Source of the DNA: Thermodesulfovibrionales bacterium
GTDB taxonomy: Bacteria; Nitrospirota; Thermodesulfovibrionia; Thermodesulfovibrionales; Dissulfurispiraceae
Assembly (NCBI GenBank): GCA_030017995.1
Contig: JASEGS010000008.1
Coordinates: 1 to 54,737, forward strand
Reading direction: 5' to 3'
Length of the DNA stretch: 54,737 nucleotides
This document shows, piece after piece, positions 1 through 54,737 of the stretch (the stretch's first letter is position 1; each line of letters opens with the position of its first letter). Below the pieces are notes generated by a model. The model ran no database searches. It saw nothing but the letters and a program-made list of their open reading frames with translations, and was not told the origin of the DNA. A program made the position numbers and the translations under genes.

Positions 1-2
1 CG

Positions 3-53
3 CAGCGCCGCCGCAACGAGATAGAAAAGGTTTTAGATTTAAAATTTAAATAA
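3..53 (+). CDS. Possible 3' end of a gene entering from the left edge
   Basis: One plus-strand frame is open from the window edge and ends at a TAA at 51-53. The 16 residues are basic and end VLDLKFK. This is too short to identify. The AT-rich stretch after it (about 71-100) contains a GAGCGCTGTCCCTATT-like string that I associate from memory with the flanks of REP-associated (IS200-like) transposase genes, so this could be the tail of such a transposase. That link is inference and weak. Confidence 0.2.
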   Translation, partial: QRRRNEIEKVLDLKFK

Positions 54-96
54 AGACAATAATATATTGAACAAAATAAATGAGCGCTGTCCCTAT

Positions 97-291
97 TTAT
101 TCTATTTTATGCGCCTTGTTTTCTATGTCCCATCCGAGGGCTTTAAAAAATGGATTTAGGAAGTCAATTCTTACCTGAGCCTCAAGATAGCCTTTTGAGA
201 GATAGCGGTCTTTATCTTTCTCAAACTTTGAAATTAATGAATAGAGTTTTTCTTTGAATGAGCCAATATCGGTCACGAGTTTTTGTCCCAA
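97..291 (-). pseudogene. Truncated N-terminus of a type I/IIG restriction endonuclease
   Basis: The 64 residues contain VRIDFLNPFFKALGWDIENK, which matches the N-terminal stretch of restriction endonuclease/methyltransferase proteins (type I R-like or type IIG), where it precedes a nuclease domain. After that motif the sequence diverges and stops at once (HKIE then TAA), while family members run to roughly 1000 residues. No catalytic nuclease or methylase motif is present. It looks like a broken remnant left by a deletion or insertion between the left-edge material and panB, with no expected activity. Confidence 0.55.
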
Positions 292-314
292 TCAAAACAT
301 GAATTTTGACACCT

Positions 315-1109
315 CTAAAAAGAATGCTCTTTACCGGGAAATGTCCCCTTTTCAACCTCCTCTTTATACTGTCTTATTGCCTTTAGTGCGTCTTCTTTCA
401 GGTTTGCATACCTCTTTACAAATTTCGGCACAAACCTCTCAAATAATCCTATAACATCATGGATAACCAGAATCTGACCATCGCAATTTGGCCCTGCGCC
501 TATCCCTATGGTCGAAATTGTTAATTCATTGGTTATCCTCTCTGCAAGTCCGGAAGGGATCGCCTCAAGGACAATAGAAAATGCGCCTGCGTCCTCAAGT
601 ATCTTTGCATCTTCGAGAAGCCTCATTTGTGCGTCTTCTGTTCTGCCCTGCACTTTGTAGCCTCCCATTCTGTGAATTGCCTGAGGGGTAAGACCTATGT
701 GCGCCATTATAGGGATTTCTGATTTTGTCAATAATCTTATCGTATCAGCAAACTCCCTGCCGCCCTCAAGTTTTACAGCATGAGCGCCTGCTTCTTTGAT
801 AAATCGTCCTGCATTCCTCACAGCATCTTCAACGCTTACCTGATATGAGAGATAGGGCATATCTCCTATGACTACTGCATTCTTTGCCGCCCGTGAGACC
901 ATCTTTGTGTGGTATATCATCTCGTCCATTGTAACAGGAAGGGTATTTTCAAGCCCCTGAACAACCATTGCAAGGGAATCTCCCACGAGAATGGCATCTA
1001 TGCCTGCCTCGTCAACTATCTGCGAAAATGGATAATCATAGGCTGTAAGCATAGAGATCTTCTGCCCCTGTTGTTTCTTCTTTAAAAAATCCTGAATTGT
1101 TATCTTCAT
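315..1109 (-). CDS. panB: 3-methyl-2-oxobutanoate hydroxymethyltransferase
   Basis: PanB transfers a hydroxymethyl group from methylene-tetrahydrofolate to alpha-ketoisovalerate, giving ketopantoate, the first committed step of pantothenate and CoA synthesis in the cytoplasm. At 264 residues it has the usual family length. The Mg-binding VGDS (residues 42-45) and GDMP (82-85), the KLEGG strand (113-117), the HIGLTPQ loop (about 137-143) and the catalytic Glu in LEAIPS (about 182) are all present. An ATG at 1109 follows a GAGG ribosome site. It is the last gene of the run yajC-secD-secF-recJ-panB, separated from recJ by 110 bases, so it may have its own promoter. Assignment is secure. Confidence 0.96.
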
Positions 1110-1219
1110 AAACCAGTCCTCTATGATATTCTGCTAATAATAAAAACTTTTATATTCTGTTTTATCATTGCATTAAGTATAAACAACTAATTAATTTTGC
1201 GAAAGTCAGCCTAATCTTG
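1110..1219. other. 110-base gap between recJ and panB
   Basis: An AT-rich spacer between the recJ stop and the panB start. I see no convincing hairpin terminator, RNA gene or small frame in it; a panB promoter may lie here but no clear -35/-10 pair stands out. Confidence 0.4.
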
Positions 1220-2923
1220 TTATGGCGTTGACGGTCTTATCGCCTTTAAATTTAATTGCAAATATCTTCCGCCGTTCCACTCATTTATTATAGGCTGAAA
1301 AGCAGCATCTATCAAACATTTATCATCCACTGAATTAATCAACCCTCCAAGCCCAAAGCCAATACAATCTATACTCTTCCTCTCCTGTTTCAAATGCATC
1401 TTCAGATGATTGTTCCCCACCACCCTCGGTTGTATCACCTCCATACCCTTTGCGCCAAGCACAGGCTCTTCATTGCCATATCCAAACGGCTCAAGTCTCG
1501 AAAGTTCTTCTATCAGACTAATGCTGACTTCGCCGATATTCGCTATAGCATCAATTTTTAGAACAGGAACAAAGTCTTCATCAGAAAGGGTATTTAAAAC
1601 AATGCCCGAGAGCATGCCTTCAAAGCGCTCAATATCCTCTGACAAAAGACTCAACCCTGCAGCCTGTTTATGGCCGCCAAACCTTTTAAGGACAGCGCTG
1701 CACTGTGAAAGCCCGTGATGAATATCAAAAGACAGGATGCTTCTGGCAGAGCCTTTTGCAAGGCCGTTTTCTATAGAAAGTATGACTGTTGGCCTGTGAT
1801 ATTGTTCTGCAATCCTCGATGCAACTATACCAACAACACCGGGATGCCACCCCTCTGATGCAATGACAATTGCTCCGCCAATTTCGAATTTTTGGAGTTT
1901 TTCAATAGCTTCCTGATAAACGACCTCTTCAATCTCCTGCCTTTGAGAGTTCAATTTATTCAGCCATTTTGCCAGATCTTCCGCCTCTGCCTCTGATTCT
2001 GTTGTTAAAAGTTTTACAATGTCTGTTGCGTCAGCAATTCTTCCTGCAGCGTTGATCCTCGGTATTAATACATAATACAAAAAGGTGGTCTTAAAAAAAT
2101 CAGTCTTTAAGCCTGCCGCATCCTTTAATGCCTTAATTCCAATTCTTTCCCCTGACTGGATCAACTTTATGCCTTCATGGAGTATAATCCTGTTGTCCTC
2201 AATCAGCGGCACAACATCAGCTCCAGTACCTATTGCAGCAAGGTCAAAGAGTCCATAAACATCATCAATATTGCCGAATAAACCATAAATAAGCATAAAA
2301 GCTACGCCTGCGCCGCTCAAAGCAGCGAGTGACGACTGATGCGCTATGAGTTTAGGGTTTACTACGGCAACCGCTTTTGGCAATAAAAAATGTGTTCTGT
2401 CTTCTGTGTTCTGTCTCATTGGTTCATGATGGTCTGTGACTATTACATCAATCCCTTCTGAACTGGCGGCTGAGACAGCATCAAAAGATGTAATGCCGCA
2501 ATCCACTGTAATTATAAGTCCCGCTCCTATTTCCTTCGCCTTTTGAACGCCTGCAGCTTCAAAGCCATAGCCATGACTCATTCTGTTCGGGATAAAGTAA
2601 TGAACCTCCATGCCGTATTTCCGCAAGCCGTCAACCATTACTGAAGTGGCGCTAACACCATCAGCATCGTAGTCTCCATGGATGAGAACCCTTTCGCCAA
2701 GCCTTTTTGATTCCTTTATTCTTTCTATTGCCTTTTTTATATCAGGCAGATCAAAAGGGTCTGATAAGTTCGATATGGATGGATTTAAAAAAGAATATAT
2801 CTGCTCAGAGGTTTTGATTCCCCTGTTTATTAATACCTGCGCAAAAACAGGGGATACAGCAGCAATCCTTGAGATATAATCAACATACTCCTGGTTGGTT
2901 CTATTTACCAGCCATCGCTTCAT
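1220..2923 (-). CDS. recJ: Single-stranded-DNA-specific exonuclease RecJ
   Basis: RecJ degrades single-stranded DNA 5' to 3' in recombination and mismatch repair. The 567 residues show the DHH phosphoesterase core: GDYDADG (about 83-89), DCGITS (about 142), the DHHEP signature (about 165), then the DHHA1 motif GGHKQAAGLS (about 415) and a C-terminal OB-like region. Length is typical. An in-frame seven-codon heptamer insertion (RQNTEDRTH, DNA 2391-2417) sits just after DHHEP in a loop, where relatives are shorter. It starts at ATG 2923, 26 bases after secF in the same run. Confidence 0.96.
   Translation of the reverse strand: MKRWLVNRTNQEYVDYISRIAAVSPVFAQVLINRGIKTSEQIYSFLNPSISNLSDPFDLPDIKKAIERIKESKRLGERVLIHGDYDADGVSATSVMVDGLRKYGMEVHYFIPNRMSHGYGFEAAGVQKAKEIGAGLIITVDCGITSFDAVSAASSEGIDVIVTDHHEPMRQNTEDRTHFLLPKAVAVVNPKLIAHQSSLAALSGAGVAFMLIYGLFGNIDDVYGLFDLAAIGTGADVVPLIEDNRIILHEGIKLIQSGERIGIKALKDAAGLKTDFFKTTFLYYVLIPRINAAGRIADATDIVKLLTTESEAEAEDLAKWLNKLNSQRQEIEEVVYQEAIEKLQKFEIGGAIVIASEGWHPGVVGIVASRIAEQYHRPTVILSIENGLAKGSARSILSFDIHHGLSQCSAVLKRFGGHKQAAGLSLLSEDIERFEGMLSGIVLNTLSDEDFVPVLKIDAIANIGEVSISLIEELSRLEPFGYGNEEPVLGAKGMEVIQPRVVGNNHLKMHLKQERKSIDCIGFGLGGLINSVDDKCLIDAAFQPIINEWNGGRYLQLNLKAIRPSTP
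2391..2417. repeat. Heptamer repeat (TTCTGT family) inside recJ
   Basis: Three units of the form NTTCTGT in direct succession (gttctgt, cttctgt, gttctgt). The minus-strand translation is RQNTEDRTH, in frame within RecJ. It belongs to the dispersed 7-nt-period family seen throughout the window. Confidence 0.75.
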
Positions 2924-2949
2924 AGCTCAGCAGCGTGTTGGCAAATGGC

Positions 2950-3855
2950 TCATTTTTTAGTTGCCTTGCCGCCCAGCAGCACGACAACAGGGCTCGCAAC
3001 AAAGATGGAGGAATATGTTCCTACTGCAAGCCCCATAAGCATTGCAAGGGAAAAGTCATGTATAACCTCTCCTCCGAAGAAAAATAAAGCAAGGGCAGTA
3101 ATAAAAACTGTTAAAGAGGTCACAATAGTTCTTGAAAGGACCTCGTTGATGCTCCTGTTTACAACAACCTCCACAGGTTCCTTAAGATACCTTTTCAGGT
3201 TCTCCCTTACCCTGTCAAAAACCACTACAGTATCAGTTAAAGAATAACCGGCAATGGTAAGCAGCGCACTGATAAGTATAAGATTTATTTCTCTGTTTAG
3301 AATATAAAATATACCCAATACCGCAAGCACATCGTGGAATGTTGCTATTGTTGCTCCGAGCCCGAATCTAAGCTGAAATCTCCATGCGACATATATCAGT
3401 ATCCCCGCTGTTGCCATAAGTATTGCCCACATAGCATCATTCCTTAACCTGGAACCAACCTTTGGCCCTATCTCTGTTGTTGAATCAATCACAGGCTTTT
3501 TATCCGCGAATCTTTGAGAAAGTATCTTGTTTATGACTTCAGAGAACCCACCGAGTTTCTCTTCCTGCTTCTTCACTCTTATCAATATCTTGTTTTCAGT
3601 CGGCAGATCCTGAAGATCAAAATCCCTGAGACCTCCATCATCCAACGCCTTTCTGACTTCATGAAGAGAGACAGATTGCGCAAACTTTATCTGCACAGCC
3701 GTCCCCCCTGCAAAATCCACTCCAAGATTGGCTCTGCCAGTGGCTATCTGCACTATGGCAAATATGCCGAGCACAGAGAGCACCCCTGAAAATACAAAGG
3801 CATAAACCTTCTTTCCCATGAAATCTATATTGCTGTTCTTTATCAGTTCTATCAC
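2950..3855 (-). CDS. secF: Protein translocase subunit SecF
   Basis: SecF works with SecD in the inner membrane to pull exported proteins out of SecYEG using the proton gradient. The 301 residues begin with one membrane segment (about 17-37), then a small periplasmic domain with NLGVDFAGGT (about 43-52), then five more membrane segments containing the conserved YSLTDTVVVFDRVREN stretch (about 204-219). It starts at GTG 3855 behind a clear GGAGG site, and follows secD by 34 bases. Confidence 0.97.
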   Translation of the reverse strand: MIELIKNSNIDFMGKKVYAFVFSGVLSVLGIFAIVQIATGRANLGVDFAGGTAVQIKFAQSVSLHEVRKALDDGGLRDFDLQDLPTENKILIRVKKQEEKLGGFSEVINKILSQRFADKKPVIDSTTEIGPKVGSRLRNDAMWAILMATAGILIYVAWRFQLRFGLGATIATFHDVLAVLGIFYILNREINLILISALLTIAGYSLTDTVVVFDRVRENLKRYLKEPVEVVVNRSINEVLSRTIVTSLTVFITALALFFFGGEVIHDFSLAMLMGLAVGTYSSIFVASPVVVLLGGKATKK

Positions 3856-3889
3856 TTTCCAATCCTCCGCTATTTATTTAAGCATTTGA

Positions 3890-5512
3890 TCAAATGCTTA
3901 ATCCCTTCACTTCCTCTCTGGAATAAACAATATCAAAAACAGTCTTTGTGCCAATAAGGGCAGTAAACAGATTTATGGCAACACCAAGGCTTAGTGTAAC
4001 AGCAAAACCCTTTATTGGCCCTGTGCCAAACTGGAACAATACGGCAGCAGTAATAAGAGTCGTTACATGGGAATCAAATATAGTCCAAAATGCCTTTTTG
4101 TATCCACCCTCTATAGCAGAGCGAGGGGTCTTGCCGCTCCGCAATTCTTCCCTCATTCTTTCAAACATCAGCACGTTAGAATCAACCGCCATGCCGATGG
4201 CGAGAATTATACCAGCGATACCAGGCAGAGTAAGGGTTGCGTTAAGGGATGCCATTGCCCCCAACAGAAACAGTATGTTTAAACCAAGGGCAAGATCAGC
4301 AACTACCCCTGAGAGCCTGTAATAAAAAATCATAAAAATTACAACGAGGATTGTCCCTGCAATTCCTGCAAATTTACCTGCTTCAATGGAATCTTTCCCG
4401 AGAGACGGTCCGACAGTAACATTCTGAAGGGTTTTTACAGGCGCAGGCAGCGCTCCTGCCCTTAATATTATGGCAAGATCCTTTGCATCTTCTATTGTAA
4501 AGCTGCCTGTTATCTGGGCATTACCGCCGCTTATTCTCTCCTGTATAACCGGCGCAGAATAGACATTACCGTCCAGTATTATGGCAAGCCTCTTTTTTAC
4601 ATTCTGCGATGTTACATCCTCAAATATCTTAGCGCCTGTACTGTTAAATGTAATAGACACATATGGTTCATTAAACCTCTGGTCTATATTGACTTTAGCC
4701 TCTGTTAGGAGGTCTCCTGTAAGTAGACTTTCTTTTTTCAGCAGAATCGGCCTTTTAACAATAACGCCTGTCTCTTTATTTACAATTCTTTGGAACAATA
4801 TCTCATCCCTTTCCGGAATCTTTGCTTTAAATTTATCAAAGACAACGGACTCTTCTCCCTGCAGGATCGAAGGCGGCAGTTCTGCTGCTAAAGGGGATTC
4901 GTCATCAACGAGCTTAAATTCCAACAGCGCTGTCTTTCCAATTATTTCAACAGCGCGTTTTGGATCCTTTACACCGGGAAGCTGAACAACTATTTCATTC
5001 TGTGCCTGCCTGTGAATTACCGGTTCTGCAACACCGAACTGATCTATTCGGTTTCTTATTATCTCAAGCACCTGGTCTGCGGCTGTATCCTTAATCCTTT
5101 CCGCTTCCTTTGCAGTCAGCTTATATCTCAGAACATCTTTGCCCTCGACCATAGTCAATAAGGGATATGCCTCTTCTATTACTTTTCTGACATCCATATT
5201 AGAAGGAGTTACAACAAGAAGTAATCCTTCCCCTTTCGCATTAGCTTGAATCTTTTTCCTCTCAAAAATACTGTTCAGAGATGACGCCATTCTTTCAGTA
5301 GCAATTTCAACAGCCTTTTCCCCTTCCACTTCAAAGACAAGATGCAGTCCTCCCTGCAGATCAAGTCCAAGGACAATGCCTTTATTAGGCATGCTTTTTC
5401 CCCACCACTCAGGCATATATTTAAAAAGCGGCGTGTTTGGCAAGAAGAAAATTACAGATATAACAACAGTCAACGCAATAAGCGCTATCCTCAAGGAAAT
5501 ACCTTTTTTCAT
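3890..5512 (-). CDS. secD: Protein translocase subunit SecD
   Basis: SecD is the larger partner of SecF in proton-driven late protein export. The 540 residues have an N-terminal membrane segment (about 8-28), the GLDLQGG motif (about 49-55), a large periplasmic P1 head (about 60-340) with [12 protein letters not shown], and five C-terminal membrane segments with [17 protein letters not shown] (about 443-459) where the proton-path Asp lies. ATG 5512 follows GGAGGTTAAAGG. It lies 31 bases downstream of yajC and 34 upstream of secF, the standard yajC-secD-secF operon. Confidence 0.97.
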
Positions 5513-5543
5513 CTATCCTTTAACCTCCGGTATTCTTTAGCGA

Positions 5544-5894
5544 TCAGTCTTCTTCTGTAGCCGGCCGTACGGCAGAAATATAGCTCTTTCCGAACTTGAC
5601 CTTAACATTCTCTGCTATCTTCAAGACAACAGTGTTATTGCTCACACTATCAACAACCCCGTAAATACCTCCAGCGGTTATTACCTTGTCTCCTTTTTTA
5701 ATACTTCCGAGCATCTGCCTGTGTTCCTTAGCCTTCTTCTGCTGCGGCCTTATGAGAAGGAAATAAAAGACCACACATATAAGTATCACAGGGAGCAGGC
5801 TTCCGACTATTCCCTGAATTCCACCGGGTTGTCCACCCTGCGGCGCAGGCCCCATAGCATAAGCATCTGTAACTAAATTCAACAGAAAAAACAT
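5544..5894 (-). CDS. yajC: Preprotein translocase accessory subunit YajC
   Basis: YajC is a small single-span membrane protein that joins the SecDF complex. The 116 residues contain a hydrophobic segment (about 28-48) ending in the diagnostic FYFLLIRPQQKK, followed by a conserved cytoplasmic domain with GDKVITAGGIYG (about 68-79). ATG 5894 is preceded by GGAGGTG at ideal spacing. First gene of the yajC-secDF-recJ-panB run; the 137-base upstream gap is filled by a heptamer-repeat dyad. Confidence 0.95.
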   Translation of the reverse strand: MFFLLNLVTDAYAMGPAPQGGQPGGIQGIVGSLLPVILICVVFYFLLIRPQQKKAKEHRQMLGSIKKGDKVITAGGIYGVVDSVSNNTVVLKIAENVKVKFGKSYISAVRPATEED

Positions 5895-5911
5895 TTAACA
5901 CCTCCAATTGT

Positions 5912-5981
5912 TTTTGAGTAAATGAGTATATGGGTGAAAAACTTCACTCATATACCCATTTACTCATACACTCATTCACGT
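5912..5981. repeat. Heptamer-repeat dyad between mqnA and yajC
   Basis: Arms at 5916-5938 and 5943-5965 form a near-perfect inverted repeat of about 22 bp (two transitions) with a five-base loop. Each arm is built of 7-base units (gagtaaa, tgagtat, atgggtg), and more units follow (catacac, tcattca). It lacks a following T tract on either strand, so it is not a classical terminator, though it could slow or process transcripts between mqnA and yajC. Confidence 0.7.
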
Positions 5982-6031
5982 TTTAAATTGGTTTATATAC
6001 TAACCAGTCTTACATAAAAATCTCAAGGTTT

Positions 6032-6817
6032 TTAGAGATACCATAAATCTTCCAAATACTTTCTGAAGAGTTCAAGTCCCTTCTTATGTTCCTCTGTAAA
6101 ATCATAATCGATTTTATCCCAGTAAGCGGTTATCTTTTCTTCCGGCATAAACGCCCTTATTGCGGAATGTTTTGCAATATCAGCAAGATTCTTCAAAGCC
6201 ACATCCTTCGCTGTATTCAGGTCTTTTACAACTCTGTTTAAAAGTTCTTCCTTTTCCTCTATGCCTCGCCTTGCAATCCACAAGGCAAATACAAAAGGCA
6301 AGCCGGTATTTTTATTCCATATTTCGCCGAGGTCATAAGTAAGAGTTTTGAGTCTTGAGTTTTGAGTTCTGTATTTCAGCGCATCATCCCCTATCAGCAG
6401 GAATGCCTCTGCTCCTGCTTTCTCAGGCTGTTCAGACACCTTCAAATCGCATTGAACTCCAAAAAACTTCCTCAGGACAATATCAAGCAGGGCAACGGAT
6501 GTCTCTGACTGGGAGGACACTGCTATAGTGGCTCTGTCAAGTTCTGATATGGTCTTATCAGTAAAGAGCAAGACGCTTCCTGCAGGCCCTTTTGAACTTA
6601 TGGAGTGGCTGTCAATTATCCTGTAAAGCGAAGGATTTCTGAGGCACTCAATGGATGAAGAAGGGCTTATATCTATCTCCCCGTCCCTGAGCATCTTATT
6701 AACCGTTGAAGGGACGCCCTCTATAAATTCATAAGATGAGCAGTCGCATTCATTTTGCAGCGTATAAAAAATAGGGAAAAGATTAGCATATGGGATTTTG
6801 CCTATTCTGAGTTTCAC
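6032..6817 (-). CDS. mqnA: Chorismate dehydratase MqnA (futalosine menaquinone pathway)
   Basis: MqnA removes water from chorismate to give 3-enolpyruvyl-benzoate, the entry to the futalosine route to menaquinone. The 261 residues start with RIGKIPYANLFPIFY (about 3-17), then EGVPSTVNKML and DISPSSSIE (about 50-56), and contain GDDALKYR (about 143-150), all typical of the periplasmic-binding-like MqnA fold. GTG 6817 overlaps the rtcB stop by four bases, so translation is coupled. The window also encodes MqnD at 42442, so the pathway is genuine although the genes are dispersed. A heptamer insertion encodes RTQNSRLKTLT after the GDDALKY motif. Confidence 0.93.
   Translation of the reverse strand: MKLRIGKIPYANLFPIFYTLQNECDCSSYEFIEGVPSTVNKMLRDGEIDISPSSSIECLRNPSLYRIIDSHSISSKGPAGSVLLFTDKTISELDRATIAVSSQSETSVALLDIVLRKFFGVQCDLKVSEQPEKAGAEAFLLIGDDALKYRTQNSRLKTLTYDLGEIWNKNTGLPFVFALWIARRGIEEKEELLNRVVKDLNTAKDVALKNLADIAKHSAIRAFMPEEKITAYWDKIDYDFTEEHKKGLELFRKYLEDLWYL
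6345..6377. repeat. Heptamer repeat (AGTTTTG family) inside mqnA
   Basis: Units agttttg, agtcttg, agttttg, agttctg in tandem. Read on the minus strand it is in frame and encodes RTQNSRLKTLT in MqnA. Confidence 0.7.
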
Positions 6818-8259
6818 CCCTTTACTACTCCCATCGGCCTTAAACGTGCAACCTTCTTTGAAATCCCTGCATTATGCACCACATCGACAACATTTGCAAT
6901 ATCCTTATATGCCTCAGACATCTCTTCAGCAAGCGTCTCTCTTCCTGCAGATCTGACAATTATTCCTTTGTCCTCCATCTCCCGGTAAATAGAGCGTCCC
7001 TTTGCCTGCCTTATAGCCTGATGTCGCGACATCACCCTCCCAGCGCCATGGCATGTAGAGCCAAATGTCTCGCTCATTGCCTTTTCAGTGCCAATAAGGA
7101 CAACGGATGCCCTTCCCATGTCGCCTGGTATGAGTACAGGCTGTCCGATATGTTTATAAATATCAGGAAGCTCTAAATGCCCCGGCGGAAAAGCCCTTGT
7201 AGCGCCTTTCCTGTGAACAATAAGCTTCATCTTTTTACCGTGCACTACATGCTCCTCTATCTTTGCAATGTTATGCGCAACATCATATATAAGGCTCATA
7301 CCCAACTCTTTCGGCGCTGCCATAAAGACCCTCAGGAATGCCTCGCGCGTCCAGTGCATTATGCACTGTCTGTTTGCCCATGCGTAATTTGCAGCAGCCC
7401 TCATTGCAGCAAGATAATCCTGCGCCTCTGAGCTGTTAAAAGGAGCGCAGGCGAGTTCTTTGTCCGGAAGCTCGATATTATATTTCTTCACAGCCCTTTC
7501 CATAACTTCAAGAAAGTCCGTGCATACCTGATGGCCAAATCCCCGCGATCCGGTATGGATCATTACTGTCACTTGCCCTTCAAAAAGCCCCAGCGCATTG
7601 GCAGACTTCTCATCGTATATTTCGTCCACATACTGAATCTCAAGAAAGTGATTCCCTGAGCCGAGTGTTCCCTGCTGAGCCCTGCCACGCTCATATGCCT
7701 TCTGGCTGATGAGATCCGGGTTGGCGCCTTCTATACATCCGCCTGATTCGATCCTCTCAAGGTCAGATATATCTCCATATCCTTCTTCGACTGCCCAGCG
7801 CGCGCCCTTTAAAAGAAGCTTCCTTTCCGATTCCGGACCAAGTCTTATTTTTCCTTTGGAACCGACACCTGATGGAATCTCGCTATGCAGGACCTCCACG
7901 AGGTCCTTGAGCCTCGGAACAACCTCATCTTTCCTGAGATTGCTCCTGAGGAGACGGACTCCTCAATTTATGTCGTAGCCCACTCCTCCGGGAGAAATAA
8001 TCCCTTCTTTTAAGTCGAATGCTGCTACTCCGCCTATCGCAAACCCATAGCCTGTATGTATGTCTGGCATTGCAAGTGATGACCCAACAATTCCCGGAAG
8101 GGTAGCTACATTAGCCACCTGAGCGACAGATCCTGCTTCAAGAGCCTTCTCCAGAGCGCTGTCTACGAAGATGATCCCGTTAGTCTTCATTCCAGCCTTA
8201 TAATCTTTCGGGATCTCGATCCTGTTTTCGTCTATTCTCTTAAGCCCCTCGATTGTCAT
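6814..8259 (-). CDS. rtcB: RNA-splicing ligase RtcB, probable selenoprotein (UGA = Sec99)
   Basis: RtcB joins RNA 2',3'-cyclic phosphate (or 3'-phosphate) ends to 5'-OH ends with GTP and Mn(II), in tRNA splicing or RNA repair. The frame is 481 residues, the exact family size, but is interrupted once by TGA at 7963-7965 with no frameshift: [16 protein letters not shown]. In the family this position is the invariant metal-binding Cys (Cys98 in the Pyrococcus enzyme) of DINCGVR. All later motifs are intact: [32 protein letters not shown] and the guanylylated His in [14 protein letters not shown] 12-bp hairpin follows the UGA (separate entry). The Cys-to-UGA match, intact downstream frame and hairpin support selenocysteine over a nonsense mutation. 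It lies between archease and mqnA. Sec readthrough itself is inference. Confidence 0.85.
7916..7965 (-). promoter_or_regulatory. SECIS-like element just after the rtcB UGA
   Basis: Counting bases after UGA on the minus strand, bases 17-28 (7946-7935) pair with bases 36-47 (7927-7916): 12 consecutive pairs, 10 Watson-Crick and two G-U. The apical loop is GGAAAGA (7934-7928), with G at its first two positions. The loop begins 29 bases after UGA, inside the 16-37 range I recall for bacterial SECIS elements bound by SelB. A second 7-bp hairpin (7965-7947) includes the UGA itself and abuts the first with no gap. Confidence 0.8.
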
Positions 8260-8274
8260 AAATCCCTCCTTTCC

Positions 8275-8697
8275 CTAAATATCAAAAATAACCTCGGCTT
8301 TCCATTCATCATTTATCCTCTCAACCTTGATGTTATGATAAGTGGCAGCCTTTACAAGAAGTCTCTGTTCATGCCTGCCGATCTCAAACTCCTCGCCGTA
8401 AACCTTCGCCTTGATATATGCTGAAGGCTGAATACTGAATGCCGTTACTTCCATTCTTCTGCCAATAAATCCGTATGTATCGAACTGAAATATCAATTCA
8501 TTGAGAAACCCGACCAAAAGACCCTCTGCAGAGTCGCTCCTGACCTCGACATCCTTTTCCTGAGACTCCAGAACCCCATCAATATCTGTCATAAGGCTAT
8601 ACATTCCAAGCCCTGTGTTCATGAATGCATCTTCACATCTCTTGCCATAAGCCCTTATGCCTGCGTCTCCGGATATGTCCAGCACCTCAAAAGTCAT
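8275..8697 (-). CDS. Archease (RtcB activator)
   Basis: Archease speeds guanylylation and turnover of the RtcB ligase. The roughly 140-residue product opens FEVLDISGDAGIRAYG, corresponding to the HTADIGI region with the metal-binding Asp, has the central RLLVKAATYHNI stretch (about 117-128), and ends FDI, the conserved acidic C-terminus. The usual His of HTAD is not seen. It lies 15 bases upstream of rtcB in the same operon. I chose ATG 8697 because an extended -10 box ends only five bases before it and homologues begin there; an in-frame ATG at 8712 would add five residues (MLLFN). Confidence 0.88.
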   Translation of the reverse strand: MTFEVLDISGDAGIRAYGKRCEDAFMNTGLGMYSLMTDIDGVLESQEKDVEVRSDSAEGLLVGFLNELIFQFDTYGFIGRRMEVTAFSIQPSAYIKAKVYGEEFEIGRHEQRLLVKAATYHNIKVERINDEWKAEVIFDI

Positions 8698-8702
8698 ATT
8701 AA

Positions 8703-8711
8703 ATAATAACA
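8703..8711 (-). promoter_or_regulatory. Extended -10 box before archease (leaderless start)
   Basis: TGTTATTAT on the minus strand (TGN plus TATTAT) lies five bases before ATG 8697, and no ribosome site is visible. This matches the pattern at several other operon heads here and suggests a leaderless mRNA for archease-rtcB-mqnA. Confidence 0.4.
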
Positions 8712-8737
8712 TACACCACGGGTAAGCAAATATAGGA

Positions 8738-8743
8738 TATAAT
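8738..8743 (+). promoter_or_regulatory. Likely -10 box for the cardiolipin synthase-like gene
   Basis: A perfect TATAAT lies 22 bases before ATG 8766, with the GGAG ribosome site downstream of the expected start of transcription. No good -35 hexamer is visible. Confidence 0.4.
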
Positions 8744-8765
8744 TAATCAGTTGGAGATAATTCAT

Positions 8766-9923
8766 ATGAGTCAAAGCTTTACCGCGCATTTCATTGAGAA
8801 GATATACAGATGCAGGTTTTCATCTGCTGCCAATGTACAGGTTCTGTGGAAAGGCAATGAAACCTTCAGGACTATCTTTGACTCAATAAAAGAGGCGAAA
8901 AAATACATATGCCTTCAATTCTATATATTCAGGAATGATGAGACAGGCACGGAATTATCAGAATTGCTAAAACAAAAATCAAAAGAGGGAGTCATGGTAT
9001 ATCTGCTTTATGACCACTTCGGCTCCTTTGGAACTCCAAACAGCTTCTGGAAGGATTTAAAACAGGCGGGCATGAAAATAAAGGCATCACACCCTTTCAA
9101 ATGGACAGCCCCATTTCACTATGTGCACAGAGACCACCGGAAACTCATACTAATAGACGGCAAAAAAGCCTTTACCGGCGGCCTTAATATTGCCAATGAA
9201 TACAGCGGCTTCCATTTGAGGAGAAAAGGCAGGGGTTGGCGGGACACAGGTATAATGCTTGAAGGGCCTATCGTAAAAGAACTCTTTTCAAGTTTCCAAA
9301 AAAGTTGGCAGACATGGGGAGGAGAGACAATTAAAGATTTGAATTTAGAAATTCGTAATTCGAAATTAAAGGACAACATACCTGCAATCCCGCTCTTTGT
9401 CTCCTCAGCCAGAGGAAGAAGAAGAATGCGAAGTCTTTTATATTACAGCATCAATCATTCTCAGAAAAGCATTTCATTAACTACAGCATATTTCACCCCA
9501 AGCTGGAGGATGCTGGAAACGCTCGAAAATGCTGTAGCCCGTGGAGCAATAGTCAGGTTGCTCATTCCCGGGATAAGCGATGTGCCTGCTGCTTCATACG
9601 CCGGCAGGGCTTTCTTTGCGCGGCTTCTTAAAGCAGGGGTTGAGATTTATACCTATTCTGGGGAAATCCTGCATTCAAAGTCATATATATTTGATGAATG
9701 CTGGAGCATAGTCGGCTCAACAAACATGGATTTTCAGTCCCTTAGATATAATGATGAAGGAAATATTGGAATCCTTGACGCCGGTTTTGCTTCTGAAATG
9801 GCAAAGATATTTGAAGAAGACTTGAAGCATGCTATCAAAATAGATAAAGACGAATGGCAAAAAAGACCATTAAAGGAAAAGATAAAAGAACACTTCTTTT
9901 CGCTTTTTAGAAAAAGGCTATAG
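8766..9923 (+). CDS. Cardiolipin synthase-like phospholipase D family protein
   Basis: Enzymes of this family condense phosphatidyl groups to cardiolipin at the inner membrane. The product of about 385 residues has two HKD motifs: HRKLILID (about 122-129) with GGLNIANEY after it, and HSKSYIFD (about 300-307) followed by GSTNMDFQS. There are no N-terminal membrane spans, so it resembles ClsB-type rather than ClsA-type enzymes. ATG 8766 was preferred to a TTG at 8751 because GGAG lies nine bases before it. Divergent from archease; convergent with atpC, whose stop begins two bases after its own. A heptamer insertion encodes EIRNSKLK at about residue 196. Confidence 0.85.
   Translation: MSQSFTAHFIEKIYRCRFSSAANVQVLWKGNETFRTIFDSIKEAKKYICLQFYIFRNDETGTELSELLKQKSKEGVMVYLLYDHFGSFGTPNSFWKDLKQAGMKIKASHPFKWTAPFHYVHRDHRKLILIDGKKAFTGGLNIANEYSGFHLRRKGRGWRDTGIMLEGPIVKELFSSFQKSWQTWGGETIKDLNLEIRNSKLKDNIPAIPLFVSSARGRRRMRSLLYYSINHSQKSISLTTAYFTPSWRMLETLENAVARGAIVRLLIPGISDVPAASYAGRAFFARLLKAGVEIYTYSGEILHSKSYIFDECWSIVGSTNMDFQSLRYNDEGNIGILDAGFASEMAKIFEEDLKHAIKIDKDEWQKRPLKEKIKEHFFSLFRKRL
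9336..9368. repeat. Heptamer repeat (GAAATTC family) inside the cardiolipin synthase-like gene
   Basis: Units gaattta, gaaattc, gtaattc, gaaatta in tandem, in frame (LEIRNSKLK). This family also occurs between aroE and the DUF512 gene. Confidence 0.6.
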
Positions 9924-9924
9924 A

Positions 9925-10335
9925 CTATTTCACCACCCTTTTCCCCGCAAGCTGAATCCTGATGGTCGCCCTCTCAATGGCTGCGGTTGCCCTTGCAAAA
10001 TCAATCTTTTCCACCTCTTTCAGTCTCTCCTCTGCCCGTCTCCTTGCTGCCAGCGCCCTCTCGACATCTATGTCCTCTGCCTTCTCCGCGCTGTCCGCAA
10101 GGATTATCACCCTATCAGAAGAGACCTCAGCATAACCTGAGGAAATAAAGACATAACCCATTTCACTGCCCTTTTTATATATGAGGACGCCTGTTTTTAG
10201 CGTGGTAATGAATGGCACATGCCCCGGCAACACTCCAAATTCGCCGTCAGTTCCAGCAGATGTAACTTCATCTACATCTTCGCTTAATATCTGACCGTAA
10301 GGAGTAACAATTTCCAGTCTTAATTTATTTTCCAT
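9925..10335 (-). CDS. atpC: ATP synthase epsilon subunit
   Basis: The epsilon subunit of the F1 stalk couples rotation to catalysis and inhibits ATP hydrolysis. The 136 residues show the beta-sandwich signature RLEIVTPYGQILSEDVDEV and the GEFGVLPGHVPFITTLKTG stretch (about 32-50), with a helical C-terminal hairpin. Last gene of the seven-gene atp operon, 21 bases after atpD. No strong ribosome site precedes ATG 10335. Confidence 0.96.
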   Translation of the reverse strand: MENKLRLEIVTPYGQILSEDVDEVTSAGTDGEFGVLPGHVPFITTLKTGVLIYKKGSEMGYVFISSGYAEVSSDRVIILADSAEKAEDIDVERALAARRRAEERLKEVEKIDFARATAAIERATIRIQLAGKRVVK

Positions 10336-10356
10336 ATTTGACTCGTAACTCTAAAA

Positions 10357-11799
<1,443 letters not shown>

Positions 11800-11804
11800 T
11801 CATT

Positions 11805-12677
11805 CTATTGTTTCAATGCCTCTACGCCGCCGACTATATCCATCAGCTCTTTTGTGATAGAGGCCTGTCTTGCCTTGTTGTATTGCAGGGTTAACGAGCT
11901 TATCATATCATCAGCAGCCTTTGTTGCGTTCTCCATAGCTGTCATCCTCGCTGCCTCCTCTGAGGCCTGGGATTCAAGCAGCGCCCTGAATATCTGTATT
12001 TCAAGATTCTTAGGCAGAAGTCTGTCAAATATAGCTTGTTGCGAAGGCTCATACAGAAACTCTGCCCTCATCTCATTGGGTTCTGTCTCCTCAGCGCTGA
12101 CAGGAGAAAGGGGAAGCAACCTTACTGTTGTAACTTTTTGTACAAGAGCCGACCTGAACTCATTATAAACAAGCATCACTTCATCAAATGTCTCGCCTAT
12201 ATAATTTTCAATTATATCCTTTGCAATTTCCTGGGCATTAACATAGGATATCCTCCCTGAAAGCCCTGTCCATGACCGCCTTAAATTAAAGCCTCTTCTT
12301 CTGAAGAGATCCGCTCCCTTTTTGCCTATAGCGCTGGCACCAACCTCTATGCCGTCATTCTGCAAGTCTTTAATAAGTCTTGTCGCAGCCTTCATAACAT
12401 TGGTATTGAACGCCCCACAAAGTCCCCTGTCACTGGTGAGCGCCACTATTTCTACATTTTTCCTCGGTCTCACCTCCAAAAGGGGATGGCCTGTGTCAAC
12501 GCTGCCGGCAAGGCTTGACAGAACTGACTGCATCTTATCCGCATATGCCCTCAATTCAAACATCCTGGACTGGGCCTTTCTGAATTTGGCAGCAGCTACC
12601 ATCTTCATGGCCTTTGTAATCTGTTTAGTGCTCTTAACTGAAGTTATTCTCTTTCTTATCTCTTTTAATCCGGGCAT
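11805..12677 (-). CDS. atpG: ATP synthase gamma subunit
   Basis: The central rotor shaft of F1. The 290 residues have the paired N-terminal helix RKRITSVKSTKQITKAMKMVAAAK (spanning about 7-30), the SDRGLCGAFN motif (about 83-92) and the C-terminal helix ENATKAADDMISSLTLQYNKARQ with TKELMDIVGG near the end. ATG 12677 follows GAGGAG. Standard in length and position between atpA and atpD. Confidence 0.97.
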   Translation of the reverse strand: MPGLKEIRKRITSVKSTKQITKAMKMVAAAKFRKAQSRMFELRAYADKMQSVLSSLAGSVDTGHPLLEVRPRKNVEIVALTSDRGLCGAFNTNVMKAATRLIKDLQNDGIEVGASAIGKKGADLFRRRGFNLRRSWTGLSGRISYVNAQEIAKDIIENYIGETFDEVMLVYNEFRSALVQKVTTVRLLPLSPVSAEETEPNEMRAEFLYEPSQQAIFDRLLPKNLEIQIFRALLESQASEEAARMTAMENATKAADDMISSLTLQYNKARQASITKELMDIVGGVEALKQ

Positions 12678-12706
12678 CTGTTCTCCTCTTCTGATTCACC
12701 CATTTG

Positions 12707-14215
12707 CTAAATTATAAAGCCCTTCTTAAATTCCTCAATTGCGGCAGTCAGTCTTTCCTTAATGGAATCACTTATTACCTTTTCTTGTTTCAAATTTTCC
12801 TTTATATCAGTCTTTCTATCTTTCATAAAGCTTAAAAACTCCGCTTCAAACCTCTTTATTGCGTCAACAGGCACATCATCAAGATAGCCTTGAGTTCCGG
12901 CAAAGAGCAGCATAACCTGATCTTCAACAGGAAGCGGCACATACTGATCCTGTTTCAGGAGTTCTACCATCCTTTTGCCTCTTTCTATCTGAGACATGGT
13001 AGCCTTATCGAGATCTGCGCCAAACTGGGCAAAGGCTGCCAGCTCCCTGAACTGGGCGAGATCAAGCCTTAGTGTTCCGGCAACCTGCTTCATAGCCTTT
13101 GTCTGTGCTGCGCCTCCGACACGGCTGACAGAAAGACCCACATTAACTGCGGGTCTCACACCAGCATAGAAAAGGTCTGGCTCAAGATATATCTGGCCAT
13201 CAGTAATAGAAATAACATTAGTTGGAATGTAAGCTGAAACATCACCTGCCTGCGTTTCTATAATAGGCAGAGCAGTCAATGAACCTCCGCCGAGTTCATC
13301 GCTTAGTTTAGAGGCTCTCTCGAGAAGCCTTGAGTGAAGATAAAATACATCGCCCGGATATGCCTCACGTCCGGGGGGACGCCTCAGAAGCAGCGAGAGC
13401 TGCCTGTACGCAGCGGCCTGTTTACTAAGGTCGTCATATATTATCAAGGCATGTTTCCCATTGTCCCTGAAGTGTTCGCCTATGGCACACGCTGTGTAAG
13501 GAGCTATATACTGAAGCGGAGCCGGCTCACTGGCTGTTGCAGAGACTACTATTGTATGATCCATTGCGCCATATTCTTCAAGAGTCTTAACAACACGAGC
13601 AACACTCGCCCTTTTCTGCCCCACTGCCACATATATGCATATAACATCTCCGCCCTTTTGGTTAATGATGGCATCTATAGCAATAGCCGTTTTTCCTGTC
13701 TGGCGGTCGCCGATAATAAGTTCTCTCTGCCCCCTGCCTATGGGGATCATTGCGTCTATGGCCTTTATACCGGTCTGTAAAGGCTCTCTAACCGGCTGCC
13801 TCTCAATAATACCTGGAGCGACAACATCAACCATCCTGCTGGTCTTTGCATTTATTGGGCCTTTGCCGTCTATTGGCTGACCTATGGCATTTACAACCCT
13901 GCCTGTCATTTCCTCGCCGACAGGCACAGACATAATCCTTCCTGTCCTCTTTACTACATCGCCTTCTTTAATCAGCGTATCTTCACCAAAGAGAACGGAA
14001 CCCACCATCTCTTCCTCAAGGTTTAAAGCCATGCCATATATATTATTGGGAAACTCAAGGAGTTCAGATGACATGCAGTTGTCAAGTCCGTAAATTCTCG
14101 CTATGCCGTCTCCAACGCCTGTTACAATGCCTACTTCGCTAACATCAACCCGTTTTTCAAAATCCGTTATCTGTTTCTTCAGATATTCACTTATCTCTTC
14201 TACTTTGATCTCCAT
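12707..14215 (-). CDS. atpA: ATP synthase alpha subunit
   Basis: Regulatory nucleotide-binding subunit of F1. The 502 residues (from ATG 14215) contain [17 protein letters not shown] near the start, the P-loop [11 protein letters not shown] (about 169-179), the Arg-finger region [13 protein letters not shown] (about 364-376) and the C-terminal helical domain. An upstream in-frame ATG at 14236 would add seven residues, but AAAAGGAGTG sits at ideal spacing before 14215, which decides the start. Confidence 0.97.
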
Positions 14216-14268
14216 GTTTTCACTCCTTTTAGGCAAAAGAAGGTCTTCCTTCTCATTCTGAAATCCTG

Positions 14269-14808
14269 CTATTGCCCGATTAATCTATTTCTTAAAAGCT
14301 TTAATTGACCTTTTATGCTGCTGTCATACATAGCGCTGCCGACTTTTATGCTCACGCCGCCAATAAGGGAAGGATCTATAACAACCTCCAGATCAATATC
14401 CCTGCCTGTAATTTGTTTAAATGCCTCTGCCAACTTTACTTCATAATCCCTGCTTATCTGAACAGAGGTGGTAACAACCGCCTTTGCCCTTTTCTTCATC
14501 TCAAGATACATATCCATAATGGATTTGATGATATCCGGCATACTATCAATTACTTTCTCATCACCTAAATACTTCAGATATTTGACAAGCTTCTCAGAAG
14601 CTCCTATCTTTTGAGATACATAAACAATTGTCTTTTGTCTTTCACCGTCATCGAATACAGGACTTATCATCAGATTCTTGAATCCCCTGTCAACCTGAAT
14701 CAAATGTGCAATGGCATTAAGCTGTTCAATAGCCTTTGGTACATTTGCCATCTCTGTGACGCTTAAAAACTGTTTGGCGTATCTCTTTACACCTTTTACT
14801 TTTTTCAA
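14269..14808 (-). CDS. atpH: ATP synthase delta subunit
   Basis: Delta links the peripheral b/b' stalk to the top of F1. The 179 residues start with VKRYAKQFL (about 7-15), the family's RYAKALF region, and end with the conserved [20 protein letters not shown] (about 150-169). The only plausible start is TTG 14808, whose bases overlap the atpF stop (TTGA), so it is translationally coupled. It is 53 bases before atpA. Confidence 0.94.
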
Positions 14809-15422
14809 TTTTTGCCCTCTAATAATTTAAGAGATTCTTGAAGGAGTCTCTCCTGATCTTCTTTTGTCAGCTTGCCCTTAAGTTTTTCCTCTGCTAATTG
14901 AAGTGCAGCCTCTGCCGCTTCAGCCCTGATAGCCTCTTTTGCCTTTTTAACCTCATGCTCAATATTTGATTTTGCCTGTTCAAGAATCTTTGCGCTAAGC
15001 CTTATGCCTTCTTCTGTCAGCCTGTTCTTTCCCCTTTCTCCAGAGCCCTTTGCAGAAGAAAGGATCTCTTCTATTTCTCTATCTTTCAGCTTCAGCCTTT
15101 CTTCAACCTCGCCTAAAGCCTTTTTAGCAAGTTCTTTTGCCTCCTGCGCCTCTTTTATGCTCTTTTCAATTAGTTCTTTCCTCTGCTGCAGGTATTGCTT
15201 AAGAGGTTTATTAAGAAACTTAACGAGAATAAATACAAGTATGCCAAAATTTATTATCCTCCAGACCCAGTCCATCAACGAGCCGCCGCCGTGTTCGCCG
15301 CCACCGGCAGCCGAGGCATAAGAGATAAAAGATGTAAGCTGCAAAATACAAATCGCCAAATTAATGAAAATTATCTTTTTAGAATTTAAAATTTGAAATT
15401 TAAAATTTGAAATTCTTTTCAT
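14805..15422 (-). CDS. atpF: ATP synthase b subunit with repeat-derived N-terminus
   Basis: The b subunit forms the peripheral stalk. The 205 residues contain the true membrane span DWVWRIINFGILVFILVKFL (about 51-70), the PLKQYLQQRKELIEKSI junction, and a long charged coiled coil. Before the span lies an unusual extension: a basic start, a hydrophobic stretch (about 18-39) resembling a signal peptide, and a Gly/His linker. The first 28 residues or so are encoded by two 7-nt-period repeat blocks (15341-15366 and 15381-15415). ATG 15422 overlaps the atpF' stop (ATGA). Confidence 0.93.
   Translation of the reverse strand: MKRISNFKFQILNSKKIIFINLAICILQLTSFISYASAAGGGEHGGGSLMDWVWRIINFGILVFILVKFLNKPLKQYLQQRKELIEKSIKEAQEAKELAKKALGEVEERLKLKDREIEEILSSAKGSGERGKNRLTEEGIRLSAKILEQAKSNIEHEVKKAKEAIRAEAAEAALQLAEEKLKGKLTKEDQERLLQESLKLLEGKN
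15341..15415. repeat. Two heptamer-repeat blocks forming the atpF N-terminus
   Basis: Block 15341-15366 reads gcaaaat, acaaatc, gccaaat; block 15381-15415 alternates gaattta and aaatttg units. Together they encode the NFKFQILN and NLAICILQ stretches of the AtpF leader. Confidence 0.65.
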
Positions 15423-15838
15423 GCCTTCACCAGCTTATTCACTATATCTTCAGAGAATTTTTCTATATCTGCCTTTAGCGCTGCCCTCGCCTTTTTTGCA
15501 TCTTCTTTAAGTTCCTTCCTTGCCCTCTCAATCATCTCAACTGCCTCAGCCTCAGCCCTCATGAGCATTTCCTTCTGACTTGAAATACCTTCCGCCCTCA
15601 ATGAATTATATATTTCCTTTGCGTTATTCTTTGCAGAGAGCAGTTCAACGTTCATTTGCGATATAGCAGATTCCTTTCTAACTGTTATTCCCTTAGCCTC
15701 ACTTAAAGTGCCGCTTACAGCCTTTTCCCTTTCTTTAAATACATTTGCAAGTGGTTTAAACAGAATGGCATTTAGAATAAAAAATAGAATAAGGAAATTT
15801 GCGAGAAGGACAAAAAACCATTGATTGAACTCTAACAT
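15419..15838 (-). CDS. atpF': ATP synthase b' subunit
   Basis: Second, shorter peripheral-stalk subunit; with atpF it makes a b/b' heterodimer as in phototrophs and many Desulfobacterota/Nitrospirota. The 139 residues have a single span (about 7-29, WFFVLLANFLILFFILNAIL) and LFKPLANVFKERE followed by coiled coil. ATG 15838 follows AAGGTGG. First gene of the atp operon; genes for subunits a and c are absent here and must lie elsewhere. Confidence 0.92.
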   Translation of the reverse strand: MLEFNQWFFVLLANFLILFFILNAILFKPLANVFKEREKAVSGTLSEAKGITVRKESAISQMNVELLSAKNNAKEIYNSLRAEGISSQKEMLMRAEAEAVEMIERARKELKEDAKKARAALKADIEKFSEDIVNKLVKA

Positions 15839-15878
15839 AAACCACCTTCTTCGTTTAGTAATCTAAAAAGACTTGATG

Positions 15879-15907
15879 AAATTAACACAGGCTCCTTATT
15901 TTGTCAA
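15879..15907 (-). promoter_or_regulatory. Promoter of the atp operon
   Basis: On the minus strand TTGACA (15907-15902), a 17-base spacer and TAATTT (15884-15879) form a good sigma-70-type promoter. Transcription would start near 15872, leaving a leader of about 34 bases with a ribosome site before atpF'. Confidence 0.55.
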
Positions 15908-15970
15908 GAATTTGAGCGATTATAATTTTTTATATTCAATTAGAGTAAAGTTATAATTACACGCGGATAA

Positions 15971-16009
15971 GCAAATGAGCGTACAGGTTCAACCCATCTG
16001 CTCATTTGC
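15971..16009. repeat. 10-bp inverted repeat overlapping the iscS stop
   Basis: GCAAATGAGC (15971-15980) is matched by GCTCATTTGC (16000-16009) across a 19-base loop. It spans the cysteine desulfurase stop codon and lacks a T tract, so it is a repeat-like hairpin, not a standard terminator. Otherwise the 15839-16001 gap holds only the atp promoter. Confidence 0.5.
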
Positions 16010-17123
16010 CTTGCAATTCATTTGCAGCCATAATTATTGTCTCAGATGCAGTCCTTATCTCATCTACAGCGTTGTCTTTACCAACGCTTAACCTGATCGA
16101 TGAAAGGGCATCCGCATCAGACAATCCCATTAACTTTAAAACAGCAGACGGCCTTTTTAATCCTGCATGACATGCCGAGCCTGATGAAAAGGCTATTTTA
16201 TCCTTTAATGCCTCTACCAATTCCTCCCCTATAATTCCGTCAACAGAGATATTCAATGTATTTGGAAGCCGCAATATTTCATGGCCATTGAGCTTGATGT
16301 CGATTCGTTCTTTTAACGAAGCAAAAAGCATATCCCTGAGCAAGCGGACATATTCACACCTATTGTGCATATCCCTCACAGCTATCTCACAAGCCTTTCC
16401 AAATCCTGAAATGCCAGTGATATTCTCTGTGCCCGGCCTGATTCCTCTCTCATGTCCTGCGCCAAACATAATGGGAGCAACAGAAACGTCATTTTTTATA
16501 TAAAGCGCTCCGATTCCTTTTGGTCCATAGAATTTGTGAGAGACGACTGTCAGCATATCCGCCATTAATTCCCTGACATTAACCTTCCTCTTCCCGACAC
16601 TTTGAGCAGCATCAGAATGGAATACAACATTGCATTCTCTCGCAATTCTGCCAATCTCTTCGATTGGCTGAAGGACGCCTGTTTCATTATTTGAATGCAT
16701 AATAGTTATTAATATAGTATTTCTTTTAATCGCTCTTCTAACATCATCAGGCGAAACCATCCCATGGAGATCCACTGGAAGACAGGTCACTTCAAATCCT
16801 TTGTCCTGAAGCCATTTCAGAGGATTTAATACAGAAGGATGTTCAATAGAAGAGGTTATTATATGTCCTTGGCGGTATTTATATGCCGTGCCTATTATTG
16901 CAAGATTGTTTGATTCTGTACCGCCGGAAGTAAATATTATCTCAGCCGGCTCGCTTCTGATAAGACGAGCAACCTGTTCCCTTGCCTTATCTATTACAGC
17001 CTTTGCTGCCCTGCCAATGCTGTGGCTGCTGGATGGATTGCCAAAGACACCAAAGGCATCCTCCATTGCCTTCTTAACCTCTCTATCGAGAGGGGTTGTG
17101 GCGTTGCAGTCAAGATATATCAT
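16002..17123 (-). CDS. Cysteine desulfurase (IscS/NifS family)
   Basis: PLP enzyme that takes sulfur from cysteine for Fe-S clusters and tRNA thiolation; related enzymes can also handle selenocysteine. The 373 residues start YLDCNATTPLD, contain TSGGTESNN (about 65-73), the PLP-Lys in SHKFYGPKG (about 198-206) and the active Cys in FSSGSACHAG (about 319-328), followed by SIRLSVGK. ATG 17123 is one base after the rapZ stop. No IscU or IscR neighbour is present, so the partner is unknown; it resembles the IscS-like class often used for tRNA modification. Confidence 0.93.
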   Translation of the reverse strand: MIYLDCNATTPLDREVKKAMEDAFGVFGNPSSSHSIGRAAKAVIDKAREQVARLIRSEPAEIIFTSGGTESNNLAIIGTAYKYRQGHIITSSIEHPSVLNPLKWLQDKGFEVTCLPVDLHGMVSPDDVRRAIKRNTILITIMHSNNETGVLQPIEEIGRIARECNVVFHSDAAQSVGKRKVNVRELMADMLTVVSHKFYGPKGIGALYIKNDVSVAPIMFGAGHERGIRPGTENITGISGFGKACEIAVRDMHNRCEYVRLLRDMLFASLKERIDIKLNGHEILRLPNTLNISVDGIIGEELVEALKDKIAFSSGSACHAGLKRPSAVLKLMGLSDADALSSIRLSVGKDNAVDEIRTASETIIMAANELQGK

Positions 17124-17124
17124 T

Positions 17125-17982
17125 TCACTGCACGTCCCTGTGAATTACATTCAGTCTTATGCCATGACGTTGTTTTATATTTTTTGCAATCTCCTCAACA
17201 ATAGCCGGAGATCTATGAACTCCTCCTGTGCAGCCAATCCCTATCACAAGATATGTCCTTCCTTCTTTGATATAGCCCGGTATCAGAAAATCAAGAAAGC
17301 TGTTCAAATGTGATATAAAATCTGACGCATCAGCACTGCTTAGAACGAAATCAGACACAACCGCATCTGTTCCCTTTAACGGCTTGAGTTCTGGAATAAA
17401 ATATGGATTCGGAAGAAATCTCACATCAAATAACAGGTCGGCGTTTAGCGGCGCCCCGAATTTATAACCAAAGGATATAAGAGATATGTTAAACCCCTCA
17501 ACTGCCGCTGAGTCCCCATAGACAGACATCATCATATGTCTCAACTGGTGAGGCGTATAGGTTGATGTATCAATTATCCTGTCTGAGGCATCTTTTATAA
17601 CTGAAAGAAGCCTCTTCTCTTCTTCGATTGCATAATCTATATTCATTTTATTGCTGGCAGACAGCACTGGATGAGGACGCCTTGTTTCTTTGAATCTCCT
17701 CGCAAGAATATCTTTTTCCGCTTCAAAAAACAGTATCTCTGTAGCGTACCTGCCCTTTAGCGCTGACAATATCTGATAAGCATCAGAAAGAAATTCCTTC
17801 TCGCGTACATCCACGCCAATGCCGACTTTCTTAATATTTTCGGTAGCTTTTATAGTCAGCAGAAATGGCTCTATAAGGGTAATGGGCAGATTATCTATAC
17901 AGAAATATCCGCTGTCTTCAAGAGCTCTCAGGGCGACAGTCTTGCCAGCCCCTGAAAGCCCGCTGATTATTACTACATTCAT
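17125..17982 (-). CDS. rapZ: RNase adapter / nucleotide-binding protein RapZ
   Basis: RapZ (YvcJ) family P-loop proteins bind nucleotides and, in enterobacteria, regulate small RNAs of amino-sugar synthesis. The 285 residues show GLSGAGKT (about 8-15), the DNLP motif (about 30-33), GVDVRE, SFGYKFGAP and the C-terminal IGCTGGVHRSPAIVEEI (about 247-263). ATG 17982 overlaps the hpf stop (ATGA). The rpoN-hpf-rapZ order is a common conserved arrangement. Confidence 0.95.
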   Translation of the reverse strand: MNVVIISGLSGAGKTVALRALEDSGYFCIDNLPITLIEPFLLTIKATENIKKVGIGVDVREKEFLSDAYQILSALKGRYATEILFFEAEKDILARRFKETRRPHPVLSASNKMNIDYAIEEEKRLLSVIKDASDRIIDTSTYTPHQLRHMMMSVYGDSAAVEGFNISLISFGYKFGAPLNADLLFDVRFLPNPYFIPELKPLKGTDAVVSDFVLSSADASDFISHLNSFLDFLIPGYIKEGRTYLVIGIGCTGGVHRSPAIVEEIAKNIKQRHGIRLNVIHRDVQ

Positions 17983-18497
17983 TTTACCGGTTCTATCAGT
18001 CCGTAATTTCCGTCTTTGCGATTATAAACGACGTTAATATCTCCGCTGACCTGATTTGCAAAGACAAAAAAGTCCTTGTCAAGGAGGTCCATTTGATCTA
18101 CTGCTTCTTCAGGATTCATTGGTTTCATATCAAATTTTTTGTGTTTTATTATTCTTCCATGTTCTGTCCCAGATGAAGGTGCTCCAGAAACGACTTTTTT
18201 CTCCCCTTTTCTATGAGAATGGAGTTTTTCTTTATGTTTAACGACCTGTTTCTCCAGTTTCTCTACAACCTCGTCAATGGATGAATACACCTCGCCGGTC
18301 ACTCCCTCTGCCTGAATCAGGACACCATTTGCCTTTAAAAGCACCTCTGCCTTATGTCTGTATTTTTCAACGCTCAGTGTGACAACAGCCTCTGTAATAT
18401 TTGATATATACTTTTCAAACCTCCCTATCTTTTCTTCAGCATAGCCTTTCAATGCAGGTGTTATTTCGAGATGACGACCGTTAACGATGATGTTCAT
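17979..18497 (-). CDS. hpf: Ribosome hibernation promoting factor, long form
   Basis: Binds the 30S subunit and pairs ribosomes into inactive 100S dimers in slow growth. The 172 residues have the N-terminal domain (MNIIVNGRHLEITPALKGYAEEK region, spanning about 1-100) and, after a linker, the dimerising C-terminal domain with KPMNPEEAVDQMDLL (about 126-140) and NVVYNRKDGNYGLIEP. This two-domain layout is the long HPF. Strong AGGAGG before ATG 18497, 17 bases after rpoN. Confidence 0.95.
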   Translation of the reverse strand: MNIIVNGRHLEITPALKGYAEEKIGRFEKYISNITEAVVTLSVEKYRHKAEVLLKANGVLIQAEGVTGEVYSSIDEVVEKLEKQVVKHKEKLHSHRKGEKKVVSGAPSSGTEHGRIIKHKKFDMKPMNPEEAVDQMDLLDKDFFVFANQVSGDINVVYNRKDGNYGLIEPVK

Positions 18498-18514
18498 ATT
18501 CTCCTCCTTTGTTT

Positions 18515-19945
18515 TTATTCGTATCTCTTTCTCTGATTCTGCGGGGGAATCTTAAGCTCCTCCCTGTACTTTGCCACTGTCCGTCTTGCGATACTTATGT
18601 GCTGCTTTTTAAATTCATCGGCTATCCTCTGATCACTCATTGGGTTTTGATGATCTTCCTCTGCTATGACCTTCTTAATCAAATCCTTCACAGCAGTTGA
18701 TGATACCACGCCGCTGTCGGACTGCAATGCACTGCTGAAAAAAAACCTGAAACTGACAACCCCGTGCTCGCAGTTAAGAAATTTATTTGATGTCACTCTG
18801 CTTATAGTGCTCTCGTGCATATTTATATCAGACGCCACATCTCTGAGATTTAAAGGTTTAATATATTGCTTGCCTCTATCAAAAAAGTCCATCTGAAATT
18901 TCAGAATGCTTTCTGCCACCTTATATATTGTCTTGTTCCTCTGATCAAGGCTTTTCATCAATTCCGTAGCCATCCTGAGCTTCTCCTTTAAAAATTCCCT
19001 CTCCTCCTTTGTGAGAGATTCTTTTTTCAAAAGAAGTTTTCTGTAAGTATTATTCAATCTGAGCTTCGGGATTCCGTCATCATTCAGGACTATCTGATAA
19101 CCATCGTCTGTTTTATTTATAAAAACATCTGGAACTACATAATTGGTCTCACCACTGGCTAAACTCCTGCCAGGCCTCGGTTCAAGCCCTTCTATTACAT
19201 GCAGCGTAGCCATCACATCTTCAATTGTAGAATTGTGCTGCTTAACAATATTGGAATACCTCTTCTTCTGCAAGTCTTCCATGTTATGGCAGATTATCTT
19301 TTCTATAAGGCTGCCTCCCAAATTTAATGAATTTAGCTGTAATAATAGACACTCCTTTAAATCCCTTGCCCCGATTCCGGGCGGATCAAAGCCCTGCACT
19401 AATTGTATGGCAGACCTGGCAGTATCTGCATCAACGTCCATATAATGAGCCAGCTCCTCATCTGTCACTCTGAGATACCCGTCCTCGTCAATATTCCCGA
19501 TTACAGCTTCTGCAACACTTCTCAAATCATCGCCCGCATTGCTTAATCTCAACTGCCATAGCAGGTGATCATAAAGATCCGGTTTTCTCGAATAAAAGAG
19601 TTCAAAGGATGGTTGTTCTTCTGTCTCCTGAGTGAAATATCCCAAGTCTCTTCCATCACTGCTTCTCTCATCAAAATATTCATCAACGCTGAAACTTGCG
19701 AGACTTGTTAATGGGGATTCCGGAACATCATTCTCTGCAATATATGGCATGGATTCCTCAACAACATCTTCTTCAAACGGCTCCTCAGCAACCTCCTCGA
19801 GGAATGGATTCTCTGTAAGCTCCTGATTTAATGTCTGGACAAGTTCGAGCTGTGGCATCTGTAAAAGCTTAATAGCTTGCTGCAGTTGCGGCGTCAAAAT
19901 AAGTCTCTGCGAAAGTCGTAAATCCAGCCTACTCTCAAGAGCCAT
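18515..19945 (-). CDS. rpoN: RNA polymerase sigma-54 factor
   Basis: Sigma-54 directs transcription from -24/-12 promoters with AAA+ activators. The 476 residues show the Gln-rich region I (LSQRLILTPQLQQAIKLLQM, about 11-30), an acidic region II, the core-binding domain (IEGLEPRPGRSLASGE, about 250-265), the HTH region (DIHESTISR-like, NMHESTISRVTSNK about 373-386) and the RpoN box ARRTVAKYREEL (about 455-466). Directly downstream of lptB, as in many Gram-negative bacteria. Confidence 0.97.
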   Translation of the reverse strand: MALESRLDLRLSQRLILTPQLQQAIKLLQMPQLELVQTLNQELTENPFLEEVAEEPFEEDVVEESMPYIAENDVPESPLTSLASFSVDEYFDERSSDGRDLGYFTQETEEQPSFELFYSRKPDLYDHLLWQLRLSNAGDDLRSVAEAVIGNIDEDGYLRVTDEELAHYMDVDADTARSAIQLVQGFDPPGIGARDLKECLLLQLNSLNLGGSLIEKIICHNMEDLQKKRYSNIVKQHNSTIEDVMATLHVIEGLEPRPGRSLASGETNYVVPDVFINKTDDGYQIVLNDDGIPKLRLNNTYRKLLLKKESLTKEEREFLKEKLRMATELMKSLDQRNKTIYKVAESILKFQMDFFDRGKQYIKPLNLRDVASDINMHESTISRVTSNKFLNCEHGVVSFRFFFSSALQSDSGVVSSTAVKDLIKKVIAEEDHQNPMSDQRIADEFKKQHISIARRTVAKYREELKIPPQNQRKRYE

Positions 19946-19974
19946 ATTTTTCTAACCTTTCCTTAATCTTAGTC

Positions 19975-20724
19975 CTATAATTTAAACTCTTCTCCAAGAT
20001 ATGCTTCTTTCACTGTCGCATTATTCACAAGTTCGTCAGGGGCTCCTTCTGCTAAAACAGAACCATTGCTTATTATGTAAGCCCTGTCAGTTATGGAAAG
20101 CGTCTCCCTGACATTATGGTCTGTTATCAGAATCCCAATCCCTTTTGATTTTAAATACAAAAGCATCTTCTTTAAATCTATTATAGCTATCGGGTCTATC
20201 CCTGCAAAAGGCTCATCAAACAGCATAAATACTGGATTCAAGGCAACAGCCCTCGCTATTTCAGCGCGTCTTCTTTCCCCGCCAGACAGCCTGTAACCAT
20301 CCCTATCAGCAAAGCTGTCCAAATTAAATTCCTCAAGAAGCATGGTCACCTCTTCATCCAGACTCAATGAATCATTCCCCCGAAATTTTGGGTTCCTAAT
20401 TTCAAGAACAGCTTTAAGATTCTCTCTTACTGTTAATTTCCTGAAAATGGAAGGCTCCTGAGGCAAATATCCTATTCCCTTTATTGCCCTTTTATATATT
20501 GGCAATCCCTTTATGTCCTCGCCATCAAACATAATATCTCCCTTTTCGGGTCTGATCATTCCGACAATCATATAAAAGGTCGTTGTCTTACCAGCGCCGT
20601 TTGGCCCCAGAAGTCCGATTATTTCGCCTGTTTTAACTGAAATACTGACATTATTTACAACAGGTCTTTTGCCGTATGTTTTTGACAGATATTTTACTTC
20701 AAGGGTATGGTTCATAATTTGCAT
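19975..20724 (-). CDS. lptB: LPS export ABC transporter ATP-binding protein LptB
   Basis: LptB powers extraction of lipopolysaccharide from the inner membrane. The 249 residues contain Walker A GPNGAGKTTT (about 39-48), the Q-loop YLPQEPSIFRKLTVREN, signature LSGGERRRAEIARAVA (about 145-160), Walker B MLFDEPFAGIDP (about 168-179) and the H-loop ITDHNVRETL. An alternative ATG three codons in (20715) is possible. It follows lptA by 27 bases; membrane partners LptF/G are not in the window. Confidence 0.95.
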   Translation of the reverse strand: MQIMNHTLEVKYLSKTYGKRPVVNNVSISVKTGEIIGLLGPNGAGKTTTFYMIVGMIRPEKGDIMFDGEDIKGLPIYKRAIKGIGYLPQEPSIFRKLTVRENLKAVLEIRNPKFRGNDSLSLDEEVTMLLEEFNLDSFADRDGYRLSGGERRRAEIARAVALNPVFMLFDEPFAGIDPIAIIDLKKMLLYLKSKGIGILITDHNVRETLSITDRAYIISNGSVLAEGAPDELVNNATVKEAYLGEEFKL

Positions 20725-20751
20725 AAATTGGAAAGCCCGGAAATTAAAATT

Positions 20752-21297
20752 TTACTTCCTCACCTCAGTGCTTCCGCTTTTCCGTTCTGTTAAAATAACC
20801 TTGCTGTTTTCCACAACAGAACGTTCTTCCTTCATAAGGTATGTCATTTTTGTGCCGGTTATAACATTATCACCCTCTAACGCCCTTGGTTCTCCTGTAA
20901 ATATAATCTTCTCATCAGGTTCTGCAAAATAAGTAGCAAATTTAGAAGTAACAACACGTTCTCCTTTCAGCAGTTTGACATTCCCTTCTGCATCAATTTT
21001 CTTAATATTACTGCTTCCCTTTTCTTCTGAATAATAGACCATCATCTTGTCTGCAAACAGTGTCATATCTCCTTTTTTTGCCACAACAGCGCCTTCAAAA
21101 AGGGCTGTCTTTGCCTTATTGTCAGCGGTCAGGGTTTGCGAAGTAATTATAGTCGGTTCTTTTGAAGGTTTCTTTTCCTGAGCAAAAAGACAGAGGACAG
21201 AAAACAGAAGGCAAAAGACAGATAAAAAAACAATAAGAAAAAGTTTTCTCAGTCTGTGTTCTGTGTTCTGTGTTCTGGCTTTTGTCTCATTCCCCAT
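20752..21297 (-). CDS. lptA: LPS transport periplasmic protein LptA (OstA family)
   Basis: LptA forms the periplasmic bridge that carries LPS to the outer membrane. The product of about 181 residues has a signal peptide (about 15-36) and an OstA domain: TSQTLTADNKAKTALFEGAVVAKKG, YSEEKGSSNIKKIDAEGNVKL and a second repeat. ATG 21297 overlaps the lptC stop by 11 bases. Two repeat blocks (21187-21223 and 21252-21279) build the N-terminus: NTEHRLRK and the hydrophobic SVFCLLFSVLCLF core of the signal peptide. Confidence 0.88.
   Translation of the reverse strand: MGNETKARTQNTEHRLRKLFLIVFLSVFCLLFSVLCLFAQEKKPSKEPTIITSQTLTADNKAKTALFEGAVVAKKGDMTLFADKMMVYYSEEKGSSNIKKIDAEGNVKLLKGERVVTSKFATYFAEPDEKIIFTGEPRALEGDNVITGTKMTYLMKEERSVVENSKVILTERKSGSTEVRK
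21187..21223. repeat. Heptamer repeat forming the LptA signal-peptide core
   Basis: Units gacagag, gacagaa, aacagaa, ggcaaaa, gacagat; the minus strand reads as tctgtct-like units in the frame that gives FLSVFCLLFSVLCLF, the hydrophobic core of the signal peptide. Confidence 0.7.
21252..21279. repeat. Heptamer repeat at the LptA N-terminus
   Basis: Three units of gttctgt in tandem. The minus-strand translation is ARTQNTEHRL at residues 6-15 of LptA, close to the RecJ insertion QNTEDRT. Confidence 0.75.
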
Positions 21298-21790
21298 AAA
21301 AGACCGCCTTAACATTGTTATTTAATTTAGCCTTGTCTGTTGTCGCAGCCAAAGCATTTCCTTCAATAAAAAATTTCTTCCCAACGATCATGACCTTGCC
21401 GTCTGAAAATAACTCATTTTTTGAAGAGTCCCAAAACAATGTTTTAGCCACAATCTCATAATCTTCTGTTGATGCGCGGATGTTATCATCTATCTTCAGA
21501 TCCCTGCTTTCAATGTTATACATACCTTTATCCGAAGTTAAAACAAGACCCTTCTCAGGAAATGTTATCTTTAAATTAGCAAGTTCAACGTCTTTGTCAC
21601 TTAAAAATGTGGCCTTTTGAGAGTGAAGCTCCCATTTTGTCATGTTGTTCTTTTTGTGCGTAATTTTTACGTCATCCATGAATGATTTGGTGCCGAATTG
21701 TAATTTTAATTCCTGCTTTTCATTATTGAAAGATACGGCAAGAGCAACACTAAGAGCTATCACTGAAAATATAAAAAAAAACCTTTTCAT
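21287..21790 (-). CDS. lptC: LPS export protein LptC
   Basis: Bitopic inner-membrane protein that passes LPS from LptB2FG to LptA. The 167 residues have one N-terminal span (about 4-20) followed by a periplasmic OstA-like beta domain (KITHKKNNMTKWELHSQKA, TFPEKGLVLTSDKGMYN, LFSDGKVMIVG). First gene of the lptC-lptA-lptB-rpoN run. No ribosome site; a TGGTAAAAT -10 box ends six bases before ATG 21790. Confidence 0.88.
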   Translation of the reverse strand: MKRFFFIFSVIALSVALAVSFNNEKQELKLQFGTKSFMDDVKITHKKNNMTKWELHSQKATFLSDKDVELANLKITFPEKGLVLTSDKGMYNIESRDLKIDDNIRASTEDYEIVAKTLFWDSSKNELFSDGKVMIVGKKFFIEGNALAATTDKAKLNNNVKAVFYGE

Positions 21791-21796
21791 ACTTGA

Positions 21797-21805
21797 ATTT
21801 TACCA
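21797..21805 (-). promoter_or_regulatory. Extended -10 box before lptC (leaderless start)
   Basis: TGGTAAAAT on the minus strand, six bases before ATG 21790, with no ribosome site between. A transcript from here would begin at or next to the ATG. Confidence 0.45.
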
Positions 21806-21851
21806 CAGCATGACTGCCTTGTAAAGGCAAATTACATGCCAGATAAAAGCA

Positions 21852-22691
21852 TTATAACGCTCTGCGCAGCAATGTTTCACGCATTATTTCTACTGGGGGC
21901 ATTGCGCCGGTCCATATCTCAAACGCAAAAACTCCTTGCCACAAAAGCATCCCGGTGCCATCCATGGTTTTGCATCCTATTTTTGATGCCTCCCGAAGAA
22001 GCGGCGTCTCTTTGTAAATAAGGTCGCATACTACATGCCTTTTATCAAGGAGCGCTATATCAACAGGGGCAGGGTCATCGGGCTTTAAACCTAGAGGCGT
22101 TGCATTAATAATAATATCAATACCTGAAAAGAATTCCTTGCTTTTCATTGAATCATTATCCGCCAGATATGTATTCCCTTTAAGTGAATTAAGATGCTGC
22201 CTCAATGTCTCTGCCTTTTTAAAGTCCACATCATAGAGATACAGATTTGCTGCCTCTTTGCAGAGATAATACCCTATGGCCCGCGAGGCGCCTCCAGCGC
22301 CTGCAATAAGTATCTTCTTATCATTAATCTCTATGCCCTCCTCTGAGAGGGACTGAACAAATCCCCTGCCGTCTGTATTGTATCCTGTTAATCTGCCATC
22401 GTCATTTTTTATGGTATTTACTGCGCCGATAAACTGCGCCTCTTCGCTGATCTCATCCAAAAAAGGCATCACGTTTTCCTTATGCGGAACCGTGATATTC
22501 ACGCCGATAAGATTCAATGCCCTGACAGCTTTTATAGCGTCTTCCAATAAATCCGGCTTTACAGAGAAAGCGACATAACAGCAATTAATGCCTAAATTCT
22601 TAAAAGCAGCATTGTGCATCGCAGGCGAAAGACTATGCTCTACAGGATAACCGAATAAGCCCGCTACTTTTGTCTTCCCGTTTATTTGCAT
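21852..22691 (-). CDS. aroE: Shikimate dehydrogenase
   Basis: NADPH-dependent reduction of 3-dehydroshikimate to shikimate, in the chorismate pathway that also feeds MqnA. The 279 residues show GYPVEHSLSPAMHN (about 14-27), VNITVPHKENV (about 63-73), the YNTDGRGF loop (about 98-105), the Rossmann GAGGASRAI (about 130-138) and NATPLGL. GGGGGA precedes ATG 22691. It ends 61 bases before lptC and is read in the same direction. Confidence 0.96.
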   Translation of the reverse strand: MQINGKTKVAGLFGYPVEHSLSPAMHNAAFKNLGINCCYVAFSVKPDLLEDAIKAVRALNLIGVNITVPHKENVMPFLDEISEEAQFIGAVNTIKNDDGRLTGYNTDGRGFVQSLSEEGIEINDKKILIAGAGGASRAIGYYLCKEAANLYLYDVDFKKAETLRQHLNSLKGNTYLADNDSMKSKEFFSGIDIIINATPLGLKPDDPAPVDIALLDKRHVVCDLIYKETPLLREASKIGCKTMDGTGMLLWQGVFAFEIWTGAMPPVEIMRETLLRRAL

Positions 22692-22709
22692 AAAATCCCC
22701 CTATATACC

Positions 22710-22737
22710 GTAATTCGTAATGCGCAATACCTAATTA
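22710..22737. repeat. Heptamer repeat between the DUF512 gene and aroE
   Basis: Units gtaattc, gtaatgc, gcaatac, ctaatta in tandem within the short gap; related to the block inside mqnD (gcaatcc units). Confidence 0.55.
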
Positions 22738-22746
22738 AGTTACAAA

Positions 22747-24093
22747 TTACACATCACTTAACATTGCATCCAAGAGCCCCCGTGGTGTTGACTCTATAAT
22801 CTTTGCCTTCACACCAAGGACATCTTCAACATCATGCCTTGAGACATCATCAAGAAAGACTTCATCTCCCTCTCTCATCACAACATCAGGAATCAGCAGA
22901 ACATCATTCTTTTTCACATACGATGAGAGTGTCTTCATCACATCCCTCCCTGTCAAAAGCCCTGTAACTGTTACACTCTTCCCGAAAAAGTTGTTTTCCA
23001 CTTCCACCACCTCGATCTCTACGCCGCTTTTTTTAACCCTTTCGATGAATCTTTGCAGATACTGGAAAAAAGATGTTCCGGTAAATGTAATAAATCTTTT
23101 TCCGATGGTCTTTTGTTCTTTAATTTCTGTCTTCGGCTGAATCTTTACTTTTTTTGCCTGATGCATGAACAGAGCCACCATGCCCACACCGTTTTCCACC
23201 TGCGGCATCTCGTCATAATCCTTTAAAGACGGAAAATCCATCCCTGCCTTTATATACATTTCATCAGCAGCATAAACTATATGCTCGCCGTGCTTTCTTT
23301 TAAATCTTGACTGAATTTTATTTATCATCTCAATGGCTTTTACAGCATCCTCTTTTTCGACAGGTTTCATTGCCTTTCTTCTATGTGAGGTAAGTCCTAC
23401 CGGAACTACAGCTATTGACATCACATATGGATAAAACCTGTAAAGGTCGTTCATGGTCTTTTGCAGAATCCTGCCGTCATTATATCCAGGACAAAGAACT
23501 ATCTGTGAATGCATCATTATCTTATTATCAGCTAAGAATTTGATTTCCTTTAGTATATCCCCTGCCTTTGGATTGCCAAGCAGTCTGTTTCTGATCTCTC
23601 TGTCAGTGCAATGGACAGATATATATAGCGGGCTTAATCTCTGTTCAACTATTCTCTTTCTATCATCGTCAGAAAGATTCGTCATAGTGATATAGTTGCC
23701 GTAAAGAAAGGACATCCTATAATCCTCGTCCTTTATATAAAGAGGTTTCCTCAAACCTTTCGGAAGCTGCGACACAAAACAAAATGCACAGTTATTTCTG
23801 CATGTTCTAATCTTAAATGGCGCCGGCACTATGCCCAATAAAGCATGCCTGTCACATGCCTGACAAGAAACATTATCTATATTGATGTTAATCTTCTCCT
23901 TGTTCCTCCTGACAACAATCTTCAGTTCAGGTTCTTCGCTGTCAAACATGACGTCAATAACATCCCTGACCGGATAATCATTTATGGTCATGAGCACATC
24001 ACCGGGCAACAAACCTGCCTTTTCAGCAATGCTTTTCCCCTGTATATCTTCTATTTCCATGCCGAGTCTATCTTTCATTTGTATGTTTCTCAT
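22747..24093 (-). CDS. DUF512 family protein (PDZ plus radical SAM-like)
   Basis: Uncharacterised family with an N-terminal PDZ-like domain (about 10-55, KAGLLPGDVLMTINDYPV), a radical SAM-like core whose Cys motif reads CRNNCAFCFVSQLPKG (about 98-113), extra Cys upstream (CQACDRHALLG), and the C-terminal DUF512 region (FITFTGTSFF onward). The precise reaction is unknown. At 448 residues it has normal family length. The first ATG (24093) overlaps pgsA by 26 bases; in-frame ATGs at 24078 and 24060 are also possible starts. Confidence 0.88.
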   Translation of the reverse strand: MRNIQMKDRLGMEIEDIQGKSIAEKAGLLPGDVLMTINDYPVRDVIDVMFDSEEPELKIVVRRNKEKININIDNVSCQACDRHALLGIVPAPFKIRTCRNNCAFCFVSQLPKGLRKPLYIKDEDYRMSFLYGNYITMTNLSDDDRKRIVEQRLSPLYISVHCTDREIRNRLLGNPKAGDILKEIKFLADNKIMMHSQIVLCPGYNDGRILQKTMNDLYRFYPYVMSIAVVPVGLTSHRRKAMKPVEKEDAVKAIEMINKIQSRFKRKHGEHIVYAADEMYIKAGMDFPSLKDYDEMPQVENGVGMVALFMHQAKKVKIQPKTEIKEQKTIGKRFITFTGTSFFQYLQRFIERVKKSGVEIEVVEVENNFFGKSVTVTGLLTGRDVMKTLSSYVKKNDVLLIPDVVMREGDEVFLDDVSRHDVEDVLGVKAKIIESTPRGLLDAMLSDV

Positions 24094-24622
24094 TTGTATA
24101 TTTCAGGCCTCTGTATATGTATTGAAGCCCTGATACAATAGTCAGGATAGCAACTGCCCAGAACATGCGATCGTCAGGCATAGGAATATTAGCAAAGTTG
24201 ATTGATAGCAGTGTATATGCAATCAGTATAAGCTGTGAAGCTATGGCTGCCTTTCCGATTAATGATGGCTCTACCTTTGTTGAATGATGGGTAAGGTATA
24301 TCAGTAACCAGCCTAACGTCACAATGATATCACGGCTGATAACGGTTACTGTCAGCCACATCGGTATCCAGTCATATATGGAAAACAGGATAAAGGATGT
24401 AACAAGCAAAGATTTGTCAGCAAGCGGATCAAGAAATGCGCCAAGCCGGGTCTTCTGCCTTGTAATTCTCGCTAAAAGACCATCAAAGGCATCTGAAACA
24501 GCCGCTGCAGCAAAAAGAAACAGCGCATAATCATATCTTCTGTAAATCATGGATGTCACAAATACAGGTATTATTATTATTCTTACAGATGTGATTATAT
24601 TAGGTATGTTTAAAACTCTCAT
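24068..24622 (-). CDS. pgsA: CDP-diacylglycerol-glycerol-3-phosphate phosphatidyltransferase-like enzyme
   Basis: Membrane enzyme that makes phosphatidylglycerol phosphate. The product of 184 residues has several spans and the complete CDP-alcohol phosphotransferase motif SDAFDGLLARITRQKTRLG followed by AFLDPLADK (about 43-70). ATG 24622 has GGAG at correct spacing; a longer frame to 24649 runs into repeat sequence and is rejected. Its product would supply phosphatidylglycerol to the cardiolipin synthase-like protein at 8766. A different head group cannot be fully excluded. Confidence 0.85.
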   Translation of the reverse strand: MRVLNIPNIITSVRIIIIPVFVTSMIYRRYDYALFLFAAAAVSDAFDGLLARITRQKTRLGAFLDPLADKSLLVTSFILFSIYDWIPMWLTVTVISRDIIVTLGWLLIYLTHHSTKVEPSLIGKAAIASQLILIAYTLLSINFANIPMPDDRMFWAVAILTIVSGLQYIYRGLKYTNEKHTNER

Positions 24623-24632
24623 ATAAAAACTC

Positions 24633-24690
24633 CAAAGCTCAAATGCCAAATTCCAAACAGTTTGTTATTTGAAACTTGTTTATTGAAATT
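24633..24690. repeat. Heptamer repeats upstream of pgsA
   Basis: Units caaagct, caaatgc, caaattc, caaacag, then inverted-sense tttgaaa-type units. They fill the gap between the TPR gene and pgsA. Confidence 0.55.
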
Positions 24691-24697
24691 TATTCAT

Positions 24698-25804
24698 TTA
24701 CGGCATATTAAAAGGAATACCTGTGAAATTTAGATTCACGCCTATTTTTTTATAACAATTCGCTACCTTTCCTTTCCTCTTGACTCTTTCCTCTTGACTC
24801 TTGACTTGCGTTAAAAGCGCCATGGAATGGCATTTCTCGAGCTTAAAACCATATCTCGCAGCGCTATCCCTTGCAGAGAGAAACCTCTTTATGGCAAGCG
24901 ATCTCTTGCCTTCCACAAAATTTATTTCCCCCTGTGTCATTTCACAATAAATAATCCCCCTCGGATCCTTTGTTCTTTTAAAGTTCTTTAATGCCATTTT
25001 CAAATAAAATTTTGATTTTAAAAGATCTCCTTTCATCTTTTGCAGATTGGCAAGGCTCCACAGGGTATAGGAATAACTAACTATATCTCCAATCTCTTCG
25101 TAAAGGAGTGTTGCTTTTTTAAAATGCTTAAGGGCGTCATTATAGTTATCCATCATCCGGAAAGCATTTCCTATGCCGCAGTGAGAATAAGCAGTTCCGA
25201 ATTTATCCTTCAATTTCCTAAACATCTCATTTGCACTTTTATAATATCTAAGCGATTCTGAGAATTTTCCTGCAACTCTGTGCGTGCCTCCGAGTCCGCA
25301 CAAGACATATGCCACGCCTGATTTGAAATTCATGGAAGAAAAGACTTTCTTGGCCTCCTTGAACTTATCTATCGACATTCCTATGTCACCGGCAACCCTT
25401 AAAGAACCTGCTTCAGCCCACAAAGTAAAGGCTATGCCTTTTGTGTCTTTTTCTCTGTCATATGCCTTTCTTGCTCCCTTTATAAATCTTAAAGAATCCC
25501 GCCACATCCCCATTGCCTTTACAGACAGCCCGATTCCGATCAAGGAATCTGCAGCGGTTAATTCGTCCCCTACTGCCTCGCAGGCATCCAAAGACTCCTC
25601 GTAATTTTTTAAGGCATTATCAAAATCTCCAAGCATTCTATAAATATCTGCCATGGCTATAGTTGCGTCAATGATGCCGTTAAGGTCGCCATGCCGTTTA
25701 CTGATAGAATATGCGCGCCTGAAAAGCCTCAAGGCTTCTCTGTATTTTGCGCGCTGTCTTAGTCTGTCTGCTTCCCTTACCAGAGCAAAGGTTTTATCTT
25801 CCAT
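24698..25804 (-). CDS. Tetratricopeptide repeat protein
   Basis: A 368-residue protein made almost wholly of TPR-like helix pairs (for example DIYRMLGDFDNALKNYEESL, SLRYYKSANEMFRKLKDKFG, ALKHFKKATLLYEEIGD), giving about seven or eight repeats. There is no signal peptide, so it is probably cytoplasmic and used for protein binding; partner unknown. ATG 25804 abuts the rpe stop. In several Desulfobacterota, as I recall, a similar TPR gene follows rpe. A heptamer block encodes TQVKSQEERVKRKGK near the C-terminus. Confidence 0.8.
   Translation of the reverse strand: MEDKTFALVREADRLRQRAKYREALRLFRRAYSISKRHGDLNGIIDATIAMADIYRMLGDFDNALKNYEESLDACEAVGDELTAADSLIGIGLSVKAMGMWRDSLRFIKGARKAYDREKDTKGIAFTLWAEAGSLRVAGDIGMSIDKFKEAKKVFSSMNFKSGVAYVLCGLGGTHRVAGKFSESLRYYKSANEMFRKLKDKFGTAYSHCGIGNAFRMMDNYNDALKHFKKATLLYEEIGDIVSYSYTLWSLANLQKMKGDLLKSKFYLKMALKNFKRTKDPRGIIYCEMTQGEINFVEGKRSLAIKRFLSARDSAARYGFKLEKCHSMALLTQVKSQEERVKRKGKVANCYKKIGVNLNFTGIPFNMP
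24777..24809. repeat. Heptamer repeat (TCTTGAC family) inside the TPR gene
   Basis: Units tcttgac, tctttcc, tcttgac, tcttgac in tandem; in frame as QVKSQEERVKR on the minus strand. Confidence 0.65.
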
Positions 25805-26464
25805 CTACAGACCCTTTAACATCTCCCTTAATTTTTTCATCAGTTTGCCATAGTCCTCTGAATTAAAAAAGGCAGACCCCATTACAAGTATATCAGAACC
25901 TGCTGCTGCCACATCCCTTGCATTGTCAGGCTTCACGCCCCCGTCAACTTCAATGACAACGCCAATTCCCTTTTCATTGATAACCTGCCTTAATGTCTTT
26001 ATCTTATCCAGCACGCCCGGTATAAATTCCTGCCCTCCAAACCCCGGGTTCACTGACATCAGAAGCACCATGTCAAGATCAGGCAGGATGTTGTCAAGAC
26101 TACATAGGGGAGTAGCAGGGTTCAGAGAAACACCAGCCTTTACTCCGCTCTCTTTAATCCGCTGAACAGTTCTGTGCATATGCACGGAAGCCTCCGCATG
26201 GATTGTTATATAATCAGCGCCCGCACTGATAAAATCACTCAGGAATTTATCAGGCTCCTCAATCATCAAATGAACATCAAGGGGCAAAGATGTGATCTTT
26301 TTTACTGCTCCTACAATTGCCGGACCAATGGTAATGTTAGGGACAAAATGACCATCCATTATGTCCAGATGAAGCATATCCGCGCCTGCGGCTTCAGCAG
26401 CCCTTATCTCCTCGCCAAGTCTCATAAAATCAGCCGACAATATGGACGGAGCTATCTTTATCAT
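25805..26464 (-). CDS. rpe: Ribulose-phosphate 3-epimerase
   Basis: Interconverts ribulose 5-phosphate and xylulose 5-phosphate. The 219 residues show IAPSILSADF (about 4-13), the metal-binding LHLDIMDGHFVPN (about 32-44), HLMIEEP, MSVNPGFGGQ (about 137-146) and EVDGGVKPDN. It is a standard TIM barrel. ATG 26464 overlaps the PASTA gene stop (ATGA), with a GGAGGG site inside that gene's 3' end. Confidence 0.97.
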   Translation of the reverse strand: MIKIAPSILSADFMRLGEEIRAAEAAGADMLHLDIMDGHFVPNITIGPAIVGAVKKITSLPLDVHLMIEEPDKFLSDFISAGADYITIHAEASVHMHRTVQRIKESGVKAGVSLNPATPLCSLDNILPDLDMVLLMSVNPGFGGQEFIPGVLDKIKTLRQVINEKGIGVVIEVDGGVKPDNARDVAAAGSDILVMGSAFFNSEDYGKLMKKLREMLKGL

Positions 26465-26979
26465 TTTCCCTCCTGATTATGGCTTCCGAGACTGACAATA
26501 ACGCTAAAAGCCTCACTGCCTTTTTCATTTATATCAGGCCTCTGTGCCAATATTATATTCTTATCCACAGCATCGGAATGGACATATATAATCTTTTCAA
26601 TCTTTATTCCCATTTCGTTCAACATAGCCTCCGCTTCACTGAGGGGCTGCCCTATTATATCCGGAATATACCTGACGCGCTGTCCCCTGCTCAGCACAAC
26701 CCCAATCTCCCTACCCTCCTTAACTGCATTGCCCGGAGGGACATCCTGCCTTATTATATAACCCTGCGGCACATGTGAATCGTAATCTTCTCCCTCAAGC
26801 CTTATATAAAGCCCTTTGCTTTTTAATATTGCATTTGCCTCTATCATCCCCTTCCCCCTCAAATCAGGCGCATCCACTGTCCTGCCGAAGCTAAGAAGCT
26901 TAAAAGTGAAATGGCCCGAAAGCATACCGAGGAGGAGTATGACAATTACATAAATTGGTATTTTTATAAATTTTTTCAT
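26461..26979 (-). CDS. PASTA-domain membrane protein
   Basis: The 172 residues have one N-terminal span (about 7-28) and two PASTA domains (about 35-100, APDLRGKGMIEANAILKSKGL; about 105-168, IPDIIGQPLSEAEAMLNEMG). PASTA domains bind muropeptides or beta-lactams in PBPs and kinases; here they stand alone without kinase or transpeptidase, a form often seen in this operon in Gram-negatives. ATG 26979 overlaps the rsmB stop (ATGA). Confidence 0.85.
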   Translation of the reverse strand: MKKFIKIPIYVIVILLLGMLSGHFTFKLLSFGRTVDAPDLRGKGMIEANAILKSKGLYIRLEGEDYDSHVPQGYIIRQDVPPGNAVKEGREIGVVLSRGQRVRYIPDIIGQPLSEAEAMLNEMGIKIEKIIYVHSDAVDKNIILAQRPDINEKGSEAFSVIVSLGSHNQEGK

Positions 26980-28292
26980 CTGTTTTTTTTCATCCTCGCT
27001 CCAAAAAAACCGTCCGTATCGTGCCTGTGCGGAAATGTCCTGTAAAACACATGTCCGTCTTTATCCTGAATTTCAAAAGAAGTGAGAAAATCATAGTTTC
27101 CTTTTATAATACTAAAATTTTGATTGCCTTGCAAAAACTTATTAATAACATCCTCCCCCTCTTCGGGCTCTGTGGAGCAGACGGAATATACCATAATCCC
27201 TCCTAACTTAAGAAGCCGGGAAACCGCATTCAACATCTCAAGCTGATTTTCATGAAAGCGAAGCATAGCATTTTTGGAATGCCGGTATTTAACATCAGGA
27301 TTTTTCCTTATAACTCCGAGCGCTGAGCATGGCGCATCAAGAAGGATTTTATCGAACTGCCCTATATCTCCGATTGCCTTTATATCGCTGTGAACAGCCT
27401 TTATTGATTTCAAGCCGAGGCGCTCAATATTTTCATTCATCCTAACAATTCTTTTTTCTTCAGCCTCGACTGCAATTATCTCCCCATTGTCTTTCATTAT
27501 CTGTGCAATGTGCGTTGTCTTGCCGCCAGGCGCTGCACAGGCATCCAGTATCCTCTCGCCTGCAGCGGGATCCAAAAGATATGTTATAAGTTGAGCTGCT
27601 TCATCCTGAACAAACAAGTTATGAGTTAAGAGTTCGGAATTTAGAACCGAAGGGAATTCTTTCAAAATAATCCCGACAGGCGAGAATTCAGTTGGACGAG
27701 CTTCTATTCCCTTTTCGGCAAATTCCCTTAATATTTCTTCTCTCTCTTTTTCGTCTTCTGCGCGAAGAACAACAGAAGGCATCCTATTATTCGCCTCTGC
27801 GAGCGCCAATGCCTCCTCATATCCAAATCTTTTAATCCACCTCTTTATAAGCCATCTGGGATGGGATGTTGTAATGGATATATAATCGACGGGATTCTCT
27901 TTAGAAGGGTTTTTTATCTGACCTTTATTCCTCAAAAAATTTCTCAATACAGCATTCACCAGAGCTCTCTTCCCTTCGCTGAATCTTTCGAGATTTACCG
28001 CCTCATTTACAACTGCCCATTCAGGCGTGCGCATATATTTGATTTGATAAACAGCAGACCTAAGATTATTCAGGGTATTTGGTGAAAGTCCCGAAGTTTT
28101 TTTAAGGAAATCCTTGAGCATCCAATCAAGATAATCCCTGTATCTCAAAACACCGTAAACAATCTCCATCAGAAATGCCCTGTCTCGCTTGTCAAGGTCA
28201 ACTGCCAATTCATCGAGCGCTTCCTTGGGCTTTATGCCTTTGTTGAAAATTCTATTGAGGGCTGTTACAGCAAGATGGCGGGTAGAGGGCAT
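26976..28292 (-). CDS. rsmB: 16S rRNA (cytosine967-C5)-methyltransferase
   Basis: RsmB methylates C967 of 16S rRNA with SAM. It has an N-terminal NusB-like domain (RHLAVTALNRIFNKG, then DRAFLMEIVYGVLRYRDYLDW), the SAM site DACAAPGGKTTHIA (about 248-261), DAPCSALGV (about 315) and the catalytic Cys in YSVCSTEPEEGE. I chose ATG 28292 over TTG 28307, which would overlap the HEPN gene. A heptamer block encodes NSELLTHNLF at about residue 223. Confidence 0.94.
   Translation of the reverse strand: MPSTRHLAVTALNRIFNKGIKPKEALDELAVDLDKRDRAFLMEIVYGVLRYRDYLDWMLKDFLKKTSGLSPNTLNNLRSAVYQIKYMRTPEWAVVNEAVNLERFSEGKRALVNAVLRNFLRNKGQIKNPSKENPVDYISITTSHPRWLIKRWIKRFGYEEALALAEANNRMPSVVLRAEDEKEREEILREFAEKGIEARPTEFSPVGIILKEFPSVLNSELLTHNLFVQDEAAQLITYLLDPAAGERILDACAAPGGKTTHIAQIMKDNGEIIAVEAEEKRIVRMNENIERLGLKSIKAVHSDIKAIGDIGQFDKILLDAPCSALGVIRKNPDVKYRHSKNAMLRFHENQLEMLNAVSRLLKLGGIMVYSVCSTEPEEGEDVINKFLQGNQNFSIIKGNYDFLTSFEIQDKDGHVFYRTFPHRHDTDGFFGARMKKNR
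27614..27648. repeat. Heptamer repeat (AGTTATG family) inside rsmB
   Basis: Units agttatg, agttaag, agttcgg, aatttag; the minus-strand frame gives LNSELLTHNL. Confidence 0.55.
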
Positions 28293-28303
28293 AAAACAAA
28301 AAA

Positions 28304-28696
28304 TCAATAGATAAACTTCTTGATTTCTTCAAGAAACTCTTTTGCAAGTTTAACGAATTCGACGGCATCGCCCTGAGACAATTCAACAAACTCTTTATAA
28401 TCGCCCTCCTGTCTGGCATCAAAAGTGTCATGAAGCATTCTTGAATATCGTTTGTCTATTTTTCCGGTCTTTATAAATTCTCCATCGAATAATGAAATAA
28501 TTCCGCCGTGTTTGGATGTTTTCGTATTTATTCCGGCTTTTAGAAACAGAGATAATACCGTATAGAACATCGAATAGTAAGCGCGGTTTATTATTGACCG
28601 AGGACTGAAATTATTTCTTGCCATCCTTTCTGCCTCGGCAAGAGTTTCTTCGGCTTGTCTGAGCCTATATAGAAAAAGTATTTCCTTATCTGTCAT
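28304..28696 (-). CDS. HEPN domain protein
   Basis: A 130-residue helical HEPN protein (PF05168-like): INRAYYSMFYTVLSLFLKAG (about 36-55), then SKHGGIISLFDGEFIKTG and FDARQEGDYKEF (about 93-104). HEPN proteins paired with minimal nucleotidyltransferases can act as toxin and antitoxin. A canonical RX4-6H RNase motif is not obvious, so ribonuclease activity is uncertain. Its ATG overlaps the MNT stop by four bases. The pair interrupts the DUF116-rsmB neighbourhood. Confidence 0.8.
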   Translation of the reverse strand: MTDKEILFLYRLRQAEETLAEAERMARNNFSPRSIINRAYYSMFYTVLSLFLKAGINTKTSKHGGIISLFDGEFIKTGKIDKRYSRMLHDTFDARQEGDYKEFVELSQGDAVEFVKLAKEFLEEIKKFIY

Positions 28697-29010
28697 ACCT
28701 TCACGCCATCTTCAGTGATATTCTGAACAATAGGAGACGATCTTAAAGGAGAATCTTCCAACTCGTAACGCGTAAAAATAAGCGGAGAAATATAAATAGA
28801 ATTATCAAAGCCTACTTCCCATATAATATCCCGGATTTTTTTCTTCAATTCTCTATCAAGCGACTCAACCTCTATAAAAACATCCATATCCGAATATTCG
28901 TCCTCATCTCCGCGAGCCCGCGAACCAAAAACCCTGAAGTCAATCATCTGGACAATGCCGGATAATCTTTCCTTCAGTTGTTTTGCTATTTCATAATCTC
29001 TCTGCTTCAC
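28693..29010 (-). CDS. Minimal nucleotidyltransferase (MNT), HEPN partner
   Basis: A 105-residue pol-beta-like nucleotidyltransferase with GSRARGDEDEYSDMDVFIEV (about 29-48), carrying the GS and paired Asp metal ligands. MNT antitoxins of HEPN systems can AMPylate their partner. It begins at GTG 29010 with an AGGAAG site and overlaps the HEPN gene. Whether the pair is an active toxin-antitoxin module or a housekeeping pair cannot be seen from sequence. Confidence 0.82.
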   Translation of the reverse strand: MKQRDYEIAKQLKERLSGIVQMIDFRVFGSRARGDEDEYSDMDVFIEVESLDRELKKKIRDIIWEVGFDNSIYISPLIFTRYELEDSPLRSSPIVQNITEDGVKV

Positions 29011-29219
29011 TTGTGCATCTTCCTATTTAGCCTTATCGTTATTTTATCATTTTCAAAGTTTTCCGGCTTCCCACGCGGGACAATCCGGCAAACAGGGATA
29101 TGCTGAAAACGACTGCAAGAAAACTTTTCATGAAATATCGCATCTCATCCCCCTTATGCTTCAACTATAGGAGAATTATATCAGCTTTCCCAAAAGAATG
29201 GATGTGAAAATTACCCGAA
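29011..29219. other. 209-base gap between the DUF116 gene and MNT
   Basis: On the minus strand a 34-codon frame (29143-29039) starts MRYFMKSFLAVVFSISLFAG behind GGGGATGAG and looks like an orphan signal peptide, perhaps a remnant of a secreted protein. No terminator with a T tract is visible. I do not call the small frame as a gene. Confidence 0.35.
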
Positions 29220-29738
29220 TTATTTTCCAAAAAATTCTATTGCCTCTCGAACTCTGGTCAAATCAACCCGCGTATTAAAGCATGGACCAAAGGGTCTCTC
29301 ATTGGGTATGCCCAGCACAGGCATTGGATACGAATCAACTATCCCACTGCTTAAATCCCTTTCACAGGCAACTGCAACAATCGCCTCTGGCTTTGCCTCC
29401 TTAACAATCCTTCTTGCCAGTGACCCGCCTGTTGCCACAAAGAGTTTAAGGTTGTTTTCATCTGCAATGCCTATCAGGTCTTTTATCTCGCACCTGCCGC
29501 ATCTTTTGCAATTATAAATATCATTGGTTATTCTCACATCGCAATCATTTATTTGCAGACAATGCGGCAATAAAAGCAGTATTCTTTTTGTCTTAAAACC
29601 CTGCGCCCTGACAAGCCTGTTATTCAGAGCAATGATAAACAACTGAAAGCGCTCCTTCCTGTCCTTCAAAAAAGACCCTGCTAACATAAGCATGGGATAA
29701 ATAACCTTTAAGACTATGCCTCTAATCAAATTTTTCAT
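29220..29738 (-). CDS. DUF116 family protein
   Basis: A 172-residue protein of unknown function with an N-terminal hydrophobic helix and a Cys-rich centre: LPHCLQINDCDVRIT (about 58-72), then YNCKRCGRCEIKDLIG (about 76-91), plus VACERDLSSGI and GPCFNTRVDL. The CX2CX2C cluster could hold a metal or Fe-S centre. The family commonly sits next to fmt and rsmB. ATG 29738 lies inside the 3' end of fmt (17-base overlap). Confidence 0.85.
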   Translation of the reverse strand: MKNLIRGIVLKVIYPMLMLAGSFLKDRKERFQLFIIALNNRLVRAQGFKTKRILLLLPHCLQINDCDVRITNDIYNCKRCGRCEIKDLIGIADENNLKLFVATGGSLARRIVKEAKPEAIVAVACERDLSSGIVDSYPMPVLGIPNERPFGPCFNTRVDLTRVREAIEFFGK

Positions 29739-30663
29739 AACCTTCCTTCAGCTTCCGCCCTGCTATAAAGGCAGCAGCAGACATGACCTTCCTGCCTTCT
29801 GGCTGGAGTTCCTCTATTGATAGAAATCCATTCCCTGTTTCAACAATCAACTCCCCATGCGATGCCTTTACAACCCTCCCGGGAACCGCTTTTCTCTGTC
29901 CTCTGTCCTCTGTCTTCTGTCTTCTGACTCTTATAATCTTTATCCTCTCTTCATTCAGATAACAGTATGCAGAAGGCCATGAATGCATACCCCTAATAAA
30001 ATTGAATAATCCATCAGATGTGCGGTTCCATTGTATCCTTCCATCGTCCTTTTTTAACGGAGGCGCATAACTCGCCTCATCTGTCTGCGGTGTTGCTTTA
30101 ATACTTCCAGTCCTTATTCCATTTATGGTCTTAATAAGCGTCTTCGCCCCCAATTCAGAAAGTTTTTCAGAAAGGGTGTCGATATTGTCATCTATCTGAA
30201 TCTGCAGTTCAGCCTGTAAAAATATATCTCCTGTGTCCAGCCCTTTGTCCATCAGCATTGTGGTTACGCCTGTTGTCTTTTCACCGTTGATAAGAGCCCA
30301 TTGAATTGGAGCTGCGCCACGGTATTTTGGCAGCAGGGATGCATGGACATTTATGCAGCCGTATTTAGGAATTAACAGTATCTCCTTCGGCAATATCTTT
30401 CCATATGCGACAACAATAATGAATTCAGGAGATATATCCGTCAGCTTCCTGTAAAAATCCTTATCCCTAATACTAAAAGGCTGCGCTACCTCTATGTTAT
30501 TAGACAGTGCAATTCCCTTAACAGGCGGAGCTGAAATAATATGCCCCCTTCCCTTAGCCCTGTCAGGCTGGGTGACAACAAGGGATATTTCCTCCTTTTC
30601 ATCAATAAGCGTCTTCAATGAGGGTACTGCAAAATAGGGTGTGCCAAAGAAGATTAACGCCAC
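29722..30663 (-). CDS. fmt: Methionyl-tRNA formyltransferase
   Basis: Formylates initiator Met-tRNA using 10-formyl-tetrahydrofolate. The 313 residues open IFFGTPYFAVPSL, contain the catalytic NVHASLLPKYRGAAPIQWAL (about 105-124; Asn, His) and MLMDKGLDTGDI, then a C-terminal domain with IRGMHSWPSAYC. GTG 30663. A five-unit heptamer block adds RRQKTEDRGQRK (about 248-259) within the C-terminal domain, where relatives have a short loop. Pairs with def just upstream. Confidence 0.96.
   Translation of the reverse strand: MALIFFGTPYFAVPSLKTLIDEKEEISLVVTQPDRAKGRGHIISAPPVKGIALSNNIEVAQPFSIRDKDFYRKLTDISPEFIIVVAYGKILPKEILLIPKYGCINVHASLLPKYRGAAPIQWALINGEKTTGVTTMLMDKGLDTGDIFLQAELQIQIDDNIDTLSEKLSELGAKTLIKTINGIRTGSIKATPQTDEASYAPPLKKDDGRIQWNRTSDGLFNFIRGMHSWPSAYCYLNEERIKIIRVRRQKTEDRGQRKAVPGRVVKASHGELIVETGNGFLSIEELQPEGRKVMSAAAFIAGRKLKEGYEKFD
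29891..29932. repeat. Heptamer repeat (TTCTGTC family) inside fmt
   Basis: Five to six units (tctctgt, cctctgt, cctctgt, cttctgt, cttctga) in tandem; minus-strand frame RRQKTEDRGQR. The clearest member of the family in the window. Confidence 0.8.
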
Positions 30664-30665
30664 GC

Positions 30666-30710
30666 TTCTCTCAACTCCTAACCCCTAAACTCTTTAACTC
30701 CTTAAGGTAT
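30666..30710. repeat. Heptamer-like repeat at the fmt/def junction
   Basis: Units actccta, accccta, aactctt, taactcc run from the fmt start region through the end of def, encoding part of the def C-terminus (LKSLGVRS). Confidence 0.5.
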
Positions 30711-31189
30711 TTCTTTTTAAAAAACTCCCTTTTAATGGAACTTAATCTGTCAAAAATAAGAATGCCGTCGAGGTGGTCTATCTCGTGCTGCAGCGCTCTG
30801 GCGAGAAGTCCATCAGCCTCAATTTTGATCTCCCTGCCCCCCCTGTCAAGCCCCTTAACCACAACCTTTTCAGCTCTTTTAATAGCAACGGAATGACCCG
30901 GCAGACTCAGACAACCTTCTTCCGCATCAACCAGGCTGTCGGCTTCAACTATTTCAGGGTTAATGAGCACAATAACCGGCTGCTTTTCATGCCTCATGCT
31001 TATATCTATAACTATCAGCCTTTTTGAGACACCCACCTGTGGAGCAGCAAGACCAATGCCGCAGGCAGTATGCATTGTCTCTATCATATCATCAATGAGA
31101 CGCTGGAGATTTTTGTCAATGCCTTTGATTGGTAAGGATTTCTTTTTCAGAACTTCATCAGGATATTTTCTGATCTCCAAAATGGCCAT
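30671..31189 (-). CDS. def: Peptide deformylase
   Basis: Metal hydrolase that removes the N-formyl group from new proteins. The 172 residues show all three motifs: GIGLAAPQVG (about 43-52), EEGCLSLPG (about 88-96, Cys metal ligand) and HEIDHLDG (about 133-140, HEXXH). ATG 31189. It lies seven bases upstream of fmt, the usual def-fmt pair. Confidence 0.97.
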   Translation of the reverse strand: MAILEIRKYPDEVLKKKSLPIKGIDKNLQRLIDDMIETMHTACGIGLAAPQVGVSKRLIVIDISMRHEKQPVIVLINPEIVEADSLVDAEEGCLSLPGHSVAIKRAEKVVVKGLDRGGREIKIEADGLLARALQHEIDHLDGILIFDRLSSIKREFFKKKYLKELKSLGVRS

Positions 31190-31203
31190 TGAAAATTATA
31201 ACA

Positions 31204-32406
31204 TTAACAAACAGGATATTTGCCCTTGCTCAATTCCATACAGAATTTATTTATACTGTAAAATTCCCTCTCAAATATCTCTTCTGCCACTTTAGCTATC
31301 TCGTTTATCTTCCTTCCCCTCTCAAGCAATACTTGTGCGGTCGCCATCTGAGGCTGGTCAATGGGTGTGCCTATCCTGCTTAACAAAAGCACGTACACCT
31401 CTTTTACCCCTTCTGTTTTTTCGTATATCTCCCTCGCTATTTTATGGGAAAGGACATTATATATTTTGCCCACATGACTTACAGGGTTCTTTCCTGCTGC
31501 AGCCTCTGTGCCCATGGGCCTGTTAACAGAAATAAGGCCATTTACCCTGTTGCCACGCCCGACCTGCCCGGAATCTGCATCCTCTGCTGATGTACCCAAA
31601 AGACTCAGGTAAATCCCACCCAACCCCCTGCCCTTTTCATCGAGGGTATTAAAATGAACTTCTATGTTCTTAAATCCTTTAAATCCTCTAAGAAACTTAG
31701 CCATCTCTTTATGAACAACATCTTTTCTTTCAAAATAATTCTTCTCGGATTTTATATAACCAGCTACCAAGGGCATTGCAACTGTCAAATCCAGCACATC
31801 CCCTCGTCTTAACCCCATGACCTTTATGTCTTCACCTGTTTCCGGATATTTGTTTTTGAACTTTTCTGAATTAAGATATTTTTCTAACTCAAGAACTACT
31901 TTTTCTGTCGGGCTTATCGGATAATAACCTACAGCAGCAGAAGTGTCATTGGCGACTCTGACCTTGCCGCGCCTTTGAAATATGTCCGCAAGCTCTTCTG
32001 AACCTGGCGCAAGAACAATCCGGTATTTCAAATGTCTTTCTGGATCTACAAACCTGAGGTTGTCTTTAATCCATTTCTTAGCTGCGCTTATTGCTATTTC
32101 AGCAACAGGGATTTCCTTTTCTCCTGCTCTGAATGTAGCCCTGTCGCCTATGGTAAGTTCCATGGGCTTCAATACCTTTCCGCCTCCGAATCTCCTGTCA
32201 ACCTTTCCGGCAGCAAGCAATCCCTTGTCAATATTATGGTGCAGGATTGTCCCGAACTCCTTCATGTATTCCTTTGACAATGCTACTGAGATGGCATCCA
32301 TAACCGAATCGCAAATATAATCGGGATGGCCTGTGCCTTTACGCTCCACTATTTCAATACGATGCTCAGAAATTGATTTGCCTTTAAATATTTCAATGAC
32401 GATCAT
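31204..32406 (-). CDS. mat: S-adenosylmethionine synthetase, archaeal type
   Basis: Makes SAM from methionine and ATP. The 400 residues match the archaeal MAT family (PF01941) and not bacterial MetK: start IEIVERKGTGHPDYICDSVMD (spanning about 17-37), GKVDRRFGGGKVLKP (about 66-80), then NTLDEKGRGLGGIYLSLLGTSAEDADSG-type text (about 260-287) and PMGTEAAAGKNPVSHVGKIY. This family is sparse in bacteria and suggests old transfer from archaea. No MetK is present here to tell whether it is the only SAM synthetase. Confidence 0.93.
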   Translation of the reverse strand: MIVIEIFKGKSISEHRIEIVERKGTGHPDYICDSVMDAISVALSKEYMKEFGTILHHNIDKGLLAAGKVDRRFGGGKVLKPMELTIGDRATFRAGEKEIPVAEIAISAAKKWIKDNLRFVDPERHLKYRIVLAPGSEELADIFQRRGKVRVANDTSAAVGYYPISPTEKVVLELEKYLNSEKFKNKYPETGEDIKVMGLRRGDVLDLTVAMPLVAGYIKSEKNYFERKDVVHKEMAKFLRGFKGFKNIEVHFNTLDEKGRGLGGIYLSLLGTSAEDADSGQVGRGNRVNGLISVNRPMGTEAAAGKNPVSHVGKIYNVLSHKIAREIYEKTEGVKEVYVLLLSRIGTPIDQPQMATAQVLLERGRKINEIAKVAEEIFEREFYSINKFCMELSKGKYPVC

Positions 32407-32462
32407 GATTTAAGTTTATTAATATCTCTCAGATTATCAGACTACTTTCGGTCTCAATAATT

Positions 32463-34892
32463 TTAATCATTGTTATCATTTTTCTTTTCTTCTTTTTCCT
32501 CTTCCTTTTCTTTCTTTTTCTCCAATGCCTTCGATATCTCATCAAATCTTTTCATAACGAGATAGTTCAGTGTGCCTTCCGGATAAGTCCCGTCCTCCTT
32601 TAACTCCCCGGCAGGCATTCCTGTAAGCACCTCCATTCCTTCCTCAACATAGTCAATAGGATATATGGAAAATTTACCTTCCCTTATAGCGTTAACTACT
32701 TCATGTCTAAGCATCAGGTGTTTCACATTCCTCCTCGGAATTATAACGCCATGGCTTCCGTCAAGACCCCTGATATTGCACAATTCAAAGAAACCCTCGA
32801 CCTTTTCATTCACTCCGCCTATTGGCTGCACATCGCCGTTCTGGTCCATAGAGCCGGTAACAGCAATGCACTGCTTTAATGGCACGCCGGAAATGCTGCT
32901 TAAAAGGGCATAAAGCTCCGCACAGGTTGCACTGTCGCCCTCTATCATCTCGTAAAGTTGTTCAAAGGTTATAGATGCGGAAAGACTGATTGGCTTTTTT
33001 GTAGCATACTTACTTCCCAGATAACTGGATATTATCATTATTGCCTTTTCATGGATTTTGCCGCTCATCTTTGTCTCGCGTTCTATATTCACAACACCTG
33101 CCTTGCCTGTATATGCCCTTGCAGTTATTCTCGAAGGTTTGCCAAAGCTGTAATCGCCAAGGTCAAGCACGGCAAGACCATTAACCTGTCCTACCTTCTC
33201 GCCTGTTGTATTGACTATGAGGGTGTCTTCCAGCATTGCCTCCCTTATTCGCTCTTCGATCCTATTGTCCCTGAATATTTTTTCATCAAGCGCCCTGACA
33301 ACATGTTCTGCCTTTACAATCTTGCTGCTATCTTTTTGCGCCCAGTAATGTGATTCCCGTATAAGATTGGCTATATCGCTAAATCTGGTTGACAGTTTAT
33401 TCTGATGGGAAGCGAGCCTCGAACCATATTCTACAATCTTTGCAACACCCCCCTTATCAAAGGGAAGAAGTTTTTCTTCTTTCTGGCAGCTTGCTACAAA
33501 GGCTGCATATTTTTTAATGTTTCCAGGAGTTCTTTCCATCCTGCTATCGAAATCAGCCTTCACCTTGAACAATTCACGGTATTCCTCATCAAGATTATAA
33601 AGGAGATAATATATATATGGATTGCCGATAAGGATAACTTTCAGGTTCAAAGGTATTGCTTCCGGCTTCAGTGCAGTAGTGCTTAAAAGCCTGTACTGTT
33701 CCCAGACATCTTCAATTTTCAACTCTTTGTTTTTAATAGCCCTCTTCAACGCATCATATGAAAAAATATTTTTTAAGAGATCCAATGCGTTTATTACGAC
33801 ATAGCCACCGTTTGCCCTGTGAAGCGAACCTGCCTTGATCATGAGAAAATCTGTTATGGCCATCCCATATTGCACCTTGTATTCTATTCTTCCGAACAGA
33901 TTCAGATATGTCGGATTGCTTTCAAACACAACAGGGGCTCCCTTCAGTTCCTTATTATTAACGATGATATTGACAGCGTATCTGTTAAACGATACCTCTG
34001 GTTTTGGCAATTTCATAAATGGCAGAGGCGGGGCCTGTTCCTCTGTAACTTTAAAATCTTCAAGATGGGTCAATATGTCCTCTCTGGCTGCCTCGAGGTA
34101 TTTAACTATTTTTTCATAATCTTTATATTTCACCTTCAGGTCATCTATCATGGGTCCTACTGCGCCAAGGGCTATTTCCCGTTCAAGCCTGCTGAGCAAT
34201 TCTTTTACGAGTTTTTCTGCTTCTCTTACCGCCCTTGCAACATCATCCAGTCTTTCCTGAAGCATCTTGCCAAGTTCCCCGACCTTTTTCCTTGTCTTGT
34301 CGTCAAGCTGGGCAAATTCTTCCTCAGTAAGTGGCTCTCCACTCTTCCTTACAGGGACTACCAAAAGCCCAGCCACAGCCTTCCTTATGGCAAATCCTTT
34401 GGCACGCGCTTCTTCTTCAAGACTCGAAAAAAGCTCCTTTTGTTTTTGCTGAAACTCCTCAACTATCCTACTCCTCTGTTTTTCGTATTCCTTGGATTCA
34501 AAGACCTTGGGGATTTCCGTCCTCAATGTTTTAACCATATCATCCATGTCCTTATGGAAAACCATTCCCATACCAGGCGCCAATGACACAGCCATAGGGG
34601 TATCCGGGTCTTTGAAATTATAGACATAACACCAATCATAAGAGACATTTTCTAGCGAAGCCCTTTCGTTCAGCATAGCCCTTACAGTCCTCATTTTGCC
34701 TGTGCCGCTTTCTCCGAGTGCGTATATATTAAATCCTTCGCTGATAAGCCCAAGGCCAAAGTCGAGAGACCTCAAAGCCTTCTCCTGACCGATTGTTCCT
34801 TCAAATCTCTCTATCTCATCAGTTGTGCCGAAGTCAAAGGTATCAAGTTCACAGCATTTATAAAGCTCTTCTGGTTTTAATTTTGTAACCAT
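32463..34892 (-). CDS. Lon-related ATP-dependent protease
   Basis: A soluble AAA+ protease of the Lon-like (LonB/AAA_32) group. The 809 residues have a P-loop-like ALGESGTGKMRTV (about 57-69), a coiled region (about 190-270), a Walker B-region ANGGYVVINALDLL (about 360), and a C-terminal Lon protease domain with catalytic Ser in EGDSATCAE and Lys in GGVNEKVEGFF. It ends in a Lys/Glu-rich tail of about 20 residues. An upstream ATG (34907) is rejected because GGGAGGAGAATTT fits ATG 34892. Confidence 0.9.
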   Translation of the reverse strand: MVTKLKPEELYKCCELDTFDFGTTDEIERFEGTIGQEKALRSLDFGLGLISEGFNIYALGESGTGKMRTVRAMLNERASLENVSYDWCYVYNFKDPDTPMAVSLAPGMGMVFHKDMDDMVKTLRTEIPKVFESKEYEKQRSRIVEEFQQKQKELFSSLEEEARAKGFAIRKAVAGLLVVPVRKSGEPLTEEEFAQLDDKTRKKVGELGKMLQERLDDVARAVREAEKLVKELLSRLEREIALGAVGPMIDDLKVKYKDYEKIVKYLEAAREDILTHLEDFKVTEEQAPPLPFMKLPKPEVSFNRYAVNIIVNNKELKGAPVVFESNPTYLNLFGRIEYKVQYGMAITDFLMIKAGSLHRANGGYVVINALDLLKNIFSYDALKRAIKNKELKIEDVWEQYRLLSTTALKPEAIPLNLKVILIGNPYIYYLLYNLDEEYRELFKVKADFDSRMERTPGNIKKYAAFVASCQKEEKLLPFDKGGVAKIVEYGSRLASHQNKLSTRFSDIANLIRESHYWAQKDSSKIVKAEHVVRALDEKIFRDNRIEERIREAMLEDTLIVNTTGEKVGQVNGLAVLDLGDYSFGKPSRITARAYTGKAGVVNIERETKMSGKIHEKAIMIISSYLGSKYATKKPISLSASITFEQLYEMIEGDSATCAELYALLSSISGVPLKQCIAVTGSMDQNGDVQPIGGVNEKVEGFFELCNIRGLDGSHGVIIPRRNVKHLMLRHEVVNAIREGKFSIYPIDYVEEGMEVLTGMPAGELKEDGTYPEGTLNYLVMKRFDEISKALEKKKEKEEEKEEKKNDNND

Positions 34893-34922
34893 AAATTCTC
34901 CTCCCATGAATATATAATTATA

Positions 34923-34960
34923 GATTTCAGATTGCAGATCTCAAATTTTTAAAATTATAA
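34923..34960. repeat. Heptamer repeat between xerD-like and Lon-like genes
   Basis: Units agatttc, agattgc, agatctc, aaatttt fill the short gap between the recombinase start-side neighbour and the protease. Confidence 0.5.
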
Positions 34961-34961
34961 A

Positions 34962-35852
34962 TCATTTCGCCCTCGGATGGTGCTCCATATAAACCTTTTT
35001 CATCCTGTCACCGGAAACCTTCGTATAAATCTGCGTTGTGGATATATCAGAATGTCCGAGCATCTTCTGAACAGACCTCAAATCCGCTCCCCCTTCCAGA
35101 AGATGTGTTGCAAAAGAATGTCTTATGGTATGCGGCGTGAGCTTTAACCCTGCAATACTGCCAAATTTTTTCAGAGTCTGCCAAAACCTCTGTCTCGTCA
35201 TAGGCATACCCCTGCCTGTAAGAAAAAGATATGGGGATTGCCTGCCTCTAAGCAGATTAGGCCTGAGCTCATGCATATATCTCTTAATTCTCTCTATAGC
35301 CCTATGGTTCATGGGCACAACCCTCTCTTTTGAGCCCTTGCCCATCACCTTCATAAAACCTGCTTCGAAATTTAAATCATTAATCCTGATGGATATTACT
35401 TCGCTTACTCTCAAACCTGATGAATACAACAATTCCAACATTGCAGAATCTCTCATAAATAAAAGATGTGTCTTAAAGCTCGAAGCCTCACGCCCCGCAT
35501 CAAGTAATTTTTTTATATCATCAATGCTCAATGCCTTTGGCAGCCTTTCCCATTGTTTTGGCATCCTTATAGTCTCTGTTGGGTCTTCAGACAATTGCTT
35601 CTCAACCAGCAGAAACTTGCAGAATCCTTTAACAGAAGATATAAACCTGCATATGCTTGCCGCAGAATGATCATTGTCCTTAAGTCTCTCCATATGCTTA
35701 ACAATATCCTGTCGTGTAAACGGCAATGGATGGTATCTGAGGAATCCTTTTAAATCCAGAAAATATGATTCTACTGTATTCTTAGACAATCCTTTCTCAA
35801 CAGACAGATATGCCCTGAATTTATCAAGCATCGGATTATTGTTTTTATCCAT
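34962..35852 (-). CDS. Tyrosine recombinase XerC/XerD family
   Basis: Site-specific recombinase that probably resolves chromosome dimers at dif. The 296 residues have an N-terminal SAM-like DNA-binding domain (FRAYLSVEKGLSKNTVESY, about 12-30) and the catalytic set: Arg in SSGLRVSEV (about 149), Lys in GKGSKERVVP (about 173), HTIRHSFATH (about 243-252), His in GHSDISTTQIY with Tyr at the end (about 279). Length is right for XerD. It sits in housekeeping genes with no phage or integron around it, so a chromosomal Xer role is more likely than a mobile integrase. Confidence 0.9.
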   Translation of the reverse strand: MDKNNNPMLDKFRAYLSVEKGLSKNTVESYFLDLKGFLRYHPLPFTRQDIVKHMERLKDNDHSAASICRFISSVKGFCKFLLVEKQLSEDPTETIRMPKQWERLPKALSIDDIKKLLDAGREASSFKTHLLFMRDSAMLELLYSSGLRVSEVISIRINDLNFEAGFMKVMGKGSKERVVPMNHRAIERIKRYMHELRPNLLRGRQSPYLFLTGRGMPMTRQRFWQTLKKFGSIAGLKLTPHTIRHSFATHLLEGGADLRSVQKMLGHSDISTTQIYTKVSGDRMKKVYMEHHPRAK

Positions 35853-35866
35853 TGACTCTTACGGTC

Positions 35867-36646
35867 TTATGAATCCCCGCAAATATATGTTTCTATCCCT
35901 GTAGAAGTCTTAAGCATCCCGTATAAAACATCAGCAAGTTTAAGCAGATTTATTGTATCCTCCCTGTTATATGTCAAAAGCAATTCCATCGCTTCGGAAC
36001 TTCCTTTCCTTGCATGCCCCCACAGTTTAACAGCGTCATAACCATTCATTCCCTTCACGCTGTCATCCCTGTCTATTCCGAACATCTCTTCTAATTTTTT
36101 CAGACCGCCATTCATGCCGAGCCTTCGAGCTGCATAACAAAGATCAAAATGTGGGATGTCAAACCTGACACCGGGAAGACAGCGAAAGAGAAAAGGGATA
36201 TCAAAGGAAGCGCCATAAAATGTTATAAGACATTTATATCCCGACAACTCCCGGTTGAGATTCTCAGCCGTCAGGTTTTCACACATGGTAAGGTGCCTCC
36301 AGTCATATCCGTCATAAAGACCAACTACCGTGACATAGCCGCCGTGCCCTGGCTGAAATCCATTTGTTTCAATATCAAGACAGACCGCTCCGTTTTTAAA
36401 CACATCAAATAATCTCCAGTGTTCTCTTCTTTTCATCACCCTCGCAAAATACTCAGCGTTTCCAATGTTGAGTTCCAAAGAACACTGCATCAACTGGTCA
36501 TCATAAAGCCTTTTCCTTTCAGGGCTTATCCCCTCTATCTCCTTGCAATCACGGAAATCAGACCATGTAAGGACTCCGCGCCGCCAGATGTGCCGCTCTA
36601 ATTTCTCTCCTATGCCGTTCAGCAGTGAGAATGTATGTCTTATCAC
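35867..36646 (-). CDS. RNase H-like (RNase_H_2/YprB-type) exonuclease domain protein
   Basis: A 259-residue DEDD-type nuclease: CLDIETNGFQPGHGG (about 89-103, first Asp-Glu pair), FYGASFDIPFLF (about 140-151) and YNREDTINLLKLADVLY (about 226-242, last Asp). An N-terminal region of about 80 residues precedes it. Such YprB-like proteins are thought to degrade or trim nucleic acids; the substrate is unknown. GTG 36646 follows GGAGATTTC. Divergent from truA. Confidence 0.82.
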   Translation of the reverse strand: MIRHTFSLLNGIGEKLERHIWRRGVLTWSDFRDCKEIEGISPERKRLYDDQLMQCSLELNIGNAEYFARVMKRREHWRLFDVFKNGAVCLDIETNGFQPGHGGYVTVVGLYDGYDWRHLTMCENLTAENLNRELSGYKCLITFYGASFDIPFLFRCLPGVRFDIPHFDLCYAARRLGMNGGLKKLEEMFGIDRDDSVKGMNGYDAVKLWGHARKGSSEAMELLLTYNREDTINLLKLADVLYGMLKTSTGIETYICGDS

Positions 36647-36766
36647 CGAAATCTCCTTTTTGCTCTTATTATAACCTTACTAGAGAATCGCTACAAGCTT
36701 ATGTAAAATAGGTTAACCTGTTATCCATGATTACGGATTAAAGCAAAATAAGTTAAACTATCTTTT
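36647..36766. other. Divergent promoter gap between the exonuclease gene and truA
   Basis: The 120 bases hold two similar AT-rich boxes (AAAATAGGTTAACC and AAAATAAGTTAAAC) about 45 bases apart, the second of which contains the likely truA -10 box. No RNA gene or small frame is evident. Confidence 0.35.
36754..36759 (+). promoter_or_regulatory. -10 box before truA (leaderless start)
   Basis: TAAACT lies seven bases before ATG 36767 and no ribosome site is present, again pointing to a leaderless or nearly leaderless mRNA. Confidence 0.35.
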
Positions 36767-37567
36767 ATGAGAAATATCAAACTGACCATACAGTTTGACG
36801 GCACAAATTATAATGGCTGGCAGATACAAAAAACAGAAGTCAGAAGTCGGAAAACAGAAGTCAGAAAAAAAACTACAACAATACAGGGTACGCTTCAGGA
36901 TGCTATTAAAAAAATCACTAATGAGGATGTAAAGGTCATTGGCGCCAGCAGAACTGATGCAGGCGTCCACGCCATCTCCCAGATTGCATCTTTTAAGACA
37001 TCCACAAGGCTGTCTTCTGAAATCATCAAAAGAGCGCTCAATGCCAATCTGCCCGATGATATCAGAATACTTGACGCAAAGGATGCAGAAGAAAATTTCC
37101 ATCCACGATATGATGCAAAAAGTAAAATCTATTTCTATATTATTTCGGATTTTAACATCTCTCCGTTTTTTTACAGATATGTTGGGAGGGTGCAAAAAAA
37201 ACTTAATTATGATGAAATGATCGATGCCTCAGTTTTTTTAAATGGAAGACATGACTTTTCTGCCTTCAGAGGCAGCGGCTGCGGAGCGAAAAATACCGTA
37301 AGGACCATTCTTCGCCTGTCCATAGAGCAATTGGACGGTATTGATTTCATGACCACAAAAGTGCCGGGCAATTTCCTAAAAATAAGGATCGAGGCAGATG
37401 CCTTTTTGAGGCACATGGCCAGAAACATAGTCGGCACACTGATTGAAGTCGGAAAAGGCAGGTTCAAGTCTGAAGCGATGCAGGGAATTCTGCTGTCAAG
37501 GAATAGAATGCTTGCCGGACCAACTGCTCCGGCAAGCGGATTATTTTTGGAAAGGGTTAACTATTAA
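36767..37567 (+). CDS. truA: tRNA pseudouridine synthase A
   Basis: Makes pseudouridine at positions 38-40 of tRNAs. The 266 residues open IKLTIQFDGTNYNGWQIQ (about 3-20), contain the catalytic Asp in GASRTDAGVHA (about 64-74) and the later FLRHMARNIVGTLIEVGKG (about 210-228). A heptamer block inserts KTEVRSRKTEVRKK right after GWQIQ, exactly in the loop between two core elements, lengthening it by about 12 residues. The only plus-strand gene in its neighbourhood; convergent with the DksA-like gene. Confidence 0.95.
   Translation: MRNIKLTIQFDGTNYNGWQIQKTEVRSRKTEVRKKTTTIQGTLQDAIKKITNEDVKVIGASRTDAGVHAISQIASFKTSTRLSSEIIKRALNANLPDDIRILDAKDAEENFHPRYDAKSKIYFYIISDFNISPFFYRYVGRVQKKLNYDEMIDASVFLNGRHDFSAFRGSGCGAKNTVRTILRLSIEQLDGIDFMTTKVPGNFLKIRIEADAFLRHMARNIVGTLIEVGKGRFKSEAMQGILLSRNRMLAGPTAPASGLFLERVNY
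36829..36869. repeat. Heptamer repeat (CAGAAGT family) inside truA
   Basis: Units acagaag, tcagaag, tcggaaa, acagaag, tcagaaa in tandem. In frame as QKTEVRSRKTEVRKK. Confidence 0.8.
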
Positions 37568-37580
37568 TTCTTCTTTATTA

Positions 37581-38174
37581 TCATACCTCTTCCCTCCCTA
37601 TCTTTTCCATCAACTCCTTTTTTTCCTGACAATCCCTGCAGTAAATTGCAAAAGGCATTATTTTTAGCCTCGCCTCGCTTATATCGTCGCCACATTCATC
37701 ACATTTTCCATAGGTGCCTTCTGCCAGCTTCCTGATGGCAGTATCAATCTTAATAAGGGTTTCTCTATGGGTGCTGAGCTGCTTAAGACTTATATCTTCT
37801 GAAAGGTCAACAACAGACAAATCCCCGTCATCCATCACTGTCTCAACAATCTGCTTCTTTTCTCCAGACTTGAATTTCTTTATCTCAGACCTCGCCTCTT
37901 TTACTATATCCTCTCTTTTCTGTATAAGAAGCTTCCTGAGTCTCTCTATCCTCGAGCTTTCATCCTCTTTTTTTGCATGACTCTCTTTGGGCTTCGGCTT
38001 GGCTTTCGGAGCAGGTTTTGATTTCAGCTTTGGCTTCGGCCTGGCTTTCGGTTCATTCGCTTTTGGCTTTGCTTTAGATTTTGGCTTTGCTTTAGATTTC
38101 GCCGGCTCAAGCTTGGCTTTCAGCGGCTTTATCTTTGATTTTGGTTTTGTCTCCTTCTTCACTTTACGGGGCAT
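37581..38174 (-). CDS. DksA/TraR-type zinc-finger protein with Lys/Pro-rich N-terminal tail
   Basis: The C-terminal half (about 75-197) is DksA-like: a coiled helical stretch (RIERLRKLLIQKREDI), LRxLxEGTYGKCDECGDDIS (about 150-168) and CRDCQEKKEL, giving a CX2C-X17-CX2C zinc finger. DksA-type proteins bind RNA polymerase in the secondary channel. The first 70 or so residues are an unusual low-complexity chain of Lys, Pro and Ala (KPK/KSK/KAK repeats), like histone H1-type tails. A GGAGG site precedes ATG 38174, 10 bases after a 43-residue gene. Confidence 0.85.
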   Translation of the reverse strand: MPRKVKKETKPKSKIKPLKAKLEPAKSKAKPKSKAKPKANEPKARPKPKLKSKPAPKAKPKPKESHAKKEDESSRIERLRKLLIQKREDIVKEARSEIKKFKSGEKKQIVETVMDDGDLSVVDLSEDISLKQLSTHRETLIKIDTAIRKLAEGTYGKCDECGDDISEARLKIMPFAIYCRDCQEKKELMEKIGREEV

Positions 38175-38183
38175 TATTCCTCC

Positions 38184-38315
38184 TTACTCTTTCTCCTCTT
38201 CCTTAAAGACCTCTATAATGCTCCTAACCTTAATGCCGGCCTGCTCAAGGGCCTTTTGAATGTCAGTTAGTTTTGCATCTGTTGTTTTAACGATATAATT
38301 AACATTTGTAGCCAT
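38184..38315 (-). CDS. Small protein of 43 residues, unknown function
   Basis: A short minus-strand frame starting MATNVNYIVKTTDAKLTD and ending VFKEEEKE. It has a perfect-looking GGAGGT site seven bases before ATG 38315 and its stop lies next to the GGAGG of the DksA-like gene, so the two are probably co-transcribed. The text suggests a strand-helix-strand unit (VNYIVKT, IQKALEQAG, VRSIIEV), like half of an ACT or similar fold. I do not recognise a family. Confidence 0.6.
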   Translation of the reverse strand: MATNVNYIVKTTDAKLTDIQKALEQAGIKVRSIIEVFKEEEKE

Positions 38316-38334
38316 ATATTTACCTCCGATAATT

Positions 38335-38398
38335 AGTAGCCAGTGGACAGTAGTCAGTCGCCAGATATTTTTTCTGTCTACTAACTACCGTCTACTGT
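38335..38398. repeat. Heptamer-repeat hairpin after frr
   Basis: Arms 38335-38363 (units agtagcc, agtggac, agtagtc, agtcgcc) and 38374-38398 (ctgtcta, ctaacta, ccgtcta-like) form an imperfect inverted repeat with an AT-rich loop. It separates frr from the small protein gene. Confidence 0.6.
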
Positions 38399-38400
38399 TT

Positions 38401-38955
38401 TTATACTTCCATTATCTCATTCTCTTTATGCTGAAGGACTTCATCTGCCTTATGTATATAAGAATCAGTAATCTTCTGGATATCTTCATGGAAACGTTTA
38501 ACCTCGTCTTCACTGATATGTTCTTCTTTTTCTGATTTTTTGAGTTCATCATTTATATCCCTTCTAATATTCCTTATGGCAACTCTCGCCTCCTCCGCCC
38601 TCTTCCTTGCCACTTTAACCAGCTCCTTTCTCCTTTCTTCTGTTAAAGGGGGGATGTTCAGTCTTATGATCTTCCCATCATTGCCAGGCGTCAAACCGAG
38701 ACCTGACTTCAAGATTGCTTTTTCTATAGCAGGGATGATGCTCTGTTCCCATGGTTGAATAGTTATCTGTCTGGGATCCGGTATGCCAAGAGTTGCAACC
38801 TGATTTACAGGAGTCGCTGTCCCATAATAATCCACTGTTATTCCATCCAGCAAAGCAAGAGATGCCCTGCCTGTTCTTATAGACGCAAAATCTTTTTTCA
38901 GTGACTCTATTGCCCCGCTCATTTTTTCAGTGGCTTTTTTCTTGATATCCTGCAT
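38401..38955 (-). CDS. frr: Ribosome recycling factor
   Basis: Splits post-termination ribosomes with EF-G. The 184 residues include KKDFASIRTGRASLALLDGITVDYYG (spanning about 19-44), NQVATLGIPDPRQITIQPWE (about 51-70), LNIPPLTEERRKEL (about 98-111) and the long C-terminal helix. ATG 38955, 20 bases after pyrH. It ends the rpsB-tsf-pyrH-frr run. Confidence 0.97.
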   Translation of the reverse strand: MQDIKKKATEKMSGAIESLKKDFASIRTGRASLALLDGITVDYYGTATPVNQVATLGIPDPRQITIQPWEQSIIPAIEKAILKSGLGLTPGNDGKIIRLNIPPLTEERRKELVKVARKRAEEARVAIRNIRRDINDELKKSEKEEHISEDEVKRFHEDIQKITDSYIHKADEVLQHKENEIMEV

Positions 38956-38975
38956 TTAAACACCCCACCACTCAT

Positions 38976-40352
<1,377 letters not shown>

Positions 40353-40353
<1 letters not shown>

Positions 40354-41108
40354 TATTCTGCGACCTCCTGCATAATCTTTTCCTCTATCGCTGCTTTCTC
40401 AACAGTTTTTTCCATGCTCTTGGCAAGCATACCTTTGCCTTCCAATATTGCATCAGCCATCTTGGATGCAAGCAGCTTGATTGCTCTTATAGCATCATCA
40501 TTACCGGGAATAACATAATCCGCCTCATCAGGGTCGCAGTTACTATCTACTACTGCAACAACAGGTATAGACAACCTTTTTGCTTCTGCAACTGTAATTT
40601 TTTCCTTTTTGGGATCAATAATAAAGACAGCGCCGGGCAGGTCTGTCATCTCTTTTATTCCGCTCAGGTTCTTTTCCAGTTTTGTCCTTTCCTTTTCAAG
40701 CTCTGCAACTTCTTTTTTGGTGAGCACGTTGTAAGTGCCGTCTTCCTTCATGGTTTCAATTTTTTTAAGCCTGTCAATGCTTTTTCTCACTGTTGAAAAA
40801 TTTGTAAGCATGCCTCCAAGCCATCTGTTGTTTACATAAAAAGTGCCTGCCCTTTTTGCCTCATCTGAAACAGCATCCTGCGCCTGTTTTTTCGTTCCAA
40901 CAAAAAGCACTGGTGCGCCTGTAGAAGCCGTATCCCTGACAAATGCATACGCATCCTCAACCCCTTTCAATGTCTTCTGAAGGTCAACAATATGTATGCC
41001 GTTCCTCTCTCCGAATATATACTTTTTCATCTTCGGATTCCACCTCTTAACCTGATGTCCGAAATGAACGCCAGCCTCCAATAACTCCTTCATCGTTACA
41101 ACAGCCAT
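40353..41108 (-). CDS. rpsB: 30S ribosomal protein S2
   Basis: The 251 residues contain [23 protein letters not shown] (spanning about 6-28), [25 protein letters not shown] (about 96-110) and [25 protein letters not shown], all diagnostic for S2. The ATG at 41108 is chosen over 41117 because AGGAGG is nine bases before it; the earlier ATG touches the ribosome site. First gene of rpsB-tsf-pyrH-frr. Confidence 0.97.
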
Positions 41109-41212
41109 CTTCTTCATCCTCCTTTGGTTTTTCCCTCCGCCTATCTTCCCTTAACTCATCAAAGATGAGACCATAAAGGAAATTTTTGCAGGCGTGTGAT
41201 TTTAAGCTGATA

Positions 41213-41242
41213 AAAATAGCATAAACTTTGCTTATTTTTCAA
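41213..41242 (-). promoter_or_regulatory. Likely promoter of the rpsB operon
   Basis: Minus strand TTGAAA (41242-41237), an 18-base spacer and TATTTT. The leader of about 100 bases to rpsB contains a small CTCATC-TTT-GATGAG hairpin (41157-41171), possibly part of an S2 autoregulatory leader; that role is a guess. Confidence 0.4.
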
Positions 41243-41246
41243 GGTC

Positions 41247-42176
41247 TCAAATCCCTTCAGGCAAAAACAAGCCTGTGCTAAGATACCTCTCCCCTCTATC
41301 AGGTAAAATAACTACAACCTTCCTGCTATTACCCAATCTCTCTGCAACCTTTAAAGCTGCATACATAGCAGCGCCAGAGGATGCTCCTGCAAGAATCCCT
41401 TCTTTCAATGCAAGTCGTCTTGCGGTCTCTGCTGCATCATCATCCGTTACAGGCATGACCTCATTATATATCTTTGTATTCAGAATGCCCGGGAAAAAGC
41501 CTGCGCCAATGCCGGCTATTTTATGTTTTCCGGGATTCCCACCTGATAAAACTGGCGAACCTGCTGGTTCCACAGCAGTTATCCATACGTCTGCATTCTT
41601 TTCCTTAAGCACCTCTCCAACACCTGTTATTGTGCCTCCTGTCCCTACCCCTGCAACAAAGGCATCAGGCGCACAACCCAAATCATTTATTATCTCAATT
41701 GCTGTTGTCTTTCTGTGAATTTCCGGATTTGCCTTATTTTCAAACTGCTGAGGCATAAAAAAATCCGGATTATCCTTGAATATCTCCTCTGCCTTTTCCA
41801 CAGCCCCCATCATGCCCTTATCTCCAGGGGTTAATATAAGCTCTGCTCCAAAGGCTTGGAGGAGTTGTCTCCTTTCCATGCTCATGGTTTCGGGCATAGT
41901 GAGGATAAGTTTATAGCCCTTAACAGCGGCAACCATTGCAAGCCCTATGCCTGTATTACCGCTTGTAGGCTCAACTATTGTGCCTCCGGGTCTGAGTTTG
42001 CCTTGTTTCTCAGCACTTTCTATCGTGGAAAGGGCTATCCTATCCTTAACAGAACCTCCTGGATTAAACCCTTCGAGCTTTGCCCATATTGCCGCGCTGT
42101 TTCCGGAAACCATGTGACTGATCCTTACGAGCGGAGTATTACCAATGAGACTTAAAACATTTTGATTGAGTTTCAT
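41247..42176 (-). CDS. cysK: Cysteine synthase A
   Basis: PLP enzyme making cysteine from O-acetylserine and sulfide. The 309 residues include IGNTPLVRISHM (about 11-22), the PLP-Lys in PGGSVKDRIAL (about 39-49), EPTSGNTGIGLAMV (about 67-80), GTGGTITGVGEVL (about 176-188) and a C-terminal SSGAAM motif. ATG 42176 follows GGGGAGG. Divergent from mqnD, with the structured element between them. Confidence 0.96.
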   Translation of the reverse strand: MKLNQNVLSLIGNTPLVRISHMVSGNSAAIWAKLEGFNPGGSVKDRIALSTIESAEKQGKLRPGGTIVEPTSGNTGIGLAMVAAVKGYKLILTMPETMSMERRQLLQAFGAELILTPGDKGMMGAVEKAEEIFKDNPDFFMPQQFENKANPEIHRKTTAIEIINDLGCAPDAFVAGVGTGGTITGVGEVLKEKNADVWITAVEPAGSPVLSGGNPGKHKIAGIGAGFFPGILNTKIYNEVMPVTDDDAAETARRLALKEGILAGASSGAAMYAALKVAERLGNSRKVVVILPDRGERYLSTGLFLPEGI

Positions 42177-42220
42177 ATCGCCTCCCCAAATCTTACTTAA
42201 TCCATAGGTAGATATTCTTA

Positions 42221-42386
42221 CATTGATGACGGGTGTGCTGAAAAGCCTTTAATCGCGATACCTTATGCCGAACCCTCCCGCCATTTAAAGGTATTTTCTG
42301 CACCAAATATTCATTAAGCAGAAAAACAGGCTATCTAATAATCTTATCGCATTATTAAAGGCTTTGAGGCATGCCTGTCATCAATG
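42221..42386 (+). other. Structured RNA leader or MITE-like element upstream of mqnD
   Basis: Arms 42221-42253 and 42354-42386 can pair over about 33 positions on plus-strand RNA with only two mismatches. Four of the pairs are G-U, which would be A-C mismatches on the other strand, so the plus strand is the better folder. Inside, ATACCTT (42258-42264) pairs with AAGGTAT (42288-42294) and TTTCTGC (42295-42301) with GCAGAAA (42318-42324), making a three-way junction. Terminal inverted repeats of this size also fit a MITE; there is no clean target duplication. I recognise no known riboswitch. Confidence 0.5.
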
Positions 42387-42424
42387 ATTACAGATATAAA
42401 CTTTATACATTTTTATTTATTATA

Positions 42425-42433
42425 TGCTAAAAT
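42425..42433 (+). promoter_or_regulatory. Extended -10 box before mqnD (leaderless start)
   Basis: TGCTAAAAT lies eight bases before ATG 42442. No ribosome site is visible at either this ATG or the earlier in-frame ATG at 42424, which lies inside the promoter. Confidence 0.4.
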
Positions 42434-42441
42434 TGCAACTT

Positions 42442-43287
42442 ATGATAAGCCTCGGTTTTTCCCCATGCCCAAATGACACTTTTATTTTTTATGCCATTGC
42501 GGAAAAAAGAACAGACACCGCAGGGCTTGATTTTGACATAAGGATTGAAGATGTAGAGACATTGAACCAATTGGCAATGAGCAGAGCATTGGATGTTACG
42601 AAGGTGTCCTGTCATGCATTTTATTACCTGCAGGACGATTATCAATTTTTAAAAACAGGCGGGGCTTTTGGCCGGGGATGCGGACCGCTCATAGTTCAGA
42701 AGACAGAAAACAGAAGTCAGAAGGCGGGAACAACAAAAATAGCGATTCCCGGAGAACTTACAACCGCATTTCTCTTATTAAAACTATATCTGTCCTCAAT
42801 TTCGCAATCCACAATCCGCAATCCGCAATTCATCGCCATGCCTTTTCACAAAATCATGACGGCAGTAAGAGACGGCTCTGTTGATGCAGGGCTGATCATT
42901 CACGAAAGCAGGTTTACATATCATGAATACGGATTGAAACAAATTGCAGACCTCGGTGAATGGTGGGAAAATGAAACAGGACTGCCAATACCCCTCGGCG
43001 GCATCATTGCTAAAAAATCCCTCGGGATGGCAAAAATCAAAACAATTGAAGATATTATAAAAACAAGCGTAAAATATTCCCTGTCTCATCAGAGCGAAGC
43101 AATGAGGTTTATAAAGAGATATTCTGCAGAACTATCAGATGATGTGATAATGAAACATATTTCCCTTTATGTTAATGATTATACTATTAATATCGGAGAT
43201 GAAGGAGAAACCGCACTTGATGAACTTTTAAAGCGGACAGCATATATTAACAAACAGGCAGCGCCGGAGGAATTATGGCGTCATTAA
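42442..43287 (+). CDS. mqnD: 1,4-dihydroxy-6-naphthoate synthase MqnD
   Basis: Converts cyclic de-hypoxanthine futalosine to 1,4-dihydroxy-6-naphthoate in the futalosine menaquinone pathway. It starts MISLGFSPCPNDTFIFYA, with FDIRIEDVETLNQLA, TKVSCHAFYYL (about 53-63), GRGCGPLIV, IAIPGELTTAFLLL and a C-terminal IPLGGIIAKKSLG. I chose ATG 42442 over 42424 because homologues begin there. Heptamer blocks insert QKTENRSQKAG (about 86-96) and SQSTIRNPQF. It ends inside glgP's first codons (13-base overlap). Confidence 0.93.
   Translation: MISLGFSPCPNDTFIFYAIAEKRTDTAGLDFDIRIEDVETLNQLAMSRALDVTKVSCHAFYYLQDDYQFLKTGGAFGRGCGPLIVQKTENRSQKAGTTKIAIPGELTTAFLLLKLYLSSISQSTIRNPQFIAMPFHKIMTAVRDGSVDAGLIIHESRFTYHEYGLKQIADLGEWWENETGLPIPLGGIIAKKSLGMAKIKTIEDIIKTSVKYSLSHQSEAMRFIKRYSAELSDDVIMKHISLYVNDYTINIGDEGETALDELLKRTAYINKQAAPEELWRH
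42697..42727. repeat. Heptamer repeat (CAGAAGA family) inside mqnD
   Basis: Units cagaaga, cagaaaa, cagaagt, cagaagg; in frame as QKTENRSQKA. Confidence 0.8.
42799..42832. repeat. Second heptamer block inside mqnD
   Basis: Units gcaatcc, acaatcc, gcaatcc, gcaattc in tandem, in frame as SQSTIRNPQFI. It differs in sequence from the first block but keeps the 7-base period. Confidence 0.7.
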
Positions 43288-44978
43288 TAGATAAATTCAC
43301 TAACGAACCAAAGATAGCCTACTTCTCTATGGAGATAGGCGTAAGAAGTGACATGTCCACATACAGCGGCGGACTTGGTGTGCTTGCAGGCGATACCATC
43401 AAATCAGCAGCAGACCTTAATCTTCCCATGGTAGCAGTCACATTATTAACAAAGAAGGGGTATTTCAAGCAGGAAATCGATATTTACGGCAGGCAGACAG
43501 AGCTACCGGATGAATGGGACCCGAATAATTTCATAACCCCGCTTAAAGAAAGGGTAAACGTTTTTATAGAAGAGAGGGAAGTTTACATAGGCGCATGGCT
43601 TTATGTTGTGGAAAGCATGAGAGGGCCAAAGATTCCAATTATATTCCTCGATACGGACCTGCCTGAGAATGCACCAGAGGACAGGGGGATTACGCATCAC
43701 CTCTATGGAGGAGACCAGGCTTACAGGCTCAAACAGGAAATAGTACTTGGCATAGGCGGCACAAGAATGCTTGATGAACTTGGATTTGAAATAAAAAAGT
43801 ATCACATGAATGAAGGTCATTCAAGCCTGCTGACTCTTGAGTTACTTAAACGATACAAGAGGGACATAGAAGAAGTATGGGATGAAAAACTGGTATGGGA
43901 TGTTGAGAAAGTGAGAAATCTATGTGTATTTACAACACACACGCCTGTGGCAGCAGGACATGATAAATTCCCCTATGAGCTTGTGAAAGAAGTAATGACA
44001 GACACAATCCCTATTGATGTATTAAAAGAAATTTGCTGCCATGAACACCTCAACATGACCATGCTGGCATTAAATCAAAGCATGTATATAAACGGTGTAG
44101 CGAAAAAACACGGCGAGGTATCAAAAGGCATGTTCCCAGGTTATGAGATACATGCCATAACAAACGGCGTCCATTCCTTTACATGGACAAGCGAGCCTCT
44201 AAAAAAACTTTTTGACAAGTACCTCTCAGGCTGGGCAAATGAGCCGGAGATATTTGTCAGGATTGGCCGCATACCCGATGAAGAGTTATGGGAAGCCCAT
44301 ATGGAGGCAAAAAGGCATCTGATTGATTATGTTAACCGCAAAACTCAGAGCGGCATGAACTATGATACTTTTACAATCGGCTTTGCGCGCAGGGCAACGG
44401 CATACAAAAGGGCGGATCTGCTCTTCAGCGACATAGACAGACTTGCACGCATTGGTGAAGGGAGGCTCCAGATTATTTATGCAGGGAAGGCACATCCAAA
44501 AGACACACCGGGAAAGATGCTCATACAGCGGATATTTGAAGTCAAAGAGAGACTGAAAGACAAGATAAAAATTGCTTACATTGAGAATTACAACATGGAA
44601 CTCGCCTTAAAACTCGTCTCAGGCGTAGATGTATGGATGAATACGCCATTAAGGCCCCTTGAGGCATCAGGCACAAGCGGCATGAAGGCAGCCCACAATG
44701 GCGTCCCTAATTTCAGCGTGCTCGACGGATGGTGGATAGAGGGATGGATTGAAAATTACACAGGCTGGGCAATCGGGCCTTCCCCTGATGTGCCTGCGGA
44801 TCCTGCAAGGGATGCAGATGACCTTTATTACAAACTGGAGACCGCCATCATTCCCACATTTTACAACGACAAACGCACATGGATAAGGATAATGCAGAAT
44901 GCCATAGGAAAAAATGCATACTACTTCAACTCGCACAGGATGATGAGGAGATATGTTACAGAGGCATATATAAGATAA
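43275..44978 (+). CDS. glgP: Alpha-glucan phosphorylase (short GlgP type)
   Basis: Releases glucose 1-phosphate from glycogen or maltodextrins. The 567-residue form lacks the N-terminal DUF3417 domain of longer enzymes. It shows YFSMEIGVRSDMSTYSGGLGVLAGD (spanning about 15-39), HMNEGHSSLL (about 178-187), THTPVAAGHDKF (about 222-233) and the PLP-Lys in LEASGTSGMKAAHNG (about 461-475). GGAGG sits before ATG 43275, inside mqnD, so the two are coupled though metabolically unrelated. Confidence 0.94.
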   Translation: MASLIDKFTNEPKIAYFSMEIGVRSDMSTYSGGLGVLAGDTIKSAADLNLPMVAVTLLTKKGYFKQEIDIYGRQTELPDEWDPNNFITPLKERVNVFIEEREVYIGAWLYVVESMRGPKIPIIFLDTDLPENAPEDRGITHHLYGGDQAYRLKQEIVLGIGGTRMLDELGFEIKKYHMNEGHSSLLTLELLKRYKRDIEEVWDEKLVWDVEKVRNLCVFTTHTPVAAGHDKFPYELVKEVMTDTIPIDVLKEICCHEHLNMTMLALNQSMYINGVAKKHGEVSKGMFPGYEIHAITNGVHSFTWTSEPLKKLFDKYLSGWANEPEIFVRIGRIPDEELWEAHMEAKRHLIDYVNRKTQSGMNYDTFTIGFARRATAYKRADLLFSDIDRLARIGEGRLQIIYAGKAHPKDTPGKMLIQRIFEVKERLKDKIKIAYIENYNMELALKLVSGVDVWMNTPLRPLEASGTSGMKAAHNGVPNFSVLDGWWIEGWIENYTGWAIGPSPDVPADPARDADDLYYKLETAIIPTFYNDKRTWIRIMQNAIGKNAYYFNSHRMMRRYVTEAYIR

Positions 44979-44988
44979 TTTATCATTT

Positions 44989-45525
44989 ATGAGGCTTCTC
45001 ATAATCCCCATAGGGGCTGTTGGTTCAGCCGTTCTAAAAGACATCGCAGATGCCCTTGAAAAGACATTCCACTTCAGTGTCGAATTAGGCAAAGAAATGC
45101 CCATCCCTCATGATTTGTATAACAAAAAAAGAGGACAATATCAATCCACTCGAATTCTCAGAAAATTACACCCATTTAAGACAAAAGACTTTCACAGGGT
45201 GCTCGGTATAATGGATGCAGACCTTTATGTACCGGAACTAAATTTTGTCTTTGGGGAGGCGGATATATTAGCTGGAGTAACGGTTATAGCCCTCGCAAGA
45301 CTTAGGCAGGAGTTCTACGGACTAAAGCCGGACAAGGGATTATTCCACTTAAGGGCTATAAAAGAGGCCATCCATGAAATCGGCCATACATACGGCCTCG
45401 GCCACTGCCATAATCCAGGATGCATAATGTATTTTTCCAATAGTCTGAAAGATACCGACAGGAAAGGCCCTGGATTCTGTAGCATCTGCAAGCATGAACT
45501 CAATATTTTAGCTTCAGAGGATTGA
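44989..45525 (+). CDS. amzA: Archaemetzincin-type zinc protease
   Basis: A metzincin peptidase with the extended motif HEIGHTYGLGHC followed by NPGCIMYFSN (about 127-148): three His zinc ligands, the catalytic Glu, the Cys pair peculiar to archaemetzincins and the Met-turn. A later CSICKHEL (about 164-171) supplies the second zinc-binding CX2C. The 178-residue length fits. The family is frequent in archaea and sporadic in bacteria; natural substrates are unknown. Ten bases after glgP and one base before a radical SAM fragment. Confidence 0.9.
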   Translation: MRLLIIPIGAVGSAVLKDIADALEKTFHFSVELGKEMPIPHDLYNKKRGQYQSTRILRKLHPFKTKDFHRVLGIMDADLYVPELNFVFGEADILAGVTVIALARLRQEFYGLKPDKGLFHLRAIKEAIHEIGHTYGLGHCHNPGCIMYFSNSLKDTDRKGPGFCSICKHELNILASED

Positions 45526-45526
45526 T

Positions 45527-45841
45527 GTGTTTGATCCCATTACGCTTGCGGAACTAACGAAAAGATATGTCTGCAAAGATGATTCGAGAAAATACTATCG
45601 CTTCAGGCCATCGAGATTTTACGGCGGCATATCCACTGCAGACTGTGTTGGATGCTGTCTAAGATGCATATTCTGCTGGGCATGGAATGTGGTTGCGAGA
45701 CCTGCTGAGCATGGCGAATTTTATTCTCCGGAAGATGTGGCAAGAAGATTGACAAGGATTACAGAAAAGAAGCACTTCGATCAGATGGCGGGAATTTATA
45801 GCAGCAATGGCAGGGGGTGTAATACTGACCATGGCGGGTAA
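45527..45841 (+). pseudogene. Truncated radical SAM protein
   Basis: GTG 45527 follows the archaemetzincin stop and opens a frame with CVGCCLRCIFCWAW (about 40-53), a radical SAM Fe-S cluster motif, then YSPEDVARRL and KKHFDQM. It then ends after 104 residues, with only the first part of the SAM barrel; the family needs about 200 or more. The break comes exactly where the upstream part of the DUF362 gene begins, so a deletion has probably fused the two loci. Activity is not expected. Confidence 0.7.
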
Positions 45842-46778
45842 TAAGGGCATAAAATCTGCTTCAGCAAAACAATTAAAATCCTCAAGGGATAAAAAAACAA
45901 AGGTATCCCTCATTAAAACCACTGACAGGGCATCAGGAATAAAAAGGGCTATAGAGATTCTAAATATAAACCCTGTAAAGGGAAAGAACGTGCTCCTTAA
46001 GCCTAACTTAAACACTGCAGACCCTTTCCCTGGCTCTACACACAACGATACACTTGCTCATTTGATATTGCACCTGAAGGGGATGGGCGCAAAAAACATC
46101 ACCATAGGAGAGAGGAGCGGCCCGCCTGATACATCCGATGTCCTTAGAGAAAAAGGAATATACGAACTCTGTAAAAAACTTGATGTTGGACTCATAAACT
46201 TTGAAGAACTCCCCCCGGATGAATGTTTAAGGATAAAGCCTGAAAACAGCCACTGGAGGAACGGCTTTGATGTGGCAAGGTCTGTCCTTGATTCAAAGTG
46301 CATTGTATCAACATGCTGCCTAAAGACCCATGGTTACGGCGGCGTATTCACCATGTCGTTAAAACTGTCTGTTGGGATTACTCATAAGAGGAATATGACA
46401 GAACTTCACACATCCTTTCGGAGCATGAGGAAGATGATAGCAGAGATAAATCAGGCCTACAGTCCATCACTTATACTGCTGGACGGGATAGAGGCATTTG
46501 TGGACGGAGGCCCTGCAAAGGGAACTAAAAAGAGGGCTGATGTGATAATTGCCGGTACCGACAGGATCGCAATAGATGCGGTTGGTTTGGCAGTATTGAA
46601 AGAACTTGGAAGCAATGAGGCGATCATGGGTAAGAAGATTTTTGAACAGGAGCAGATAGCGAGGGCTGTTGAGCTTGGACTTGGAGTAAAACAGCCTGAG
46701 AATATAGAGATATTAACCGACGACAGGCATAGCAAAATATACGCCGAGCGATTGATGGAGATAGTCTTGAAAGGCTGA
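45807..46778 (+). CDS. DUF362 family protein with a possibly damaged export signal
   Basis: The DUF362 core of about 300 residues holds VLLKPNLNTADPFPGSTHND (about 52-71), CCLKTHGYGGVFTMSLKLSVG (about 170) and DGIEAFVDGGPAKGTKK. Function unknown; some members carry ferredoxin domains, not seen here. The frame upstream of ATG 45807 reads R-W-REFIAAMAGGVILTMAG, strongly like a Tat or Sec export signal, but lacks an in-frame start. Translation may start at 45807 or at ATG 45832, giving a cytoplasmic product. Confidence 0.78.
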   Translation: MAGGVILTMAGNKGIKSASAKQLKSSRDKKTKVSLIKTTDRASGIKRAIEILNINPVKGKNVLLKPNLNTADPFPGSTHNDTLAHLILHLKGMGAKNITIGERSGPPDTSDVLREKGIYELCKKLDVGLINFEELPPDECLRIKPENSHWRNGFDVARSVLDSKCIVSTCCLKTHGYGGVFTMSLKLSVGITHKRNMTELHTSFRSMRKMIAEINQAYSPSLILLDGIEAFVDGGPAKGTKKRADVIIAGTDRIAIDAVGLAVLKELGSNEAIMGKKIFEQEQIARAVELGLGVKQPENIEILTDDRHSKIYAERLMEIVLKG

Positions 46779-46785
46779 CAAATCT

Positions 46786-47733
46786 TTATCTGAGTGCATA
46801 CAGTGTCCTCAATGCTATTTCTGCTGCATCCCTTACATATTGCGTGTATTGTGGTATAAATTCCCCTTTGCGGCGATTGTCAATAACAGGACATACAACA
46901 CCTGCCCTGTATCCGAGAGCGCCCATGAAATGAAGTAAAAAACTTGCCTCCATCTCCATATTTTCTATTTTGATACCCTCGATACCGGTATCTACGGATG
47001 CAAGGATGCTGTCTATATCAGGCACTGTCAAGGGCACTCTCGATAAAGCCCTGCCCTGATTTGCAAAGAATCCCGAATTGGATACGGTTATACCTCTTTT
47101 ATATTTTACGCCTATATTTTGAGCCTCTCTTTTCAATGCCTTAACAACATCCTGATTGGCCTTTGAAGCATAGGGGAAAATCTTTCCTTTAAAGCGTGAA
47201 TCACAGGGGATAACGCCATCAATTTCCTCTCTAATTCTATCCTCAAGCCTTTTGCATTTTTCGTTTTGGTAGGGAGCATCATAAAACAATCCTGTATTAT
47301 CAAGACCAATTGCATAATCTGTTATAATCAACGTTCCTAATTCTGTATTCTGCTGGATACCTCCTGAGGTGCCGACGCGGATTATGGTTATCATGTCATA
47401 TTCTGATTTTCTTGTCCTTGCGTGAAAATCGATCTCGTTTAAGGCAACTATCTCATTTAGCACAATCTCAAGAGAAGGCGTGCCCATCCCTGAGGCTATG
47501 ATTGAAACCCTTTGACCTGTTTCTTTTACGCGTCCTGTTATTGTCCTGAGACCCCTATGGAATCTGTCGACTTCTTTATTGTCAAGGAATTCATCTGCAA
47601 TAAAGGGAACCCTTTCGGGGTCGCCGACAATGATAATATCCCTTGCCAGATCTGCCGGCTTTAAGTCTAAGTGATAAACCCTGCCGTTTATTATCGGCAG
47701 GTCCGAGGCTTTAAAAGAAATGTCATTTTTCAT
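46786..47733 (-). CDS. Nucleoside phosphorylase (uridine phosphorylase-like)
   Basis: PNP/UDP-family enzyme that cleaves nucleosides with phosphate. The 315 residues contain IIVGDPERVPFIADEFLD (about 34-51), SIIASGMGTPSLEIVLNE (about 77-94), IRVGTSGGIQQNTELG (about 117-132) and MEMEASFLLHFMGALGYRAG (about 266-285). The substrate (uridine or a purine nucleoside) is not decided by these motifs. ATG 47733 has a weak AAAGG. Convergent with the DUF362 gene; a long dyad lies just upstream. Confidence 0.88.
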   Translation of the reverse strand: MKNDISFKASDLPIINGRVYHLDLKPADLARDIIIVGDPERVPFIADEFLDNKEVDRFHRGLRTITGRVKETGQRVSIIASGMGTPSLEIVLNEIVALNEIDFHARTRKSEYDMITIIRVGTSGGIQQNTELGTLIITDYAIGLDNTGLFYDAPYQNEKCKRLEDRIREEIDGVIPCDSRFKGKIFPYASKANQDVVKALKREAQNIGVKYKRGITVSNSGFFANQGRALSRVPLTVPDIDSILASVDTGIEGIKIENMEMEASFLLHFMGALGYRAGVVCPVIDNRRKGEFIPQYTQYVRDAAEIALRTLYALR

Positions 47734-47754
47734 GGGAAGCCTTTGGCAAATAAA

Positions 47755-47862
47755 AAGGTGGTGCTTGTATTCCCTTTTACCCGGTGAATCCTAAGACTTT
47801 ACATCCTAAGACTTTACATCTTGAGGCTCCGGGTAAAGAGGAGCAAGACCACCACCTCTTGA
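47755..47862 (-). terminator. Long imperfect hairpin with T tract upstream of the phosphorylase gene
   Basis: On the minus strand an arm of about 29 bases (AGGTGGTGGTCTTG... CCCGG) pairs imperfectly with CCGGG... CAAGCACCACC, followed at once by TTTTTATTT. The loop holds two perfect copies of a 15-base unit (GATGTAAAGTCTTAG). It can end ogt transcription or act as an attenuator of the phosphorylase, whose ATG is only about 14 bases past the T tract. Known riboswitch consensus sequences were not recognised. Confidence 0.5.
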
Positions 47863-47961
47863 AACTCACTCTTTGATTAAACCGTATACCCTTTTAATGT
47901 GTTTGTCAAGCTTTTTTTCGAGGGTGACTTTTTTTTAAAAGTCACGAAGGCAGAGTTAATT

Positions 47962-48435
47962 TTAGATCATTAACCCCTCATGCCTCAGCAACCACCTCTT
48001 AATCTCTACTCCACATGAAAATCCGCCTAAAGAGCCGTCAGAGGCGATAACCCTGTGGCATGGCAGTATTATAGGCAGCAGATTCTTTTTCAATGCCTGT
48101 CCAACTGCCCTCACTGCCATTGGACTGCCAACCCTCTCTGCAAGCCATTTATACGATCGGGTCTCGCCGTATGGTATATCCCTTAATGCAATCCAGACTT
48201 CACGCTCAAAATCAGTGCCGCTGACAAACTTTATCTCTTGATTAAATTCCTTTAAGTCACCTTTAAAATATGCATCGAGTTCTTGAAAAAAGTGACAGGC
48301 TATAGGTGACAAGCTATGGGCTGTACCTTGCAAACCCTTTGCATCTTTAATAGACAAGTCTATTAAAAACTTGCCTTCAAACAAACAATAAATAGTGCCT
48401 ATAGGGCTGCTGTGGACAAGAACATCACAATCCAT
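47962..48435 (-). CDS. ogt: Methylated-DNA-[protein]-cysteine S-methyltransferase
   Basis: Suicide repair protein that takes O6-alkyl groups from guanine. The 157 residues have an N-terminal ribonuclease-like domain and the C-terminal DNA-binding domain with AVGQALKKNLLPIILPCHRVIASDGSLGGFSCG; the acceptor Cys is in PCHRV (about 126-130). A heptamer block encodes AHSLSPIACHF (about 39-49). A TGATAAAAT box ends nine bases before ATG 48435, with no ribosome site. Confidence 0.94.
   Translation of the reverse strand: MDCDVLVHSSPIGTIYCLFEGKFLIDLSIKDAKGLQGTAHSLSPIACHFFQELDAYFKGDLKEFNQEIKFVSGTDFEREVWIALRDIPYGETRSYKWLAERVGSPMAVRAVGQALKKNLLPIILPCHRVIASDGSLGGFSCGVEIKRWLLRHEGLMI
48294..48329. repeat. 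Heptamer repeat (GTGACAG/GCTATAG) inside ogt
   Basis: Alternating units gtgacag, gctatag, gtgacaa, gctatgg; in frame on the minus strand as HSLSPIACHF. Confidence 0.65.
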
Positions 48436-48438
48436 TAT

Positions 48439-48468
48439 TTGTAAATTTTATCACGCCATAGTTATAAT
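48439..48468 (+). promoter_or_regulatory. Promoter of the PBP1A gene (leaderless start)
   Basis: TTGTAA (48439-48444), an 18-base spacer and a perfect TATAAT (48463-48468), which ends only five bases before ATG 48474. Transcription would begin on or beside the start codon. Confidence 0.5.
48445..48453 (-). promoter_or_regulatory. Extended -10 box before ogt (leaderless start)
   Basis: TGATAAAAT on the minus strand, nine bases before ATG 48435. The 38-base gap between ogt and the PBP gene must hold both divergent promoters. Confidence 0.45.
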
Positions 48469-48473
48469 TAAAA

Positions 48474-50774
48474 ATGCGTTTTAGGACAATTATCATCATT
48501 TGTATTCTTACTGCTGCCTTTGGCTCTGTAACAGGCGCTTATATTGCAATTGCAAAGGGAGTTCCATCCATAGAAGAGCTGAAAAAGTATCGTCCTACAG
48601 AGGGCGCAAAGGTCTTTGCAGATGATGAAACCCTTATAGGTGAGTTCAAGGTTGAAAAAGGCATATTCGCCCCTCTTAACAGTATGCCTTCACATCTGAA
48701 AAACGCTGTTATATCTGTGGAGGATTCAAGGTTCTGGCAGCATAAAGGCGTGGACTACATAGGCATTGGAAGGGCATTATTTAAAGACATTATCCATATG
48801 AGCCTAAAAGAAGGCGGCAGCACAATTACACAGCAGCTTGCAAAGATAATGTTTTTGACTCCAGAAAAAACTATTCAGAGAAAACTCCGGGAGGCTCAAC
48901 TTGCAATAAGACTCGAAAAAGAACTTTCAAAGAATGAGATACTGGAGCTTTATTTAAACAGAATATATTTTGGCCATGGAGCTTATGGCGTTGAAATGGC
49001 TTCAAAGCTCTATTTCGGAAAGTCTGTAAGCCAGATAACCCTTCCTGAATCAGCCCTCCTGGCCGGACTTATAAAGGCGCCGAATGCCTATTCTCCATAC
49101 AACAACCTTGTAAAAGCCAAAGAGCGTCAGGAAGCCGCTCTTACACGGATGGAAGAAGAAGGATACATAAAACCATCTGAAAGAGCTGCTGCTGAAAAAT
49201 ATCCACTCACCCTGTCTTCATTAAGGGCAAGCACAGAGACATATAACTATTTTCTTGAATACATCAGACAGCAATTGGAGGAAAAATATGGAGTAGATAT
49301 GGTCTATAAAGGCGGCTTAAGAGTTTATACCACCCTCGACAGGAATGCGCAGATATATGCCCAGCAGGCATTAAAGGAAGGCTTACGCGAGGTGGACAAA
49401 AGGAAGGGATGGAGAGGATCAATCGGACATAAGAATGAAATAAAGACAAAAGGCAGCGACTCAGACAAAATATCCTTTTCTGCATCAGCAGGTGACATAG
49501 CAACAGGCGTAGTATTGTCTGTAAATCAGAAAGAAGCGGTTGTTAAAGCAAGGGGCATAACCGGAAAACTCATAGCCGCAGATGCCCTTTGGGCAAGCAA
49601 CGTGATTGACAAGAAAACAGGCAAATTGAATACCATCAGAAATTTCAAACTGACAGATATATTGCAGCAAGGCAACATAATCTGGGTTAGGTTTAAAACC
49701 ATATCCGGCAAGCAAGTAACATTCAGCCTTGAACAAGAACCTGAAGTAGAAGGCGCGGTAGTAGCCGTGGAGCCGGAGACAGGGTTTATAAAAGCAATTG
49801 TTGGGGGGTTTAATTTCTCAAAAAGTGAGTACAACAGAGCAGTGCATGCAAACAGGCAACCAGGCTCTGCATTCAAGCCAATAATCTACGCCTCTGCCCT
49901 TGAGCATGGGTTTACACCGGCAAGCATAATAAAGGATGAGCCTGTTTCATATCCTGATGGTCTCGGAGGAAAATGGGAGCCTGAGAATTATGACCATAAA
50001 TATTCGGGCCCGACAAGGCTGAGAGAAGCGCTTGCATATTCAAGAAATGTAGTGACAGTAAAACTTGTTGATGCCGTAGGAATAGACAAAGTTATATCTT
50101 TTGCCAGAAATACAGGAATACAGGCAAACATACCGAGAGAGCTGACCGTAGCGCTTGGCTCTATAAGCATTACCCCCCTTGAATTAGCCTTTGCATATTC
50201 CACTTTTGCAAACAACGGTGTAAAGATGACGCCGATAGCGATAAAATACATAATCGATTCAAAGGGTCAGGTCATCGAGAGCACTGAACCAGAAGGTGTT
50301 GAATCCATAAGTCCCCAGACATCATTTCTCATAACCAGCATAATGGAGGATGTCATCAAATACGGCACAGGCATGAGGGCAAACATAGGCAGGCCTGCTG
50401 CAGGAAAAACAGGGACAAGCAACGACTACAAAGACGCATGGTTTGTAGGCTATACTCCTCATCTCGTAGGTTGTGTATGGGTTGGATATGACGACATGAG
50501 AAGATCACTCGGTTCCGGCGAGGTCGGAGGCAGGGCAGCAGCGCCAATATGGGCAAACTTTATGAAAAAGATCCTCTCTGATGAGCCTGCGGCAAACTTT
50601 CCTCTGCCAGAGGGGATTGTGAAACTATCCATAGATCCTGCTACAGGTCTTTTATCCAATGATACGTCTGCAGCAATTGAATTCTTTAAAGAGGGGACAC
50701 AACCTTTGCAGCACAGCGGCCCGTCAAGTCTCAGAATCGAAAGAATTGCGCCGCCGCATACTGATTACGACTAA
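48474..50774 (+). CDS. Penicillin-binding protein 1A (class A)
   Basis: Bifunctional peptidoglycan glycosyltransferase and transpeptidase. The 766 residues have a membrane anchor (about 5-27), the GT51 motifs EDSRFWQHKGVD (about 83-94), GGSTITQQLAK (about 118-128) and a transpeptidase domain with the active Ser in SAFKP (about 468-472), SRN (about 523) and KTGTSN (about 645-650). An OB-like insertion lies between the two domains. It ends overlapping the MerR gene by four bases (convergent). Confidence 0.96.
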   Translation: MRFRTIIIICILTAAFGSVTGAYIAIAKGVPSIEELKKYRPTEGAKVFADDETLIGEFKVEKGIFAPLNSMPSHLKNAVISVEDSRFWQHKGVDYIGIGRALFKDIIHMSLKEGGSTITQQLAKIMFLTPEKTIQRKLREAQLAIRLEKELSKNEILELYLNRIYFGHGAYGVEMASKLYFGKSVSQITLPESALLAGLIKAPNAYSPYNNLVKAKERQEAALTRMEEEGYIKPSERAAAEKYPLTLSSLRASTETYNYFLEYIRQQLEEKYGVDMVYKGGLRVYTTLDRNAQIYAQQALKEGLREVDKRKGWRGSIGHKNEIKTKGSDSDKISFSASAGDIATGVVLSVNQKEAVVKARGITGKLIAADALWASNVIDKKTGKLNTIRNFKLTDILQQGNIIWVRFKTISGKQVTFSLEQEPEVEGAVVAVEPETGFIKAIVGGFNFSKSEYNRAVHANRQPGSAFKPIIYASALEHGFTPASIIKDEPVSYPDGLGGKWEPENYDHKYSGPTRLREALAYSRNVVTVKLVDAVGIDKVISFARNTGIQANIPRELTVALGSISITPLELAFAYSTFANNGVKMTPIAIKYIIDSKGQVIESTEPEGVESISPQTSFLITSIMEDVIKYGTGMRANIGRPAAGKTGTSNDYKDAWFVGYTPHLVGCVWVGYDDMRRSLGSGEVGGRAAAPIWANFMKKILSDEPAANFPLPEGIVKLSIDPATGLLSNDTSAAIEFFKEGTQPLQHSGPSSLRIERIAPPHTDYD

Positions 50775-51205
50775 TTCTTGCTTTTTTGCAATTTGCGAGC
50801 TATATAAACCACACAGTCTTCGCAGATCTTCCCTGATTCCCTGTTACATATAGTTCTATTGAGCTCCCAGCACGGTTTTGATTTATCTATAAATGCTGTG
50901 CATTTCTCTCTTCTTTCATCAGAACACTCTGTTAGTTCCCAGCATGGCGCATATTCAAGCAGCTTCTTTATTCCCTCTATGCTTATCTTCTTTTTATGTA
51001 TAAGGTCTCTTACGCAGACGAGCCATTTTATATCATTTTCAGAGTAGTACCTGTTCTTGTTGCGCCTTGCCGGCTTAAGAAGGCCGTGCTTCTCATAAAG
51101 CCTGAGCGTTTGATCTGTTATGCCTATCAGTTCGGCAACAATGCCTATTGGATAAAGCGGAAGATCTTTTTTATTAGACTCATCTAATTTCACTGCCTTT
51201 GCCAT
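50771..51205 (-). CDS. MerR-family regulator with Cys-rich C-terminal module
   Basis: The 144 residues have a MerR helix-turn-helix: YPIGIVAELIGITDQTLRLYEKHGLL (spanning about 17-42) and NRYYSENDIKWL (about 50-61). The effector end is unusual: two similar Cys units, PCWELTEC...C (about 87-102) and PCWELNRTIC...CEDC (about 111-131), nine Cys-rich positions in 50 residues. Such CW motifs suggest a metal or Fe-S sensor. The closest general class is the HspR-like MerR regulators by HTH. Its targets are not evident. Confidence 0.82.
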   Translation of the reverse strand: MAKAVKLDESNKKDLPLYPIGIVAELIGITDQTLRLYEKHGLLKPARRNKNRYYSENDIKWLVCVRDLIHKKKISIEGIKKLLEYAPCWELTECSDERREKCTAFIDKSKPCWELNRTICNRESGKICEDCVVYIARKLQKSKN

Positions 51206-51252
51206 TTATATCCCCCATAAATGATTTGTTAATTAGAATTAATAAAACATTT

Positions 51253-53889
51253 TTAACTTTTAAAAAGCAAGTGATTAATAAAGTCCGCCTCGTCTTCTTT
51301 TGTCTTTAGCCTCTTTCTTAATTTCTCATCCAATATCTTTTTTAATATCTCTGAATATACAGGCCCAGGAGGGATGCCGAGCTTCTTAAGGTCTTCTCCT
51401 TTTAGAAAGGGTTTCGTATTCCGCAATTCTAAAAGAAATCTGGATATGGCCTTTTTCTTTTCGCTGTTCTCTGTCAATGCCATACTGAATAAAACTGTTT
51501 CTATGTCATACCCCTCTAATAGATGATATATAGAAACAGGGTCATCCGGTCTAAGCTTTTTTATTATCTCTTCAGCCGCTCTCAGGCCGTTGACTATCTT
51601 TTCCTTTGGCTTTTCAGGCACATTAAGCCCTTCAAGGGCGAGCTTCCTTTCCTCTCTGTTGAGCTTATGGAGAAACGCCATAATGTAGACAATACACCTG
51701 TCGCATTCTTCTTTTAAAAAGAGTAATTCAAACCACGAAATAGTGTCATGCACAGACTGCAGAAGCGACTCAAGAGCAGGAGAAAATGCCAATTTTGGAT
51801 ATATAACCTTCAGCAGCCCATAATCCCCAAGTTTTTTCAATGTTTTAACCGGATTCGTTTCTCTGAAGACAAGCGCCAGTTCATCATAGATTCTTGCGCC
51901 GGAAAGCTTCTCGAAGATATTTATCCTGACAGCCATTTTTATAAGGTTCTCTGTATGTCTCGTAATTTTAAAACCAAACCTCTCAGAAAACCTTATTGCC
52001 CTGAATGCCCTCGTAGGGTCCTCCACAAAGCTAAGGTTATGCAGCACCCTGATCACCTTATCCTTCAAGTCCCTCTGCCCGCCAAAGAAGTCTATCAATA
52101 CCCCGAAGTCTTTTTTATTTAGCCTGACAGCAAGGGTGTTTATAGTGAAGTCACGCCTGTAAAGGTCCTTTTTTATAGAAGAGGTCTCAACCTTCGGAAG
52201 CGCTGCAGGGGATTCATAATATTCTGTCCTCGCAGTGGCAACATCAATCTTTGACCCATGCGCCCTGAACTTCGTATCCTCAGGCAACACAACTTGCGCT
52301 GTCCTAAACCTCTGATGCACCCTCACCTTTGCGCCAATCTTCTCTCCTATTTTTTTTGCAAATGCAATACCATCGCCTTCAACAACTATATCTATATCAA
52401 GATTTTCAACCCCCCTGAGCATATCCCTTACACACCCGCCCACGAGATGGACTCCAAATCCAAAGTCATCAGCCACTTCCCCTGCCATCCTGAGAAATTC
52501 ATATAGGTCTGCCGGCAGTCTCTCCTTTAATATCTTAGAGACATTCCTACCCGACACTGAAACAGGCTCCCGCACTAATTCCCTGTTAATGACCCTGCCT
52601 TTTCTCAAAAAATCCTCATACATAGACCTCAATATATCTGTCCTTGTTATAGCGCCAATTATCTTTTCACCCTCTATCACTGGCACAAACCTCTGATTAC
52701 GCAATATCATGGATGCCTCAACATCTGAAATAAGCGTATCAGGATAGACTGTAAAAGCATCTGTGGTTGCGAAATCAATACATCTGCTCCTTGCAAAGCC
52801 GTGAAACAACGCCTTTTCAACAACCTCCCTCGATATGATCCCCATATACTTGTCTTTTTTTACAACAGGCAGGACATTCACACCATACCTCGTCATCATA
52901 TCTTCCGCCTCTTTTAAAGCGCCCTTATACTGGATAACAATAAGAGGCGCGGTCATAACATCCTTTGCAACCTTCAATGGCCTTATGTGCTTCTTTAAAG
53001 ACTCAACAAGCCTTTCTTCCAAAACATCAAAAGGAGTCTCCTTTACAGTTGCAGACGCAGCAAACGGATGCCCTCCCCCTCCGAACTCTGCCATAACCTG
53101 TGATATGTCCAATTCAGCGATCCTGCTCCTGCCGACCATAACGATTTTATCAGCCATTGCGACCAATAAAACAACAGCATCTGTATCTTCCATATCCATA
53201 ACCCTATGTGCTAAATGAGCGATATCACCAAACCCTTCAAGAGTGCCCCTGCCTATCTTCACCATCACCCCATGTATAACAACCTCTTTGAGAGACTGGA
53301 TTAGCTCATTGAGAAGCGAAAACTCTTCAGTGCTCAGTTCTGTCTTAAGGAAATTGGATACAATATTCAAATTAGCCCCTCTTTTTAACAAATATGACAC
53401 AGCCATCAGGTCCCTCGGCGTTGTAGATGGATATGCCAAAAAACCGGTCTCTTCATATATTCCGAGACAGAGCACAGTGGCATCCATAGGAGTCAATAAA
53501 ATGCCTTTCTTCTGGATAATCTCCGCAAATATGGTTGACACAGCTCCAACCTTTTCTATGACCTCCAGTTCTCCCCGAATGTCTGATTTATTAAATGGAT
53601 GATGATCATAAATATGAATGCTCACTCCTGACTTTGATAGAAGTTCTTTAAAATGTCCTATCCTGTCTGGATGTTTTGTATCCACTATTATCAGCCTGCT
53701 GACCTTGCTCAAAGAAACATCCTTGATCCTCTTAATCTCAACAGGAGTAAAGGAATCAACAAAATCCCTTACCTTTTTCTCAAGAGAACCGGGAAATACA
53801 ATAACAGCATCTGGATACAATTTCTTAGCTGCCATTGCAGAGGCAAGTGCGTCAAAATCAGCGTTTATATGCGATGTAATGACTTCCAT
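51253..53889 (-). CDS. DHH phosphoesterase-CBS-tRNA nucleotidyltransferase fusion
   Basis: About 878 residues with three parts. First a DHH/DHHA1 phosphoesterase (HINADFDALASA, then VDTKHPDRIGH, DHHPFN about 92, and GGGGHPFAASATV about 265). Then two CBS domains (about 305-430). Then a class II nucleotidyltransferase (LVGGCVRDMLRGVENLDIDIVVEGD, about 475) with its helical C-terminal region. Class members are A- or CCA-adding tRNA enzymes; the DHH part may remove nucleotides. ATG 53889 is preferred to a TTG at 53913, because a TGTTATCCT box lies six bases before it. Confidence 0.88.
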   Translation of the reverse strand: MEVITSHINADFDALASAMAAKKLYPDAVIVFPGSLEKKVRDFVDSFTPVEIKRIKDVSLSKVSRLIIVDTKHPDRIGHFKELLSKSGVSIHIYDHHPFNKSDIRGELEVIEKVGAVSTIFAEIIQKKGILLTPMDATVLCLGIYEETGFLAYPSTTPRDLMAVSYLLKRGANLNIVSNFLKTELSTEEFSLLNELIQSLKEVVIHGVMVKIGRGTLEGFGDIAHLAHRVMDMEDTDAVVLLVAMADKIVMVGRSRIAELDISQVMAEFGGGGHPFAASATVKETPFDVLEERLVESLKKHIRPLKVAKDVMTAPLIVIQYKGALKEAEDMMTRYGVNVLPVVKKDKYMGIISREVVEKALFHGFARSRCIDFATTDAFTVYPDTLISDVEASMILRNQRFVPVIEGEKIIGAITRTDILRSMYEDFLRKGRVINRELVREPVSVSGRNVSKILKERLPADLYEFLRMAGEVADDFGFGVHLVGGCVRDMLRGVENLDIDIVVEGDGIAFAKKIGEKIGAKVRVHQRFRTAQVVLPEDTKFRAHGSKIDVATARTEYYESPAALPKVETSSIKKDLYRRDFTINTLAVRLNKKDFGVLIDFFGGQRDLKDKVIRVLHNLSFVEDPTRAFRAIRFSERFGFKITRHTENLIKMAVRINIFEKLSGARIYDELALVFRETNPVKTLKKLGDYGLLKVIYPKLAFSPALESLLQSVHDTISWFELLFLKEECDRCIVYIMAFLHKLNREERKLALEGLNVPEKPKEKIVNGLRAAEEIIKKLRPDDPVSIYHLLEGYDIETVLFSMALTENSEKKKAISRFLLELRNTKPFLKGEDLKKLGIPPGPVYSEILKKILDEKLRKRLKTKEDEADFINHLLFKS

Positions 53890-53895
53890 ATCAAT

Positions 53896-53904
53896 AGGAT
53901 AACA
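53896..53904 (-). promoter_or_regulatory. Extended -10 box before the DHH-CBS fusion gene
   Basis: TGTTATCCT on the minus strand, six bases before ATG 53889. The upstream TTG start would place this box inside the coding region. Confidence 0.4.
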
Positions 53905-53978
53905 TAGTTTCAAGCGACAACTTTTATTAGTCAGTATTTTTCTGCTACACTCTATTTAAAGACCATTTAATCGTCATT

Positions 53979-54698
53979 ATGAAAAATTCCCTGAGAATAA
54001 CCTTTTCCTTTATTTATTCTTTGCTGCTGCATACAATATGCATCGCAGCTATTTTGTTGTTTTCACCTCCAATATATACAATAAGCAGAGACTTCCCATT
54101 TATCATTGTCAGGCTATATCCGTCTCTTTCATTCAAAGATAAGGGCATACACACTATTAAAACCGCTCAGCAAAAAATAACTGTCCCTGCTGTTAAAAAA
54201 CCTCTGTTAGCAGATACAAAGAAAGAAGAACCTGTTCGTGAGCCTGAACAGGTTAACAAAGAAGAAAACATTTTTCTAAAAGACATTCAAAAAACAGAAC
54301 CTGAGATTCACATGGCGTCAAAAGATGTAACGCAAGTCATTACTCCGAAAGAAGCTGCTCCACAACAGTCTGATAATGTCATAGAGCCTGCTCCTCCAGA
54401 TGTGACAGCAGAGAAACTGACTGAAACAGTTTCTGAAGCTGCAAAGATTGAAACAATCGCGCCAGCAGAAATTAATACTGAACAAAAATTGGCTGAACCT
54501 ATTGCAAGGGAAATCAGTCCAGGGGATATAGAGATAATAACCGGAAATGAAATCAAAATAACTGCTGCTGCCTTCCCTCCAACCAAAGACAAACCGGATA
54601 AAACCAAAAAGCCGGCAATCACATCAAAAAAGAAACTCAAACCTTTGGATAAAAAATCGGACAAGAAAGAGGACGAGAAGATGAGCATGTCCCTTTGA
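53979..54698 (+). CDS. TonB-like periplasm-spanning protein without a recognised C-terminal domain
   Basis: The 239 residues have one N-terminal span (about 9-33, ITFSFIYSLLLHTICIAAIL), then a long Lys/Glu/Pro-rich chain (for example KKEEPVREPEQVNKEE, EPAPPDVTAEK) and a Lys-rich end. The anchor and stretched middle resemble TonB family proteins, but no folded TonB C-terminal domain (YP...A...G) is seen. It may be a truncated TonB, or another envelope-spanning protein. The frame stays open for 13 codons past its TGA to the window edge, too few to judge. No ribosome site. Confidence 0.6.
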   Translation: MKNSLRITFSFIYSLLLHTICIAAILLFSPPIYTISRDFPFIIVRLYPSLSFKDKGIHTIKTAQQKITVPAVKKPLLADTKKEEPVREPEQVNKEENIFLKDIQKTEPEIHMASKDVTQVITPKEAAPQQSDNVIEPAPPDVTAEKLTETVSEAAKIETIAPAEINTEQKLAEPIAREISPGDIEIITGNEIKITAAAFPPTKDKPDKTKKPAITSKKKLKPLDKKSDKKEDEKMSMSL

Positions 54699-54737
54699 GT
54701 TGTTGAAGTAGGAAGCGGCCCCCGATTAGAATTGATT

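Follow-up and report, generated by a model that had tools for sequence, protein, structure and literature searches.

ERIC, Correia/NEMIS, RUP, RPE and YPAL/RU-2 are bacterial MITEs with stem-loop transcripts, as presented in PMC2229807, which gives target duplications of 3 to 26 bp for YPAL, with targets at or near dyad symmetry. The element described here lies between cysK and mqnD in a stretch of Thermodesulfovibrionales DNA of 54,737 nucleotides, called the window below. Its family has in common with the ERIC, NEMIS and YPAL type a length of about 100-200 bp, a non-coding and intergenic nature and a long stem-loop, and, like most of these MITEs, it has terminal inverted repeats and target duplications (PMC2229807). 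Compared with those elements, the window's family is longer (206-217 bp), has no TA ends and makes 6- or 4-bp duplications; a single core occurs phylum-wide in element families with different ends, with a conserved tandem G-A step and a G-U bias of the plus strand. In its way of working the element resembles MITEs such as ERIC, NEMIS and YPAL (PMC2229807). With REPINs, as portrayed in PMC3116915, the family shares hairpin-forming inverted units, intergenic location, compensatory changes and a constant length. It differs from them in having target duplications, in being much longer and in having no consistent Y1 transposase, and it is without one of their defining features. Literature searches on Nitrospirota/Thermodesulfovibrio repeats and MITEs brought up a REP survey but no description of this repeat. 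We read the window's element as an aged and decayed MITE copy, which would have been moved in trans by a DDE transposase with a 6-bp duplication and whose folded, phylum-wide core would act at the level of the element (probability about 0.82).

The window copy is about 206 bp long and occupies about 42195-42400 of the plus strand, the ends being extrapolated from intact copies; the profile match runs from 42198 to 42395 (E 2.7e-45). The original prediction had placed the element at 42221-42386, a span that proved too narrow on alignment with intact copies. Both terminal inverted repeats (TIRs) are degenerate. The left one (42195-42210, ACTTAATCCATAGGTA) differs at 5 of 16 positions from CCATAATCCGTAGCCA, and the right one (42385-42400) differs at about 6 of 16 from TGATTACGGATTATGG in the alignment. 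No target duplication was recognisable at the ends of the window copy when it was aligned with intact copies.

The plus strand of 42200-42410 folded with -68.5 kcal/mol (z -7.61), and none of 200 shuffles was as good. Arms of 33 bases with two mismatches and four G-U pairs had been predicted, which is exactly what was found: the 33-nt arms at 42221-42253 and 42354-42386 form 27 Watson-Crick pairs, 4 G-U pairs and 2 mismatches, with a strict complementarity of 82%. The parts of the fold, all on the plus strand, are the P1 arm (42228-42239 with 42368-42379), a tandem G-A/A-G mismatch (42240-42241 opposite 42366-42367) which is a conserved unpaired step in alignment A1, the P2 stem with AAAGNCTTT as both of its strands (42242-42250 and 42357-42365), and P3, formed by GCGAT, followed by the conserved ACCTTA (42255-42265), and ATCGC (42346-42350). 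The two internal hairpins of the original prediction are both present in the window copy but are not found in all copies. Apical hairpin 1 (42258-42294) pairs ATACCTT with AAGGTAT over 7 bp (42258-42264/42288-42294), and apical hairpin 2 (42294-42325) pairs TTTTCTGC with GCAGAAAA over about 8 bp (42294-42301/42318-42325). Since some copies are without the window's two hairpins, the branched interior is copy-specific and the outer stems are family-wide.

A MITE had been one of the two identities originally proposed, together with a search of the genome for further copies. This search gave 41 matches to the element in its own genome (1,696,309 bases, 55 contigs). The element was matched in 9 of the 40 genomes of a first set, and of 31 genomes from its own taxonomic family 10 had matches to the consensus of a young sub-family, the own genome being counted in both. 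Intact copies are 206-217 bp long, about 208 bp in the alignment, with the ends CCATAATCCGTAGCCA and TGATTACGGATTATGG and with the terminal inverted repeat CCATAATCCGTA on both sides. Among 46 non-redundant TIR pairs, spanning 39-365 bp (most often 208 bp), 18 were identical at 5 or 6 of the 6 flanking bases, against 1.41 on average and at most 6 when pairs were permuted (2000 permutations). Loci that overlap (L001-L016, L102-L111) and pairs close to the end of a locus were excluded. A register test gave a sharp maximum of this signal for a length of 6 bp directly outside the termini of the element. Many dispersed copies, terminal repeats and 6-bp target duplications therefore identify the family as a MITE, and the proposal is borne out.

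Direct repeats of 19 bp and 15 bp stand at the ends of L036 and L046, respectively, and a fixed 6-bp stagger explains neither. A retroelement, which these repeats had suggested, was dropped in view of the register test. The target duplications often contain TTGA/TCAA or TGA, and some copies lie directly behind stop codons; no target-orientation rule valid throughout was found among the duplications inspected. Only 2 of 40 copies in the own genome overlapped an ORF of at least 100 aa by more than 40 bp, versus 91% of random positions. By a crude ORF caller, on which these placement counts rest, 44 placements in the own genome were 18 divergent, 13 antisense and 5 sense co-directional, 2 convergent and 6 at edges, and 63 placements in other genomes were 15 divergent, 19 antisense and 10 sense co-directional, 7 convergent and 12 at edges. 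The copies, the terminal repeats, the target duplications, the intergenic placement and the absence of the element from the gap in relatives show that it has been mobile.

Some copies, such as L135 and L139, have the same ends with a different interior. Mini-elements of 39-42 bp, consisting of little beyond the two ends, were seen at L147 (942-980), L148 (893-931), L137 (1025-1066) and L138 (842-883). In the own-genome copy L049 (contig C22, about 2006-2254), a perfect palindrome, ACCCCGTTAGAAAG-AAA-CTTTCTAACGGGGT, is inserted in the apical loop; it is probably another small repeat.

The same core was found inside at least two other end types. The second end type, CCTTACAGTTGCATAAA ... ATGCAACATTAAGG, about 215 bp long, bears the core in G045 and G166. 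Of its 55 oriented pairs, a count in which one element can appear in both orientations, 33 were flanked by a perfect 4-bp duplication, versus a mean of 6.9 and a maximum of 18 in permutations; no pair matched at 5 bp. In G166, ends of this second type enclose an IS1380-family transposase (NF033539, 234 bits, cut-off 180), with TTAA duplicated on either side, so that CCTTACAGTTGCATAAA-type ends and the 4-bp duplication match those of an IS1380-family element. An IS1380-family insertion sequence thus has the same ends as one of the core-bearing types. G045 contains a second IS1380-family gene, bounded by CCCTATTTTGCCGATAG and CCCTAAATTGCCGATAG; the third end type matches the ends of this gene, and CCCTATTTTGCCGATAG recurs without a mismatch at two loci of another genome that bear the core. 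At L112 (G045, about 1151-1306), a window-type copy has a core-bearing element with second-type ends nested within it.

In contrast to the second type, the window's CCATAATCCGTA ends have a 6-bp duplication and no IS1380 partner was found for them. IS1380-family elements duplicate 4-5 bp of their target, a length from which the 6 bp of the window's end type departs. When the window's ends were compared with four IS1380 ends, one comparison exceeded the chance level, with 57 of 20000 random windows doing as well, and three did not. Because this likeness is weak, we infer only that the window's own end type may also be moved by an IS1380-like enzyme. None of the TIR pairs more than 420 bp apart enclosed a transposase. 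They enclose host genes, among them what are presumably a methyltransferase gene and a tRNA at L061 and a YchF-like GTPase and Tat genes at L133, and some of the ends in such long pairs are solo or truncated elements. Among the chosen genomes searched, PF01609 was absent from G000, G002 and G022, and PF13701 from G000, G002, G012, G017 and G022. A 161-aa gene directly behind one end (L119 of G002) was rejected as a mobiliser: it is without a Pfam match, and a tRNA comes next. G002 has 126 matches to the ends, and many of its contigs break off within copies.

The core is the inner ~155 nt, which comprises the arm, the tandem G-A mismatch, the AAAGNCTTT stem, the GCGAY/RTCGC stem and ACCTTA. The P1 arm is variable in sequence, AAAGNCTTT stands on both sides, and the interior is divergent in sequence and nearly constant in length. 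In alignment A1 (27 diverse copies), 94.8% of the stem cells were paired, and the covariation score was 0.331 versus 0.146 for shuffled alignments and 0.078 or less for slid partners. A look for covariation in relatives had been recommended in case the element were an RNA; it is present, with 14 of the 26 core pairs changed on both sides. The MITE therefore carries an RNA-like conserved fold, and the MITE and RNA proposals are not mutually exclusive. A covariance model, with hits counted up to E 1e-5, detected the core in 50 of the 295 phylum genomes, which represent 38 of 135 genera; almost every hit was full-length. Four distant genomes held 9, 18, 38 and 18 copies. At least 97 stretches of named genomes matched the exact core pattern. 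Among the matches listed, titled stretches were mostly Nitrospirae or Thermodesulfovibrionales, with many titled 'uncultured bacterium', one Deferribacteres and one Lachnospiraceae. No exact core match was found in a viral collection. Seven copies of G001 (L306, L312, L315, L320, L324, L328 and L332) have the core in common and strongly different arms, which nevertheless form nearly perfect duplexes of at least 30 bp.

The stem cells of 80 copies contained 1598 Watson-Crick pairs, 156 G-U pairs, 11 A-C and 47 others. The pair-type and strand counts are not independent, the copies being related; with this proviso, plus-strand pair types seen in at least two copies were 12 G-U versus 2 A-C, while those seen once were 9 G-U versus 6 A-C, without bias (80 copies). 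When both strands were treated by the same procedure, and with the same dependence among copies, 75 copies gave 21 A-C mismatches in the plus and 83 in the minus fold, and 38 distant copies gave 8 and 36. Folding energy was equal between the strands, the plus strand being better in 25 of 53 copies (Wilcoxon p 0.93), and in 22 of the 38 distant copies. L049, L082, L135, L139, L149, L150 and L248, which have another core or an insert, were omitted from the interior-hairpin, energy and pair-type alignments, L126 and L222 also from the strand-energy and pair-type counts, and L031 from the strand-energy stem count. Because inherited changes are biased towards G-U and once-seen changes are not, these counts suggest that selection acts on the folding of the plus strand in spreading lineages and weakens once a copy has inserted, so that it is not maintained at each site.

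Tentatively, the core may be a plus-strand module of ~155 nt, Nitrospirota-wide, carried in MITE shells with differing ends and duplications, whose RNA or single-stranded DNA would be needed for spread; it would then be a 'passenger fold' selected by the element. We regard this as possible, though doubtful. The arm complementarity might instead come from template-switch correction of palindromes during replication, with copies drifting and no selection on a folded strand, as the near-perfect pairing of the greatly differing G001 arms and the equal minimum free energy of the two strands would allow. Such a process has no strand preference, however, and does not fit the inherited 12 G-U versus 2 A-C types, the excess of A-C mismatches in minus folds or the maintenance of the G-A/A-G step as a mismatch, so that we consider it unlikely.

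A family of host small RNAs, or a site-specific cis-regulator, would account for the RNA-like covariation and for the phylum-wide conservation of the ACCTTA and GCRAY motifs. Yet the copies lie beside many different genes and relatives have the gap without the element. No shared promoter or U-run was seen among copies, an Rfam covariance-model search of 41900-42700 gave no match up to E 1, and once-seen mutations do not favour G-U, as would be expected of individual copies free from constraint. This explanation is improbable to us.

Still less probable is a REPIN-like single-stranded DNA element mobilised by a tyrosine (Y1/RAYT) transposase recognising the folded strand. The strand-specific hairpin, the near-constant length and the compensatory arm changes resemble those of REPINs as given in PMC3116915, and the own genome has 5 matches to Y1 transposases. 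However, the 6- and 4-bp target duplications fit DDE transposition, and none of the Y1 genes of the own genome that were compared by position had an element next to it. Among the chosen genomes searched, the copy-rich G002, G022 and G166 had no PF01797 (Y1) match, and a Y1 gene was present in 11 of 14 element-bearing genomes versus 8 of 14 others.

At the cysK-mqnD site, the start codon of mqnD is the ATG at 42442, and an extended -10 (TGCTAAAAT, 42425-42433, plus strand) is located immediately upstream of it and outside the element. The gene mqnD was present in 29 of 31 family genomes, and cysK adjoins it in 15 of the 24 mqnD loci fetched. A full profile match in the gap was found only in the own genome among these 24 loci; in L255 there is a fragment (E 3e-5), and L258 holds a divergent relative (E 0.0085) carrying the same core. 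The extended -10 is conserved in L251-L253, L255, L258 and L261 and is kept where the element is missing, which places the element upstream of an older mqnD promoter, into which region it was inserted, and outside the leader, as had been suspected from the position of the -10. The conserved extended -10 directly before the start codon also suggests, from the sequence, that the mqnD transcript may be leaderless or nearly so. An alternative ORF start at 42424 would fall within this -10. The start of cysK is 18 bp from the left end of the element, therefore the cysK transcript must begin in or beyond the element, of which it would read the minus strand. A leader element of mqnD or cysK, riboswitch or attenuator, is scarcely credible even though the element fills the divergent gap and ends only 18 bp from cysK, since the mqnD -10 lies downstream of it and is conserved in relatives without it, and a cysK transcript would carry the minus-strand sequence. 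In L253 (G044) and L251 (G045) the gap contains other, unrelated-looking inverted repeats; because relatives carry these there, the gap may be a tolerant insertion site.

Returning to the decayed MITE copy, we propose that a non-coding element of 206-217 bp would be mobilised in trans by a DDE transposase, with duplication of 6 bp of target, and that the plus strand of its core would be kept foldable in the lineages that spread. The fold would most likely act at the level of the element and not as a host function at the cysK-mqnD site; as an RNA hairpin, it would make insertions tolerable or help mobilisation. It is usually the ends that define a small bacterial MITE, the inside being dispensable, whereas here the inside is conserved and the ends vary, across a phylum. 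The family offers a large natural data set for testing the role of a folded strand in the MITE life cycle, and it is a repeat family whose copies, if not recognised, would pass for riboswitch-like leaders of the genes beside them.
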